Source: an uncultured Clostridia bacterium
GTDB taxonomy: Bacteria; Bacillota; Clostridia; Oscillospirales; Ruminococcaceae
Length of the DNA: 64,000 nucleotides
Direction of reading: 5' to 3'
Assembly: GCA_947307175.1 (NCBI GenBank)
Contig: CAMZIK010000002.1
Coordinates: 1 to 64,000 of the forward strand
The notes beneath the pieces are model-generated. The model was given only the letters and a program-made list of their open reading frames with translations. It was not told the origin of the DNA and searched no databases. Below are positions 1 to 64,000 of this stretch, piece by piece. Position numbers and translations under genes: made by a program. Positions within the stretch are counted from its first letter, which is position 1; each line of letters opens with the position of its first letter.

Positions 1-1000
1 AGCCATAGTCCTGAACGCCGTTCTGTCCATTGCCGTCGTTGTTCAGATAGCCATAATCCTGAACATCATTCTGTCCGTTACCGTTGTTCATATCGGTATT
101 TGCATTGTTAGCATCAGGATCGGCGTTGTCATTATCTCCGTCCTGCTTTTTCTCGTCATCAGATTTTGAAGAATCATCGTCCTTAGGCTCATCGTCCTTT
201 ATTCCTGCACCTTCGGGAATAGCTGATATACCGCTGTCTGCACCGTTATAAACGAGTCTTCCTTTAAAATCGTCCGAAAGCTTGCTGTCTATGACAGACT
301 TGAAATAGCTTAGCTTATAGTCAAGATCGACTGAGCTTCCCAGCTCCAGAGTTATCCTTCCGTCATAAAGTATCGTTATCCCTGAACGGCTGCTGAGGTC
401 TATCTCCGATATTCTCCCCATATCGATAGAATCGAGTATTTTTATCATATCATTATATATCTTCAGCTTGCTCGTATCCTTGCTTTCAAGCTTGTCGCCC
501 GGTTTTGTTGATGTCAGCTCAAAGCCTCTTATCACAGGTATGCCGCCCGTAGCGACAGTGTTGCCCATTTCAAGGACTCTTCCTTTTTTTGAAACAACGC
601 ATATCTTATCATCATAAACGATATCCGCTGCCTTTTCAGCCTCAGTGACATTTACAACAAGTGTCGAGGGATACTTTTTCTCTATCTCGACGTTCTCAAT
701 GAACACAAGATTTTCCTCAATATGCTTTTTGATAAGCGCCGTATCCGTTCGCACGAGATTCTCATTATTGACTATTCCGCTGACGCCTATGACCTGTTCC
801 TCACGGTAGAGCGTCAGACCGTTGATCTCGACCATTTCGACCTTGAAAAACACCGTCAGGCACAGCACAAGCACGATCAGAGACACAAAAACAAAGGCAA
901 TAGCGCAATAGCCTACGATACTGCCTTGTTCACGTTTTGATCTTTTATTGTTTTCGCCGTCGGGAGTTCTGACTGCTCCCGATTTTACAACGTCCTTCAT
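1..1000 (-). CDS. ftsQ: Cell division protein FtsQ/DivIB-like (POTRA), 3' end truncated by window edge
   Basis: Read by hand on the minus strand: ATG at 1000, MKDVVKSGAVRTPDGENNKRSKREQGSIVGYCAIAFVFVSLIVLVLCLTVFFKVEMVEINGLTLYREEQV..., one TM plus POTRA-like segment; position at the end of the dcw cluster. Missing from the ORF track because it runs off the window. Confidence 0.8.
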   Translation of the reverse strand, partial: MKDVVKSGAVRTPDGENNKRSKREQGSIVGYCAIAFVFVSLIVLVLCLTVFFKVEMVEINGLTLYREEQVIGVSGIVNNENLVRTDTALIKKHIEENLVFIENVEIEKKYPSTLVVNVTEAEKAADIVYDDKICVVSKKGRVLEMGNTVATGGIPVIRGFELTSTKPGDKLESKDTSKLKIYNDMIKILDSIDMGRISEIDLSSRSGITILYDGRITLELGSSVDLDYKLSYFKSVIDSKLSDDFKGRLVYNGADSGISAIPEGAGIKDDEPKDDDSSKSDDEKKQDGDNDNADPDANNANTDMNNGNGQNDVQDYGYLNNDGNGQNGVQDYG

Positions 1001-1024
1001 TCCTATCTTTCCTTAACTCTCTCA

Positions 1025-2293
1025 CTAACTCGTCTTCCTGCATATATCTGCGCCCACTTCCCGCAGACATTTTTCTATATTATCATAGCCACGGTCGATA
1101 TAGCAGACCTTTTCCACTTCCGTTTCGCCCTGCGCTGCAAGGCCCGCAAGCACCAGTGCAGCTCCTCCTCTGAGGTCGCTTGCCCGCACTCTTGCGCCGT
1201 AAAGCTTCTTCACGCCTTCAATGACCGCAACTTTTCCTTCTGTTTTTATATCCGCACCCATTCTCACCAGTTCATCGACATGGCGGTAACGGCTGCTGAA
1301 AATATTCTCGATAATAACGCTCGTGCCCTTGGCCTTTGTCAGAGCCGCCATGACCACAGCCTGCGCATCGGTCGGGAAACCGGGATACGGCAGTGTTCTT
1401 ATAGTCCTGACCGCTTTAAGCGGGCGTTTTGCGTTTATATATATCCTTGCATCGTAAGTAAACACCTGACAGCCCATCTGCTCAAACACAGGTATTACGG
1501 CTTCGAGGTCACATGCTCTCGCATTTCTGAGGTCAAGCTCGCCTCCTGTTATCGCAGCAGCAGCCATAAAAGTTGCTGACACTATCCTGTCGGGCATTAC
1601 CTCATACTCGCAGCCGTGAAGCTTTTCAACTCCGCTTATGACCACTGTTGATGTCCCATGACCGCTTATCCTTGCACCGCAGCAGTTAAGAAAGTTCCCA
1701 AGATCCGTGATCTCAGGTTCTCTCGCCGCATTGTGTATCACTGTTTCGCCCTTTGCAAGCGCCGCAGCGAGCATAATATTCTCGGTAGCTCCCACCGACG
1801 GGAACCCAAGGCTTATTTTAGCGCCGTGCAGCCCGTAAGGACATTCACAGCACAGCACTCCGTACTCCTCGTTTATCCTTACTCCCATCTGTTCAAGAGC
1901 GCTCAGGTGCATATCTATCGGTCTTGGTCCAAGCTCACACCCTCCGGGATAAGAAAGCTCGCACTGACCCTTTCTGCCAAGCACTGCACCCAGAAACACG
2001 ATCGACGAGCGCATTTCCCTCATCAGATCCTCCGGCACAGCACATTCGCTCACCGCACCTGCGTTGACCTGCACGCAATTATCGTAATAGCGGCTTTTAC
2101 AGCCCAATCTGTTAAGTATCCTGCACGCTGCGAACACATCGCTCAGAGCAGGACAGTTTTTTAGCAGCACTTCCCCCGAACAAAGCGTACAGCCTGCAAG
2201 CAGCGCAAGGGCGCTGTTTTTGGCACCCTGTACAGTTATCTCACCGTTCAGACGTTTTTCTCCTCTTATCACAAGCTTCTGCATAAGCGTCAC
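1025..2293 (-). CDS. murA: UDP-N-acetylglucosamine 1-carboxyvinyltransferase
   Basis: 422 aa; IRGEKRLNGEITVQGAKNSALALLA and the EPSP-synthase-like fold pattern typical of MurA. Confidence 0.95.
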   Translation of the reverse strand: MTLMQKLVIRGEKRLNGEITVQGAKNSALALLAGCTLCSGEVLLKNCPALSDVFAACRILNRLGCKSRYYDNCVQVNAGAVSECAVPEDLMREMRSSIVFLGAVLGRKGQCELSYPGGCELGPRPIDMHLSALEQMGVRINEEYGVLCCECPYGLHGAKISLGFPSVGATENIMLAAALAKGETVIHNAAREPEITDLGNFLNCCGARISGHGTSTVVISGVEKLHGCEYEVMPDRIVSATFMAAAAITGGELDLRNARACDLEAVIPVFEQMGCQVFTYDARIYINAKRPLKAVRTIRTLPYPGFPTDAQAVVMAALTKAKGTSVIIENIFSSRYRHVDELVRMGADIKTEGKVAVIEGVKKLYGARVRASDLRGGAALVLAGLAAQGETEVEKVCYIDRGYDNIEKCLREVGADICRKTS

Positions 2294-2351
2294 TCCTAAA
2301 AATCAGGTCTGACTTATCTTATGCAAAACGCCCTGTACAGGTGAAAAGCTA

Positions 2352-3272
2352 CTATTTCAGTTCAAGGCTGATATTATTTGAAACAAACATGAAGAACGGC
2401 ACGCACGGTATAGACATTCCCAGCACCTTTTTGTTCATTCCCTCTGTTGAAAGGATCATCGATGTTATAGCATCATTGAACTCTTTTTCGCTCATTTCCG
2501 CTACATTTACAAGTATCTGCACGGTTATCTTCTTTGAGCTGAATGCAGGTATCGTTTCGGGAACGTCCTTGCCGTTCTCGTCTACGCTTCCTATCCTGAC
2601 GTATGCGATATGATCCTCATACAACGGATCAACTTTTGTTACCACAACTTTAGGTATCTCAACAGTAAACGGTGAAAGATTCCTTGCATTGAAAGCAAGC
2701 TCTACCACACGGTAGCTTTCAGATTTCTCGGAATTGAACGCTTTCTGACTGTGAACATAGTAATGCGCTGAAGCATATGCCTTCAGTTCCGTCATGCCCA
2801 TATCCTTGAAAATATCCTGATTTTCAAGCACCTTGCTGTTATCGACATCGTCTGTCATGATAGGCGGGAAAGCAAACATCATCGCCAGCAGGAAGGAAAC
2901 AGCGACTACGCACCAGATAACGATCGTCTTTTTCCTGACGTACTGTCCTCCGAGCTTAACGCCTCTGTTAAGGCCTGTTGCCTTTGGTACGTTCCTTGCA
3001 GCAAATTCGGTGATGTCATCCTCATCCTCTTCTTCCTCTTCTTCGGGGACAAGAGTGAGGTTCCTTCCGGGATCTTCATATTGGATCGCTCTTTCAAAAG
3101 AGCCTTGATGACGGCTTTTGTCGGTAGAAAAAAGCGCTTCGGCATACTGATTCACAGCGCTTCCACGGCGTGATTCCTCGTTGAGCGCTCTGATCTTCTT
3201 TTTATCCGGCAGCTTTATGGCATCCATATCTCCCGAGCCGTCTGCCATGTTCCTTTTTTTCTTCTTTGCCAT
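2352..3272 (-). CDS. Single-pass membrane protein of unknown function inside the dcw cluster
   Basis: 306 aa; charged N-terminal region with poly-Glu, one TM (TIVIWCVVAVSFLLAMMFAF), extracytoplasmic beta-rich domain; between murG and murA. Confidence 0.7.
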   Translation of the reverse strand: MAKKKKRNMADGSGDMDAIKLPDKKKIRALNEESRRGSAVNQYAEALFSTDKSRHQGSFERAIQYEDPGRNLTLVPEEEEEEDEDDITEFAARNVPKATGLNRGVKLGGQYVRKKTIVIWCVVAVSFLLAMMFAFPPIMTDDVDNSKVLENQDIFKDMGMTELKAYASAHYYVHSQKAFNSEKSESYRVVELAFNARNLSPFTVEIPKVVVTKVDPLYEDHIAYVRIGSVDENGKDVPETIPAFSSKKITVQILVNVAEMSEKEFNDAITSMILSTEGMNKKVLGMSIPCVPFFMFVSNNISLELK

Positions 3273-3314
3273 TGATTATTCCTCTTAAATTAATAGTCAA
3301 GTGTTTTTCTTTTT

Positions 3315-4445
3315 CTATTTTACAAGCAGCTTATCAAGCGCCTGCATTATTCTTTCACGAGTATCACCGATATGCAGCTTTGCGGCGTTTTTAGCCGACT
3401 GTTCAAGCTTTTCGGGATCATTGATATAATCTGTGACAGTTTTTATAAACAGCTCATCTGTCAGATCTTTTTCCTCGATAACGATACCTGCGCCTGCGTT
3501 CTGAAGCACAAGTCCGTTATAATACTGATGATTTTCGGCGACCATAGGCGAAGGGATCATCACCGCAGGTCTGCCCATAGCTTCAAGCTCTGTGAGCGCA
3601 CACGCACCGCAGCGTGTAATGACCAGATCGCAGGCAGCCATAGCAACAGGCATATTCACATAGCTGTCAACTATCCTGTGAGGATCACCTGTTACTTTCA
3701 CGCCGTCCTTTTCCAGCGTTTTGACATAGTCCTTATAATCGCTGTATGTACCGTAGGAATGTATATGGTTTACCTTGATGTTGTTGTCCTGATAATACTT
3801 CAGCAGCTTTGCGACATATTTATTTATCGTCATAGAACCGAGGCTTCCGCCTGTTGACAGCACGCACACTGTATTATCGTCAAAGCCGAGCTGTTTTCTT
3901 GCTTCCTGTTTTGACATCTTGCTGAAAGCCTTACGAACAGGAAGACCTGTAACAACGACTTTATTTGCTTTTTCAAAAAACTTCTTTGCTTCCTTTACGC
4001 TGAGCATTACCAGATCAACGTGCTTTGCGAGAATCTTGTTTGTGACTCCTGCGTAAGCGTTCTGCTCATGAACTGCTGTTTTTATGCCCATTTTCGCTGC
4101 AGCCCTTACCACAGGACCTGAAACATATCCGCCTGTGCCGACTACAAGATCGGGCTTAAAGTCTTTTATGATCTTTTTGCAGGTCTTGCCTGACGTCATC
4201 AGATAGCGTACTGCCTTGAAATTTCTCTTGATATTTGAAGGATTGATCTTTCTCTGAAATCCTTCTATCCTCACAGGCTCAAACCTGTATCCTGCTTTTT
4301 TTACCAGTTCTGCTTCGATCTTATCGGGATTTCCCGCAAAGCAGAACTCGGTATCGGGATATTTATCTTTGATTATCTCTGCAATGGCGAGCGCAGGATT
4401 AACATGACCTGCTGTTCCGCCGCCTGCAAGCAGCACTCTGTACAT
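3315..4445 (-). CDS. murG: UDP-GlcNAc:undecaprenyl-PP-MurNAc-pentapeptide GlcNAc transferase
   Basis: 376 aa; VLLAGGGTAGHVNPALA, EQNAYAGVTNK, ITRCGACALTELEAMGRPAVMIP. Confidence 0.95.
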   Translation of the reverse strand: MYRVLLAGGGTAGHVNPALAIAEIIKDKYPDTEFCFAGNPDKIEAELVKKAGYRFEPVRIEGFQRKINPSNIKRNFKAVRYLMTSGKTCKKIIKDFKPDLVVGTGGYVSGPVVRAAAKMGIKTAVHEQNAYAGVTNKILAKHVDLVMLSVKEAKKFFEKANKVVVTGLPVRKAFSKMSKQEARKQLGFDDNTVCVLSTGGSLGSMTINKYVAKLLKYYQDNNIKVNHIHSYGTYSDYKDYVKTLEKDGVKVTGDPHRIVDSYVNMPVAMAACDLVITRCGACALTELEAMGRPAVMIPSPMVAENHQYYNGLVLQNAGAGIVIEEKDLTDELFIKTVTDYINDPEKLEQSAKNAAKLHIGDTRERIMQALDKLLVK

Positions 4446-4469
4446 ATTAAGCAGCTCCCAAGAAAGTTA

Positions 4470-5693
4470 TTATTTTTTTATATGAGCCTGACGGGAAATA
4501 TTGAGCATGATGCCCATTTCCGCAAGCTGTATCAGCAATGACGTACCGCCGTAGCTGAAGAACGGAAGTGAGATACCTGTATTCGGGAAAGCGTTGCAGG
4601 CAACCATGATATTGAAGAAAGCCTGTGCGCCGATATGGATCGTTATGCCTGCGGCAACGAGCATACCGAATCTGTCCTTGGCATGATTTGCTATATAGAA
4701 TCCTCTGCCGATAAATAGCACGAACAGCAACACAACTACCATAGCACCTACAAATCCAAGCTCCTCACATACGATAGCGAAAACGAAGTCATTCTGCGAC
4801 ATCGGCAGGTAAAGGAATTTCTGCCTTGATTCACCGAAGCCGAGTCCTGTCCAGCCGCCCGAACCTATAGCAAGCAAAGACTGATAGGTCTGCCACGAAT
4901 TGCCCTGCGGGTCAGCCTCAGGATTTTTCCAGCTTTCTATTCTCTCGGTAATATACGAAAATCCCGTGCCGCCTGAGATCATCTTGAATGCAAGGAACAA
5001 AACTCCCACAAGTATGAGGAAAACGACAAATCTCCAGAATGTTTTTGCAGGCATTCCGCTGGCAAACATCATTCCGAGTCCTATGATGCCGACCAACATT
5101 ACCGCCGACATATGCCTTTGCAGCACAAGAACGCCGCTGACTATACCCATGATTATTATAAACGGGAATACGCAGTATTTCCAGTCATTGAACTTACGGA
5201 AATTGACCGACATGATATATGCGAAGATCAGGATAAATGCGACCTTCAGAAGCTCCGAAGGCTGGAACTGTATAAATCCGAAGTCGATCCAGCGTCTTGC
5301 ATCTGCCGTTTCCGTTCCCACGAACAGCGTGGCGACGCAAACGAGATACACTAAAACGAAGCTGATATAAACGACTTTTGTATTCTGAAAAAAGTGGTAA
5401 TCGACTACCGACAGTATAAGCATAAGGACTATGCCTATCGCACCTGCGATCGCCTGTCTTTTCAGGTAAAATGTTCCGTCGCCTGTTTTTGAAAGGCTCC
5501 AGCCGTAAGAAGCCGAGAACATCATTACCAGTCCGAACACTGCAAGCGCCATTACCAGCACCAAAAACGGTTTATCTATTTCTGTCAGCACGAGCCTCAG
5601 ATTCCAGCTTTTTCTCGCCTGAGCGACAGGACGGTGAGCAGGCAGCTCATCGTAATAGTTGACATCGCTCGGCTCGTATGTTTTGCTTGCCAA
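4470..5693 (-). CDS. ftsW: FtsW/RodA/SpoVE family SEDS peptidoglycan polymerase
   Basis: 407 aa polytopic; FQPSELLKVAFI, NDFVFAIVCEELGFVGA, SYGGTSLL. Confidence 0.9.
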   Translation of the reverse strand: MASKTYEPSDVNYYDELPAHRPVAQARKSWNLRLVLTEIDKPFLVLVMALAVFGLVMMFSASYGWSLSKTGDGTFYLKRQAIAGAIGIVLMLILSVVDYHFFQNTKVVYISFVLVYLVCVATLFVGTETADARRWIDFGFIQFQPSELLKVAFILIFAYIMSVNFRKFNDWKYCVFPFIIIMGIVSGVLVLQRHMSAVMLVGIIGLGMMFASGMPAKTFWRFVVFLILVGVLFLAFKMISGGTGFSYITERIESWKNPEADPQGNSWQTYQSLLAIGSGGWTGLGFGESRQKFLYLPMSQNDFVFAIVCEELGFVGAMVVVLLFVLFIGRGFYIANHAKDRFGMLVAAGITIHIGAQAFFNIMVACNAFPNTGISLPFFSYGGTSLLIQLAEMGIMLNISRQAHIKK

Positions 5694-5738
5694 AATTCTT
5701 CCTCCCTATAAAATCTCTGCACTATATATCTATTTAGA

Positions 5739-6785
5739 TCATTTCAAAAAAATGCCGTCGGCGTAGCTGATATAGAAGAACGTTCCCACAGTGCCCACAA
5801 GTGTTGCGACAGCACTCACGCCCATTATCCTGTAATCGCTCCAGCCTCTCTGACTCAGATGCCCGTGCAGAGTCAGCCCTTTGAAAAGCAGCTGTTTTTT
5901 GCGTCTGAACACCAGATGTCCCACCAATGTACAGACCCCGTCTGCTATAAACACGATGCCAGACATCAGAAATATCAGCGGGATACCGGTCGTTACTGTT
6001 ATGACAGCAAGCATAGCTCCCAGAAATCTGCTTCCCGACTGTCCGAGGTACATCTTTGAAGGACTGATGCCCCAGAACAGATACACCGCACAGACCCCTG
6101 CGGTCACAACGCTTAGTATTTGCGGCAGAGCCAGCCATTTATAAACTGCTCCGATCCCAGCGACCGAAAGCGAGAAGATCATAACGGTGACTGCACACAG
6201 TCCGTCGCAGCCCTGATCGGTCACGCCGACAGGACAATCGTGCAGTTCTGTTAAGTTTATTATAACAGTCATAAGCACCGCTGTCAATGGATAAAATATA
6301 AATCCGAGTTCAATATTTCCCAATCGGAACGGCAGAAGCAGTTTTGTGTCGATAATGCCCGAATTTACGGCTATATATGAAAAACCAAGACATACGACAA
6401 ATTCGGTGAGCAGCACCCACCGTTTTTTAAGTCCCATGCCTCGTTTCGTTTCCTTATGAAGATCGTCCGTCATTCCCAGCGCACATACAGGCAAAACCAC
6501 CGCAGCGCACGCCGCATAGACAGTAAGATCAATTTTTCCGGAGAGTTCCTCTCTGTTTTTAAGACTGTTTCCGATAAGACCTGCGCTGAGTCCCAGCACA
6601 GCTGTCAGAGCCATGACCACTCCTGCAAATTTAGGCTCGGAACCGTCTTTTTTGAACCTGTCGCCGATATACAGATCAAATTTACCCGTCTTTATCCTTC
6701 TGAAAAACGGGATAAAGAACCTGAAAAGAATAAATCCTGCGGCAAGCTCCGTCACGATTATAACGCTTTGCACCTGCCAGTCCAT
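5739..6785 (-). CDS. mraY: Phospho-N-acetylmuramoyl-pentapeptide-transferase (divergent)
   Basis: 348 aa polytopic; KFAGVVMALTAV, NLTELHDCPVGVTDQGCDGL, LTLHGHLSQRGWSDYRI; cluster position. Confidence 0.85.
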   Translation of the reverse strand: MDWQVQSVIIVTELAAGFILFRFFIPFFRRIKTGKFDLYIGDRFKKDGSEPKFAGVVMALTAVLGLSAGLIGNSLKNREELSGKIDLTVYAACAAVVLPVCALGMTDDLHKETKRGMGLKKRWVLLTEFVVCLGFSYIAVNSGIIDTKLLLPFRLGNIELGFIFYPLTAVLMTVIINLTELHDCPVGVTDQGCDGLCAVTVMIFSLSVAGIGAVYKWLALPQILSVVTAGVCAVYLFWGISPSKMYLGQSGSRFLGAMLAVITVTTGIPLIFLMSGIVFIADGVCTLVGHLVFRRKKQLLFKGLTLHGHLSQRGWSDYRIMGVSAVATLVGTVGTFFYISYADGIFLK

Positions 6786-6811
6786 AGCAGTTCTCCTTTA
6801 CCTTCGGCTCA

Positions 6812-8167
6812 TCAGAGAGCTTTGAATACTTCCTCCAGCGCCATTCCCCTGCTGCCCTTCAAAAGCACAGAGTCTCCGGTTTTCAGCTTGCTCTTGAGAT
6901 AATCCGCAAGCTCGTCACGGTCGGAGAAATGCATACAGCGGTTCTTGTCGAAACCGTTCTCCACAGCGCCGATTATGTAATTCTTTGCCATATCTCCGTA
7001 ACAGTAGAGTCTGTCAGCACTTGAATCCGCAACATACTTTCCTACCGTCTTATGAAATTCCTTGCTTTTCTCTCCAAGCTCAAGCATATCCGCAAGGATA
7101 CAGTATCTCATTCCGTCTGTTTCCACCTGGTCGAGCATTGAGAGGCTCGACTTCATGGAATCGGGTGCAGCATTGTAGCAGTCCACCACGAAATTAACGC
7201 CGTTCTTGCGGGTTATATTCTGTCTGAGTCCTTCGGGTCTGAAGCTTTCGATACCGGTAAGTATATCATCAACAGGAACTTCAAGTGCAAGTCCCACGCA
7301 GAAAGCCGCAAGAGCGTTCTTGACGTTATGCACGCCGATGCAGTTGAGCCTTGCGGGAACTATCTGCGAACCGAAGCAGATATCAAAGCTGACACCGCTG
7401 TTCTTGTTTATGATATTCTTTGCGTAAACATCGCAGTTACGGTTTTTAACGCTGTAATAGTAGACCTTGCGCAGTCCGTGTACCTCTGCATTGGCAAGGA
7501 ACTTATCGTCCATGCTCAGCACCAGCGGAGCGCCCTTTTTTGCGCCGTCGAGTATCTCCAGCTTGGCTGCAAGGATATTTTCCTGCGAGCCGAGCTTCTC
7601 GATATGCGACACGCCTATATTTGTAATAACGCAGACAGTCGGCTTGCAGCTCATAGACATACGGGAGATCTCGCCTCTTGCGCTCATTCCCATTTCTATG
7701 ACCGCCGCCTGAGTGCTGCTGTCAAGTCCGAAAAGTGTTTTTGGCATACCTATCTCGTTATTGAGATTGCCCTGTGTTTTGAGCGTTTTGTATTTCTGTG
7801 AAACGACCAGAGCTATCATGTCCTTAGTCGTGGTCTTGCCTACACTTCCTGTAACGCCCACAAGAGGAATATCGAACTTATCTCTGTAATAGCCTGCCAG
7901 ATCGAGCAGCGCTTTAGCGGTAGAATCCACTATAATACATCTTGCTCCTTCAACAGCCCTTTCGGTTATGACCGCCTGAGCGCCAAGCTCCATAGCCTTT
8001 GCCGCAAAGTCATGTCCGTCAAAACGGTCTCCTTTGAGCGCAAGAAAGACAGAGCCTTTGCTGATAGTACGGGTATCGGTAGAAATATTGTCTATCATCA
8101 TATCCGCATCGTATCCATAGCTGCCCTTTACCGCCTCAACTATTTCAGACAGTCTGATCTGTTCCAT
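6812..8167 (-). CDS. murF: UDP-N-acetylmuramoyl-tripeptide--D-Ala-D-Ala ligase
   Basis: 451 aa; GVTGSVGKTTTKDMI, NLNNEIGMPKTLF, VVDCYNAAPDSMKSSL. Confidence 0.93.
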   Translation of the reverse strand: MEQIRLSEIVEAVKGSYGYDADMMIDNISTDTRTISKGSVFLALKGDRFDGHDFAAKAMELGAQAVITERAVEGARCIIVDSTAKALLDLAGYYRDKFDIPLVGVTGSVGKTTTKDMIALVVSQKYKTLKTQGNLNNEIGMPKTLFGLDSSTQAAVIEMGMSARGEISRMSMSCKPTVCVITNIGVSHIEKLGSQENILAAKLEILDGAKKGAPLVLSMDDKFLANAEVHGLRKVYYYSVKNRNCDVYAKNIINKNSGVSFDICFGSQIVPARLNCIGVHNVKNALAAFCVGLALEVPVDDILTGIESFRPEGLRQNITRKNGVNFVVDCYNAAPDSMKSSLSMLDQVETDGMRYCILADMLELGEKSKEFHKTVGKYVADSSADRLYCYGDMAKNYIIGAVENGFDKNRCMHFSDRDELADYLKSKLKTGDSVLLKGSRGMALEEVFKAL

Positions 8168-8212
8168 AGGGATCCTCTCCTCAAATGATTTTTGTCCTGC
8201 TTTTGCCGCAGC

Positions 8213-9661
8213 TTATCTGCCTTCTTTTGCAAGCTCCTCCAGAGCCTCTGCGACTACTTCCCTCTCGTCAAAGTGTATCTTTACGCCGCCTGCAAGTATC
8301 TGATAATCCTCATGACCCTTTCCTGCAAGCACGATTATATCATCTTTTTCTGCATTCTTGATAGCCCAGTGTATAGCTTCACGTCTGTCGCAGATCTTTA
8401 TGTAAGGTGTAGTCTTGCCTTCAAGCCCGACAAGGATATCCTTGATGATCTCCTCCGGGTCTTCGTTTCTCGGATTATCCGAGGTAACGATAAGAAAATC
8501 CGAATTATCCGCTGCAGCCGCAGCCATGAGCGGTCTTTTTGTGGCATCTCTGTTTCCGCCGCAGCCGAACAGGCACTTGACCTTGCCGACCGAACACTCC
8601 TTGATAGCCTTGAGAACATTTATCAGGGCATCAGGTGTATGTGCATAGTCACAGATGACCGTAAAATCTCTCTTTGTCGGAACAATCTCTGCTCTGCCTC
8701 TTACTCCTCCGACGCCTGCGATAGCTCTTATCGTCCTGTCAACGTCATATCCGAGCGTTTCCATACAAGCGATAACTGCAAGAGAGTTTGAAACGTTGAA
8801 CAGACCCGGCATCGGGAATGTAACGTTGTGCTTTTTCTTTCCGTCCGAGAAAACATACTTTACACCGCTTGCGCACAGCAGAACATCATCAGCCATAAAA
8901 TCGGCTTCTCCGCCCACAGAGTAAGTCTTTACTGGGCAGTCAACTTCCTTGATATATCTTCTGCCGTACTCATCATCGTTATTGATTATCGCCGTATCGG
9001 AAAGCCTGAACAGCTCTTTCTTTGCGAGATAGTAATTCTCCATAGTTCCGTGAACATCAAGATGATCCTGCGTTAGATTGGTAAAAATGCCGACCTTGTA
9101 TCTGCACGCAGCGACTCTCTTTTGTTCAAGTCCCTGAGAGGACACCTCCATGACCGCATAATCGCAGCCTGCCTCGACCATTTTGCTGAAAAGCTCATAA
9201 AGGTCATACGGCTCCGGCGTTGTTCTTGTCGTAGGATAGATGCTTCCGCCTATCTCGTTCTGACAGGTACCGATAAGACCCACTTTGCAGCCCATTGAGG
9301 TAAGAACTTTCTTTATCATCGTAGTGATAGTGGTCTTGCCGTTTGTTCCTGTAACGCCTATAAGCTTTATCTTGTTCTGCGGATTGTCGAACCACGCAGC
9401 ACAGATCATCGGATAAAGCGTTCTTGTATCCTCAACGATTATCTGGTTGTCAAGACCGAGATCCCTTTCACAGACTACGACCGTGCAGCCCTTTGCTATC
9501 ATATCCTCAGCCGCATCGTGTCCGTCAAAGGTATTGCCCTTTATGCACACGAACATCGTACCCTGCTTTATCTCGCTTCTTGTATCGCTTGTGACGCCGT
9601 TTATCTCACAGTCGGGAATACTCACCTCAGCGATACCCTTCATCAATTCATATAATTTCAT
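8213..9661 (-). CDS. murE: UDP-N-acetylmuramoyl-tripeptide synthetase
   Basis: 482 aa; GVTGTNGKTTITTMIKKV, EVSSQGLEQKRV, TSDNPRNEDPEEI. Confidence 0.94.
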   Translation of the reverse strand: MKLYELMKGIAEVSIPDCEINGVTSDTRSEIKQGTMFVCIKGNTFDGHDAAEDMIAKGCTVVVCERDLGLDNQIIVEDTRTLYPMICAAWFDNPQNKIKLIGVTGTNGKTTITTMIKKVLTSMGCKVGLIGTCQNEIGGSIYPTTRTTPEPYDLYELFSKMVEAGCDYAVMEVSSQGLEQKRVAACRYKVGIFTNLTQDHLDVHGTMENYYLAKKELFRLSDTAIINNDDEYGRRYIKEVDCPVKTYSVGGEADFMADDVLLCASGVKYVFSDGKKKHNVTFPMPGLFNVSNSLAVIACMETLGYDVDRTIRAIAGVGGVRGRAEIVPTKRDFTVICDYAHTPDALINVLKAIKECSVGKVKCLFGCGGNRDATKRPLMAAAAADNSDFLIVTSDNPRNEDPEEIIKDILVGLEGKTTPYIKICDRREAIHWAIKNAEKDDIIVLAGKGHEDYQILAGGVKIHFDEREVVAEALEELAKEGR

Positions 9662-9701
9662 TTTCTCATTTCCCCTCGGAACTGTTTTCCCTGTATTTGC
9701 A

Positions 9702-12044
9702 TTACTGCGAATGGACTGTAGTACTTGTGAACGTAACGGTTATCGACGTTCCCACAGGCACTTTTCGTCCCGCAATAGCTTGCTGGTCAGCTTGAGCGAC
9801 CGTACCTTCCTCACTTGCGCCCGAACCCTGAGCTGTAAGGTTCAGTCCGTAGCTTGCAAGCAGATCCTTAGCCTGCTGTCTTGTAAGACCGAACAGGTTC
9901 GGTACTGTTACTGTCTCAGGCTTTGTATCATCGGTACAAAGCACGACTGTTCCTCCGTTTTCTATCGAAACGCCTGTCGGATACTGTCTTACGACATTCT
10001 TTCCGTTTCCTATTATCTTGACATTGAGCGAAAGATTTTCAAGTGTCTGCTTTGCACTTTCGATCTTATATGTCTGAACATTCGGAACAGAGACCTGAAG
10101 AGTCTTTCTTTCCTCCTCGGTATACTGCGGGAATATCTCCAGATACGGCAGCATCTCGTTCATTACATTAACGCATATCGGCGCAGCTACCTGGCTTCCG
10201 TAATACTGATCTCCCGTAGGCTCATCCACCATTACCAGCATTATCACCTGCGGATCGTCCGCAGGGGCAAATGCGCAGTATGATGAAACGTAGGTGTTGC
10301 CCTTGGGGTTTTCATCTATCTTCTGCGAAGTACCTGATTTTCCGCCTATGCGATATCCCTGAATGTAGCAGTTTCCGCTCTTTTCCGTCTGCACGACATT
10401 TTCGAGTATCTTTCTCATCTCGTCAGATGTACGCTTTGAGATGACCTGGCGCTTTTTGATGACCTCATTTTTCTTGACGATATTGCCGTTTTCATCGGTA
10501 ATTGTGTTGACTACCTGCGGAGTAAGCAGGTTGCCGCCGTTTACGATAGCCGACGCCGCGGTTATCATCTGTATCGGCGTGAGCTTGTTGGTCTGTCCGA
10601 AGGACGATGACGCAAGTTCGACAGGTCCGATATTATCTCTTCCTATCGTGTTGTTCACCGTGATGGACATAGACTCGCCGGGCAGGTCAATGCCCGTAAG
10701 ATCGGTAAATCCGAACGCATCCAGGTAATCGCAGAACTTCTCACCGCCCAGCGTCAGACCTATCTGCACGAATGCAGGGTTGCACGAATGTGTCATCGCA
10801 AGCTGAAAGTCCTGCATACCGTGATCGACGAATGACCAGCAGTTGAACTCTCTGTCTGCGACCTTTATCTTTGTATTACAGCTGAAAGTATCCTTCAGCG
10901 TTATCGCATTTTCCTCAAGTGCCGATGCACCTGTAAATATCTTGAATACAGAACCCGGGAAGTAAAGCTCGGATACCGCCTTGTTCTTCCACTGCGTAGA
11001 CCACGCATCGAGTCTTTTCTTTGTAAACTCCTCCGACTTTTCGTCCATACCCGCGAGCATCTGTGCCGTTGCCTTGTCGGTTATCTTGCCCGGCTCGTTG
11101 GGGTCGTAGCTGTAATCTGTCGCCATAGCCAGCACCTGAGCAGTCTTAGGATTCATAACTATTCCTGCTGCCCTGTATTTCGGCTTATGCTCTGCAACAG
11201 CGTTCTTGAGCGCCTTTTCAAGCATATACTGGATATTGGAATCTATGTTCAGATTGACATTATAGCCGTTCTGAGCGTTGTATTCCTGCTTGTAGCGGTA
11301 AGGTATCTCGTTTCCGTCGCCGTCCTTGGCAGTGATTATCCTGCCGTCAACGCCTGAAAGCTGATCGTTGTAATACGACTCAACTCCATAGATTCCCTTG
11401 CCGTCAAAGTCCGTATGTCCGATGACATTTGAAGCCAGCGAGCTTTGCGGATAGACACGGTTTGTTGTCGGCTCACATCTTACGCCGTCAACATCAAGCT
11501 CTGTAAGCTTGTTTTCTATCTCCGTAGAAAGTGATCTTTCAACGTCACGCTTGATTATCTTATATCTTGAAGACTCATCTGTCAGCGATTTTCTCACCGT
11601 AGCTGTGTCCGTTGTAAGCTTCTGCGAAAGGAAATGCACCAGATCATCAAGCACCTGAGTGCCTGTTTTTGCGTTGCTCAGTCTTTCCTGATAGTTTTTC
11701 AGTTTTTCGTCGTTTTTTTCGCTCTTTACAAGAGCCTCAAGATCCTCTCTGAGCTGATCTTTCTTATCAAGGAATCCCTTGAGCATCACAGGGTCGCAGT
11801 ACACCGTGTAAACGGTAGCGCTCTGCGCAAGCACCGAGCCTTTGGCATCATATATCGTTCCTCTTGATGCAGAAACGACCGTGCTTTGCAGCTGCTGCCC
11901 GTTGGCAAGCGTTTTCCAGTAGTTGCTTTCAAGCACCGACACCTTGAATATCGAATAGACGATATACCCTGCCAGTATTGCTATGGGAAGCGCAAAGATC
12001 CAGTTGAGTCTTTTCCTCATTCTTGCGCTTGGTCTGTCAGTCAT
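9702..12044 (-). CDS. Class B penicillin-binding protein (FtsI/SpoVD type) with two C-terminal PASTA-like segments
   Basis: 780 aa; SVFKIFTGASALE (SxxK), SHSCNPAF (SxN), GKSGTSQ (KTG-type), PASTA-like VPNVQTYKIESAKQTLENLSL and VPNLFGLTRQQAKDLLASYGL. Confidence 0.92.
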   Translation of the reverse strand: MTDRPSARMRKRLNWIFALPIAILAGYIVYSIFKVSVLESNYWKTLANGQQLQSTVVSASRGTIYDAKGSVLAQSATVYTVYCDPVMLKGFLDKKDQLREDLEALVKSEKNDEKLKNYQERLSNAKTGTQVLDDLVHFLSQKLTTDTATVRKSLTDESSRYKIIKRDVERSLSTEIENKLTELDVDGVRCEPTTNRVYPQSSLASNVIGHTDFDGKGIYGVESYYNDQLSGVDGRIITAKDGDGNEIPYRYKQEYNAQNGYNVNLNIDSNIQYMLEKALKNAVAEHKPKYRAAGIVMNPKTAQVLAMATDYSYDPNEPGKITDKATAQMLAGMDEKSEEFTKKRLDAWSTQWKNKAVSELYFPGSVFKIFTGASALEENAITLKDTFSCNTKIKVADREFNCWSFVDHGMQDFQLAMTHSCNPAFVQIGLTLGGEKFCDYLDAFGFTDLTGIDLPGESMSITVNNTIGRDNIGPVELASSSFGQTNKLTPIQMITAASAIVNGGNLLTPQVVNTITDENGNIVKKNEVIKKRQVISKRTSDEMRKILENVVQTEKSGNCYIQGYRIGGKSGTSQKIDENPKGNTYVSSYCAFAPADDPQVIMLVMVDEPTGDQYYGSQVAAPICVNVMNEMLPYLEIFPQYTEEERKTLQVSVPNVQTYKIESAKQTLENLSLNVKIIGNGKNVVRQYPTGVSIENGGTVVLCTDDTKPETVTVPNLFGLTRQQAKDLLASYGLNLTAQGSGASEEGTVAQADQQAIAGRKVPVGTSITVTFTSTTVHSQ

Positions 12045-12181
12045 AAATTACTCCCTCTTGAACAGCCGAAGTTCTCCGATAACGTTTTCGTTAGCTGCGA
12101 AAATTTCGGCAACAGTATAGAACAAGAAAGTCAGACACAAAATATATTTGTCTCCAACTTTCCTCATAGCTATTTTATTCA

Positions 12182-12706
12182 TTACAGCCCGATATATTCC
12201 AGCACCGAAACGAACCAGTTTTTGATCCTTACAAATACGCTCTGGTCTTTCTGTTCTATGACGTTAGCCACAGCCTCGTTGTCGACCTCAACATACTCTA
12301 TCTGAGACTTTTCGAGCTTGATAAGTCCCAGCTCGTTACGGGCATATTCTTCCACCTTGGTCATACTTGTTTTCTGAGCAAGCTCTGATTCAAGGCTGGT
12401 ATTGCCGTCCTGAAGCTCATTGAGCTGATTCTGGAGCTGAGTCTGCTCAGCACAAAGCCCTGATATCTGTACTTTCTCGTAGATCATAACGCAAAGCAGC
12501 GTGCATACGATAGTACAAAGTATCACGAATCTAATCGAAAAGAACTTCTTTTCGGCAGCTGTATTCTTTTTATGTTCGATCTCTCTGTCTACAACAGACA
12601 CCTCGTCCTCAAACGAGTTATAGTCGTAGGCAAGATTATGGATCTTAGCCATAGTCAAGCACCTCTGTTTTTTACACAAGCTCTTCTTTCTCTCTCTCCG
12701 AGCCAA
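12182..12706 (-). CDS. FtsL/DivIC-like septum formation protein
   Basis: 174 aa; single TM followed by a coiled coil (QTQLQNQLNELQDGNTSLESELAQ); between rsmH and the PBP. Confidence 0.75.
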   Translation of the reverse strand: MARRERKKSLCKKQRCLTMAKIHNLAYDYNSFEDEVSVVDREIEHKKNTAAEKKFFSIRFVILCTIVCTLLCVMIYEKVQISGLCAEQTQLQNQLNELQDGNTSLESELAQKTSMTKVEEYARNELGLIKLEKSQIEYVEVDNEAVANVIEQKDQSVFVRIKNWFVSVLEYIGL

Positions 12707-12769
12707 ATGGTTTTTCCTTAAAGTTTTCTCTCTTTTTGATTTTTCTCTTTTAAAAAAATAATATCTCTT

Positions 12770-13714
12770 TTATCTCTCTGTATTTTCTATCTTTTCAATT
12801 ATCCTCAGTTTTGCACTGTGGCTTCTGTTATTTACCGCAAGCTCTTCAGCGCTCGCCTCTACCGGTTTGCGTGTTATCATCTTTCCTCTCGGCTTTTTCC
12901 CGCACACGCAAACGGGAAAATCCGGCGGACAGGTACAGCCCGTACAGAAGCTTTTGAATCTTTGCTTCACGAGCCTGTCCTCAAGCGAATGGAACGAGAT
13001 CACGCAAAGTCTTCCGCCTGTATTCAAGCAGTCGAAAGCCTTGTCCAGCGCCAGGCTCAGATGTTCAAGTTCGCTGTTTACCTCTATCCTTATCGCCTGA
13101 AATGTTTTTTTGCAGGGATTCTTGTCCCTTCTTACCTTTTGGGGAACGCAGTTCTTGATGACCTCTGCAAGCTCCAATGTTGTTTCGATCGGTTTTTGCT
13201 CTCTCGCCTTAACGATACCCGAAGCGATGCTCCTTGCGAATTTTTCCTCGCCGTACTCAAAAATGATCTTTGAAAGCTGTTCATAGCTGTAACTGTTCAC
13301 AACGTCTCTTGCGCTCATTCCCTCACGGCTCATTCTCATATCCAGTGCCGCATCAGTATGGTAGGAAAAGCCTCTTTCCGCATTGTCGAGCTGGAACGAG
13401 GAAACGCCCAGGTCGAGAAGTATCCCGTCAACTCCGTCTATACCGAGATCGCCGAGTATCTCATCTATCTGTGAATAATTTCCTTTCACGACTGTTGCAG
13501 GATAGCCCTTCAGTCTTTCGGAAGCGACCTTCACAGCATCGGGGTCTCTGTCTATCGCAATGAGTCTTCCGCCTTTTTCGGCATCAAGTCTCTTTGCTAT
13601 CTCGCAGGAATGACCCGCACCACCTGCTGTACCGTCGCAGTATATACCGTCGGGTTTTATCGCAAGTCCCTCGATACACTCACCGAGCATAACGGAAACA
13701 TGGTTGAATTCCAT
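12770..13714 (-). CDS. rsmH: 16S rRNA (cytosine1402-N4)-methyltransferase
   Basis: 314 aa; HVSVMLGECIEGL, DGTAGGAGHS, LDLGVSSFQLD, SFHSLEDRLVKQ. Confidence 0.96.
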   Translation of the reverse strand: MEFNHVSVMLGECIEGLAIKPDGIYCDGTAGGAGHSCEIAKRLDAEKGGRLIAIDRDPDAVKVASERLKGYPATVVKGNYSQIDEILGDLGIDGVDGILLDLGVSSFQLDNAERGFSYHTDAALDMRMSREGMSARDVVNSYSYEQLSKIIFEYGEEKFARSIASGIVKAREQKPIETTLELAEVIKNCVPQKVRRDKNPCKKTFQAIRIEVNSELEHLSLALDKAFDCLNTGGRLCVISFHSLEDRLVKQRFKSFCTGCTCPPDFPVCVCGKKPRGKMITRKPVEASAEELAVNNRSHSAKLRIIEKIENTER

Positions 13715-14130
13715 TAAAAGTCCAGTCCTTCCAGATCGCTTGCGATCTCGCTCTCACTGTGCTCATTTATTTCGTTCCACCGCTGCTTGTCCCAGATCTC
13801 GCATCTGTCGCATACGCCTGCGACCACGATCTCCTTATCAAGTCCTGCGGCTTCACGCAGTGACTGAGCCACAAGTATCCTTCCCTGCTTATCGGGTTCT
13901 ACCTCGCAGGCCCAAGCCATAAAGCTTCTCTGCAGCGCTCTTGCCTTAGCCATCGGCAGAGCCTGTATCTTCTCGGCTTTCTTTTCAAAATTCTCCACCG
14001 AGTAGACGAACAAACAGCCGTCTATCCCTTTTGTAACGATGAACCGCTCGCCCAAAGCTTCTCTGAGCTTAGCAGGAAAGCTGAGTCTTCCCTTTGCATC
14101 CATCGACTGATTGAACGTACCGATAAGCAT
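13714..14130 (-). CDS. mraZ: Transcriptional regulator MraZ (likely start MLIGTFNQ at 14130; the ORF extends to 14178)
   Basis: MLIGTFNQSMDAKGRLSFPAKLREALG... AbrB-like MraZ; stop/start overlap with rsmH. Confidence 0.93.
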   Translation of the reverse strand: MLIGTFNQSMDAKGRLSFPAKLREALGERFIVTKGIDGCLFVYSVENFEKKAEKIQALPMAKARALQRSFMAWACEVEPDKQGRILVAQSLREAAGLDKEIVVAGVCDRCEIWDKQRWNEINEHSESEIASDLEGLDF

Positions 14131-14234
14131 ACCATCAAGCACGCTTTTGCGCTCATTCTCCTGCGGCAAGCCGTCCACCTCCTCTGCAAAATTTCATCTC
14201 GGGAACTGTTTTGGGCGAATTTTGCAAAATTTTT

Positions 14235-14270
14235 GGCACTGTGTACCACTTTTTCGCACTTTTCACCACT
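14235..14270 (-). promoter_or_regulatory. MraZ-box-type operator: four direct repeats on a 10-bp register
   Basis: Minus strand: AGTGGTGAAA|AGTGCGAAAA|AGTGGTACAC|AGTGCC directly downstream of the -10 of the mraZ promoter. Confidence 0.8.
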
Positions 14271-14278
14271 GTAAGCTC

Positions 14279-14307
14279 ATTATACACCATTCCCGATGAA
14301 ATTGCAA
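14279..14307 (-). promoter_or_regulatory. Sigma-A type promoter for the dcw cluster
   Basis: Minus strand TTGCAA (14302-14307), 17-bp spacer, TATAAT (14279-14284). Confidence 0.75.
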
Positions 14308-14766
14308 TCGTAAAAATCCCCAAATCTTTTTCAGCGTGGGATTTTAATTGGACAGCTGTAAACAAATATATTCTTTTTCCGCTTGATTTGTAACTAAAAG
14401 TCCAAGCAGTGTAACAGTTTTGTAATCTGTGAACATTCAGGACGATTTTTCACACACCATATGCGGTGTTATCGCCGCTGTTTTTTTCAAAGATATTGCA
14501 CCTGCCGCAAGGCTGACTGCTATGCGGCAGATTCTCCTTTTATACCTTTTGATTAATTATACCACCATATATAGTATACGTCAATAGGCTTTCTCAAAAA
14601 AATTGTAGTCACGGACAGATTTTAGGCTGTAAACTTTTGTAGTATCTTTTGGGTATTTGTTGCGTGAGAGAAAAAATTAAAATTTGGTAACAAATTTTTA
14701 GATATATCTTTTAATTATTACAAACGCTCTGCGGCATATTTTTTCAAAGTTTTTCGCAAAAAAACA

Positions 14767-14804
14767 AAAATGCAGTTGTTTTTATTCAAAAACGACTGCA
14801 TTTT
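14767..14804 (-). terminator. Stem-loop terminator after ppa
   Basis: AAAATGCAGTtGTTTTT-attc-AAAAACgACTGCATTTT with T-rich flank. Confidence 0.65.
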
Positions 14805-14849
14805 GTCTTAAAATATGATTTTTTTCGTCAAATTGCACAAAAGACTGCT

Positions 14850-15380
14850 TTATTTGCAATAACACTCGATATACAGATCAATACAGTTCTGAACGATGTC
14901 AACAGCGACTGCTTTGTTCTGCACATCATCAATTACCGTATCCTTATGCTCAAGAGCTTTGTAAACGGTAAAGAAATGCTTCATCTCATCGAAGATATGC
15001 TTTGGCAGTTCGGAGATGTCATCAATGTTATTATATGTAGGGTCCTGAACAGGCACACAGATTATTTTCTCATCATTTGCGCCATTGTCAAGCATTTTTA
15101 TCACGCCGATAGGATAGCACTCAACGAGCGACATCGGGATAAGCTGTTCCGAGCAGATAACGAGAACATCGAGAGGGTCGCCGTCATCGGCAACAGTTCT
15201 TGGGATAAATCCATAGTTAGCGGGATAGTGAGTCGAAGTATACAGTATCCTGTCCATTCTCAGAAGTCCCGTAGCCTTATCAAGTTCATATTTGACCTTT
15301 GAACCTTTGGATATTTCAATTACTGCGGTAAACTTGTTTTTGGTTATTGCCTTGGGTGAAATATCATGCCAGATATTCAT
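14850..15380 (-). CDS. ppa: Inorganic pyrophosphatase (likely start MNIWHDI at 15380)
   Basis: EISKGSKVKYELDKATGLLRMDR, YPANYGFIPRT, DGDPLDVLVI; AAGGAGG ribosome-binding site before the ATG at 15380. Confidence 0.93.
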   Translation of the reverse strand: MNIWHDISPKAITKNKFTAVIEISKGSKVKYELDKATGLLRMDRILYTSTHYPANYGFIPRTVADDGDPLDVLVICSEQLIPMSLVECYPIGVIKMLDNGANDEKIICVPVQDPTYNNIDDISELPKHIFDEMKHFFTVYKALEHKDTVIDDVQNKAVAVDIVQNCIDLYIECYCK

Positions 15381-15384
15381 ATTT

Positions 15385-15951
15385 TCAATCCTCCTTGACC
15401 TTGTACATTCCTGCTCCTGCAAGTGCATCGGGAATATCAAAGACCGTTTCTCCGTCAAGCTCTACGGGTGAAAGGCAGCCCATATTATCATCACTGAGCA
15501 GATCCCAGAGAGTTGTGAACTCGTTTTTCTTTTTTACTCCGAGTTCCTCAAGGCTTTTTGCAAGCCCTTTCGTGTCTCTGACATATGCGGAAAACTCCTG
15601 ATAATCCTCAAAATAGATCTCCTCGTCCGTATCATTCGAGCCGAATCCGAAACGTGATACGCCGTCATTTGCAAGCAGCTCACCGAATCTTTCGATAACT
15701 GCGTAAGCAACTTTCTTTGTGCAGTTATCAAGATAGTATGTTTCATATTCTTCTCCTGATTCTTTTGGCAGCTCCAGAAAAAAGAACACAGGCTCGTTGA
15801 CAGTCTTTATGAAAGCTCTTGCCGCAGGCAGTAAAAGCTCTGCGCTCAGAACGCCTTTTATGCTTTCCTTTTCGCAGCAGAACGAAGACGATACATTTCC
15901 CGTATCTCTCAGGCTCACGCCCTGACATAATTTAAATACCGTATTATCCAT
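15385..15951 (-). CDS. Hypothetical protein
   Basis: 188-aa ORF immediately upstream of ppa on the same strand; no recognised motif. Confidence 0.6.
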   Translation of the reverse strand: MDNTVFKLCQGVSLRDTGNVSSSFCCEKESIKGVLSAELLLPAARAFIKTVNEPVFFFLELPKESGEEYETYYLDNCTKKVAYAVIERFGELLANDGVSRFGFGSNDTDEEIYFEDYQEFSAYVRDTKGLAKSLEELGVKKKNEFTTLWDLLSDDNMGCLSPVELDGETVFDIPDALAGAGMYKVKED

Positions 15952-15971
15952 AAGTTTCCCCTGATTTAAGT

Positions 15972-16004
15972 AATTAAGGCACCTCGTACTGAAGTGCCTT
16001 AATT
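15972..16004 (-). terminator. Stem-loop terminator after the giant surface protein
   Basis: AATTAAGGCAC...GTGCCTTAATT, 11-bp perfect stem. Confidence 0.7.
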
Positions 16005-16040
16005 TTAGTTTACTTTGCTGCGGTCTTTACCGCTACGACC

Positions 16041-19000
16041 TTACTTTTCGTCCTTCTTCCTGAAGATAGCAAGTGCTGCTACTGCTGCGAGCAGAGCTGC
16101 GACCGTAACTGTTGAACCGGTATGTCCGGTCGTCGGATTATTTCCGCCGTTGCTGTTTGTGGTCGTTGTTACGTCAGGCTCAGATCCCGATGTTGAAGAT
16201 GACTCTGTGGTCGTCTTCTTGGTAGTTGTGCCCTTAGTACCGCTTGTATCCTTAGTAGAAGATGTCTCCTCTGTGGAGGAAGTCTTCTTTGTGGATGAGG
16301 TCTTCTTTGTAGCAGAAGTCTTCTTTGTTCCTGATGTATCCTCTGTCGAAGCAGATGACTGCTTGGTCGATACAGGTTTTACCTCAGATGAAGCCGGAGT
16401 TGAAACGCTTCCTGAAGGCTGTGTTTCGCTCTGCTTCGGAGTAGAAACGCTCTGTGAAGGCTCCGTATTGCTCTGCGGAGTTGAAACGCTTCCTGAAGGC
16501 TCAGTCTTGCTCTGTGGAGTTGAAGCACTCTGAGAAGGCTGAGTCTCCTTTGACTTCTCGGCATCGCAAACAACGATCTTATCAGAACCGTCTATAACAA
16601 CGCCGCCATCTGTCTCGCTGATATCTGATATGTCATCGACTGACTTGTTATCAGCTGCTATTACCTTACCGTTCTTTACGGTGAACTTAACAGCACTTGT
16701 TATTACCTTATAGGTCTTCTCGGTATTCTCGTCAGTGAATTCCGTACCGGTCTCTCTGAGAGTGTAAGTACCGTCTTCAAGCTCGATCTCCCAGATATCC
16801 TCGCCGTTAGATGTCCAGCTCTCTCTTACGCCGTTGCCGGTGATAGTAAGAGTTGCACCTGAAAGCTCGGTCTCACCTGTAATATCGGTCTTGCTGATCT
16901 TCACCGTGGTCTTGTCACCGGATGTTGACTTCTCAGCGTCGCAGACAACGATATGGTTCTCGTCAAGATATACATATCCTTCTTCTGCGTCCTTATCGAA
17001 CTCGTCCTTAGCGCCTGTAACTGTTACCTTACCGTCCTTGACGCTGAACTTAACAGTTGAATCGATAACATCATACTCGTTGCCTTCGCTGTCAACGATC
17101 TTATCGCCTGTTTCTTCGAGTGTATAGTCACCGTCTTCAAGCTCAACTGTCTTAGTCTCGCCTATAACGGAATCCCATGAAACTACCTCTTCGCCTTCGT
17201 CGTCATAGATCGTAAGTCTTGCGCCTTCAAGTTCCTTTTCGCCTGTGATGTCGGTCTTGTTGAGAACTACCTCATACTTCTTGGAAGGTGTTGTCTTCTT
17301 AGCGTCGCAAACAACTATTTCAGTTCCGCTTACATATACATATCCTTCTTCAGCGTCCTTGTCATAAGTTGTCTTTGCGCTCTTTGATGTGATCTTTCCG
17401 TCCTTGACCGTGAATTTAACTTCGGACTTGATAACGTCATACCTGTTGCCTTCGCTGTCAGTAACCTTGCTTCCGGATTCTTCGATCGTATAATCACCGT
17501 CTGCAAGCTCAACTGTTCTGGTCTCGCCTATAACAGACTTCCAAGAAACAACTGTCTTGCCGTTAGAATCCTTGACTGTAAGAGTTGCGCCTGCAAGCTC
17601 TTCTTCGCCTGTAACGTCCTTCTTGTTAAGTGTTACCTTAGTTCTTGGACCATCAGGCTTCTTAGCATCGCAGATAACGATATGGTTCTTGTTGAGATAT
17701 ACATATCCTTCTTCTGCTGTCTTGTCATACGTTGTCTTTGCGCCCTTAACTGTTACCTTGCCGTCCTTAACGGTAAATGTAACTGTTGAACCGATAACGT
17801 CGTACTCGTTGCCTTCGCTGTCAACGATCTTATCACCTGATTCTTCAAGTGTATAGTTGCCGTCTTCAAGCTCAACTGTTCTGGTCTTGCCTATAACAGA
17901 CTTCCATGAAACAACAGTCTTGCCCTTGGAATCCTTGACAGTAAGAGTTGCACCTGCAAGCTCTTCTTCACCTGTAACATCGGTCTTATTGAGTGTTACC
18001 TTTGTCTTTACAGGAGCCGGCTTCTGAGCGTCGCAGATAACGATATGGTTCTTGTTGAGATATACATATCCTTCTTCTGCTGTCTTGTCAAATGTGGTCT
18101 TTGCGCCTGTAACTGTTACCTTGCCGTCCTTGACGGTAAACTTAACAGTTGAATCGATAACGTCATACTCGTTGCCTTCGCTGTCGGTGATCTTGTCGCC
18201 TGTTTCTTCAAGTGTGTAAGTGCCGTCTTCAAGCTCAAGCTCCCAAGTATCCTTGCCGTTTGAAGTCCAGGTCTTGGTTATGCCGTTGCCCTTGACTGTG
18301 AGTTTAGCACCGCTAAGCTCTTCCTCACCTGTAACGTCCTTCTTATTGAGTGTTACCTTGGTGGTCTTTGCAGGGATAAGTGCATCACAGATCGTGATTA
18401 CAGTTTCGCCGTCCTTATTTGTTGTAACGACTGCGTCGCCGTTCTCTGAAACCTTGGAGAAATCAGTTTTAGCTGCGTTGTTTCCTACCTTGCAGTTGAT
18501 GACCTTTCCGTCCTTGATCTCAAATGAAACTACGCTGTCAAGTACATTGTACTTTTTGCCGTTTGCGTCAGTTACAGCGATCTTATTTCCGTCCTTGTCC
18601 AGCTGAGCAGACTCTTCAAGAGTATACTTGCCGTCCTTGAGGGTGATATTGAGCTGTGCATTTTCAGAAGATGTCCATGGGTTGTATGCGTCCTTGACAA
18701 GAGTGCCCTTTTCATCCTTCAGAGTAAGAATTGCGCCTGTAAGCTCCTTCTCACCTGTGATGTCGGTCTTGTTGATATGAACGTATACTGTCTTTTCAGG
18801 AGCAACAGCATCACAGATAGTGAACTTGTTGCCGTCAACATGATAGTAGCCCTTTGTTGCATTCTCATCAAACTCAGACTTAGGAGCTGTCTGCTTGCCC
18901 TTGCTGTCGATGACCTTAGTTTCTGTTATCTTACCGTCCTTGATCGTAAACTGCATCTTGGTGTTTACAACGGTATATGTAACGTCCTTATAGGTAACCG

Positions 19001-22000
19001 TATCGCCGGACTCTTCAAGTACATATGTACCATCTTCAAGTGATACCTTCCATGTATTGCCGTCAACTGATGTCCAGTCCTTAACAGTTTTGCCGTTTGA
19101 ATCAACTACCTTGTTGCCCTTGGTATCCCTGAGTGTCAGCTTAGCGCCTGCAAGCTCAGTATTACCTGTAACATCGGTCTTATTGATTTCGATCTCAGCA
19201 GTATACTTGATAGCATCATTTACTGTGATAGCATTCTTGCCTGTGAGTTTGATCTCACCTTCGTTGCTTGTTACAGCCTGAGTCTCAACGACCTTTCCGT
19301 CTGTACCAACAGTGAACTTGTACTCAGAAGTGATGACCTTGTACTTTGTATCGCCTGCTGTAACAACGGAAGCCGGCTCTTCTTTGAGAGTATACTCTCC
19401 AGGAGCGAGTGAAACGGTCCATACGTTCGTATTGCCGTTTTCATTTGATACCCAAGTATCACCGATCTGCTTGCCGTTTGCATCCTTCAGAGTGAGCTGA
19501 GCGCCCTTGATCTCATCAGATCCTGCAACATCGGTCTTGGTGATAGTAACCTTAACGGTCTTGACAGCGTCGCAGATCGTAAGAGTTGAATCTCCCTTCG
19601 CGATAACGCCGCCTGTTGTCTGGTCAAGCTTTGCTGCGCTGTCCTTAGCGAGCTTACTTGAAGAAGCTACCTTGCCGTTCTTAACTGTGAACTCAACTGT
19701 GCTTGGGAGGACCTCATAAGTATTTCCGTCCTTGTCGGTAACTCCTGCTGCGGTTGCGGCAGTCTCTGTAAGAGTATACTTACCGTCCTTGAGTTTGATC
19801 TTCAGGGTCTTTCCGTCGCCTGTTGAAGTCCAAGGTGTACCTGTAACTGTCTTGCCCTTGCTGTCCTTGATAGTAAGCTTAGCATTTGCGATCTCTTTTT
19901 CGCCTGTTATGTCTTTCTTGCTGATAGTAATATCTGTTTCCTTGAGAGCATCGCAGATAGTCATTACAGCACTGTCGTTATCAGGGTTCTTTATAAGTGC
20001 ATAGCTGTCAGCCGAATTTTCATCAACTGTGGTCTTGGTATTATTGCTTGTACCTGTTACCTTGCCGTTAGCATCAACAGTAAAGAGTACCGATGATGTA
20101 AGCACCTTATAATAGTATCCGTCAGAATCCTTGACTGCTGTGCCTGTCTCTACCAGCTCATAGTTGCCGCTTTCAAGAGCAACGCTCCATACTTTGTCCT
20201 CAGCAGAAACTGTTTCCTGCTTGGAGTCAGCTATACGATTACCGTCAGCATCGAGCTTATAGAGAGTGAGTGTTGCGCCTGCGAGCTCCTTGTTGCCTGT
20301 GATGTCCATCTTGTTGATGTCAACATAGTGAACGACAGGGCCGTTAGCCGCAGCGTCTCTTATTGTGAAAGTATTGTTCTTGCTTGTGATAGTACCGTTT
20401 GCTTCCTTAACGTCCTTTGAGACCTTGGTGATCTTTCCGCCTGTGATCTCGAAATCGTAAGCGGACTTAACTACCTTGTAGGTCTTTCCGTCTGTCGGAG
20501 AAACGAAAGGCTTGCCTGTCTCTTTGAGAGTGTACGAACCGTCTCTGAGAACGATAGTCTTTTCCGTTCCCGTCGATGTCCATTTCATACCGAATCTCAC
20601 ATAGAGACCGTCTACGTTTGTCTTGAGAGCCGTAACATCCTTGTTAGCTACCTCGATAAGGTACTGCCAGATAGCGTCGCCGATGTTCTTTCCGGTCTCC
20701 TTGTCAACGATCTGAAGTGTTGCACCTTCAAGCTCCTTCTCTCCTACGAGAGACTTCTTGGAGATAACTACCTCAGTGTTCTTAGGTGCCTTGAACTTGT
20801 CAAGACCGCTGTATGGGAAGTGCCATTCACCGCCGTTGTTGGAAACATAGCCTGCTGAAATGATCCAGCCTGAGCTTGTTGCTTCAACGTTGGCAACAGT
20901 CTTTGCATTAGGGATAAGGAATATGCCTGCCGTCTGCTTGAAGGATACGCACGGCTTGTCGACCTTGCCGTCAGCACCTACAGAAACGAACTCGTCATTT
21001 GTGCTCTTGACACTGTTGAGGTTCCAGACGATCTTTCTCATGACCTGCTGATCCAGCCAGTTGTTCTGCTTGCTTCCACGCTTGCCGTCAGGACTGGAGT
21101 CACCCTCGGAAACGTTGCCTTCCTTATCGGTGACCTTCAGAGTGAACTCATTGAGAGTTACCTTTCTGGTCTTGGTGTAGTTGATAACGATAGTCTGTCC
21201 TTCTTTTTTGATGAAATGATACTTGAGCTTGTCGTTAGCAGCTGCAAGAGCGTCGCCGTCGACATAGATAGTAGCATCATCGTCATAATCCATTGTATCC
21301 ACGATATAATGGCTGCTTGTGATAACAGGAGTAACAGTTGCGGGCTTTGAAGCAAGTCTGTTGGACATTGCCTGCATCTGAGCGATAGTCGGATTGACAA
21401 CATCGTTTGTGATCTTGTCCGCATCTACCTTATTTATCACAATAGTACCTGCAGCCTCCATATCGGGCTTGTGGAGCTTGACTCTGTTCTTGTCGGGAAC
21501 GTTTACATTAAGGACCATTCCCTTTGTGTCACCGACTACTACCTTACCTTCATCATCTGCGGAAAGGTCGGAAGGATCGGCAAGATTTACGAAGTTAGCA
21601 ACATAGATCTCACCTGCCGAAGGGCTTGAAAGGTCTACGTCAACGTTATCTGCCTTATCCTTGAAATAGTTGGTGGCAAAGTTCGACTGAGAGTGCATAC
21701 CCTGCACATATCTGTCAGCCGTGATACCGAAAGCCTCGGCGCTTCCGAGAATGTCAAGGAAGTTGTAGTTATCGGATGCATCGGGCTTTTCGAGTGCGAT
21801 AGTCTCATAATACTTGATAACAGCATCGGTAACACCGGGCTTTTCAGGATCGCTTGACGAACCGATGATGTTTACCTTCTGAGCCTTTGCAAAGTCGCCT
21901 GTCTTCAGCTCTGTGCAGTTCGTGCCGCTGAGAAGGGTCGTAAGGCTCATCTTCTCGGTCGATTTGAAGAATCTGATCTTTCTACTCGGCTCGTTGCCGT

Positions 22001-22925
22001 TGTAATGCTCGTGCTCATCTTCAGTTGACTGTCCCTGCTTGATCCAGTGATGATTGTCCTTATCCTGAACAGTATAGATCACTTCGTTGGTGTCATCAGC
22101 TGTGAGCTGCTTGTAGAAATATGTTTTGTCGTGGTTCTGGTGTTCTACATCGACCAGCACATACAGATTGTCAGCCTCTGTAATAGTGGTCGGCTTTGAG
22201 AAGTTCACCTTAACATAGAACTCAACGTTTCTCTTTGCGAACGTGATCGTTGTTGTGTTTCCTTCTGTGGAGTTGCCTGTCGGAGCATATCCCGGAATGC
22301 TGTCAGCGGACTGTTCATTGTACCTGAACTGGTTCTCCGGTGCACTGAACCGCGGATAAAGGAACTCTCCCTCCGGCGAAATAAGATTCGTCGGCTCAAC
22401 GCCATCCGTTGCATGCGGATTTGTAGTTTCCTCTTTCCAGTAAGGGTTTGCAACATTCTGGCGCGTTACCCAGTATCTGTATACACGAGTAACAAGCTTG
22501 TACTTTGTAGCATCGAACTCTACTTCTTCCTGCTGTCTGTCATAATTGTTCTTGTAGTCAGCATGCTTTTTGTAGAATTTGTCAAACACTACTGTTGAGT
22601 GAGCGTCTGTCTTCGGCTTGATCTCTTTACAGTCCCACGCTATAAATTGATCAACATATTTCTCTGTTGCCGCTATTTGCGGACCCGCATCCTTGTCAAC
22701 GAGGACCCCAAGAACGAAATACTTGTAATTAGTATTATCGCCTTCCTCATTAACAACAGGTGAAAGCGCTTCGCCGTCGTAGATGTCGACATTTACTGTC
22801 TGAACCTCTCCTGCGGCGCTGGCAAACAGATCATCGAACACTCTGTCGCCGAAGCAGATCGTTGCAGCAAGGGCTGTTGCGACAAAGCCGCTCAACAGAC
22901 GCTTGAACAATGACCTCTTTTTCAT
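16041..22925 (-). CDS. Giant cell-wall-anchored surface protein with 11 tandem CnaB (SpaA-type) isopeptide domains (start likely MKKRSLFK at 22925; the ORF extends to 22958)
   Basis: Signal peptide MKKRSLFKRLLSGFVATALAATICFG; 11 repeats of the type KVTLNKTDVTGEEELAGATLTVKD...YTLEESG...HIVICDA; Ser/Thr/Lys stalk; C-terminal NPTTG + hydrophobic + RKKDEK; GGAGAGGTG ribosome-binding site. Confidence 0.93.
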   Translation of the reverse strand: MKKRSLFKRLLSGFVATALAATICFGDRVFDDLFASAAGEVQTVNVDIYDGEALSPVVNEEGDNTNYKYFVLGVLVDKDAGPQIAATEKYVDQFIAWDCKEIKPKTDAHSTVVFDKFYKKHADYKNNYDRQQEEVEFDATKYKLVTRVYRYWVTRQNVANPYWKEETTNPHATDGVEPTNLISPEGEFLYPRFSAPENQFRYNEQSADSIPGYAPTGNSTEGNTTTITFAKRNVEFYVKVNFSKPTTITEADNLYVLVDVEHQNHDKTYFYKQLTADDTNEVIYTVQDKDNHHWIKQGQSTEDEHEHYNGNEPSRKIRFFKSTEKMSLTTLLSGTNCTELKTGDFAKAQKVNIIGSSSDPEKPGVTDAVIKYYETIALEKPDASDNYNFLDILGSAEAFGITADRYVQGMHSQSNFATNYFKDKADNVDVDLSSPSAGEIYVANFVNLADPSDLSADDEGKVVVGDTKGMVLNVNVPDKNRVKLHKPDMEAAGTIVINKVDADKITNDVVNPTIAQMQAMSNRLASKPATVTPVITSSHYIVDTMDYDDDATIYVDGDALAAANDKLKYHFIKKEGQTIVINYTKTRKVTLNEFTLKVTDKEGNVSEGDSSPDGKRGSKQNNWLDQQVMRKIVWNLNSVKSTNDEFVSVGADGKVDKPCVSFKQTAGIFLIPNAKTVANVEATSSGWIISAGYVSNNGGEWHFPYSGLDKFKAPKNTEVVISKKSLVGEKELEGATLQIVDKETGKNIGDAIWQYLIEVANKDVTALKTNVDGLYVRFGMKWTSTGTEKTIVLRDGSYTLKETGKPFVSPTDGKTYKVVKSAYDFEITGGKITKVSKDVKEANGTITSKNNTFTIRDAAANGPVVHYVDINKMDITGNKELAGATLTLYKLDADGNRIADSKQETVSAEDKVWSVALESGNYELVETGTAVKDSDGYYYKVLTSSVLFTVDANGKVTGTSNNTKTTVDENSADSYALIKNPDNDSAVMTICDALKETDITISKKDITGEKEIANAKLTIKDSKGKTVTGTPWTSTGDGKTLKIKLKDGKYTLTETAATAAGVTDKDGNTYEVLPSTVEFTVKNGKVASSSKLAKDSAAKLDQTTGGVIAKGDSTLTICDAVKTVKVTITKTDVAGSDEIKGAQLTLKDANGKQIGDTWVSNENGNTNVWTVSLAPGEYTLKEEPASVVTAGDTKYKVITSEYKFTVGTDGKVVETQAVTSNEGEIKLTGKNAITVNDAIKYTAEIEINKTDVTGNTELAGAKLTLRDTKGNKVVDSNGKTVKDWTSVDGNTWKVSLEDGTYVLEESGDTVTYKDVTYTVVNTKMQFTIKDGKITETKVIDSKGKQTAPKSEFDENATKGYYHVDGNKFTICDAVAPEKTVYVHINKTDITGEKELTGAILTLKDEKGTLVKDAYNPWTSSENAQLNITLKDGKYTLEESAQLDKDGNKIAVTDANGKKYNVLDSVVSFEIKDGKVINCKVGNNAAKTDFSKVSENGDAVVTTNKDGETVITICDALIPAKTTKVTLNKKDVTGEEELSGAKLTVKGNGITKTWTSNGKDTWELELEDGTYTLEETGDKITDSEGNEYDVIDSTVKFTVKDGKVTVTGAKTTFDKTAEEGYVYLNKNHIVICDAQKPAPVKTKVTLNKTDVTGEEELAGATLTVKDSKGKTVVSWKSVIGKTRTVELEDGNYTLEESGDKIVDSEGNEYDVIGSTVTFTVKDGKVTVKGAKTTYDKTAEEGYVYLNKNHIVICDAKKPDGPRTKVTLNKKDVTGEEELAGATLTVKDSNGKTVVSWKSVIGETRTVELADGDYTIEESGSKVTDSEGNRYDVIKSEVKFTVKDGKITSKSAKTTYDKDAEEGYVYVSGTEIVVCDAKKTTPSKKYEVVLNKTDITGEKELEGARLTIYDDEGEEVVSWDSVIGETKTVELEDGDYTLEETGDKIVDSEGNEYDVIDSTVKFSVKDGKVTVTGAKDEFDKDAEEGYVYLDENHIVVCDAEKSTSGDKTTVKISKTDITGETELSGATLTITGNGVRESWTSNGEDIWEIELEDGTYTLRETGTEFTDENTEKTYKVITSAVKFTVKNGKVIAADNKSVDDISDISETDGGVVIDGSDKIVVCDAEKSKETQPSQSASTPQSKTEPSGSVSTPQSNTEPSQSVSTPKQSETQPSGSVSTPASSEVKPVSTKQSSASTEDTSGTKKTSATKKTSSTKKTSSTEETSSTKDTSGTKGTTTKKTTTESSSTSGSEPDVTTTTNSNGGNNPTTGHTGSTVTVAALLAAVAALAIFRKKDEK
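16560..20790 (-). repeat. Tandem CnaB-domain repeat array (11 units; roughly 360 bp period in the most homogeneous part)
   Basis: Recurrent DNA blocks such as 'gcaagctcttcttcgcctgtaacgtccttcttgttaagtgttacc' near 17592, 17957 and 18316; protein repeats counted by eye. Confidence 0.85.
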
Positions 22926-22964
22926 TGGATCACCTCTCCTTTTTCTTAAAAATATCATAATTCC

Positions 22965-23009
22965 ATATTATTACAAACGAGTAGTGAGACGACCCGATTG
23001 TAATAATAT
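22965..23009 (-). promoter_or_regulatory. 5'-UTR inverted repeat / stem-loop of the giant surface protein gene
   Basis: ATATTATTACAA (22965-22976) and TTGTAATAATAT (22998-23009): perfect 12-bp arms, inner CGGGT/ACTCG pairing. Confidence 0.75.
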
Positions 23010-23017
23010 CTTAATTA

Positions 23018-23046
23018 ATTATACAATATTAGACGGAAACTGTCAA
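23018..23046 (-). promoter_or_regulatory. Consensus sigma-A promoter of the giant surface protein gene
   Basis: Minus strand TTGACA (23041-23046), 17-bp spacer, TATAAT (23018-23023). Confidence 0.85.
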
Positions 23047-23064
23047 CAATCAGTAAACGAAAAA

Positions 23065-23085
23065 AACGCCGAATATTTCGGCGTT
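23065..23085. terminator. Bidirectional-looking terminator hairpin
   Basis: aaaaAACGCCGAAtatTTCGGCGTTctttt, 9-bp perfect stem. Confidence 0.75.
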
Positions 23086-23242
23086 CTTTTGTGCAAAAAG
23101 ATATAAAAAGTTAATTTGATTAAATCAAATAACAAGCACTTTATACAGGGTAAATAGTTTGTTGTTATTTGTTATAACTAATTCTCTGAAATCATAAAAA
23201 TCGAAACGTTTTCGTAAAACTCTCCACTTTTCGCAGACAATA

Positions 23243-23989
23243 TTACTCATTCTCTTCCTTCGGCTTGCCATCCGTGTCATTTCCTGCCTTGCGTCTTGAA
23301 AGCGGAACCATCTGAGGACGTTTTCTCCTGCTCTTTTCCGGATCATGCCTGCTCAGAGGTTCGCCTTCCTCATCAAAGAATCTCTCATGACGCAGCTTAT
23401 GAACGACCGGCGCTGCATCCTGCGTTTTCGGAGTTCCATCTTCAGCGGGTTTTCCGCCTTTTTTCTGCACAACGTAGTCAACAGCTGCATTTGCCTTAGG
23501 CTTCCTGCTTATCCTGCGCCTCTGGTCAGGCAGTCTCCTCTCGACTGAATACTCGTTGACAAAAGGCATTATCACCTCGTCATAATGCTCAGGCTCAACA
23601 CCGAAAGCCAGCTGTTCGTTCCTGGCATCTTTGATCACAGGATTAGGCTCATAGTATTCAGGTGTGTGCGCATTGAACGGGTCGTGCTTTGCTTCAGGTT
23701 CAGGCTGCGGCTCAGGTTCGGGCTGCGCCTGCTCGATCGTCTCCTGTACAGGCGGCTTCGGCGGCTCATAAGTCTCCTGCTCCTGCGTTTCAGTTTTTTC
23801 CGGCTCGATGTCTTCATCATCGTCTATCCAGATCGACTTGTACGGTTTCAGAAGCGGCTCATCAGTCCAGATAGACTTGCTCATAGCACGTCTTTTCGCC
23901 TTTATCTGCTCCACCATTCTGTCAAATTCATCTCTGTGAGGACTGTCTTTTCTTCCCTTATCCTCAGGTCTGTTGCTATTATTATCCAT
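23243..23989 (-). CDS. Highly charged, probably disordered hypothetical protein
   Basis: 248 aa; P/E/Q-rich central region; repeated KSIWTDE/KSIWIDD motif; same strand as neighbours. Confidence 0.6.
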   Translation of the reverse strand: MDNNSNRPEDKGRKDSPHRDEFDRMVEQIKAKRRAMSKSIWTDEPLLKPYKSIWIDDDEDIEPEKTETQEQETYEPPKPPVQETIEQAQPEPEPQPEPEAKHDPFNAHTPEYYEPNPVIKDARNEQLAFGVEPEHYDEVIMPFVNEYSVERRLPDQRRRISRKPKANAAVDYVVQKKGGKPAEDGTPKTQDAAPVVHKLRHERFFDEEGEPLSRHDPEKSRRKRPQMVPLSRRKAGNDTDGKPKEENE

Positions 23990-24054
23990 TCATATCTCCT
24001 GCCAAATCAGAATACACTGACAGATGCGGCGGCGCTGTTTTAAAAGCTGCACCG

Positions 24055-26256
24055 TCACACCTTCAGATCGTGATTTTTTCTTTTTTTCTCATACATTCTT
24101 GCATCGCCCTGCTGCATGAGCTTGTCGATGTCGTCAACGCTGCCGTCGGCAAACACCGTTCCTATACTTACCGATGTACCGCAGCCGTACTTCTCGAATG
24201 CCTTTTTAATCTCATCTTCGAGTTTTCTGCACTTTTCGTCTATCTCCTGCTTGCTGCTGACGAAATCTATCGCTGCGAACTCATCGCCGCCGAGCCTGGC
24301 AATAAGCGCATCGGGAAAGACCGCCTTTATAAGCTCCGAAGTCCTGATCAGAACGTCATCTCCGACATGATGACCGAAATTATCGTTTATCGCTTTGAAT
24401 CGGTCAAGGTCGAAATACAGCAGATGGAACTTTTTCAGCATCGGACCGCTGAGATAATTGTAAAAATATCTTCTGTTGAAAATACCTGTGAGCGTATCGG
24501 TATTAGCAAGTCTTATCACAGCCTGCTCGTCGTTGAGATAGACTGTTCTTCCGAGCTGCAGTGCAATATACTCACCACGGTTGTAAATATCATTTACAAG
24601 TTCGCAGATGAACACACCGTAGATGATGTCCCTGTAAAAAACGGGCAGCACCACGAAACCTTTGCACCTTGACGGAAGCTCACTTCTGGTGAAAAGGCGG
24701 CTCAGATGGCATTTCTGCCGCTGCTTCGGCATAATATAAAGCTCTCCGGATTTTATGACACATCTGAGATTTATACTATCGGGGAACATATAAGGATTAG
24801 AGCTGTTAAAGACTACTGGTTCATCAAAAAGATAAAGCGCAGCATTGTCTATCCCCAGTTTATCAACGCTCCTGATAATGTTTTCAAGGTTTTCGTTTTT
24901 CACTCTGGCATAAGCCGTTCCGTCGATAAGGAACTGCTGCAGCTGTTCCCTTCCGGTTATGATATTCTCGCTGTCCTGGATATTCTGCTCCGACAAAGCA
25001 AGTATCGCCCTGTCCTTGATGCGCACAAACAGCCTGTTGACAAACATATTTGCGCCCTTAGTCTTTGTGTTGACACCCGCAACGAGCTTATCCGTGCTTT
25101 TGAGCAGTTTCACCGCATCGGTATAGTGCATAGCTCCTTTTTCAAAGAACTTGTCTATCATCGCACCTATCTCTTCAAAATCCTCAACGCTCATATAGCG
25201 GCATTTGACAGACATAAGGATACGTGACATGAACTCATAGAAAAGCCTTCTGAGGTCTATCGACTCTCTGCTTCTCTTTTCGCTCCTGTACCTGTAAAAG
25301 CAGTCATCGAACATTCTGTATATGAACGCAGAATCCACGTTCTGTATTTCCATGGCATTATAGTCATACATCTCATGAGGGAACGACTCTCTGCCGTAAA
25401 GCCTCGTCGGGACAAGCGCCGAAGAAACGTCCTCTCCTGCCAGTTTTTCCAGCAAAAGCTCCATAGCCTTCTGTCCCAGCGTGCAGTCTGCAAGTCCGAC
25501 CGAAGACAGTGACGGTATCATCTCTCCTGCCATATGAGTATTATCAAAACCGAACACGAGGATGTCCCTTCCCGGAACGAGCCCTCTTTGCTCCATGACA
25601 TTGTAAAGGCCCTTCGCCACAGCGTCATTAACGCAGAATATCGCCTGTGCTCCGGGGTTAGCGTCGAGCAGGCTCTCCGCTTCCTTTTCCGAATTGACAG
25701 ACATTCCCGAGCTTACATAGTTTTTATCGGTGAACTCTATGCCGTTGTCCCGAAGGCAGCGTGCAAAGATCTCCTTGCGCTGCATAGCATCGGTGTTATC
25801 GTCTCTTCCGCCGAGCATACACAGCCTTGTCAGCCCGTTTACGTTTACAAGAGCGTCCACCGCTTCCCTGATGCCTGTTTCGTTGTCATAATTGACCGTT
25901 ATAAGATCGGGTGCATCGCAGGCGATAAAGATCTTTGGGATACTCTTATATCTTTCGAGCTGTTTTTCAACTATTATCTCGCCTCTGTGGCTGCTCACGC
26001 TGCCCAGATGTATTATCAGCCCATCGAGTTCGCACATTTCGCTGAGCTTGAATATCGTATTATAAACTGTTTTATATGCATGGTCACTGTAAGACCCGTC
26101 ACCGTGATCGTATTTCCCCGAAAGCACAACAAGCCTTATATCCTTGTTCTTGGGTATAGCATTGAGCACGCTCTGTATTAGCTCTTTGGAGAAATCGGTA
26201 TACATATCCTCAAGGACCATGCCTATGACCGTTTCATGTTTTTTAACGCTCTGCAT
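24055..26256 (-). CDS. Diguanylate cyclase: LacI-type periplasmic-binding-like (PBP1) sensor + GGDEF domain
   Basis: 733 aa; ETVIGMVLEDMYTDF...VFGFDNTHMAGEMIPSLSSVGL (PBP1 fold without HTH) and RLGGDEFAAIDF. Confidence 0.88.
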   Translation of the reverse strand: MQSVKKHETVIGMVLEDMYTDFSKELIQSVLNAIPKNKDIRLVVLSGKYDHGDGSYSDHAYKTVYNTIFKLSEMCELDGLIIHLGSVSSHRGEIIVEKQLERYKSIPKIFIACDAPDLITVNYDNETGIREAVDALVNVNGLTRLCMLGGRDDNTDAMQRKEIFARCLRDNGIEFTDKNYVSSGMSVNSEKEAESLLDANPGAQAIFCVNDAVAKGLYNVMEQRGLVPGRDILVFGFDNTHMAGEMIPSLSSVGLADCTLGQKAMELLLEKLAGEDVSSALVPTRLYGRESFPHEMYDYNAMEIQNVDSAFIYRMFDDCFYRYRSEKRSRESIDLRRLFYEFMSRILMSVKCRYMSVEDFEEIGAMIDKFFEKGAMHYTDAVKLLKSTDKLVAGVNTKTKGANMFVNRLFVRIKDRAILALSEQNIQDSENIITGREQLQQFLIDGTAYARVKNENLENIIRSVDKLGIDNAALYLFDEPVVFNSSNPYMFPDSINLRCVIKSGELYIMPKQRQKCHLSRLFTRSELPSRCKGFVVLPVFYRDIIYGVFICELVNDIYNRGEYIALQLGRTVYLNDEQAVIRLANTDTLTGIFNRRYFYNYLSGPMLKKFHLLYFDLDRFKAINDNFGHHVGDDVLIRTSELIKAVFPDALIARLGGDEFAAIDFVSSKQEIDEKCRKLEDEIKKAFEKYGCGTSVSIGTVFADGSVDDIDKLMQQGDARMYEKKRKNHDLKV

Positions 26257-26259
26257 ATT

Positions 26260-28899
26260 TTAAACCTCCGGCTGTACGCCTTCGTCAATATCCGCAGACG
26301 GCACCGAGAAAAGATAACCCTGTGAAAGATCGATATTATATTTCATGAGCATATCCTGTATCTCCTGGTTTTCAACAAATTCCGCAACGATCCTGAATCC
26401 CTTGTTGCTCAGCTTTTTCCAGAACGAAACAAGAGCGATAAGATTAGCAGACTGCTCGTCCACGCAGCATCTCCTTACGATCGAGCCGTCAATCTTCAGA
26501 TAATCGCAGTGGATACTTGCGATATGCTGAAGGTTTGAATAGCCGCTGCCGAAATCGTCTATCGCAATAAGTCCGCCGAGGTCATGTATCCTGTCAACAA
26601 AAGCGATAAGTCCGTCGTAGTCGTCGATGTCCTCATTTTCAAGTATCTCGAAAACAAAGTTTTCAGGGTGCTTTGCAGTTGAAAGGAAGCCAAAAATAAA
26701 ATCTGTCAGCTCATGGTTCTTTATATCTCTCACGCCGAGATTTATGCTCACGCTTTTGCCCTCAACGTCCGCAAATTTCGCAAACACCTTGCGTATCATA
26801 GTTTCCGAGATCATATCATAAAGCAGTCCGTACGACCTTGCAACATCAAGAAAGCTTCCGGGGTAGTATATCTTGCCGTTCTCGTCCTCAAGCCTCATGA
26901 GAGACTCATAGTGGTGTATACACTTTTCCTTGTTGTCGTAAATACCCTGAAAATACGGTATCACCTTATCATGTGCGATAGCATAGTTGATAACGTTCAC
27001 CATATGGTATCTTTCCCTGATGCTCTCCCTGTCAAGTTCTCCTTTTCGTGCGTCACGCACATAGAACTGGATATTTTTCTGCTTCATCTCAAGCAGCATC
27101 GAATAATAAGCCTGATATGTGTTGTCTATATCACAGTCGTCGATAAGGCTGAACAGCGGAACTATCGAGATATAATCCTCCGATGTCTCAAACAGCTCCT
27201 TCTGCAGCGCTTTCATATCATCAATAAACTCCGAAAGAGCGACCATATAAGAAGGAGCGCCGATAGCGAGCATCCAGTCCTTTATAAGATATATCGAATA
27301 TTTTTTCTGCTTTGCAAAGCTTACGCACTTTGACAGGTAATTCTTGTATGTAAGGTCAATGAGCTTATCTGAGAACACCGTCTGTATGCTTGACATATCA
27401 AATACGTTTATAATGCAGATACGGTCATAGCCTTTCAGCTTTATGTCCATATTCATAGCCGCAGCATTGGGTATCTCCTCTGTCTGCGAATACAGAAGCT
27501 TCAGCTCGCAGTCACGCACGAAGGCCTTTAAGCTGTCTGCTGCAACAGAACGGTCGCTCTTGACGAGCTTGTTCTCCACATCATACAGATAGCTGAGCAG
27601 CTCCTGGTTGTCAGCCGCCAGCGAGTCGGTATGAGAAAAGGCGTACGGATTATACATCTGCGTCGCAGGCTCTTCGCCTATGACCGAAACGACGAACGAG
27701 CAGTTCGCAAACGTGTTCCTTCCGTCAACGTGAGCTATCTCTCCCTCAGTGATACAGCCGCAGATATTGGAGTTCTCATAAGCAGAAAGCTCCCATTTCA
27801 CGCAGTTTGCATATATCATAGAACGAGCTATGCAGGAATATCCGAAGATAGTTTCGGCTTTGTCAAAATTCTCTATATGTCTGAAAAGCGTCCTGTTGTC
27901 GGAAATTATCTTTCCGTCATAGATGAACGCACGCTTGAGTTTCCGACCTGCGCTGACGTTGTGGTTGGCATTTATCATCTCACACTTTGACTTTGTATCT
28001 ATATCAGGGTGCGCATCATAAGCCGCCTTGTTCACGATGTCATCAGCAGGGAACGCTTCGCTCAGGCTTTGATCGTCCGAAAAGCGCACAAAGATAGGAA
28101 TATCGCTTGCCTGTGAATAAACATACGGGAAAAGGTTAGTAAGCTCAGGTCTGCTTTTCAGCTCATCGCCTATTCCGATACGGTATTCTCCCGCAGCGTC
28201 CTTTCCGTCGATAGAGAGTATACAAGTTCCGAAAGTATCGGTTATCTCGCACTCCTGACCTATGACCTGAACACCTGTTGCATATGAACTGAAGCTTTCG
28301 ACCTCGCTTCCGCCTATCGCAGCAAGAATGATGCTCTTGTTGCTCCAGCCGTTCTCGTTGAACACAAATCCTGAATCAAGGAACTTTCTGAGGTTTATCT
28401 CCGATGTGTTTGCAAGTCCGCCTATCATCTGCACTCCGGGGAAAAAGTCGTTGCATCTGTCAACAAAGGAGTAAACATCAAGATACTTTCCTGTAAGGAA
28501 AGTCAGCATAAGCTTGGTCTCATCATCTATAACAGCGTCCTTAACGCTCTGGCAAAGCTCATCAACAGCCCTCGGCGAACCGTCCTCCTCAAAGGTCGGC
28601 AGCATGGCAGTCCTGACCCTGCCCTTTCTCGACATCTGCGTTACCGAGATGACGCACTGATTCTGTATAAGCTTGCCCCAGCTTATCACCGCAGATGTGC
28701 TGGTTCCGAAGATATGCGCCTGCGGAACGAGTTTTGCGATATACTTTGCAAGATCCACCGCCTCGTCCTCAAGATGTATTGACGTATGGATGCGCACAAG
28801 AATATCGCCCGCTACCGGGTCAAGCCTCAGCTGCTGAAAAGTCTCGGCAAGTCTCGCTTTTGAAATATACTGAAAATTCCATGTAAACAATCCGATCAC
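26260..28899 (-). CDS. FIST sensor + EAL c-di-GMP phosphodiesterase
   Basis: 879 aa; FIST-like N-terminus (DILVRIHTSIHLEDEAVDLAKYIAKLVPQAHIFGTSTSAVIS); EAL motifs FEILENE, INLG, DDFGSGYSN, YLKID, AEFVE, QGYLFS. Confidence 0.85.
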   Translation of the reverse strand: MIGLFTWNFQYISKARLAETFQQLRLDPVAGDILVRIHTSIHLEDEAVDLAKYIAKLVPQAHIFGTSTSAVISWGKLIQNQCVISVTQMSRKGRVRTAMLPTFEEDGSPRAVDELCQSVKDAVIDDETKLMLTFLTGKYLDVYSFVDRCNDFFPGVQMIGGLANTSEINLRKFLDSGFVFNENGWSNKSIILAAIGGSEVESFSSYATGVQVIGQECEITDTFGTCILSIDGKDAAGEYRIGIGDELKSRPELTNLFPYVYSQASDIPIFVRFSDDQSLSEAFPADDIVNKAAYDAHPDIDTKSKCEMINANHNVSAGRKLKRAFIYDGKIISDNRTLFRHIENFDKAETIFGYSCIARSMIYANCVKWELSAYENSNICGCITEGEIAHVDGRNTFANCSFVVSVIGEEPATQMYNPYAFSHTDSLAADNQELLSYLYDVENKLVKSDRSVAADSLKAFVRDCELKLLYSQTEEIPNAAAMNMDIKLKGYDRICIINVFDMSSIQTVFSDKLIDLTYKNYLSKCVSFAKQKKYSIYLIKDWMLAIGAPSYMVALSEFIDDMKALQKELFETSEDYISIVPLFSLIDDCDIDNTYQAYYSMLLEMKQKNIQFYVRDARKGELDRESIRERYHMVNVINYAIAHDKVIPYFQGIYDNKEKCIHHYESLMRLEDENGKIYYPGSFLDVARSYGLLYDMISETMIRKVFAKFADVEGKSVSINLGVRDIKNHELTDFIFGFLSTAKHPENFVFEILENEDIDDYDGLIAFVDRIHDLGGLIAIDDFGSGYSNLQHIASIHCDYLKIDGSIVRRCCVDEQSANLIALVSFWKKLSNKGFRIVAEFVENQEIQDMLMKYNIDLSQGYLFSVPSADIDEGVQPEV

Positions 28900-29041
28900 T
28901 CCTTTTACACCGAGCCGCCGTCAGACAAAAGGCAGCATCTATCAGAGTATACTATCTATTATATTATACCACCTGAAAAAATCAGTGTCAATAAGTGTTC
29001 ACACAAAACTTGCTCTGCGATGTCGGTATGTCAGACATAAA

Positions 29042-29082
29042 AAAGAGGCAAGCGCCGCCCTGTCAGGCGATCCTGCCTCTTT
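29042..29082 (-). terminator. Terminator after the MATE gene
   Basis: AAAGAGGCA...TGCCTCTTT stem. Confidence 0.65.
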
Positions 29083-29088
29083 GAAAAA

Positions 29089-30447
29089 CTACTGTTTTGC
29101 CGTTTCTTTCGTGATGTTCTTTACCCACTTATACTTTACATAATGCTTATATACCACAGGGATCTTAATAAATTCGTCCAGCGTAAGTATGAACGCAACC
29201 ACCAGCACAGGCAGTTTAAGCACGAATGCGCAGATGAATCCCGCAGGCAGTATCACCGCCCACATCGTCACGCCGTCGCATATCATTCCGAACTTTGTGT
29301 CTCCGCCCGACGGGAAAATGCCGCCGATCACCGTTGAGTTCAGCGAGTTGCCGATTATGTAGTACGCCGCCAGGAACATCATATATTTCAAATAATGCTG
29401 CGCTGTCGGCTCAAGGGTTATAAAGTGCAGGACCAGCGGCGTAAGCGCAAGTATAACAAGTCCTGACGCTGCACCAATGACCACCGACGCTCTTGTAAAG
29501 CTGCCTCCGGCTTTCTTTGCTTTTTCAAGCTCGCCTCGCCCGAGCATTCCGCCGAGTATGATCCCCACGCCTGATGCAATGCCCCAGCAAAAGCTGGCGA
29601 TGATACAGCGCACGATGCTGGCGATAGAGTTCGCCGCAACCGCATCGCTGCCAAGGTGTCCCATTATAACAGCGTACATCGTCACTCCGCCGCCCCAGCC
29701 CAGCTGGTTTAAAAGCAGCGGAAGCGAGTATTTCCAGTAGTCCTTGTGCAGAAACTTCGTCTGCGTTTTAAACATGATCCTGATGTTCAGCTTCGTACAT
29801 TTGCCCTTTGCCATCACGATGATGACCACGATAGTTTCAAAAACTCTCGCAAGGTCTGTCGCCAGCGCCGCACCCGTGATGCCCATTCTCGGGAATATCC
29901 ATATGCCGAAAATAAGCAGCGCATTCAGCCCGATGTTAAGAAATACCGACAGCGAACCTATCAGCGACGAAAGCTTTGCCCTGTCGCAGACCTTCATAAT
30001 TCCATAGTACGCCTGCGTAAAACCGCTGAGCAGAAACTGCGGCGAGACCATGCGCAAATACCTTGCGCCCTCTTTGATGAGTTCATCGTCCGATGTGAAA
30101 ATGTGCATCAGCAGCTCCGGACAGATAATGCACGCCACCGTGAATATCACACCCACCAGCAAGCAGTACCGCATCGTTATCGCAAGCACTTCCTCAACAG
30201 CCTTCTTGTCGCCCTTGCCCCAGTATTGAGATGCAAGCACCGTCAAGCCGAACACGAACGCCCCGAAAAACAGGCTGAACACAAACGGCACCTGTGACGC
30301 AAGCGACGCAGCCGAAAGCGAATCCTGATCGAGAAAACCCAGCATGAACGCATCACTTGCCGTAACCAGCGAAGCGGTAAGGTATTGCACAGCTATGGGC
30401 GTGACTATCTTGAACAGCTTTTTGTATAAAGCCTTATCAAATGCCAT
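29089..30447 (-). CDS. MATE family efflux transporter
   Basis: 452 aa, 12-TM pattern; TASDAFMLGFLDQDSLSAASLASQ. Confidence 0.9.
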   Translation of the reverse strand: MAFDKALYKKLFKIVTPIAVQYLTASLVTASDAFMLGFLDQDSLSAASLASQVPFVFSLFFGAFVFGLTVLASQYWGKGDKKAVEEVLAITMRYCLLVGVIFTVACIICPELLMHIFTSDDELIKEGARYLRMVSPQFLLSGFTQAYYGIMKVCDRAKLSSLIGSLSVFLNIGLNALLIFGIWIFPRMGITGAALATDLARVFETIVVIIVMAKGKCTKLNIRIMFKTQTKFLHKDYWKYSLPLLLNQLGWGGGVTMYAVIMGHLGSDAVAANSIASIVRCIIASFCWGIASGVGIILGGMLGRGELEKAKKAGGSFTRASVVIGAASGLVILALTPLVLHFITLEPTAQHYLKYMMFLAAYYIIGNSLNSTVIGGIFPSGGDTKFGMICDGVTMWAVILPAGFICAFVLKLPVLVVAFILTLDEFIKIPVVYKHYVKYKWVKNITKETAKQ

Positions 30448-30685
30448 AAAGTTCTCCCCCTTCTTATTTTTGTCCTTTTGTTCTGTATTTTTCTCTATGA
30501 ACTGATAGTACCATTTTATATTTTAAAAATATATCAAAACTTTGTCCTTTATATCAAAATCAAAACCTCTAATGCCGAAAAACAAATAAAGAGCATTTTT
30601 TCAAAACCGTCTTGCAAAATCGGCAGAAATCCGTTATAATGATATTAATATCTAAAGTCAACTAAAGTAAACGGGAGGGATTTTT

Positions 30686-31432
30686 TTGCAGTACATACAG
30701 CTCACAAAGGAAAACCTTGAAAGCGAACACATCTGCTGTGCCATTTCAAACAACAAGGATATTCAAGTCTCATCAAAAAAAGCATGGCTGTCAGAGCGCT
30801 TTGATGAGGGACTTGTCTTTCTCAAAAGCGAGGAACGGGGCAAATGCTTTATCGAGTATATCCCTGCCGAAAACGCATGGAATCCCATTGATGCCGAAGG
30901 CTATATGTATATCGACTGCCTGTGGGTCTCAGGTTCTCTCAAAGGTCACGGCTATTCGACCGACCTGCTGAACGAATGTATAAAAGACAGCAAAAACAAA
31001 GGCAGGATCGGGCTGTGTATCCTTTCCAGCGCAAAGAAAAAACCTTTCCTTGCCGACCCGAAATATCTCAAATATAAGGGCTTTGAGGTGTGCGATGAGG
31101 CTTCAAACGGCATACAGCTGTGGTATCTGCCGTTTGAGAAAGATGCTCCCAAGCCTCAGTTCAAGCCCTGTGCTAAAACGCCTCATACAGATGAAAAAGG
31201 CTATGTGCTGTATTATACCAGCCAGTGCCCGTTCAACGCCAAATATGTACCCATAGTTGAACAGACCGCAAAAGAGCAGGGCGTTCCGTTCAAAGCTGTC
31301 CATATCACCGATAAGCAGACCGCACAGAGCGCTCCGACACCGATAACCACTTATGCGCTGTTCTGTGACGGCGAGTATCTTACCAACGAACAGATGAACG
31401 ACAAGAAATTCATAAAGCTGATCTCACGCTGA
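30686..31432 (+). CDS. GNAT-like acetyltransferase with C-terminal YoaP-like thioredoxin-type domain
   Basis: 248 aa; N-terminal GNAT features (YIDCLWVSGSLKGHGYSTDLLNECI), C-terminal VLYYTSQCPFNAKYVPIVEQTAKEQGVPFKAVHITD. Confidence 0.8.
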   Translation: MQYIQLTKENLESEHICCAISNNKDIQVSSKKAWLSERFDEGLVFLKSEERGKCFIEYIPAENAWNPIDAEGYMYIDCLWVSGSLKGHGYSTDLLNECIKDSKNKGRIGLCILSSAKKKPFLADPKYLKYKGFEVCDEASNGIQLWYLPFEKDAPKPQFKPCAKTPHTDEKGYVLYYTSQCPFNAKYVPIVEQTAKEQGVPFKAVHITDKQTAQSAPTPITTYALFCDGEYLTNEQMNDKKFIKLISR

Positions 31433-31465
31433 AACGAATAAAACGATACAAAAAGGAGGTCTATC

Positions 31466-34192
31466 ATGCCAAGACTTGACTGGAACGAATACGTTGAAAA
31501 AGCAGCACAGGTGGTTGCCGAGGGCGCAGTTCTCGTGCGCAATCAGGGTGGTCTTCCGCTTGATAAGAGTAAAGAGACTGCTGTGTTCGGACGCACTCAG
31601 CTGGACTATGTCAAAAGCGGAACAGGCTCAGGCGGAATGGTCAACGTTGTAAAAGTCACGAACATATCCGACGGACTGCTTGAAGCAGGCGCAAAGCTCA
31701 GTGAGGAACTTTTGCAGACCTACCGTGACTGGCTGGCAGAGAATCCTCACGACTACGGCGAAGGCTGGGGCAGCGAACCGTGGAGTCAGAAGGAAATGCC
31801 CGTTTCGGACGATCTTGCCGCAAAAGCTTCTCAGACTGCACAGGCAGCCATCGTTGTCATCGGCAGAACAGCAGGAGAAGAACAGGACAACAGCAATACC
31901 GCAGGCTCGTATAAGCTCTCCGATGAAGAATACGAGCTGATGAGTGTCGTAAGGCGCAATTTCCAAAAAATGATCGTAGTGCTGAACGTCGGCAATATCA
32001 TTGATATGAGCTTTGTCGATGAATTTGAGCCTGAAGCCGTGCTTTATATCTGGCAGGGCGGAATGACAGGCGGAACAGGCGCAGCAAGAGTGCTTCTTGG
32101 CGATGTCTCTCCCTGCGGAAAGCTTCCCGATACCATCGCCTACGATGTAAAGGACTACCCGTCGGACAAGTATTTCCACAACAGCGAAAGAAATTTCTAT
32201 ACCGAGGATATATATGTCGGCTACCGCTGGTTTGAGACCTTTGCAAAAGAAAAAGTCCGCTATCCGTTTGGTTTCGGACTGTCATACACCGACTTTGAGA
32301 TAAGCGCAGGCGGAAGCTATGACGGACAGACCGTCACGGTAACGGCGACCGTGAAGAACACCGGCAGCTGCGCAGGCAAGGAAGTTGTGCAGATCTATTG
32401 CGAAGCGCCTCAGGGAAAACTCGGAAAGCCTGCAAGAGTCCTTTGCGGATTCGATAAGACAAAGCTGCTCGCTCCTAATGAGGAGCAGACCCTTACTATA
32501 AGCATAGATGAGAAAAGGTTTGCGAGCTACGATGACAGCGGTATCACAGGATACCCGTATGCCTGGGTGCTTGAAGAAGGCGCTTACCGCATATTCGCAG
32601 GAAGCGACGTGCGCAGCGCTGACGAGATCTGCGCTTTCAAGCTCAACGAAACAAAGGTCACAGAACAGCTATCACAAGCTCTCGCTCCTGTAATGAGCTT
32701 TGAAAGGATAATAAACAAGAACGGAACACCGGCTTTTGAGAGCGTTCCTCTTTCAAAGATAGACGAAAAACAGCGCAGAAGCGAGCTTCTTCCAGAGGAA
32801 ATACCTTTCACAGGAGATAAAGGCTTCAAGCTCGCAGACGTTAAAAACGGCAAATGCTCCCTTGAAGATTTTATCGCACAGCTGACAGATGAAGACCTGA
32901 ATGTTCTTGTCAGAGGCGAAGGAATGAGTTCTCCGAAAGTAACTCCGGGTACGGCTGCTGCCTTCGGCGGAGTGAGCGAACACCTCAAAGCAATGGGCGT
33001 TCCCTGCGGCTGCTGTTCCGACGGACCTTCGGGAATGCGCCTTGATACAGGCACAAAAGCGTTCAGCCTGCCAAACGGCACGCTTATAGCTTCCACCTTT
33101 AATAAGGAACTCGTTAAAGAGCTTTTCACCCTGCTCGGACTTGAAATGAGAGCAAACAACGTTGACTGCCTGCTCGGACCGGGAATGAATATCCACCGCC
33201 ACCCTCTCAACGGCAGGAATTTTGAGTATTTCTCCGAAGACCCGTTCCTTACGGGAGCGATCGCAAGCGCAGAGCTTAAAGGTCTGCACAGTCAGGGCGT
33301 TGAAGGCACTATCAAGCATTTCTGCGCAAACAATCAGGAAACACACAGGCGTTCCATTGATTCCGCTGTCAGCGAAAGAGCGCTCAGGGAGATCTATCTC
33401 AAAGGCTTTGAGCTTGCCATAAAATGCGGCAGCAACAAGTCCGTGATGACCTCCTATGGAAAGGTCAATGACCTCTGGACAGCTGGAAATCATGATCTTG
33501 ATACCGTTATCCTCAGAGATCAGTGGGGCTTTGACGGTTTTGCAATGACTGACTGGTGGGCTGACATAAACGACCGTGGCTGCGATCCCGACAAGCAGAA
33601 TTTTGCCGCAATGGTCAGAGCGCAGAACGATGTCTATATGGTCTGCGCCAACAGCGAAAAGCACACCGACAACATTTTGCAGGCACTTGAAAACGGCAGT
33701 CTTACAAGAGCAGAGCTTCAGCGCTGTGCAAAAAACACGCTCTCCTTCCTGCTCGGTACTCACGCAATGAAGCGTATGATGAACGAGGAGGAGCAGGTCG
33801 AGGTCATTAATAAGCCTGATGAAGCTATTGACCCCGAAGCAGCAGGCAGAGTATATTATCTTGAGGACGAGTTGGAAATAGACCTTACAGACGTTAAAGT
33901 CCGCAGGAACATGGACTACTGCTTTACTGTCGAAAGAGCCAATGAAGGCATTTACAGCATAACGCTCACAGCAAGCTCCAATGCGAGCGAGCTTGCACAG
34001 CTGCCTGTCACAGTATTCTGCACAGGCATATCTTACGGCACGTTCACCTGGAACGGAACAGGCGGCAAACCTGTCAGCCAAACCATAGAAAAAACAATTC
34101 TCTACTCTCGCTTCACTGTTGTCAGACTGCATTTCCGTTTCGGAGGACTTGACCTTATCAGCATTAAGTTCAAACGTTTAGGCGACCTGTAA
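31466..34192 (+). CDS. Glycoside hydrolase family 3 beta-glucosidase with permuted domain order (C-domain and Fn3-like first)
   Basis: 908 aa; GH3 C-domain-like N-terminus (GAVLVRNQGGLPLDKSKETAVFG...RYPFGFGLSYTDF), then catalytic barrel (LGPGMNIHRHPLNGRNFEYFSEDPFLTGAIA, GTIKHFCANNQE, GFAMTDWW). Confidence 0.92.
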   Translation: MPRLDWNEYVEKAAQVVAEGAVLVRNQGGLPLDKSKETAVFGRTQLDYVKSGTGSGGMVNVVKVTNISDGLLEAGAKLSEELLQTYRDWLAENPHDYGEGWGSEPWSQKEMPVSDDLAAKASQTAQAAIVVIGRTAGEEQDNSNTAGSYKLSDEEYELMSVVRRNFQKMIVVLNVGNIIDMSFVDEFEPEAVLYIWQGGMTGGTGAARVLLGDVSPCGKLPDTIAYDVKDYPSDKYFHNSERNFYTEDIYVGYRWFETFAKEKVRYPFGFGLSYTDFEISAGGSYDGQTVTVTATVKNTGSCAGKEVVQIYCEAPQGKLGKPARVLCGFDKTKLLAPNEEQTLTISIDEKRFASYDDSGITGYPYAWVLEEGAYRIFAGSDVRSADEICAFKLNETKVTEQLSQALAPVMSFERIINKNGTPAFESVPLSKIDEKQRRSELLPEEIPFTGDKGFKLADVKNGKCSLEDFIAQLTDEDLNVLVRGEGMSSPKVTPGTAAAFGGVSEHLKAMGVPCGCCSDGPSGMRLDTGTKAFSLPNGTLIASTFNKELVKELFTLLGLEMRANNVDCLLGPGMNIHRHPLNGRNFEYFSEDPFLTGAIASAELKGLHSQGVEGTIKHFCANNQETHRRSIDSAVSERALREIYLKGFELAIKCGSNKSVMTSYGKVNDLWTAGNHDLDTVILRDQWGFDGFAMTDWWADINDRGCDPDKQNFAAMVRAQNDVYMVCANSEKHTDNILQALENGSLTRAELQRCAKNTLSFLLGTHAMKRMMNEEEQVEVINKPDEAIDPEAAGRVYYLEDELEIDLTDVKVRRNMDYCFTVERANEGIYSITLTASSNASELAQLPVTVFCTGISYGTFTWNGTGGKPVSQTIEKTILYSRFTVVRLHFRFGGLDLISIKFKRLGDL

Positions 34193-34211
34193 GAACACAA
34201 CACAAAACAAC

Positions 34212-34245
34212 AGCCCGAAAGCAGATGTTTTTCTGCTTTCGGGCT
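34212..34245. terminator. Bidirectional terminator between convergent genes
   Basis: AGCCCGAAAGCAGA-tgtttt-TCTGCTTTCGGGCT, 14-bp stem. Confidence 0.8.
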
Positions 34246-34249
34246 TAAT

Positions 34250-34720
34250 TTATCTTTCCAACAAAAAACGGGCAAGTTCAACATTACCGTCTTTTTCGGT
34301 CGACACAATGCGAAATCCGCATTTTTCGGTGTAGAACTTAACATTTTCCGTCTTGGACAAAGGCGTTACCAGAGTGATCTTGTTCCAATCCTCACATTTA
34401 GTCTTTATAAACTTAACTGCCTGTGTCCCGAGTCCTTTGCCCTGATATTCAGGAGCGATACACAGGTTAGCTATCTCGTAAAAACCTTTTTCTATCTGTT
34501 TGCATGAAATGCAGCCGACAGGCTTGCTGTCACACAGAATGACGTATTTCGGTGTCTCTCTTATCGACTTCTCCATCGTTTCTTTTGTGTGTCCGTATCC
34601 GGGGCAGGCACCATATCTGACATAATCGCCGTAATATGCCGCATTGTAGATATCCGCCAGCACCTGCGCATCTTGCGCTGCTGCTTTTCTGTATTCTATC
34701 GTCATAGTTTTACCTCGCAC
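34250..34720 (-). CDS. GNAT acetyltransferase
   Basis: 156 aa; CIAPEYQGKGLGTQAVKFI, VKFYTEKCGFRIV. Confidence 0.88.
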   Translation of the reverse strand: MRGKTMTIEYRKAAAQDAQVLADIYNAAYYGDYVRYGACPGYGHTKETMEKSIRETPKYVILCDSKPVGCISCKQIEKGFYEIANLCIAPEYQGKGLGTQAVKFIKTKCEDWNKITLVTPLSKTENVKFYTEKCGFRIVSTEKDGNVELARFLLER

Positions 34721-34729
34721 GATCTGATC

Positions 34730-35494
34730 TTAAATATATTTCTCTATCATCGTCTGCTGCTCGACCTTGTCGCCGAGCAGAGTTATCGCTTTCATCGGGC
34801 AGCTGTTGACGCACCTGTAACACACCGTGCACTTTTTGCCGCTGACGGCGATCTTATCCTGCACCGAGATGTTCCCCGTCGGGCAGACCGCTGCGCATTT
34901 GCCGCAGCCTACGCACTTAGCGCGGTCTATCTTCAAGCCCTTTGAATAGTATTTCATCGTTCTGTGACCGAACCACAGCCTCTGCGAGATAAGCCCCGCA
35001 AATCGAGGCAGAAAGCCGAGTCCCTGTCTGCACGGGTGACCGCTTTTGTACCTGTCCGCAGCCTTCTGCGCTTTCTGCTTTGCCGCCGCAACAGCCTGCC
35101 TGTTCTTTTCAAACGGGCGTTTGAACACCTTTTCGTCGGCGATGCTGTCGGGCATCGCCAGATGCAGACCGCCTGTGATGACTGCACCGTGTTTTTTCAA
35201 AAGCCGTGCAAGCACACCCGAGCCGTCTCCGCTGAACGCCGCCATCGTTGCGATGACAAAGACCTTTTTCCCCTGCCAGAGATTCGCCGTTTTGTCGATA
35301 AAATCCCTGACGAATTTAGGCACGGCACTGTACTGCACGGGATAGCTGAAAACTATCTCGTCAGCCTTTCCGAGCTGCTGCATAACGGTACTATCCTCTA
35401 TTGAGACGATAGCGGCGCTGCTGTCAAGCTCTTTTATAAACGTCTCCAATGCGAACCTTGAATTGCCTGTTGCACTGAAATATATACCAAGCAT
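34730..35494 (-). CDS. EFR1-type flavodoxin/ferredoxin fusion protein
   Basis: 254 aa; YFSATGNSRFALETF (flavodoxin) + CVGCGKCAAVCPTG and CTVCYRCVNSCPMKAI (2x 4Fe-4S). Confidence 0.88.
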   Translation of the reverse strand: MLGIYFSATGNSRFALETFIKELDSSAAIVSIEDSTVMQQLGKADEIVFSYPVQYSAVPKFVRDFIDKTANLWQGKKVFVIATMAAFSGDGSGVLARLLKKHGAVITGGLHLAMPDSIADEKVFKRPFEKNRQAVAAAKQKAQKAADRYKSGHPCRQGLGFLPRFAGLISQRLWFGHRTMKYYSKGLKIDRAKCVGCGKCAAVCPTGNISVQDKIAVSGKKCTVCYRCVNSCPMKAITLLGDKVEQQTMIEKYI

Positions 35495-35507
35495 TTTAGT
35501 TCTCCTT

Positions 35508-36272
35508 TTATATCATACTGCCCCATTTTTCGTAAAGTTCTGAGCTTGCTGAGGTCAAAAGTATCATCATTCCCGTTGCAAAATCAAGAATTGCGTGGGC
35601 TATCATTATCGGCAGTGGGTTTTTATTCTTCTGATAATTGCGGCAGAAAATAACTGTTAATGGCAGAAATGACAATAATCTGTAAAGCATATACTTTGCA
35701 TCAAACATTGTCGGGATAAAGCAGTGCTGAAGTGCGTAGAAAAAAGCTGGAATGAATATTGCAGCGTACTTGTTCTTAAAGCTGTTGACACCAAGACCGA
35801 GATAAAGCCCGTCCTCTGCAAAGCTGACAGTTGCAGGCAGAACGATAAGATTTATCACCGCAATAGCAAGCGGGATCGGAGCAACGACATCGAGTGCTGC
35901 TTTCGGCATCACCGAACCGTAGCAGATGAGTCCTGCAGCGTACATTCCAGACATTCCGACAGCACAGAAAAGAATGACAAGTATTATCGTCCTTTTCGGC
36001 GTGTCCAATCCTTTTTTCAGATTCAGCTGCTCGCGGTAGGTCTTGCCGTGCTTTTTAGCGACAAGCACTATAAGCAGTATCGTTACGATATTTACTGCAC
36101 TTGCTACTATCGACCACCAGTTGTTTATCTCGCCTACTTTTTTATCAACGATAAGCGCACCTATCAGAAATACAAGCAGAAATACTATGCAGCGAAAAGG
36201 CAGAAAAAGTGCCAGTTTACTGTTTTTGCTCTCGTTTTGTGTCATTGTTTTTTCTCCTTTTTCCAAACTCAT
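35508..36272 (-). CDS. CPBP-like membrane protein (degenerate first motif)
   Basis: 254-aa polytopic; AEDGLYLGLG in place of EExxxR, FYALQHCFIP, IAHAILDF. Confidence 0.65.
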   Translation of the reverse strand: MSLEKGEKTMTQNESKNSKLALFLPFRCIVFLLVFLIGALIVDKKVGEINNWWSIVASAVNIVTILLIVLVAKKHGKTYREQLNLKKGLDTPKRTIILVILFCAVGMSGMYAAGLICYGSVMPKAALDVVAPIPLAIAVINLIVLPATVSFAEDGLYLGLGVNSFKNKYAAIFIPAFFYALQHCFIPTMFDAKYMLYRLLSFLPLTVIFCRNYQKNKNPLPIMIAHAILDFATGMMILLTSASSELYEKWGSMI

Positions 36273-36280
36273 TTCAAAAA

Positions 36281-36296
36281 TGTTTCACGTGAAACA
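36281..36296. promoter_or_regulatory. parS: parS-type ParB/Spo0J binding site
   Basis: Exact TGTTTCACGTGAAACA within the 22-bp perfect palindrome AAATGTTTCACGTGAAACATTT (36278-36299); intergenic. Confidence 0.88.
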
Positions 36297-36306
36297 TTTG
36301 TTCTTG

Positions 36307-36723
36307 TCAGTCGACCTCAAAAGACATTTCTCCGTCTTCACACTTACCGTTTGTTTCTACGATAATGTATACCTTTTCGTTTGTCAGACCTTTTACAGAG
36401 CCTCTTTCCTGCTCACCTTCACGTGCAGAGAAAAGCTTCTTTTTTGTGCCGTCATGGTCATAATATATCTGTGCATTGCCTTTTTGAAGTTTTGCGGAAT
36501 ATTTGAGCTTTGCCTGTGAACCGTTTTGGCTTTTAAGCTCAAATACTATCGTTCCTTCAAATTCCGAGAAATTCATTTTTGCCGAATCATCGGTATTTGA
36601 GTGAACGAATGCGACAGCTTTATAGCTTGATTTATAAGGGCAGCAGCCTGCAAAGCACAGCAAGCAGATAATTCCTGCAAGAATAAGTGTTATCGCTTTT
36701 TTCATTTTTGGTTTCCTATTTTC
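36307..36723 (-). CDS. Small putative lipoprotein (approximate start at MKKAITLILAG; the ORF extends to 36765)
   Basis: MKKAITLILAGIICLLCFAGCCPYKSS: signal peptide with lipobox-like FAGC. Confidence 0.6.
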   Translation of the reverse strand, partial: ENRKPKMKKAITLILAGIICLLCFAGCCPYKSSYKAVAFVHSNTDDSAKMNFSEFEGTIVFELKSQNGSQAKLKYSAKLQKGNAQIYYDHDGTKKKLFSAREGEQERGSVKGLTNEKVYIIVETNGKCEDGEMSFEVD

Positions 36724-36849
36724 CCTATATCCAGTCAAGACCCACACCACTTTTGTTAAATACAAATGTGTTATGGGTCTTTCGTGGTTATGAATACTAT
36801 CTTTTCAGCTATTTTAATACTATCCTTACTTTTTGCGCAAAAGTTCTTA

Positions 36850-37389
36850 TCACTTTGTTACCTGTCCTTTGCGGTATCTGCCGAAGAAGATACCGTCATC
36901 GACATACTTATCAGCCTGCGATACCCACATAGGAAACTTGCCTGTTGCAAGGGCTGTCTGTCCGTTGAGCATTCCTGTGTGGAATGAAATGTGACGGAAC
37001 TGGCGAAGAACAAGTTCAAGTCTTGTATGCTCGCAGTTTTCGGGACACTCATAGAGCATCTCGTCTGTCAGCGAGTCGATGTAATCATAGGTCTTTTTCT
37101 CAACAAAGTCGAGATATTCCAGCAGCTGTTCGTCTGAGAGGACAACAGATGTCGGGTTATCGGGATTGTCCATGCCTTCCTGATGAAACTCCGGCTCTTC
37201 GTAAACACAAGGGTTTATGAACCACTTGTCAGCGGAATGGAGTGCGTGATACACCCACCGCCAGCACGGAGCGCCGCAGCACAGAGCATCTCTGTCATAG
37301 GTCTGTATGGAGGTCCTGATGTTCAGGAAGTTTGGAATGGTCATTTCTCTGATGACTTTGCAAAGTTCGTTCATAGGTATCTCCTCCAA
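36850..37389 (-). CDS. DinB-like protein
   Basis: 179 aa; WVYHALHSADKWF and FRHISFHTGML His-containing helices. Confidence 0.65.
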   Translation of the reverse strand: MEEIPMNELCKVIREMTIPNFLNIRTSIQTYDRDALCCGAPCWRWVYHALHSADKWFINPCVYEEPEFHQEGMDNPDNPTSVVLSDEQLLEYLDFVEKKTYDYIDSLTDEMLYECPENCEHTRLELVLRQFRHISFHTGMLNGQTALATGKFPMWVSQADKYVDDGIFFGRYRKGQVTK

Positions 37390-37402
37390 TTTATTTTTTC
37401 TT

Positions 37403-38380
37403 TTATAGAGCTATCTTGTAGATGTCTGCAAGCTCGCCTTCAAACTCGAAGCTGCGCTCGTACACGCCGCCATTTTTCACGATAGTTTTTATCGACGGCT
37501 CGTTGGTCTTTTCGACCGAAAGATGCAGCTCGGTCATTCCGCTTTGTTTCGCGATATCAAGCAGCATTGCAAGCATCCTTGTTGCATAGCCCTTTCTTCT
37601 TTCTGTCGGGCGGACGCTGTAACCGCTGTTTCCGAAATTTTTAAGGAAATCGTTGAGCGTGTGGCGCAGGTCGATGATGCCGACAATCTTTCCCGCCGCG
37701 TCGGTGGCAAAGAATGTGTCTGTCACCACCCAGTTCGGATCGACAGTTTCTGCGCTGGTGTTGGCTGTTACGCCTGCAAGCCAGCTGTCATAATCGTCGG
37801 TGTGGTCAAGCATCTCGCTGCCGTTGATTATCTTTTCGCCGTTGTCAAAGAACTCCTGTGTGAAATCAAGAGCCTGCTGCTTATGTTCCTTTGCAGGTCT
37901 TACGAGCTTTAATTTGTCTCTTTTCAACAGGAACCGTGCGACCTTGACGCTTCCGTCCATTTCGGTCGACACTATGTCAAATCCGCATTTTTCGGTGTAA
38001 AACTTGACGTTCTGTTCTTTGTCTATCGGTGTGACCAGGGTGAATTTGTCCCAGTCGGTGATGTGTGAGGTCATGAACCTCATTGCCTGTGTTCCGAGAC
38101 CTTTACCCTGATACTCGGGAACGACGCACAAACAGCCGACCTCGTAGGTTCCCTCCTCCACCTTTCTGCTCGAAACGCAGCCCACAGGCTCATTGTCAAG
38201 CAGAATGAGGAACTTGGGATAGTTTTCAATGGATTTCTCCATCATTTCCTTTGTCATCCCGTAAGCGGGACATTCACCGTATTTTACATAGTCGCTGTAA
38301 AATGCAGCATTGTATATTTCTATCAAAACCTTTGCATCTGAAAGCTCGGCTTTTCTGTATTCGACCTGCATAAGCAGCAA
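37403..38380 (-). CDS. Tandem GNAT acetyltransferase (two GNAT domains fused)
   Basis: 325 aa; CVVPEYQGKGLGTQAMRF and YSVRPTERRKGYATRMLAMLL. Confidence 0.88.
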   Translation of the reverse strand: MLLMQVEYRKAELSDAKVLIEIYNAAFYSDYVKYGECPAYGMTKEMMEKSIENYPKFLILLDNEPVGCVSSRKVEEGTYEVGCLCVVPEYQGKGLGTQAMRFMTSHITDWDKFTLVTPIDKEQNVKFYTEKCGFDIVSTEMDGSVKVARFLLKRDKLKLVRPAKEHKQQALDFTQEFFDNGEKIINGSEMLDHTDDYDSWLAGVTANTSAETVDPNWVVTDTFFATDAAGKIVGIIDLRHTLNDFLKNFGNSGYSVRPTERRKGYATRMLAMLLDIAKQSGMTELHLSVEKTNEPSIKTIVKNGGVYERSFEFEGELADIYKIAL

Positions 38381-38433
38381 CTCCTTTATGTTATTTCTTT
38401 TGTTTCCCCTGAATTTTCTATCTCTGTGGCTCC

Positions 38434-39195
38434 TTATGAAGCAACGTGCTGGGATACTACGGTAGTCTTTACTATCTGACCGGAAATGATGTCGTCGATA
38501 GAGGTTATCTCACCGTCAACGAGCTTTACGAGCTTTGTGCCGTACATTGCAGCTGACTCGGAGTGTGTTACCTGAACGATAGTCTTGTTGTACTTCTGGT
38601 TAATGTCTCTGAACAGCTCCATAAGGCTTGTGCCTGTCTTGGAGTCGAGGTTTCCGATAGGCTCATCAAGGAAGATGATCTTAGGATCGAAAACAAGCGC
38701 TCTTGCGATAGCAACTCTCTGCTGCTGACCGCCGGAAAGCTCTCTTGGTGTGAGCTTTCTCTTATTCTCCATGCCAATGATCTTCAGGCAGTCGTTGAGT
38801 CTGTCCTTGTACTCGCTTCTCTTCTTGCCTGCGATCATAAGAGGCAGAGCGATGTTATCCTCAACTGAAAGGTTCGGGACGAGGTTATAGAACTGGAATA
38901 CGAATCCTACTTCCTCATTTCTCATAGCACACAGTTCCTTATCTTTAAGGGTGCTGAGGTCAACGCCGTTGATGCTTACTGCACCTGTGGATGGCATATC
39001 AAGTCCGCCGAGCAGATAAAGCAGAGTTGACTTTCCGCTTCCCGAAGGTCCCATAATGGAGATGAACTCGCCTTCCTTGACGCTGAGGTCTATATCTTTT
39101 AGAACGTGTGTGGTTTCCTTGCCGTTTACGAATGATCTGTTTACCTTTACTGCTTCTATTACATTGCTCATATTTATTACCTCTCTTTTATTCAT
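38434..39195 (-). CDS. ABC transporter ATP-binding protein (MacB/LolD/FtsE-type)
   Basis: 253 aa; GPSGSGKSTLLYLLGGLD, LSGGQQQRVAIARAL, IIFLDEPIGNLD. Confidence 0.93.
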   Translation of the reverse strand: MNKREVINMSNVIEAVKVNRSFVNGKETTHVLKDIDLSVKEGEFISIMGPSGSGKSTLLYLLGGLDMPSTGAVSINGVDLSTLKDKELCAMRNEEVGFVFQFYNLVPNLSVEDNIALPLMIAGKKRSEYKDRLNDCLKIIGMENKRKLTPRELSGGQQQRVAIARALVFDPKIIFLDEPIGNLDSKTGTSLMELFRDINQKYNKTIVQVTHSESAAMYGTKLVKLVDGEITSIDDIISGQIVKTTVVSQHVAS

Positions 39196-41671
39196 ACTTA
39201 AGTTCTGCTACTACGTTGAGCTTCTTTGATTTTCTCATTGTTGAAAGTGTTGCGACCAGCACTACGACGAGTGCAACGAGCGAGTATACAGGGAGCGCTT
39301 TCCAGTCAAACGAAATTGCCATCGGCAGATCGACGAACTTCATCAGCTTTTCCATTATTCCGTTTACGATCAAGGAGAACGGAACTGCTATTGCAAGGCT
39401 CCAGATAACGCTTGAAACGCTCTCGGAAAGTACAAGTCTTCTTCTCTTCTTAGCGTTCATACCTACGGAGGTCATCACTGCGAACTCTTTTCTTCTCTGC
39501 TGGAAGCTGATCGAGATGTTGTTAAGGATACCTATCGAGGTGATAACGAGTGCGAGATAAGAGAATACTGAAAGAATGTCGATTATCATCTGATTGGACT
39601 TAACGTTCTCTTCCATCATATCTTCATTGGAGATATAGGTTGCGCCCATATCGCTTATGAACGATTTGAATTCCTTTTCAACCTTTGCTGCGTCAGCGCC
39701 CTTAGTGAGTCTGAAGTCGATGCTTTCAGCTTCTTTGATACCGAATGCAGTCTTTATATCATCAGGCTTCATAAGTGCTACTCTGCCGTTATTGTAAAGT
39801 CCGCTGTCGAATGTGCCGATGATATTGAATGTCTCTTTCTTGCCGCCGACCTCGATCTCAAGCTTGTCGCCGACTTTCTTGTCTATCTTCTTTGCAACTA
39901 TGTCGCCAAGGAGGATGCCCTTGTTGGTATCGTTCTTGTACTTAGCATAGGTGTCTTTGTTCTCTGCGGAATCAAAGTGGAAATACTGCATATACTCAGC
40001 ATACTTATCAGGGTCTGCTGCTATTATCCAGTAGAAATAGTCATTGGTCTGAGTGCTTGCACCGTACTGCGGTGTGATAGAATCCTTGTCGATGCCGTCT
40101 ACCTGTGAGAGCTTGTCAACGAGTATCTCGGTAGATGTGGTATCAGACTGGCTTGCGATGATTTTTGAAACCATGTAGTCTGAGTTGAGTTCCTCATATG
40201 CCGAAACAACGAGGGTCTTCATTGATGCGCCTACGGAAACGATCGCGAATACTGCTGAAAGTGAAACAACGAGCAGGGTGATGTTTCCTCTGAGGAGCTT
40301 TGAGGACTTGATGTTGTTCATTGCGAGGAATGCTGTGGTGTTGCCTCTGAACAGCTTTGCGAAGATGCCTGAGAGGACTTTGAGCAGCTTTCTTGACATC
40401 ATTACGATCCCGAGGAATGCTGCGAAGAAGAGCAGTCCGCTCATATCTACTGTCCACTGTGCGTTGCTTACGAAACCTGCGATAGCGAGTGCGAGCAGCA
40501 CGCAGCCTGCGATGAATCTTACAGCACCCTTCTTGTGCTTCTGCTCAACTCTGTTGAGGATAACGTCCTTGACCTGAAGCTTCTTGACGCTTCTTGCAGG
40601 CAGCCAAGCGGAGCCTACGGAAAGGATAATTGCGAATGCAACTGCAACTGCGATGTGTACTATATTGATAGTAAGTGCAGGGTAGATGCCGTATTCTTTA
40701 AGAGGTGCAAAGCTTCTGGTGAATGCTGCAAGTCCGAGTTCTCCGAGAACTACGCCGAAGATCGAACCGATCACGCCGTAAAGACCTGCTTCCATAAGGA
40801 TTATGCGCTGGAGCTTCTTTCTTGTTGCACCCTGGCTCATGAATGTTCCCATAATGGGAAGTCTTTCTGTAATTATCAGCTTGAATGCGCCGCAGATAAT
40901 GATAACGCATACGATACATACAAGTGCGAGCATTCCGTAAAGTCCCATTGTTATTGACTCTGTGCCGATCGTAGTATCATCAACAAGGATATAAGATGTA
41001 AACGATTCATTTGCATCGTTGAAATCCTTGACTACGTCCTTTACGACTGCGTCTGAGTCAGTCATCTTTGCGGTAGCGTAGTTGAATTTGCCGTCTGCTT
41101 TGAGCAGCTCGTTCATATAGTCGTAAGGAACTACTGCTGAGAAGCTCTTTTTCTTATCCGTATAGAACAGTCCGTCACTGGAAGCGATAGCGCTTACGGT
41201 ATATTCTGATTTCTTACCGTCAATAGCGACTGTGAGCTTTCCGCCGACCTTTACATTGTAGTCCTTTGCGATACGGTCGGAAATTACGATGCTCTTTTCA
41301 TTCTTGTTTTCAAACTTGCCCTCAGTCAATTTGATGTCAAGTTCTTTTCTGCCGACGAGTGAAACATACTTTACCTCATCGTCTTCATTGATGACACCTT
41401 GCGCTCTGAGTTCACCCTTGATGTCCTTGACGCCCTTTGCGTTGATGTCATCAAGTGAGAAGAACCTAGTGTCGGTATTGGAACTGATACCGATGTCCTG
41501 TCCTTCCGCTGAGATCCTCATCGGCTGAACATAACTGTCAACCAGCGAGTCGATAAGTCCGAGGCTGCAGACCAGCAGCGCTACACTTATCATTATTGAA
41601 AAGATAAGCAGGAAAAGTCTGCCCTTTCTCTCCAACATATTCTTGGAAATGTACTTTAAAAATACTCCCAA
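39188..41671 (-). CDS. FtsX-like ABC transporter permease
   Basis: 827 aa; two FtsX-like TM modules around extracytoplasmic domains; overlaps the ATPase ORF by 8 bp. Confidence 0.9.
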   Translation of the reverse strand: MGVFLKYISKNMLERKGRLFLLIFSIMISVALLVCSLGLIDSLVDSYVQPMRISAEGQDIGISSNTDTRFFSLDDINAKGVKDIKGELRAQGVINEDDEVKYVSLVGRKELDIKLTEGKFENKNEKSIVISDRIAKDYNVKVGGKLTVAIDGKKSEYTVSAIASSDGLFYTDKKKSFSAVVPYDYMNELLKADGKFNYATAKMTDSDAVVKDVVKDFNDANESFTSYILVDDTTIGTESITMGLYGMLALVCIVCVIIICGAFKLIITERLPIMGTFMSQGATRKKLQRIILMEAGLYGVIGSIFGVVLGELGLAAFTRSFAPLKEYGIYPALTINIVHIAVAVAFAIILSVGSAWLPARSVKKLQVKDVILNRVEQKHKKGAVRFIAGCVLLALAIAGFVSNAQWTVDMSGLLFFAAFLGIVMMSRKLLKVLSGIFAKLFRGNTTAFLAMNNIKSSKLLRGNITLLVVSLSAVFAIVSVGASMKTLVVSAYEELNSDYMVSKIIASQSDTTSTEILVDKLSQVDGIDKDSITPQYGASTQTNDYFYWIIAADPDKYAEYMQYFHFDSAENKDTYAKYKNDTNKGILLGDIVAKKIDKKVGDKLEIEVGGKKETFNIIGTFDSGLYNNGRVALMKPDDIKTAFGIKEAESIDFRLTKGADAAKVEKEFKSFISDMGATYISNEDMMEENVKSNQMIIDILSVFSYLALVITSIGILNNISISFQQRRKEFAVMTSVGMNAKKRRRLVLSESVSSVIWSLAIAVPFSLIVNGIMEKLMKFVDLPMAISFDWKALPVYSLVALVVVLVATLSTMRKSKKLNVVAELKYE

Positions 41672-41995
41672 TTCTCTCTCCTCCGTTTCTTTTCGTTGTC
41701 TTTTTTGTTCTCCACTTCGTTTTTGTTCTGTTTCTGCATTGGTCTTAGTATAGCACAGAGTTTATTAAGAAATCCTTAAATGATGAAACAGCCAATTTAC
41801 GTGGTTTTCTGACCGTTCACATATATTAGACGGAGAAAACTCTGTTTCGTTACAAATATTATTTGATAAACTGTGCTTATTTTTCTCTGTTTATAGCATA
41901 ACAGGCATTTCTGAAATAACTCTTAAATCAAATCTTAAAAAAGTCTTATTTTTTTAAAATGTATAAAAACTGCGCTGTCACGGCGCTTTCAGCAC

Positions 41996-42024
41996 TTGAC
42001 GAAAGGAAACTGTTGTGTTATAAT
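41996..42024 (+). promoter_or_regulatory. Sigma-A promoter
   Basis: TTGACG (41996-42001), 17 bp, TATAAT (42019-42024), upstream of the ORF at 42109. Confidence 0.7.
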
Positions 42025-42108
42025 TCTCACATAATGATAATTTAAAGGTGAATGAGAAACAATTCTTTCCAGAAAATATGCAGTATGAGTGAAAAGGAGC
42101 AGTGAGTT

Positions 42109-42822
42109 ATGGATATTCTTGTAAAAATAATACTGACTGCTATCATTGTTTATTACATATACTGCACTTATATCTCTGCAAGAGCGTTTTTCAACAAGCG
42201 CCTTCGCAAGCGTCTGAGAGCAGCATGCCTTCTGCGGATCGTCTCGGCGGCGCTTGTCCTGGTCAGCACAGGTATATTCACGGTGCTGCACTGCACAGAA
42301 GAAAAGATCACTTATTCCTACAACAACGGCATAATCAACGAGCATAGTTCATACGGCAAATTCGATGTGCTGTTCTTCATCATGTTTACAATGTCGGTGC
42401 TGCTGGTGCTTGCATCGATACCGCTTGACAGCGCCGCACCGATAAAGAGCATAAGCAAGGCGAGGAACATCATTGTTTCTGTCATTCTTGCGTTTGCGAC
42501 GGCGGTGATAGGAATGGCGCTGATAATTTCCAACTATCAGGGAGATCTCTCCGATCACGACCCGAAATACTACCGCTACGACTCCCCTGATAAAAAGCAC
42601 AGCATCGTTATCCGTGAAAGGTCGTATATGTTCAGCGGATACGGCGATATTTATCAGGTCAAAAACCAGAAAGCCGAGAAGATAGGCTCGTTCACAACCG
42701 AAAACGGTTTGCGCAACGAGGGAAAATACAAGTTTGAATGGTCAAAGGAACAGGTGAAGATAACTTATCTTTACTCAAACGAACAGCACAGGACTGAAAC
42801 TGTAATTTTCAAGGAGCTTTAG
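42109..42822 (+). CDS. Membrane protein of unknown function
   Basis: 237 aa, about 4 TM segments then a soluble domain (YYRYDSPDKKHSIVIRERSYMFSGYGDIYQV). Confidence 0.65.
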   Translation: MDILVKIILTAIIVYYIYCTYISARAFFNKRLRKRLRAACLLRIVSAALVLVSTGIFTVLHCTEEKITYSYNNGIINEHSSYGKFDVLFFIMFTMSVLLVLASIPLDSAAPIKSISKARNIIVSVILAFATAVIGMALIISNYQGDLSDHDPKYYRYDSPDKKHSIVIRERSYMFSGYGDIYQVKNQKAEKIGSFTTENGLRNEGKYKFEWSKEQVKITYLYSNEQHRTETVIFKEL

Positions 42823-42829
42823 AAAGAAT

Positions 42830-43423
42830 ATGAACGTTATTTTTGACATCGGTATGGTGTTGATAGATTTTTACTTTGAGGATTTTGTCAGGTCGAGGCT
42901 TGACGAAAGCGCCGCTGATGCGGTCATTGAGGCGATGTGGAAAAGCGGCGACTGGAACGAGCTGGACAGGGGTGCGCTTTCGGACGAGGAAGTGCTGAAA
43001 AAGTTTATTTTGCACAGACCCGAATATGAAAAGGAAATAAGGCTGATTTTTGCGCATCTGGGCGAGTGCCCGAAGCTGAGGGAGTATGCCTTGCCGCTGG
43101 TGGAGCGCCTCAAAGCGCAGGGACACAAGGTTTTTTACCTTTCAAACTATTTTACGTATCTGATGCACACGGCGCCGTGGGTGCTGGCGTTCATTCCGAT
43201 GATGGACGGCGGAGTGTTCTCCTGCTGTGAAAAGGTGACCAAGCCCGACGAGCGCATTTACAGGATACTTTGCGAGCGGTACTCGCTCGACCCGACGCAG
43301 TGCGTTTTCATCGACGACACGCAGAAAAATATCGCCGCCGCCGAGGCTCTCGGTATGCGCGGGATACTCTACACCGATCAGTCGGGCGAGCAGCTATTTG
43401 AGCAGATAACAAAACAGGCATAA
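42830..43423 (+). CDS. HAD-superfamily hydrolase
   Basis: 197 aa; NVIFDIGMVLIDF, YLSNYF, KPDERIYRILCERYSLDPTQCVFIDDTQKNIAAAEALGMRGI. Confidence 0.88.
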   Translation: MNVIFDIGMVLIDFYFEDFVRSRLDESAADAVIEAMWKSGDWNELDRGALSDEEVLKKFILHRPEYEKEIRLIFAHLGECPKLREYALPLVERLKAQGHKVFYLSNYFTYLMHTAPWVLAFIPMMDGGVFSCCEKVTKPDERIYRILCERYSLDPTQCVFIDDTQKNIAAAEALGMRGILYTDQSGEQLFEQITKQA

Positions 43424-43427
43424 AAAA

Positions 43428-43451
43428 CAGGACTTCCAATCGGGAGTCCTG
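43428..43451. terminator. Bidirectional terminator
   Basis: CAGGACTTCC-AATC-GGGAGTCCTG between convergent genes. Confidence 0.75.
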
Positions 43452-43459
43452 CTTTAGTT

Positions 43460-44602
43460 TTATTTGAGCCAGAAATCTGCTCTCTGGTAGGCGAGCTGTT
43501 TGCTTGAAAGCTTGACCGCAAGCTCGGAATTTACTGCGGCAACCTGAGCATATCGAGCCGTCAGGGCAGCTGTTTTCAGAATGTTCTGATTTGTTTGCTG
43601 AATATCAGCAAGACGAGCATTTGTCTGTTGCTGTTCAATAAGCATTTTGCTCTGCATTCGTATCATCTGGTCGATTTTCTGCTTTATTGCTTCGAGATTA
43701 GCCTGCATCAACGCTTCTGCAAGGCTCTGATTAGATGTTGAAAGATAATCGTAAAGATAGTAAACTCCCTCTATCGTCCTGAACTGCAAAGGGATTATGT
43801 TTGCATCATAAGCTTGCTTTAGCAACTGTATAGTGGAGTTTCTCTCATTTATCATATCCCTTTTTATAGTTGGATATTGATTTGTCCACCTTTGATAAGA
43901 TCCACTTTTGTTTGAGTATTTTTCTTTCAAATCATCATATATTCTGCGGGAATTTTCCTGCTCATTTAGTGTTCTTTGTACATAATTTTTGTGAATTTTT
44001 ATGTCACTCACTAATATAGCTATAAAGTAAAGCAGACAGCAGACTCCGACAAATAGTAAAAAACCGCCTGCTAATGCTATAAATCCTTTACCTGCAAAAA
44101 AACCAATTAAGCCTATCGGGAGAGCGAATAAAACACCAGTCAAAGGACCAGCCGCATCTCCATCTAAATTAAATTTGGAAAGAGGTTTTTGGAGACTATT
44201 ATCAATCTCCGTCATCTCGGTTTGTATATCACGCAGCTCATCAGAAAGACGAGTAGTCTTTTCATCTGCCAAATCTAATCTGGAGTTGTTTTCATGAATA
44301 ATAGTTTCCATTGTTCTTAAATCATTAAGATAAATAAGCAAAGCCTGTCTGTCCATTGGATTTTGCTGCATATTCTGCGGTGCCTGCTGTACCATTACAG
44401 GCTGTTGGACAAAACCCATTGGCGCTTGCTGCTGATACGGCGAGACTGACTGCTGATAGGTCGGGGTCTGCTGCTGCGGTGCGTTTGCCTTTGCTCTTAT
44501 AGCTTCGAGATCATATTCCATGCCGCAGTTCTGACACACGCCGCCCTGACTGCCCTGCATTTTTATTGCTCCGCCGCAAATATCACAAGTAAAATTAGCC
44601 AT
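43460..44602 (-). CDS. Zinc-ribbon membrane protein with Q-rich linker (start likely MANFTCDICGG)
   Basis: FTCDICGGAIKMQGSQGGVCQNCGMEYDLEAIRAK, Q/P-rich region, 2 TM, C-terminal helical domain. Confidence 0.75.
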   Translation of the reverse strand: MANFTCDICGGAIKMQGSQGGVCQNCGMEYDLEAIRAKANAPQQQTPTYQQSVSPYQQQAPMGFVQQPVMVQQAPQNMQQNPMDRQALLIYLNDLRTMETIIHENNSRLDLADEKTTRLSDELRDIQTEMTEIDNSLQKPLSKFNLDGDAAGPLTGVLFALPIGLIGFFAGKGFIALAGGFLLFVGVCCLLYFIAILVSDIKIHKNYVQRTLNEQENSRRIYDDLKEKYSNKSGSYQRWTNQYPTIKRDMINERNSTIQLLKQAYDANIIPLQFRTIEGVYYLYDYLSTSNQSLAEALMQANLEAIKQKIDQMIRMQSKMLIEQQQTNARLADIQQTNQNILKTAALTARYAQVAAVNSELAVKLSSKQLAYQRADFWLK

Positions 44603-44729
44603 TTTCTTAACCTCCTTGAACAAATTTCATAAAACTTGCAATAATCTTTCTTATTTTTCTGTAATTATATCACAAATCGGAAATATTGTCAAGAATTTTG
44701 TGGTATAATTTCTAATATAGAAAGTTGAG

Positions 44730-45102
44730 GTGGTTAAAATGTTTGACCTTGGTGCAAATCTTAAAAGCCTGCGCAAAAGCAAAGGCTGGACACAAAAAAG
44801 GCTCGCCGAACTGCTTGATGTTTCGGAAGCCTCGATAAGCAAATATGAAAGCAACATCGCCTCACCGCCAATAGAAACTCTGCGTGCTTATGCACAGCTT
44901 TTCAAGATCTCTCGATGAGCTGCTTGGCAATCAGGGCAGCGCTCAGATGTCCCTGCACGGCTTGACAGATGCGCAGATAGGCGTTTTACAGCAGCTTGCC
45001 GACACGTTCAGACATTCTTCCATGCACACCGCCGAGCTTTCACAGACCGAACCTTACAGCATTATCGGCAGGATAGCTGAACAGATATTTTTGACACAGT
45101 AA
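44730..45102 (+). pseudogene. XRE-family HTH regulator interrupted by an apparent 2-nt frameshift
   Basis: ORF 44730-44918 (MFDLGANLKSLRKSKGWTQKRLAELLDVSEASISKYESNIASPPIETLRAYAQLFKIS) continues in another frame as LDELLGNQGSAQMSLHGLTDAQIGVLQQL...; junction atctctcgatgag. Confidence 0.7.
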
Positions 45103-45132
45103 CAGCCGACCTCGCTTTAATGAGATCGGCTG
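45103..45132. terminator. Bidirectional terminator
   Basis: CAGCCGAcCTC-gctttaat-GAGaTCGGCTGtttt. Confidence 0.75.
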
Positions 45133-45139
45133 TTTTGGT

Positions 45140-45859
45140 TTACCTGATAAATTCGTCAAATGTTTTATTGAAATAATGCGGGTACTCGGGCTCTTTTTTC
45201 AGCTCGCTGACGCTGCGGGTGATGATATAGAACGCTATAAATGCGCACGCAGCAAGAGCTACCACGATAGATGCCATATCCCACGCTATCACCGCTGTGA
45301 TGATTAACAGGACTGCAAGCACAAGATAGATCTCGGGCTGCTTTCTGATCGCTGCGATAAACGAGGCTATCATTATCACGGGCAGCAGCGACAGGCTCGC
45401 CCACAGCGGCAGAGCGATCGTTTTCATGGTGGGGTCTGACCTGTACAGCGCAGATACGAATACAAAGATCAGGCTGATGACCAACGCAAAGACCGAAGCG
45501 CCCTCAAATTCAATTTTCAGCCACCGCATCTTTGCCCGGCGTGATGCCATTCTCTCGTTGTACATATGCAGCTGTGTTTCAAGCTTTATTCTTTCCTCGT
45601 TTTCATTGTGGTTTTGTACGAGCTTTTTCTGCTCGGTGATCTGCCGCTGGCGTTCAAACTCCTGTACTATCTCACGGCACTGCTGCTTAGTGATGACCTT
45701 TACCCACAGACCGTTATCAAGATCCTCAAAGCCTGCTTCGCTCAGGGCGTTTTCGTCGTCGCCCTCCGGCTTGCAATCGTAGATAAGTGCCTTTTGCCAA
45801 ACTCCGTCGATGCGCTGGTCGCCTGTATGGCACTCGATACCGTTATAGATGCCTTTCAT
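45140..45859 (-). CDS. Membrane protein of unknown function
   Basis: 239 aa, coiled-coil N-half and about 4 TM; 1 bp from the upstream gene. Confidence 0.65.
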   Translation of the reverse strand: MKGIYNGIECHTGDQRIDGVWQKALIYDCKPEGDDENALSEAGFEDLDNGLWVKVITKQQCREIVQEFERQRQITEQKKLVQNHNENEERIKLETQLHMYNERMASRRAKMRWLKIEFEGASVFALVISLIFVFVSALYRSDPTMKTIALPLWASLSLLPVIMIASFIAAIRKQPEIYLVLAVLLIITAVIAWDMASIVVALAACAFIAFYIITRSVSELKKEPEYPHYFNKTFDEFIR

Positions 45860-45860
45860 T

Positions 45861-46736
45861 TTAACCCCTTTTATTATTGTTCATTTTCTGCTTTGCGTTT
45901 GCGTAAGCTTCCATAAGATCGGTAGTGGTCTTTTTGCTTGCGCCTCCGAAGATCGAAAAGTTCCTGATGTCGTCAGAGCCGTATCTTTGTTCACGGCGAA
46001 TTGTATCGGTCATCATTGCTACTCTTGCGAGCTGTTCGCTTTTCATTTCCTCTATGCGCTTCTGAGCCTGGTAATCATCGCACAGCTTGAAGCCTTCGCC
46101 CATTGTACAAGCCTGTGCTGTCTCAAAAACGTGCTCAAGATATTTCAGCGAATCCATGCTGCGATACTTTTCGGGGATAACATCTTTGTTGAACTTTTTT
46201 TCAAACGCCTCAAGCTCATCGCCAGCCTGTACTAATTCCTGCTGTGCTGCATCGATGCGTGCTTTTGCTTCAGAGGCAAGGCGCTTTTTTTCTTTTCCCT
46301 TCAGCGTCTGGACAATGAAAACGATAACCGAAACAGCCATGATTATCGTCAGCAGGATAATGACTGAAATGTCGCCCTTTGAGGCAAATATCATAAAAGC
46401 TGCAAGCGGGATCAGCACCAGTAAGATGATGAACGGGAAACGCTCGATAAAATTCGGCTCTACAAGAGCGTTCTCCGAACAGAGCTTTACCCTGTCCTTT
46501 GCGTTTTTCTGCTTCTTTCTGAGCGCATTCAGCGTATTTGTATCTTCGATATATCTTTTTACTATCCCAAGCTGTTTTGCGGCATTGACCTTATCCTGCG
46601 CTGTGCGGTCAAGCTCTCTTTCGACTCTTGCTCCGCAGTATTTGCAGGTTATCATGAACTGGTCTTCCCTGTAATGCAGGTCTGCACCGCAGCTCGGGCA
46701 CTGATATTCTACGAAACTAATCTTCTCTGCTTCCAT
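45861..46736 (-). CDS. Zinc-ribbon membrane protein of unknown function (start likely MEAEKIS)
   Basis: YQCPSCGADLHYREDQFMITCKYCGARVERELD zinc ribbon, 2 TM, coiled coil. Confidence 0.72.
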   Translation of the reverse strand: MEAEKISFVEYQCPSCGADLHYREDQFMITCKYCGARVERELDRTAQDKVNAAKQLGIVKRYIEDTNTLNALRKKQKNAKDRVKLCSENALVEPNFIERFPFIILLVLIPLAAFMIFASKGDISVIILLTIIMAVSVIVFIVQTLKGKEKKRLASEAKARIDAAQQELVQAGDELEAFEKKFNKDVIPEKYRSMDSLKYLEHVFETAQACTMGEGFKLCDDYQAQKRIEEMKSEQLARVAMMTDTIRREQRYGSDDIRNFSIFGGASKKTTTDLMEAYANAKQKMNNNKRG

Positions 46737-46750
46737 AAAAAGCATTCTCC

Positions 46751-47254
46751 TTATTTTCTTATGCGCATATAGACCTTGTCTTTATCCGTATGATGGATAT
46801 ATCCGCCGTTTTTCAGCACAGTCTTCTGCGAGGCGATATTGTCCTTGTTTGCACGGATATAGTATTCGTCCTCACGCAGTCTGTCCTTAGTTTCTTTTAT
46901 GAGCAGGGCAAGCCCTTTTGCAGCATAGCCCTTTCCCCTGAACTCCTCGCCGATATAGTATCCTATGTGTCCTGCGCCCTCGGCAAGCGACGGGCAAAGA
47001 TAATGGCGGAAACGGAACATACCGACTATCTCATCATTATCCCAGAGGAAATATATCGTTTCGGGGACATAGCCTTCGGGGAGTCCCTCACCTGTCTGGG
47101 AATCTATCATCTTTGAGACAACGTCTTCAAAATCCTCACGCTTTGTGCCGTACCAGTCGTAAATAAAACCGTTCTCGTCATACGGCATCTTGCTTGTGAA
47201 ATCATATTCCTTGACTGAATCCTTATAATTTGATTCCAGCAGATAAAGCATCCC
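46751..47254 (-). CDS. GNAT acetyltransferase (approximate start; the ORF extends to 47287)
   Basis: IVGMFRFRHYLCPSLAEGAGHIGYYIGEEFRGKGYAAKGLALLI. Confidence 0.85.
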   Translation of the reverse strand, partial: GMLYLLESNYKDSVKEYDFTSKMPYDENGFIYDWYGTKREDFEDVVSKMIDSQTGEGLPEGYVPETIYFLWDNDEIVGMFRFRHYLCPSLAEGAGHIGYYIGEEFRGKGYAAKGLALLIKETKDRLREDEYYIRANKDNIASQKTVLKNGGYIHHTDKDKVYMRIRK

Positions 47255-47362
47255 TGCTCCCCCCTTTATTATGATATAGTATATCATACTGTTTTGTTTT
47301 TTTCAATGGATTTGAAGCGACAAGTTATTTTTTAGATGTAACAGGTAACAGAAAAGAAATGA

Positions 47363-47391
47363 TTGACGAAAGGCAGGTGTTATGCTATAAT
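47363..47391 (+). promoter_or_regulatory. Sigma-A promoter for the GH3 lipoprotein gene
   Basis: TTGACG (47363-47368), 17 bp, TATAAT (47386-47391). Confidence 0.75.
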
Positions 47392-47419
47392 CATATCAAA
47401 ATAAAAAGGAGGAAAAACA

Positions 47420-49345
47420 ATGAAAAAGAAAGCTGTTGCGTTAGCCGTCTGCATGGCGATGCTGCTTTCAATGGCAGGGTGTGCAGACAGCTCATCAAAG
47501 AGCGAAAGCTCCTCAAAGGCTGAATCAAGCTCATCGCAGGCAGAAAGCTCATCTGCTGCGGAAAGCTCATCAAAGGCAGACTCGTCTGTTCAGGACAGCA
47601 GCAAGCAGGAAGCTGAACCTGCGTACAACTACAAACAGTATGCGGATATGACGCCTGAACAGGTCGTTTCAAAGATGACGCTGGAACAGAAAGTCAACCA
47701 GATGGCTCTGCCGGAGCTGAAAATGGTCAATGAAAACAACATGAAACAGAACTGCTACGGCGGAGTGCTTTCAAAGATAACCGCACAGACAGCGGAACAG
47801 TGGCGCAATACCATTGATGAGATACAGAAAAATGCGATCTCATCGCAAAGCGGTATACCCATTATTTACGGTCAGGATCAGGTACACGGCATTTATGTCT
47901 GCTATAACTCCGTCATATTCCCGCACAACATCAACATGGGTGCGGCAAATGACAAGGATCTTATGTACAAGGTAGGACAGATAACCGCCGATGAATCCAA
48001 GCTCTGCCACACGCTGTGGACATACTCACCGTGTGTTGCACAGTCTGTCGATCCACGCTGGGGACGCACCTACGAGAGCTACGGCAGTGACCTGAATACC
48101 ATTACCGAGCTTAGCACAGCATTCACAAAAGGCTTGCTTGACGGCGGACTTATCGTCTGTGCAAAGCACTTTTTCGCTGACGGCAACGTTGGCTACGGCA
48201 CAGGTGAACAGGGCAGCGTCAAAATGCTTATGGACCGTGGAAATGCCGAGCTTACGGACGCTCAGATAGATGAGCTTCTGAAAGTTTACAAGGCACAGAT
48301 AGATGCGGGCACTCAGACTATAATGATAAGCCACTCTGCTGTAAACGGCGTAAAGATGCACGAAAACAAGAAATATATAGATAAGCTCAAAAACGAATTC
48401 GGCTTCAAGGGCTTCATCGTAAGCGACTGGAACTCTGTTCAGAACACATCTGCAAGCACCTATGAGGAACAGATAATCAATTCTGTAAATGCAGGCATCG
48501 ATATGTTCATGGAAGTCGATACGGCTGATGAGGTAGTATCAACTATCATTAAAGCGGTCGACGACGGACGCATCTCTCAGGCAAGAGTTGACGATGCTGC
48601 AACAAGGATCATCAGAGTCAAGCAGGAAGCAGGAGTTTTCAAGGATCCGATGTTTGAAAACTTACAGACCAAGCAGACAGAAACAGGCTCGGAGGAATAC
48701 CGCAAGGTCGCAGAGCAGCTGGTCGAAAAAAGCATGGTTCTCGTAAAAAACGATAATAAGGTGCTTCCTATACAGAAGGGCACGACAGTTTACGTTACAG
48801 GACCTGCCGCAGATCACGCTCAGGCGCAGTGCGGCGGCTGGACTATCGAATGGAACTCAAGCCCGGAAAAAGACATCGAAGGCGTTACGACTCTGATCGA
48901 AGGCTTCAAGCAGGTCGCAGAAAAGCACGGCATCAAGGTAGTTACCGACAAGAGCGAAGCTTCAAAAGCTGATGTAGTTCTGCTTTGCGTAGGTGAACAG
49001 TCTTATGCTGAGTGGAACGGCGACACGGAGGATCTTTCACTCTGCGGAAAGCTCGGACTTGAAGGCAACAAGGAAGCTATCAAGGAAGCAAAGGAGCTTG
49101 GCAAGCCGACAGTTGCCTGCATCATCGCAGGAAGGAACGTTATCCTCGATCAGCAGGATATAAAGGACTGGGACAGCATAGTAATGTGCTACCTGCCCGG
49201 CTCGGAAGGTCAGGGCGTTGCTAATGTGCTTTGCGGTGATGCTAAGTTCTCAGGAACTCTGCCAAGCCCGTGGTACAGTGACATCAAACAGATAGGTACA
49301 AATGAGTGCTGGCTCAAAAAAGGCTTCGGACTGAAATACGAATAA
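47420..49345 (+). CDS. Secreted/lipoprotein glycoside hydrolase family 3 enzyme (canonical domain order)
   Basis: 641 aa; lipobox LSMAGC, Ser-rich linker, GVLSKITAQTAEQWRNTIDEIQKNAISSQSGIPIIYGQDQVHG, GFIVSDWNS. Confidence 0.93.
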   Translation: MKKKAVALAVCMAMLLSMAGCADSSSKSESSSKAESSSSQAESSSAAESSSKADSSVQDSSKQEAEPAYNYKQYADMTPEQVVSKMTLEQKVNQMALPELKMVNENNMKQNCYGGVLSKITAQTAEQWRNTIDEIQKNAISSQSGIPIIYGQDQVHGIYVCYNSVIFPHNINMGAANDKDLMYKVGQITADESKLCHTLWTYSPCVAQSVDPRWGRTYESYGSDLNTITELSTAFTKGLLDGGLIVCAKHFFADGNVGYGTGEQGSVKMLMDRGNAELTDAQIDELLKVYKAQIDAGTQTIMISHSAVNGVKMHENKKYIDKLKNEFGFKGFIVSDWNSVQNTSASTYEEQIINSVNAGIDMFMEVDTADEVVSTIIKAVDDGRISQARVDDAATRIIRVKQEAGVFKDPMFENLQTKQTETGSEEYRKVAEQLVEKSMVLVKNDNKVLPIQKGTTVYVTGPAADHAQAQCGGWTIEWNSSPEKDIEGVTTLIEGFKQVAEKHGIKVVTDKSEASKADVVLLCVGEQSYAEWNGDTEDLSLCGKLGLEGNKEAIKEAKELGKPTVACIIAGRNVILDQQDIKDWDSIVMCYLPGSEGQGVANVLCGDAKFSGTLPSPWYSDIKQIGTNECWLKKGFGLKYE

Positions 49346-49367
49346 AGACAACAAGGGGAGATAAAAA

Positions 49368-49568
49368 ATGAAAATCAACAAGCTTGATATAGTATGGGGT
49401 ATATGTCTTATAACGATAGTGCTGGGGTCGCTGATAGTTTCACTCAACAATGTGTTCGGATTTGATTTCCCGAAGACGATGATAGTACCTATCGGCATTG
49501 TTGACCTCATAACGCTGCCTGTGCTGGCGTTCACAACGGTCAAAAAAATGCAGAAAAACAAAGCATAA
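49368..49568 (+). CDS. Small two-TM membrane protein
   Basis: 66-aa ORF with an upstream ribosome-binding site (aaggggag), directly after the GH3 gene. Confidence 0.6.
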   Translation: MKINKLDIVWGICLITIVLGSLIVSLNNVFGFDFPKTMIVPIGIVDLITLPVLAFTTVKKMQKNKA

Positions 49569-49575
49569 AAAATCT

Positions 49576-49595
49576 GGCTGTCCTTGCGGGCAGCC
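49576..49595 (+). terminator. Intrinsic terminator
   Basis: GGCTGTCC-ttgc-GGGCAGCC followed by gttttttt. Confidence 0.8.
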
Positions 49596-49602
49596 GTTTT
49601 TT

Positions 49603-50070
49603 TCAGTATTGTTTTTTATCACTTTTGGCTTTATAGTCCTTAAAGACCTCAAGGCAGTTTTCCCTGTCACACTCGGAAAGGTCAATGACCTTTATCTCTC
49701 CATTGATGTGCTTATAGAAATCATCGTCACGAAAGCCGAGCTGTGCGGTATCAAGTCTGGTGCAGCCGTAATACACCTTTTTGATATTCGCCCACATTAT
49801 CGCACCAAGGCACATCGGACAAGGCTCAGCGGTAGTATAAAGCTCACAGCCCGACAGGTCATGTGTGCCAAGGTTTTTGCAGGCGCAGCGGATAGCCTCC
49901 ATCTCACCGTGGCAGGTAGGGTCTTTATTTACTATCACCCTGTTGTGACCGCTGCCGACTACCCTGCCGTCCCTTACAATTACACTTCCAAACGGTCCGC
50001 CGTCACCGAGCGTGATGCCGCTGGCGGCTTCTCTGATCGCAAGATCCATATATTTATTGCTCATAGCCAT
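49603..50070 (-). CDS. guaD: Guanine deaminase / CMP-dCMP deaminase family
   Basis: 155 aa; CHGEMEAIR, TTAEPCPMCLGAIMWANI, YYGCTRLDTAQLGFRDDDFY. Confidence 0.82.
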   Translation of the reverse strand: MAMSNKYMDLAIREAASGITLGDGGPFGSVIVRDGRVVGSGHNRVIVNKDPTCHGEMEAIRCACKNLGTHDLSGCELYTTAEPCPMCLGAIMWANIKKVYYGCTRLDTAQLGFRDDDFYKHINGEIKVIDLSECDRENCLEVFKDYKAKSDKKQY

Positions 50071-50135
50071 CGCTCCTTTGTGGTGGTGTTAGTATTATTA
50101 TAGCAGTTAATGCGGTTATGTCAAGTGGTTTGCGG

Positions 50136-50164
50136 TTGACAAAGAAGTGATAGGGTGATACAAT
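50136..50164 (+). promoter_or_regulatory. Sigma-A promoter
   Basis: TTGACA (50136-50141), 17 bp, TACAAT (50159-50164). Confidence 0.75.
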
Positions 50165-50191
50165 AATAAAAAATGAAAGGGACTGATCTTT

Positions 50192-50731
50192 ATGGATAAA
50201 TACACCTTAAAAGTTGCAGGACTGGAAAGGCAGCTGCCGATACTGCCCGTGGACGAAAAGCTGAGCATTGCGGCGTTCGTTATGTTCTCAGATGTTGAGA
50301 TAACCATTGCGGGTGCAGCAGAGCTGCTCAAAAAAGTCGGGGATTTTGACGTTATCCTCACTGCCGAGACAAAGGGCATACCGCTTGCCTATGAAATGTC
50401 AAGACAATGCGGAAAGCCTTATGTTGTGGGCAGAAAGGGAGTCAAGCTGTATATGACAGACCCTATCAGCGTGAACGTGCGCTCGATAACCACACGCGGG
50501 ATGCAGGCGCTTTATCTGTCACAGGAGGACGCTGCAAAGCTGCGCGGAAAGAGAGTGATCATCGTTGACGACGTCATCAGCACAGGCGAGTCGCTCAATG
50601 CGCTTGAAAAGCTGTGCGCAGAAGCTGGCGGAGAGATAGTCTGCAAAGCTTCGGTGCTCGCAGAGGGAGACGCTGCGGACAGAGAGGATCTTGTGTTCCT
50701 TGAAAAGCTGCCGCTGTTCATTAAGGATTGA
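50192..50731 (+). CDS. Phosphoribosyltransferase (adenine PRT-like)
   Basis: 179 aa; VIIVDDVISTGESLNALEKLC PRPP loop; ETKGIPLAYEMSRQCGKPYVVGRKG. Confidence 0.85.
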   Translation: MDKYTLKVAGLERQLPILPVDEKLSIAAFVMFSDVEITIAGAAELLKKVGDFDVILTAETKGIPLAYEMSRQCGKPYVVGRKGVKLYMTDPISVNVRSITTRGMQALYLSQEDAAKLRGKRVIIVDDVISTGESLNALEKLCAEAGGEIVCKASVLAEGDAADREDLVFLEKLPLFIKD

Positions 50732-50758
50732 TTTTATTATATAAAGGAGTTGTTTTAA

Positions 50759-51118
50759 ATGGACATTATCGGAATGTGGAAGATCGCTGAGGTCAACGTT
50801 ATGGGTAAGGATTTCAAGCAGACATGGCGCACTGTTGAGGACATGAGCGCCGACACAAGCGTTAGCCCTATGCAGAAAGCAATGGCGCAGGCTGTTTATC
50901 TGTTCGAGGCTGACGGCACGTTCAAGCAGCTGATGCCAAAGGAGATCGCCGGCGGTGACGGCGAGCCTTACGACGACAAGTATGTTGTCGGACACGTTGG
51001 CGGCTGGAAAGAGGAAGACGGCAAGCTGCTGGTGGAGACAGACGACGGCTTCGAGGAAGCACCCGCCACAGAAAACGGCTTTGAGGTGTTCCATTTCTTC
51101 AGAATAGTTAAGGCGTAA
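50759..51118 (+). CDS. Hypothetical small protein (lipocalin-like)
   Basis: 119 aa; MDIIGMWKIAEVNVM...WRTVEDM; ribosome-binding site aaaggagt. Confidence 0.65.
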   Translation: MDIIGMWKIAEVNVMGKDFKQTWRTVEDMSADTSVSPMQKAMAQAVYLFEADGTFKQLMPKEIAGGDGEPYDDKYVVGHVGGWKEEDGKLLVETDDGFEEAPATENGFEVFHFFRIVKA

Positions 51119-51124
51119 AGCACG

Positions 51125-51445
51125 ATAAATCAAGATTTAGCGGAGCAAAGCTCCGCTTGATTGGGGGCTTTCCGATCGCCCCCATACCCCTTCGGGTGCA
51201 AATCTAATAAATAGTCAAAACTTATAGCAGTGTATCTGTCGAGCAACCGAGGATATTCTCTTGGAAAAAAGTTTTCTCTCAAATTCTCTTTTCTGAACTC
51301 TCTAATATTTTTCAGTAATGGGGTCTTGCGCCCCATTACTGAAAAATCATTAAAAGGTTTAGGAAGGGGGTCTGGGGGAGAACCCTTCTCCAAAAGGGTT
51401 TCCCCCAGCTGCCCAACAGGTTTGCTGCGGTAAATTCTGATTTAT
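51125..51445 (+). mobile_element. MITE-like terminal-inverted-repeat element, copy A
   Basis: Ends ATAAATCAAGATTT / AAATTCTGATTTAT; three internal hairpins; about 285 bp of core matches the inverted copy at 57814-58136 with two mismatches by eye. Confidence 0.8.
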
Positions 51446-51469
51446 AACTGAAACTCTTTTATAAAAAAC

Positions 51470-51502
51470 AAACCGATGAAAGCATTGCGCAATCATCGGT
51501 TT
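51470..51502 (-). terminator. Terminator after carB
   Basis: AAACCGATGA...TCATCGGTTT stem at the carB 3' end. Confidence 0.65.
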
Positions 51503-51508
51503 TATTAT

Positions 51509-54500
51509 TTATTCTGCATCTATTGTGGATATTCCTATTGTCATTTCTTCAAGTACGTCGAGTAGAACTCTGACGGTATCGAGAGATGTCAGCATCGTTA
51601 CGTTATTCTGTATAGCGCAGCGTCTTATCTGCACGCCGTCCTCATAATGCACGCCAGACAGGATCGCACGGGTGTTTAGCACATAGCTTACATATCCCGA
51701 ACGGATAGAATCGAGAATGTCCTTACTGCCCTCGCTTATCTTGCGGCGAACACGGGTCTTGATGCCGTGGTCTTTGAGGAACTTGGCTGTTCCGATAGTT
51801 GCCTCGATGTTGAAGCCCATATTATAGAACCTCTTTACAAGCGGGAGAGCCTCCTGCTTGTCCTCATCGGCAAGGGTAACAACGACTGTGCCGTAGTTCT
51901 GCATATGCACGCCCGATGCGATAAGCGCCTTGTACATAGCTCTGTGAAGCTTCTTGTCGTAGCCGATAGCCTCACCTGTTGACTTCATTTCAGGCGAGAG
52001 GTATGCGTCCATTCCGCTGAGCTTTGAGAAGGAGAACGCAGGAACTTTAACATAGTAGCGCTCTTTCTCTTTCGGGTAGATCTCGGTGATACCCTGCTCT
52101 TTGAGAGACTTGCCGAGGTTTACAAGTGTTGCGATGTCTGCAAGCGAATATCCTGTTGCTTTTGAAAGGAACGGAACTGTTCTTGAAGAACGTGGGTTTA
52201 CCTCGATGATGTAAACGTTGTCGTCAGGGTCAACGATAAACTGAATATTGAACAGTCCTATTATGCCGATTCCAAGTCCAAGCTTTCTTGTGTAATCAAG
52301 AATAGTATCCTTGACTTTCTGCGAGATGCTGAACGACGGATAAACGCTTATCGAGTCGCCCGAATGTACGCCTGTTCTTTCAACAAGCTCCATTATGCCA
52401 GGCACGAACACCTGCTCTCCGTCGCAGATAGCATCGACCTCGACTTCTTTTCCTCTGATATATTTATCAACAAGAACAGGCTTGTCCTCGTCAATTTCAA
52501 CGGCAGTTTTCAGATAGTGGCGCAGCGCTTCTTCCTTGGCAACTATCTGCATAGCTCTTCCGCCGAGAACAAAGCTTGGACGAACAAGCACAGGATAGCC
52601 TATCTCCTCGGCAGCCTTTATGCCTGCTTCAATATTAGTAACTGCCTGTCCCTTTGGCTGAGGTATATTCAGGTCGACCAGAAGCTTTTCAAATGAATCC
52701 CTGTTCTCAGCCTTGTCGATAGCGGCGCAGTCTGTACCGATTATCTTTACACCAAGCGCTGCCAGAGGCTCTGCAAGGTTGATAGCTGTCTGTCCGCCGA
52801 GAGTAGCGATAACACCCTCAGGGTGCTCAAGCTCGATGACGTTCATAACGTCCTCAACGCAGAGCGGCTCGAAATAGAGCTTATCCGAACAGGTATAGTC
52901 TGTCGAAACTGTTTCAGGGTTATTGTTGATTATGATAGCCTCATAGCCTGCGGATTTTATGGTCTTTACAGCGTGAACGGTCGAATAGTCGAACTCTACG
53001 CCCTGACCGATACGGATAGGACCCGAACCAAGCACGATAATCTTTTTCTTGTCCGAGACTATCGACTCGTTCTCCTGCTCGTAGGTCGAGTAGAAATAAG
53101 GGATATAGCTTTCAAACTCGGAAGCACAGGTATCTATCATCTTATATACAGGTGTGATGCCGAGCTTTTTGCGCAGATCAAAGACCTCTGTCTCCTTCAT
53201 ATCCCACAGAACTGCTATCTCCTTATCTGAGAAGCCTAATCTCTTTGCGATATAAAGTTCGTCCCTGTCGCCTTTTTTAGCTTTCAGCTTTTCTTCTTCG
53301 TCAGTGATATTCTTGAGCTTTCTGATAAAGAAGCGGTCTATCTTCGTGGCATCGGCTATCTCATCGACGCTAACGCCGAGCCTTAAAAGACGTGCGATCG
53401 CATAGATACGGTCATCGGTGCCTATCCTGATGTAATCCATCAGACCCTCGATCTTCATCGCCTCAAAACGCTTGTGCTCGAGGTGGAAAAGACCTATCTC
53501 CAGAGAACGAACAGCTTTGAGAAGGCTCTCTTCTATCGTTCTTCCGACGCTCATTACTTCGCCCGTAGCTTTCATCTGTGTGCTGAGCGAGTTGTTCGCA
53601 TCGGCGAACTTATCAAACGGGAATCTCGGCATCTTTGTAACGACATAGTCAAGCGCAGGCTCGAAAGATGCAGGAGTGTTTGCTATCTGTATCTCGTCAA
53701 GCGTCATACCTACGCCTATCTTTGCAGAGACTCTTGCTATCGGGTAGCCGCTTGCTTTTGAAGCAAGGGCGGATGAACGTGAAACTCTTGGGTTAACCTC
53801 TATGAGATAATACTGGAAACTGTCAGGGTCGAGCGCAAACTGAACGTTGCAGCCGCCGTTGACCTCCAGCGCTCTTATCAGTTTAAGTGCGCTGTCTCTG
53901 AGCATATGATATTCCTTGTTTGTAAGGGTCTGCGACGGGCAGACAACTATCGAGTCGCCCGTATGTATGCCGACAGGGTCAAGGTTCTCCATATTACAGA
54001 TGGTAAGCGCTGTATCGTTGGAGTCACGCATTACCTCATACTCTATTTCCTTATAGCCCTTGATGCTCTTTTCGATAAGCACCTGATGAACAGGCGAAAG
54101 CGCAAGGGCATTTTTCATTACAACTCTGAACTCTGATTCATTGTCTGCAAAGCCGCCGCCGGTTCCGCCGAGCGTGAAAGCAGGGCGCAGTACGACAGGA
54201 TAGCCTATCTTCTGAGCGACTTCAAGACCTTCCTCCATTGTGTTTGCTATATCCGAAGGAAGCACAGGTTCGCCGAGGCTGGTACAAAGCTCCTTGAAAA
54301 GCTCTCTGTCCTCTGCTCTTTCGATACAGTCGCTCTTTGTGCCCAGCAGCTCAACGCCGCACTCTGCAAGTATGCCTTTCTTTTCAAGGCGCATAGCGAT
54401 ATTGAGTCCTGTCTGTCCGCCGATGTTCGGCAGGATAGCATCAGGGCGCTCATATCTGATTATCTTTGCGCAGTATTCCAGCGTCAGCGGTTCCATATAG

Positions 54501-54691
54501 ACTTTATCTGCGATAGCAGTATCGGTCATTATCGTTGCAGGGTTTGAGTTGCACAGGATGACCTCGTAGCCTTCCTCTTTGAGTGCAAGGCAAGCCTGCG
54601 TTCCCGCATAGTCAAACTCGGCAGCCTGTCCGATAACGATAGGACCCGAGCCTATGACAAGTATCTTTTTTATGTCCGTTCTTTTAGGCAT
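51509..54691 (-). CDS. carB: Carbamoyl-phosphate synthase large subunit
   Basis: 1060 aa; two ATP-grasp halves; [37 protein letters not shown]. Confidence 0.97.
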
Positions 54692-55778
54692 TGCCCTTGA
54701 CCTCCTTCATAAGCTCTACGAATTTATCAAACAGATATGCGCTGTCCTGCGGTCCCGGAGCGCTCTCGGGGTGGTACTGCACGCTGAATACCTTATCTTT
54801 TCTGCACTCGACACCCTCGATAGTGTTGTCAAGCAGGTTTATATGCGTTGCAGTGAGGTCTGTATCCGCAAGGCTGTCCATATCCACCGCATATGAATGG
54901 TTCTGTGAGGTTATCTCTATCTTTCCGGTCTCAAGGTTTCTTACCGGGTGGTTTCCGCCTCTGTGTCCGAATTTGAGTTTATACGTCTTTGCGCCGTAAG
55001 CAAGCGAGATTATCTGATGTCCGAGGCAGATGCCGAAGATAACATGCTTTCCACGCAGGTGCTTTATCGTCTCGATAACAGGCGGAACATCAGTCGGGTC
55101 GCCCGGACCGTTTGAAATGAACACTCCGTCGGGCTTATACCTTTCGATCTCCTCCGCAGGAGTGTCCCACGGAACGATTATGACCTTGCAGCCACGCTTG
55201 TTGAGTGAACGAACGATATTCATTTTCATTCCGCAATCGATAGCTACAACAGTAAATCTCTCATGCTCTGTTCTTGAAAGCCACGGCTCCTTACAGCTGA
55301 CCTTCTTTACTGCATCTGTGGGTATACTTGTCTGTTCAAGGATCTTCAATCCCCACTCCTTAGTTGTGTCAGCGCCTGTGATAAGAGCTTTTCTGCTGCC
55401 GAGGTCTCTGATGGAACGGTTTATTTTTCTTGTATCGACGCCGCAGATGCCAGGAACGTTATACTCCTTCATTACCTGCGAAAGAGTCTTGCTGCATCTG
55501 AAGTTCGACGGTTCGTCGTTATACTCACGCACAACGAGCGCACCGATAGTAGGTATCTTTGTCTCATAGTCATCGTCAGCCATGCCGTAGTTGCCAATAA
55601 GCGGATAGGTCATGACTACTGCCTGATACGTATATGAAGGGTCGGAGATTATCTCCTGATAACCCACCATAGAGGTATTGAAAACTATCTCGCAGACCTT
55701 GTCGCACTGTGCGCCAAAGCCATAGCCATAATACTCCTGTCCGTCTTCCAGAATAAGCTTCCTGTTGTAATCCATCAT
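54684..55778 (-). CDS. carA: Carbamoyl-phosphate synthase small subunit
   Basis: 364 aa; [60 protein letters not shown]. Confidence 0.97.
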
Positions 55779-55825
55779 TCTCGACTCCTTAACATTTAAG
55801 CCTTTTCACTCATTTTCTTGAAAAA

Positions 55826-55854
55826 GCGCCCCTAATGTGTGACACTAAGGACGC
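55826..55854 (-). terminator. Terminator between asnB and carA
   Basis: Minus strand GCGTCCTTAGTGT-CAC-ACATTAGGGGCGC-TTTTT; 13 pairs including G-U. Confidence 0.75.
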
Positions 55855-55908
55855 AATATCTCTAAATCATTATTATACATCTGTTTACTTTGATTGTCAA
55901 TGGAATTT

Positions 55909-57792
55909 TTATGACCTCTTTGCAAACTCACCGTTTCTCTCAAAGTATACTTTGTACCAGATCAGAAAAGTGAAGACCGTCCATATCTTTCTGCTGTTGT
56001 CCGCTTTGCCGTCACGGTGGTCGTCAAGCAGCTTTATGAGCAGCTCAGTGTTGAAGAACTTCTGTGAGCTTTCGCTCTCAAACGCATCTTTGACTATGCC
56101 GTAATACTTATCCTCTTTGAGCCAAACTCTTGTCGGAACGGGGAATCCGAGTTTTTTCTTTTCGGCGGTCTTTCCTGTCTGCTGCGGAGTATCTTTTCTG
56201 GCTGCAAGGCGCATCGCATATTTGGTTATATAATTTGTCTGTTCGGTCTTTTTCTTATGTGTTACCCTGTACCTCGTCGGTATGCGCTGTGCAAGCTTCA
56301 TTACCTCTCTGTCGAGAAACGGTACTCTTACCTCAAGCGAATTTGCCATGCTCATCTTATCGGCTTTGAGAAGAATGTCTCCCATCATCCACAAATGAAG
56401 ATCGAGGTACTGCATCTTGGTAACATCGTCAAGCTTTGGCACACGCTTGAAATAATGCCTTGTTATCACCGTCGGATCAGGCGCATCGGTCGTTATCCTC
56501 AAAAGCTTTTTGCGCTCCTGCGGAGTGAACATATAGGCGTTGCCGATAAATCTTTCCTCTACCGTTCTGCCTTTTCTCACGAAGAAGTTCACGCCTCTTT
56601 TTGCGGGCAGCTTTCCTGCCACCTTGCCGACTCCTCTTTTGAAGAACTTTGGCAGCTTGTCATAGAACGTACCGTTCGGATCGCTGTACACGTTATAGCC
56701 GCCGAATATCTCGTCTGCACCCTCTCCCGAAAGTGCGACCTTGACCTGTTTAGAAGCAGTATTGCATACAAAATAGAGTGCAACTGCCGACGGGTCTGCA
56801 AGCGGTTCGTCCATGTGATACTGTATCATTTCAAGGCTTCCCCAATACTCCTCAGGGGTGATCACCTTGCTGTAATTCTCTTTGTTGATAGCCTTTGAGA
56901 ACTCCTTGGCATAGCTTATCTCGTTATACTTTTCATCGCTTCCGAAGCCGACGGTGAACGTCTTGTCTACGTCTGCAACAGCTGCGACATAGCTTGAATC
57001 AACACCGCTGGAAAGGAACGAGCCGACCTCAACATCAGCGATCTTATGTGCCTGCACCGAGCCTTTGAAGGTGGTTGAAATATCGTTCACCCATTGTTTC
57101 AGGTCAGGCTTTTCATCTGCTTCAAAGTTTATATCCCAATAGCGCTTTATGGTGAGCTGTCCGTCCTTATACTTGAAATAGTGTGCGGGCATCAGCTTGG
57201 ATACGTTTTTGAAAAACGTGTCCTTTGTCGGCGAATACTGGAAAGTGAGATAGTTTTCAAGCGCTGATTCATTAAGTTCCTTTTTGAAATCGGGGTGTTC
57301 AAGGAAGCTCTTTATTTCCGAACCGAACATGAATGAATCACCCATCTGCGCATAATACATCGGCTTTATTCCGAAATAGTCCCTTGCGCCGAAAAGCTCC
57401 TGACTGTCTTTATCCCAGATAACGAATGAAAACATCCCACGCAGTTTGCCCAGAAGCTTTGTGCCATACTGCTCATATCCGTGTATGAGGACTTCTGAAT
57501 CTGTGTTGGTGGTAAAGGTATGACCTTCTTTGATAAGCTCGGCACGAATATCGAGATAGTTGTAGATCTCGCCGTTAAAGATAAGCACCTTGCTTTTGTC
57601 CTCATTGAAAATAGGCTGGTCGCCCTGCGAGGAAATGTCGATGATACTGAGTCTGCGATGTCCCAGAGCAATACCGTCGTCAATGTATCTGCCGCTTGCA
57701 TCTGGTCCACGGTGTTTTATCCTGTCCATCATCTTCTCAATGACAGCCTCGGCATCAGATATTTTATTTGTAAAACCAACTATTCCGCACAT
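55909..57792 (-). CDS. asnB: Asparagine synthase (glutamine-hydrolysing); start at MCGIVGF (57792) to expose catalytic Cys2
   Basis: MCGIVGFTNK, RGPDASGRYIDDGIALGHRRLSIID, SFLSSGVDSSYVAAVAD; GAGGTG ribosome-binding site. Confidence 0.95.
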   Translation of the reverse strand: MCGIVGFTNKISDAEAVIEKMMDRIKHRGPDASGRYIDDGIALGHRRLSIIDISSQGDQPIFNEDKSKVLIFNGEIYNYLDIRAELIKEGHTFTTNTDSEVLIHGYEQYGTKLLGKLRGMFSFVIWDKDSQELFGARDYFGIKPMYYAQMGDSFMFGSEIKSFLEHPDFKKELNESALENYLTFQYSPTKDTFFKNVSKLMPAHYFKYKDGQLTIKRYWDINFEADEKPDLKQWVNDISTTFKGSVQAHKIADVEVGSFLSSGVDSSYVAAVADVDKTFTVGFGSDEKYNEISYAKEFSKAINKENYSKVITPEEYWGSLEMIQYHMDEPLADPSAVALYFVCNTASKQVKVALSGEGADEIFGGYNVYSDPNGTFYDKLPKFFKRGVGKVAGKLPAKRGVNFFVRKGRTVEERFIGNAYMFTPQERKKLLRITTDAPDPTVITRHYFKRVPKLDDVTKMQYLDLHLWMMGDILLKADKMSMANSLEVRVPFLDREVMKLAQRIPTRYRVTHKKKTEQTNYITKYAMRLAARKDTPQQTGKTAEKKKLGFPVPTRVWLKEDKYYGIVKDAFESESSQKFFNTELLIKLLDDHRDGKADNSRKIWTVFTFLIWYKVYFERNGEFAKRS

Positions 57793-57813
57793 GAATATCA
57801 CCTCGTCAGAATT

Positions 57814-58136
57814 ATAAATCAGAATTTACCGCAGCAAACCTGCTGGGCAGCTGGGGGAAACCCTTTTGGAGAAGGGTTCTCCCCCAGACCCCCTTCCTAA
57901 ACCTTTTAATGATTTTTCAGTAATGGGGCGCAAGACCCCATTACTGAAAAATATTAGAGAGTTCAGAAAAGAGAATTTGAGAGAAAACTTTTTTCCAAGA
58001 GAATATCCTCGGTTGCTCGACAGATACACTGCTATAAGTTTTGACTATTTATTAGATTTGCACCCGAAGGGGTTTGGGGGCGATCGGAAAGCCCCCAAAA
58101 CAAGCGCCGTGCGCGCTAGCACAAATTCTGATTTAT
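57814..58136 (-). mobile_element. MITE-like terminal-inverted-repeat element, copy B (inverted relative to copy A)
   Basis: Exact 14-bp TIRs ATAAATCAGAATTT (57814-57827) / AAATTCTGATTTAT (58123-58136); core nearly identical to copy A. Confidence 0.85.
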
Positions 58137-58137
58137 G

Positions 58138-59571
58138 CTACTTGTGTAATTTCTCGTCAAACTTATTTTTCGTACCTGCGCCCGAAACGTCTTCAGGATA
58201 GCTGCCCGTAAAGCAGCCATTGCAGTAACCCATCTTCACACCGCCAAGCAGGTCTTTCAGCTTGCTGACAGGCAAATATTCCAGCGAATCTGCGCCGATA
58301 GCCTCGCCTATCTCCTTTATGCTTGAAAACTTATTGGCTATAAGCTTTTCCTCATCGTCTATATCCGTTCCGAAATAGCAGTTGTGCGTAAACGGCGGCG
58401 AGGATATGCGCAAGTGGACCTCTGTTGCGCCTGCATCTCGGATAAGCTTGATTATTCTCGCACTTGTCGTGCCTCTTACGATAGAATCGTCTATCATTAT
58501 GACTCTCTTGCCCGCAACGATCTGCTTCATTGCATTAAGCTTTATCCTTACGGCGTTCTCTCTCATTGTCTGTGTCGGCTGGATAAAGCTTCTGCCGACA
58601 TACCTGTTCTTTACAAAGCCTGTTGCATACGGGATACCGCTTTCAAGAGAATATCCCAGCGCTGCATCAAGTCCCGAATCCGGCACACCGATAACAATAT
58701 CAGCATCGACCGGAGATGTCTTCGCAAGGATTCGCCCTGCGTTGAGCCTTGCCTGCGCAACACTCATGCCCTCGATGAACGAATCCGGTCTTGCAAAATA
58801 TATATATTCAAAAATGCAGATATGTTTCTTATCGCTGCAATGAGTTGTTATGGAGCTGATTCCCTCATCACTTATTATAACTATCTCGCCTGGTCTAATA
58901 TCACGTTCAAAATGCGCTCCGACCGAATCGAGCGCACAGCTCTCCGACGCAACGACGACCGCACCGTCATCTGTCCTGCCGTAACAAAGCGGTCTGAAAC
59001 CTTTCTTGTCACGGAAAGCTATCAGCTTTGTCGCAGTCATAAGAATGCACGAGTATGCACCCTTTATAGACGGCATCGCCTTTTCCACAGCTTCCTCGGT
59101 GGAACTGCACCTCAGACGCTTCTTGACTATCGAATATGCTATCGTCTCTGTGTCCGATGTGCCGTGGAATATCGCTCCCGCCATCTCGAAAGAACTTCTC
59201 AGCTCAGCCGCATTGACAAGATTTCCATTGTGGACAAGTGCCATGTTTCCTTTCATGTGCCGAATTACCAGCGGCTGTATGTTGTTGTGGTCATTGCCGC
59301 CCGTCGTTGAATATCTGACATGACCCACTGCCATGTTTCCCTGTCCGAGCTTATCGAGCACATCTCTCGTGAAGACCTCCGAAACAAGCCCGTCAGCCCT
59401 CTTGTGACGGAAAACACCATCATCGCATACCGTTATGCCGCAGCTTTCCTGTCCTCTGTGCTGCAAAGCCAGCAGCCCCATATAGACACTCTCCGCAGGT
59501 TTCGCCGTACTCGGTTCAAATATGCCGAAAACGCCGCATTCTTCATGAATATTCCCAAACATCCGCATCAC
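58138..59571 (-). CDS. purF: Amidophosphoribosyltransferase
   Basis: EECGVFGIFEPS, LLALQHRGQESCGI, GKRVIMIDDSIVRGTTSARIIKLIRDAGATEVHLRISSPP. Confidence 0.97.
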   Translation of the reverse strand: MMRMFGNIHEECGVFGIFEPSTAKPAESVYMGLLALQHRGQESCGITVCDDGVFRHKRADGLVSEVFTRDVLDKLGQGNMAVGHVRYSTTGGNDHNNIQPLVIRHMKGNMALVHNGNLVNAAELRSSFEMAGAIFHGTSDTETIAYSIVKKRLRCSSTEEAVEKAMPSIKGAYSCILMTATKLIAFRDKKGFRPLCYGRTDDGAVVVASESCALDSVGAHFERDIRPGEIVIISDEGISSITTHCSDKKHICIFEYIYFARPDSFIEGMSVAQARLNAGRILAKTSPVDADIVIGVPDSGLDAALGYSLESGIPYATGFVKNRYVGRSFIQPTQTMRENAVRIKLNAMKQIVAGKRVIMIDDSIVRGTTSARIIKLIRDAGATEVHLRISSPPFTHNCYFGTDIDDEEKLIANKFSSIKEIGEAIGADSLEYLPVSKLKDLLGGVKMGYCNGCFTGSYPEDVSGAGTKNKFDEKLHK

Positions 59572-59886
59572 CGTCCTGACTGCTGTATAAGATCACAGCT
59601 GAACAGAAAATGAAAGTTGACAGCTCTGTTCCGCCGATTTGTTTACAAAATCACACTGTGGATCATGCAGCACATATAGGCGCTTAAACAACATGATACA
59701 CCTCTATTGATTATAAAGCACAAAGCCCCAAATGTCAATGATTTTTGCATTATCCGAAGCACAATCCTTCACTTTCGACAAAACTTTTCTTTTATAAAGG
59801 TGTTTTCTCGTAAGGTTGCTCAAAAGTACCCGTGCATATAGCGAGATTTATCAGCTATTGTGCGGATAGCACAACTTGATATTACA

Positions 59887-59972
59887 ACTTGTACAAAATT
59901 TTATGATTTGTATTGACAAATAAGAAAAAATGTTGTACAATGTACGCAAAGAACGATACTTGTATGTACAAG
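59887..59972 (+). promoter_or_regulatory. Promoter/operator region of the AraR-like gene: three TTGTAC-type sites around a sigma-A promoter
   Basis: ACTTGTACAA (59887-59896), TTGACA (59913-59918)-17 bp-TACAAT (59936-59941) with TTGTACAA over the -10, and palindrome CTTGTATGTACAAG (59959-59972) overlapping the ribosome-binding site. Confidence 0.7.
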
Positions 59973-59982
59973 GAGTGACGTT

Positions 59983-61065
59983 ATGGACGAATTCAAATAT
60001 TTAAACATTGTAGAATGGGCAAAGGAATACATAAAAGCCAATCATCTGCACGACGGAGCTAAGTTCTATTCGGAAAAAGAGCTTTGCGACATTCACGGGG
60101 TCAGCAGGCAGACGGTTCGTCAGGCGCTGATGACACTTGAGAACGAAAACATCATCGTGCGCAGGAGAGGAAGCGGAACATTTATCAAGAGCGCCGCAAA
60201 AACGGCTGTTCCGTCCAATCTGACAGTCGGTGTGATCTCAACGTATTTCAGCGATTATATCTTTCCGAGCATCGTTACGGGCATAGAGAAAGTGCTGAAG
60301 GAAAACGACGTTGTTATGCAGCTTTCTATAACTCACAACCAGGTCGCCGATGAAACGAGAGCGCTCAGAACGATGCTTTCCCAGGACGTCAACGGACTTA
60401 TCATCGAGCCATCAAAAAGCGCCCTGCCAAATCCAAATATGGCGCTTTACGAGAAGATAAAACAGATGAACATTCCTGTTGTTTTCTTCAATGCGAAGTA
60501 CCCGTGGGTCGATTTCCCATGTGTTGCAATGGACGACGTTGCAGCCGGAAGGATCGTCACCGAACACCTCTGGGAGATAGGACACAGGCATATCTCCGGC
60601 ATTTTCGCACTCGATGATATCCAGGGACACAAGCGTTACAGCGGCTATATGCAAACGCTGCTTAAACATAATTCTCCTGCGGCAGAGCAGAATGTTCTGT
60701 GGTATTCGACCAGCGAAAGAAAGTCGTTTTTCACTATTTCCGAGGACAGGATCCTGAACCTGCTGAAAAACTCCACTGCGATCGTATGCTACAACGACAA
60801 CATCGCCGTGAGCTTGCTTTCATTCTGTAAAAAGCACGGCATCAAGGTTCCCGACGACATCTCAATAGTCGGCATCGACAACGCAAAGCTTTCAAAGATC
60901 TGCGAAACACCGCTCACTACGGCAACTCACCCGCACCAGCTGCTCGGCGAAACGGCTGCGCAGAAACTGATGGCTGCTATCGCCGATCCGGGCGCTTATC
61001 AGAAAGACGAGCTGTTCACGCCCGAACTTATAGTAAGAAAATCAACAAAACAGATCAAACGCTGA
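59983..61065 (+). CDS. AraR-like regulator: GntR wHTH + LacI-type sugar-binding domain
   Basis: 360 aa; FYSEKELCDIHGVSRQTVRQALMTLENENIIVRRRGSGTFI + LTVGVISTYFSDYIFPSIVTGIE...VGIDNAKLSKICETPLTTATHP. Confidence 0.9.
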   Translation: MDEFKYLNIVEWAKEYIKANHLHDGAKFYSEKELCDIHGVSRQTVRQALMTLENENIIVRRRGSGTFIKSAAKTAVPSNLTVGVISTYFSDYIFPSIVTGIEKVLKENDVVMQLSITHNQVADETRALRTMLSQDVNGLIIEPSKSALPNPNMALYEKIKQMNIPVVFFNAKYPWVDFPCVAMDDVAAGRIVTEHLWEIGHRHISGIFALDDIQGHKRYSGYMQTLLKHNSPAAEQNVLWYSTSERKSFFTISEDRILNLLKNSTAIVCYNDNIAVSLLSFCKKHGIKVPDDISIVGIDNAKLSKICETPLTTATHPHQLLGETAAQKLMAAIADPGAYQKDELFTPELIVRKSTKQIKR

Positions 61066-61084
61066 CGGTACATAACATACAGGT

Positions 61085-61807
61085 TTGAAAGGAGTTGTTA
61101 TCAAGATGTATTCTTCTCCGAGACTTGATCTGCACGCCCACGATGCAGATGTAAGGCGTATAGACATAGACAAAGTTGAACGCTTCCTGGAAAGCGGACA
61201 GAGAGACCAGTGCGCAAACGCCGTAGATTCGGTGCTTGACGAGGTAGGCTACTCTGCTCTCGAATCATTTATGCTCAGGCTTTATATCACAATGGATATA
61301 TACGTTTGTGCAAGGACCTTCTCCAAACGCTTCGGCATTTCGGGAGACGATTTTACAAGGGAATTCGGCACTATCGACGATATGCCCAAGCACCTTGAAA
61401 CTTTAAGCTCGACAAAAGGCTATTTTACAAGAATGTTCGATAAGTGCGTAAGCTGGAGAACAGAATCCTGCAAGGGCGAGAACGGAGCTATAATCTGCAA
61501 AGCAAAAAGATATATCTACGACAATTATCACCTCGACGATATAAGCTTAAAGAGCGTAGCTTCAGCAGTTAACCTCAGCCCGACCTATTTCAGCGCCCTG
61601 TTCAAAAAGGATGTCGGCATCAATTTCATCGACTATCTGACAAATGTACGTATAGACAAGGCAAAGGAGCTTCTGTGCTGTACCTCCCTGCAGGTGTCTC
61701 AGATCGCCTGCCGAGTGGGTTTCAGCGATTACAGATACTTCGGACAGATATTCAAAAAGCATACAGGTAAGACGCCGAGAGAGTTCCAGCAGACACACAA
61801 CTCATAA
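61085..61807 (+). CDS. AraC-family transcriptional regulator (YesN-like C-terminus, no receiver domain)
   Basis: 240 aa; HTH_AraC VNLSPTYFSALFKKDVGINFIDYLTNVRIDKAKELL...FSDYRYFGQIFKKHTGKTPREFQ. Confidence 0.88.
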   Translation: MKGVVIKMYSSPRLDLHAHDADVRRIDIDKVERFLESGQRDQCANAVDSVLDEVGYSALESFMLRLYITMDIYVCARTFSKRFGISGDDFTREFGTIDDMPKHLETLSSTKGYFTRMFDKCVSWRTESCKGENGAIICKAKRYIYDNYHLDDISLKSVASAVNLSPTYFSALFKKDVGINFIDYLTNVRIDKAKELLCCTSLQVSQIACRVGFSDYRYFGQIFKKHTGKTPREFQQTHNS

Positions 61808-61996
61808 AAAACAATACAACTACAAGTCAGATTTACAGTACAACTTGCAAACATCCTAAAAAATTAAACAATATACTGAAAAAACTCGGTATACTTGTAC
61901 AGACAGGTGTAATATAATGATAGCACAATCACAGTGCGTTAAAAAGTGCTTGTACTATCAGTTTGAAAATAATGAAATTGAATGGAGGATTCAAAA

Positions 61997-63112
61997 ATGA
62001 AAACAAAGAAGTTAATGGCAGTATTGGCAGCATCGGTACTTTGTCTCTCAATGGCAAGCTGCGGCGACAGCTCAAGCGACAGCACAGCTAAGTCATCGAG
62101 CAGCTCCAAGAGCTCAAGCAGCGAGTCCAAGGCAGACAGCAGCGAGTCCAAGGCAGACAGCAGCGAGTCTAAGGCAGACAGCAGCGAGTCCAAGAGCGAC
62201 AGCAGCGAAGAGTCCAAGGGCGGAAATGACGGCAAGGTGATCAAGGTCGGCATCATCAACAACGACCCTAACGAGTCCGGCTACCGTACAGCCAACGACA
62301 AGGACCTCAAGGCTACATTCTCACCTGAGAACGGCTACGATGCAAAATTCGCATACAGCCTGAAGAACGACGAGCAGATCACACAGGCTCAGAAGTTCAT
62401 TCAGGACGGCGTTGACTATCTGCTTCTTTCCGCAGCTGACACAGCAGGCTGGGACAGCGTGCTTCAGGACGCTAAGAAGGAAGGCGTAAAGGTTATCCTG
62501 TTCGACCGTACCATTGATGCAAGCGAGGATCTCTATGAGGCTTCTATCGTTTCTGATATGGATCAGGAAGGTAAGACCGCTGTTGAGTGGCTCAAGGGAC
62601 AGAACCTTGACGAGTACAACATCATCCACATCCAGGGTGTAATGGGTTCAGCTGCTCAGAAGGGACGTTCACAGGCTCTGCTCGACGAGGCTGAGGCTTC
62701 AGGCTGGAACATCATCATCTCGCAGACCGCTGAGTGGAACGCTGAAAAGGCACAGCAGATAGTTGAGTCCCAGATCTCCGCAGGCAAGAAGCCAAACGTT
62801 ATCTACGCTGAGAACGACGATATGGCTAAGGGCGCAGTTGCAGCTCTTGATAAGAACAACATCTCACACGGCGTTGGCAAGGACTGCATCGTAATGGGCT
62901 TTGACTGCAACAAGTGGGCTCTTGAAGAACTGCTCAAGAAGAACTGGAACTATGACGGACAGTGCAACCCATTCCAGTCATCTTACATTGACGAAGTTAT
63001 CAAGAAGCTTGAAAACGGCGAGACACTTGAAAACAAGAAGATCATAATGGAAGAAAAGGGCTTTGACGCTGAGTCTATCACTCAGGAAGATGTTGACAAG
63101 TACGGCATCTGA
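61997..63112 (+). CDS. Sugar ABC transporter substrate-binding lipoprotein (start likely MKTKKLMAV at 61997)
   Basis: Lipobox SMASC, Ser-rich linker, Peripla_BP_4-like VIKVGIINNDPNESGYRTANDKDL...ENDDMAKGAVAAL. Confidence 0.9.
   Translation: MKTKKLMAVLAASVLCLSMASCGDSSSDSTAKSSSSSKSSSSESKADSSESKADSSESKADSSESKSDSSEESKGGNDGKVIKVGIINNDPNESGYRTANDKDLKATFSPENGYDAKFAYSLKNDEQITQAQKFIQDGVDYLLLSAADTAGWDSVLQDAKKEGVKVILFDRTIDASEDLYEASIVSDMDQEGKTAVEWLKGQNLDEYNIIHIQGVMGSAAQKGRSQALLDEAEASGWNIIISQTAEWNAEKAQQIVESQISAGKKPNVIYAENDDMAKGAVAALDKNNISHGVGKDCIVMGFDCNKWALEELLKKNWNYDGQCNPFQSSYIDEVIKKLENGETLENKKIIMEEKGFDAESITQEDVDKYGI
62119..62210 (+). repeat. 21-bp tandem repeat encoding (SSESKAD)n in the lipoprotein linker
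   Basis: agcagcgagtccaaggcagac repeated three to four times, last unit diverged. Confidence 0.85.
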
Positions 63113-63151
63113 TAATATTCCGTAACGGAACAGCTAATTTATAGCAAACCT

Positions 63152-63197
63152 ACACGGTGCGGCGTATATGGATAATGTCCGTATGCGTGCACCGTGT
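63152..63197 (+). terminator. Intercistronic stem-loop followed by a T tract (attenuator or 3' stabiliser)
   Basis: ACACGGTGC...GCACCGTGT then ctcttttt, between the SBP and ATPase genes. Confidence 0.7.
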
Positions 63198-63274
63198 CTC
63201 TTTTTGACCTTTTTTAAGGAAAAAGCATTGATTTTGTGGTATTTTTCGTGAATTTTTTGGGAGGTGAACAGCAA

Positions 63275-64000
63275 ATGCAGGACGAAGCAATTCTTAAAAT
63301 GCGGGGCATTTGCAAATTTTTCCCTGGTGTTCGTGCGCTTGACGGTGTGGATTTTACCCTTTGCAGAGGTGACATACACGCACTCATGGGCGAGAACGGT
63401 GCAGGAAAATCTACTCTTATAAAGGTACTCACCGGCGTATATCCAAAAGATGAGGGCGAGATAACCCTTGAAGACAAGGTAGTTTCGATCAGATCACCTC
63501 AGGATGCTCAGAATGCAGGTATCAGTACCGTTTATCAGGAGATAACCCTTTGCCCGAACCTTTCTGTCGCTGAGAATATGTACATAGGCAGAACAAAGGG
63601 CAAGCTTATGAACTGGAAAAAAATGAACAAAGAGGCAGACAAACTGCTTCAGAGTCTTGATATTCCCGCAAAGGCAAACCAGCAGCTGTCAAGCTGTTCG
63701 ATCGCTGTACAGCAGATGGTCGCTATCGCCAGAGCGGTAGATATGGAATGTAAGGTACTCATTCTCGATGAGCCTACATCTTCACTTGATGAAAACGAGG
63801 TTGAAAAGCTGTTCAGGCTGATGCGTGACCTGAAAGCCAAAGGAGTAGGAATAATCTTCGTTACCCACTTCCTCGATCAGGTATATGAAGTATGTGACAA
63901 GATAACAGTTCTTCGTGACGGAAAACTCGTCGGCGAATATGTTATCGAGGATCTGCCGAGAGTACAGCTCGTTTCAAAGATGCTCGGCAAGGATCTGGAC
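63275..64000 (+). CDS. Sugar ABC transporter ATP-binding protein (RbsA/MglA/YtfR type), truncated by window end
   Basis: Hand translation MQDEAILKMRGICKFFPGVRALDGVDFTLCRGDIHALMGENGAGKSTLIKVLTGVYPKDEGEI...; missing from the ORF track because it runs off the window. Confidence 0.9.
   Translation, partial: MQDEAILKMRGICKFFPGVRALDGVDFTLCRGDIHALMGENGAGKSTLIKVLTGVYPKDEGEITLEDKVVSIRSPQDAQNAGISTVYQEITLCPNLSVAENMYIGRTKGKLMNWKKMNKEADKLLQSLDIPAKANQQLSSCSIAVQQMVAIARAVDMECKVLILDEPTSSLDENEVEKLFRLMRDLKAKGVGIIFVTHFLDQVYEVCDKITVLRDGKLVGEYVIEDLPRVQLVSKMLGKDLD

Follow-up and report, generated by a model that had tools for sequence, protein, structure and literature searches.

Chromosomal parS, the site of the ParABS (Spo0J/ParB) system, is regarded as a small set of loading sites close to the origin, and its 16-bp consensus is TGTTNCACGTGAAACA. 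The usual number of such sites is 1-20 per genome (PMC10197239). Wider distributions have been described for related sites: the NBS of Bacillus (TATTTCCCGGGAAATA) are dispersed palindromes for a ParB-family clamp, while in Pseudomonas many dispersed half-parS sites are bound by ParB (PMC7022226). The locus described here resembles each of these systems and departs from each of them. With ParABS it shares an identical 16-bp core and a genome that has parA and parB, with parS clustered at this locus; however, its copies are dispersed genome-wide, with up to ~109 exact copies, and carry on one side a conserved tail that is missing from the parAB-locus copies. As regards the Bacillus system, the dispersal is similar and in Ruminococcus a Noc-like gene adjoins parAB, but the sequence is that of parS, NBS is absent from the source genome, and the Eggerthellaceae, where the same class of site occurs, are without Noc. 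Finally, the Pseudomonas sites are heptamers (PMC7022226), whereas here full palindromes are found together with a second element.

In the window, that is, the whole 64-kb stretch of DNA analysed, an exact motif search located the palindromic core TGTTTCACGTGAAACA at 36281..36296 (no strand assigned), in agreement with the parS consensus. The core lies inside a perfect 22-bp palindrome, AAATGTTTCACGTGAAACATTT (36278..36299, also without strand), made up of the core and its A/T-rich flanks; this is the element that an earlier, sequence-only reading of the window had recorded, and both its nature and its position were confirmed. The same reading had considered a random 16-bp match very unlikely, and indeed an exact 16-mer is expected by chance only ~2e-5 times per window and 0.0012 times per genome (at ~44% G+C), the second-best parS match within the window having 3 mismatches. 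The palindrome is, nevertheless, asymmetric in its context: on its right side TTTGTTC, followed by T, runs on to 36303/36304. This one-sided tail (36297..36303, plus strand), which had been missed in the earlier reading although it is common to nearly all dispersed copies of the genome, combines with the core into the 23-bp composite site that characterises the dispersed class. The core was also correctly described as intergenic, since it occupies a 61-bp gap separating two minus-strand genes, both regarded as neighbours only: a CPBP/Rce1-like membrane protease gene (PF02517, 35511..36272), whose most likely start is the ATG at 36245, with a good RBS, and a small lipoprotein-like gene without family match (36307..36765), whose end at 36307 places its stop codon 3 bp past the tail.

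The source genome (G000) is a Ruminococcus of 3.59 Mb in 319 contigs, and contains 16 exact cores, against 0.0012 expected, plus a few near copies. Four of the 16 lie within 2.4 kb on one contig (C89), at a parA-parB-noc locus including mnmG, mnmE, a gene for a Noc-like ParB paralogue, parA and parB; the sequence-only reading had tied its claim to a parB homologue, and the genome has one here, in company with parA, the paralogue and four parS. The remaining 12 exact cores, and 4 near-exact ones, occur singly on separate contigs, are intergenic, and are found between tandem and between convergent genes, in both orientations. Nearly all of them continue on one side with the tail, the form being TGTTTCACGTGAAACA-TTTGTTC(T/C), and the alignment of the G000 copies revealed this tail on 15/16 dispersed copies vs 0/4 of those at the parAB locus. 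Beyond ~24 bp no sequence common to the G000 copies was found. The choice offered earlier, between an origin-proximal locus and one outlying parS, is superseded by this distribution: the mapping of all exact cores did not bear out a single outlier, and many scattered copies, which the same reading had counted against a parS if they showed no origin bias, are indeed present, though as a composite, tailed class. An influence of ParB-CTP spreading on accessory genes nearby, which that reading had also suggested, is unsupported: the genes beside the sites have no theme in common, and the sites face both ways in tandem as well as convergent gaps. In addition, three more LexA-like genes and an extra, weakly ParB-like gene, which may derive from mobile elements, are present in this genome (contigs C9, C181, C107 and C210).

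Among the 29 Ruminococcus genomes compared, two separate clades are rich in tailed sites, one formed by the source genome with G004 and G017, and the other by the R. albus group (G022, G041, G012 and G005). The core is TTTCACGTGAAA in the former and TTCCACGTGGAA in the latter; within each genome the dispersed core is identical to that of its own parAB locus, apart from a few one-base variants, and the tail is kept in both clades. In G041, of the R. albus group, 16/17 dispersed exact sites are tailed, vs 0/7 near noc/parAB. Most of the 29 genomes have both ParB and Noc but few tailed sites or none, so that the tailed-site system is dispensable. Moreover, two orthologous loci could be compared, one upstream of trpS (G000 vs G004) and one between iorA-type and galactokinase-type genes (G000 vs G017), where the flanking genes are 78-84% identical: at both, the 23-bp motif is conserved in 22/23 positions, while the 40 bp on each side are at random level (9-15 of 40). 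Therefore, the site, including its tail, is under selection in place.

The complete R. albus-type chromosome (G022), of which 2.0 Mb of letters within the first 2.3 Mb were scanned, has its origin near coordinate 0, as judged by GC skew. Its exact tailed sites are at 96 kb, 257 kb and ~-139 kb, none is more than ~260 kb from parAB, and tailed sites with mismatched cores are found at 1.13 and 1.85 Mb. Ordering of the G000 contigs by synteny against this chromosome showed a scrambled gene order and gave no placement for the window contig.

An exact-motif scan of ~85,000 genomes matched, besides Ruminococcus and further Oscillospirales, many contigs of single Eggerthellaceae genomes (Actinomycetota); the scattered single matches in other taxa are, by our estimate, about what chance would give beside ordinary parS sites. 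Exact cores number 109 in Eggerthella sinensis, 78 in Gordonibacter pamelaeae and 21 in Raoultibacter timonensis, and arms with a NNNGTWC tail 85, 48 and 17, respectively, vs ~1.7, 1.2 and 0.3 expected; a reversed control pattern was not found in these three genomes. Of the 85 tailed arms of E. sinensis, 81 have pyrimidines at all three spacer positions; the general form of the tail is YYYGTWC. GTAC tails are common, one such variant being conserved between two Eggerthellaceae records, and the site at the uvrD locus is conserved in Eggerthella and Gordonibacter. The parB-locus sites displayed for this family are without tail. The Eggerthellaceae genomes examined each encode a single strong chromosomal ParB, and a search for Noc-type proteins gave no match in them. 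In the complete Gordonibacter genome the tailed sites lie between 0.45 and 3.23 Mb, and their distribution is not significantly biased to parB (KS p 0.13); the R. albus-type set is partly origin-biased, and the Gordonibacter set is not. Fork-trap polarity was considered and rejected, orientation being mixed in R. albus and weak at best in Gordonibacter, where by hand count ~26/38 one-sided sites point away from parB. Two further arrangements were observed. In E. sinensis (G045) about a dozen sites are tailed on both sides, forming a 30-bp perfect palindrome (e.g. GAACGGGTGTTTCACGTGAAACACCCGTTC, C3:43337-43366), and in Rubneribacter and relatives (L294, L313, L341, L356, L367, L379) there is a longer repeat, parS-TTTGTTC-N2-ATATCGCAC..CATTGCGACA-N2-parS, often close to contig ends.

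The explanation that we favour, giving it about an even chance, is that the window site is a dispersed composite parS, at which a ParB-family clamp would load and whose tail would be a second recognition element. The CTP clamp, either ParB or, in Ruminococcus, possibly the Noc-like paralogue, would recognise the core and load there, while the tail (TTTGTTC; in general YYYGTWC) would act as a directional element, read by a partner protein or by the clamp itself, and would distinguish the dispersed loading sites from the cluster at parAB that forms the centromere. The whole set might then, like the Noc sites of Bacillus, help to organise the chromosome genome-wide or act in nucleoid occlusion, and not serve as the centromere. 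Against this explanation, a palindromic clamp site alone leaves the one-sided tail unaccounted for, the system is dispensable for most of the Ruminococcus genomes with ParB and Noc, and the Noc-like protein has Q-K-R-R as its specificity residues, which predicts NBS and not parS as its target. A further candidate, the tail as a third ParB half-site, was rejected because the C/T choice in the tail is decoupled from that in the core: G000 has a TTTC core with a TTC tail, and G041 a TTCC core with tails that are often TTT.

The recurrence of tailed sites in another phylum suggests an undescribed second class of parS used away from the origin, and no earlier description of a tailed dispersed class was found in the literature (open-licence papers). 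More tentatively, and with less than even credence, such a class could be widespread (at least two phyla), with clamps loading genome-wide and a tail-reading partner that captures or licenses the clamp, in principle much as with Noc or with a locked KorB-KorA clamp. If true, ParB-type clamps would have a genome-wide job in gut bacteria of two phyla, and a second DNA determinant would distinguish the centromere from the dispersed sites.

Two other explanations deserve detailed consideration, although both are unlikely. The first is that parS is fused to a LexA (SOS) box, so that ParB-clamp loading and LexA binding would compete or cooperate. The Gram-positive LexA/DinR box has the consensus GRAACRYNYGTTCG, and its GAAC-N4-GTTC spacing is matched by the tail taken together with the inner half of parS, which read GAAAC-ATTT-GTTC; GAAACATTTGTTCT agrees with the consensus in 13/14 positions, with the right spacing. 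The window site itself reads AAAC-ATTT-GTTC, and the R. albus copies have the exact GAAC-ATTT-GTTC. Furthermore, the lexA promoters of Eggerthellaceae contain GAACCTTTGTTCG, and that of Gordonibacter additionally AAAACATTTGTTCG, the recognition helix of Eggerthella LexA is Bacillus-like, and DNA-repair genes (uvrD, ada/alkA) account for 2/10 of the Eggerthellaceae neighbours scanned. In Ruminococcus, however, the LexA recognition helix is different (KSTSTAHRYI vs SSPSTVHVHL), no LexA box was found at the lexA promoter, and the neighbours of the sites are not SOS genes. In the 2.0 Mb of G022, intergenic GAACN4GTTC comprises only the parS-tailed sites and one hairpin, with none at uvrA, and there are thus no stand-alone boxes in the sequence scanned. 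The GTAC tails, tolerated and even conserved, also speak against a LexA box.

The second, to which we likewise attach a low probability, is that the tailed sites of Ruminococcus belong to the Noc-like paralogue alone, as an NBS peculiar to this lineage, the untailed cluster being left to ParB. The Noc-like gene is present in 29/29 Ruminococcus genomes; the best family for the protein encoded on C89 is TIGR04285, at 273.9 bits, below the cut-off of 315, which makes it Noc-like but not certified; its nearest solved structures are those of Noc, and its N-terminus is amphipathic. Canonical NBS were not found in G000 or in the 2.0 Mb of G022, where other dispersed parS- or NBS-like palindromes were also searched for and not found. 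Nevertheless, the Eggerthellaceae have the same site class without Noc, tailed sites are missing in most Ruminococcus species that have Noc, and the Q-K-R-R residues predict NBS binding according to the specificity rules of Jalal et al. (PMC7383237). Throughout the genus, NBS-type residues (Q-K-R/K-R) were observed in the Noc-like proteins of nearly all species (L131-L159), and NBS is absent or very rare. The window site as a canonical NBS (ATTTCCCGGGAAAT) was rejected, its sequence being that of parS and NBS being absent from both G000 and G022.

The remaining explanations are far less probable. The two-part, asymmetric structure of the site and the location of some copies just upstream of genes would suit a transcription factor of another kind whose operator contains parS by coincidence; this is very improbable, as the 16-bp core is identical to the parS of each clade and varies with it between clades, and a common functional theme among the genes flanking the Ruminococcus sites, such as a regulon would show, was looked for and not found. 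In favour of a mobile repeat, of which the site would be one end, or of an intrinsic terminator hairpin, the sites are multi-copy and intergenic, some lie close to low-complexity repeats or real terminators, copies of the R. albus clade often adjoin a partial repeat, and the longer Rubneribacter repeat bears parS. There is very little chance of either being correct: the common sequence of the G000 copies ends at ~24 bp, the sites remain fixed at orthologous loci though the flanks diverge, separate terminators lie upstream of them, and their orientation to genes varies. Finally, a plain outlying parS with a chance A/T-rich flank as its tail would agree with the exact core and with the outlying parS sites that occur in other bacteria, but is hardly credible with a tail that is borne by nearly all dispersed and by none of the parAB-locus copies, stays conserved where the flanks have diverged and occurs in two phyla.

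Some other features were observed in Ruminococcus. Tandem parS arrays occur beside noc in G012 (contig C85, L144, 440-926 and 2082-2424; at least 19 copies with a period of ~47 bp), and a similar array, with a 45-bp period and CATGTG cores, is present in G024 (contig C32, L157, 817-1267). In some species (L141/L160, both G016; L150, L154, L157 and L158) the noc/parAB-locus cores drift to CATGTG, CACATG or GCGTG centres, and these genomes are without tailed dispersed sites. In the 2.0 Mb of G022, GCAGATATATCTGC occurs 10 times (L167, L177, L195, L198, L218, L234 and L258) as a dispersed palindrome without explanation, and CTCCCC-N4-GGGGAG occurs 71 times in the sequence scanned.
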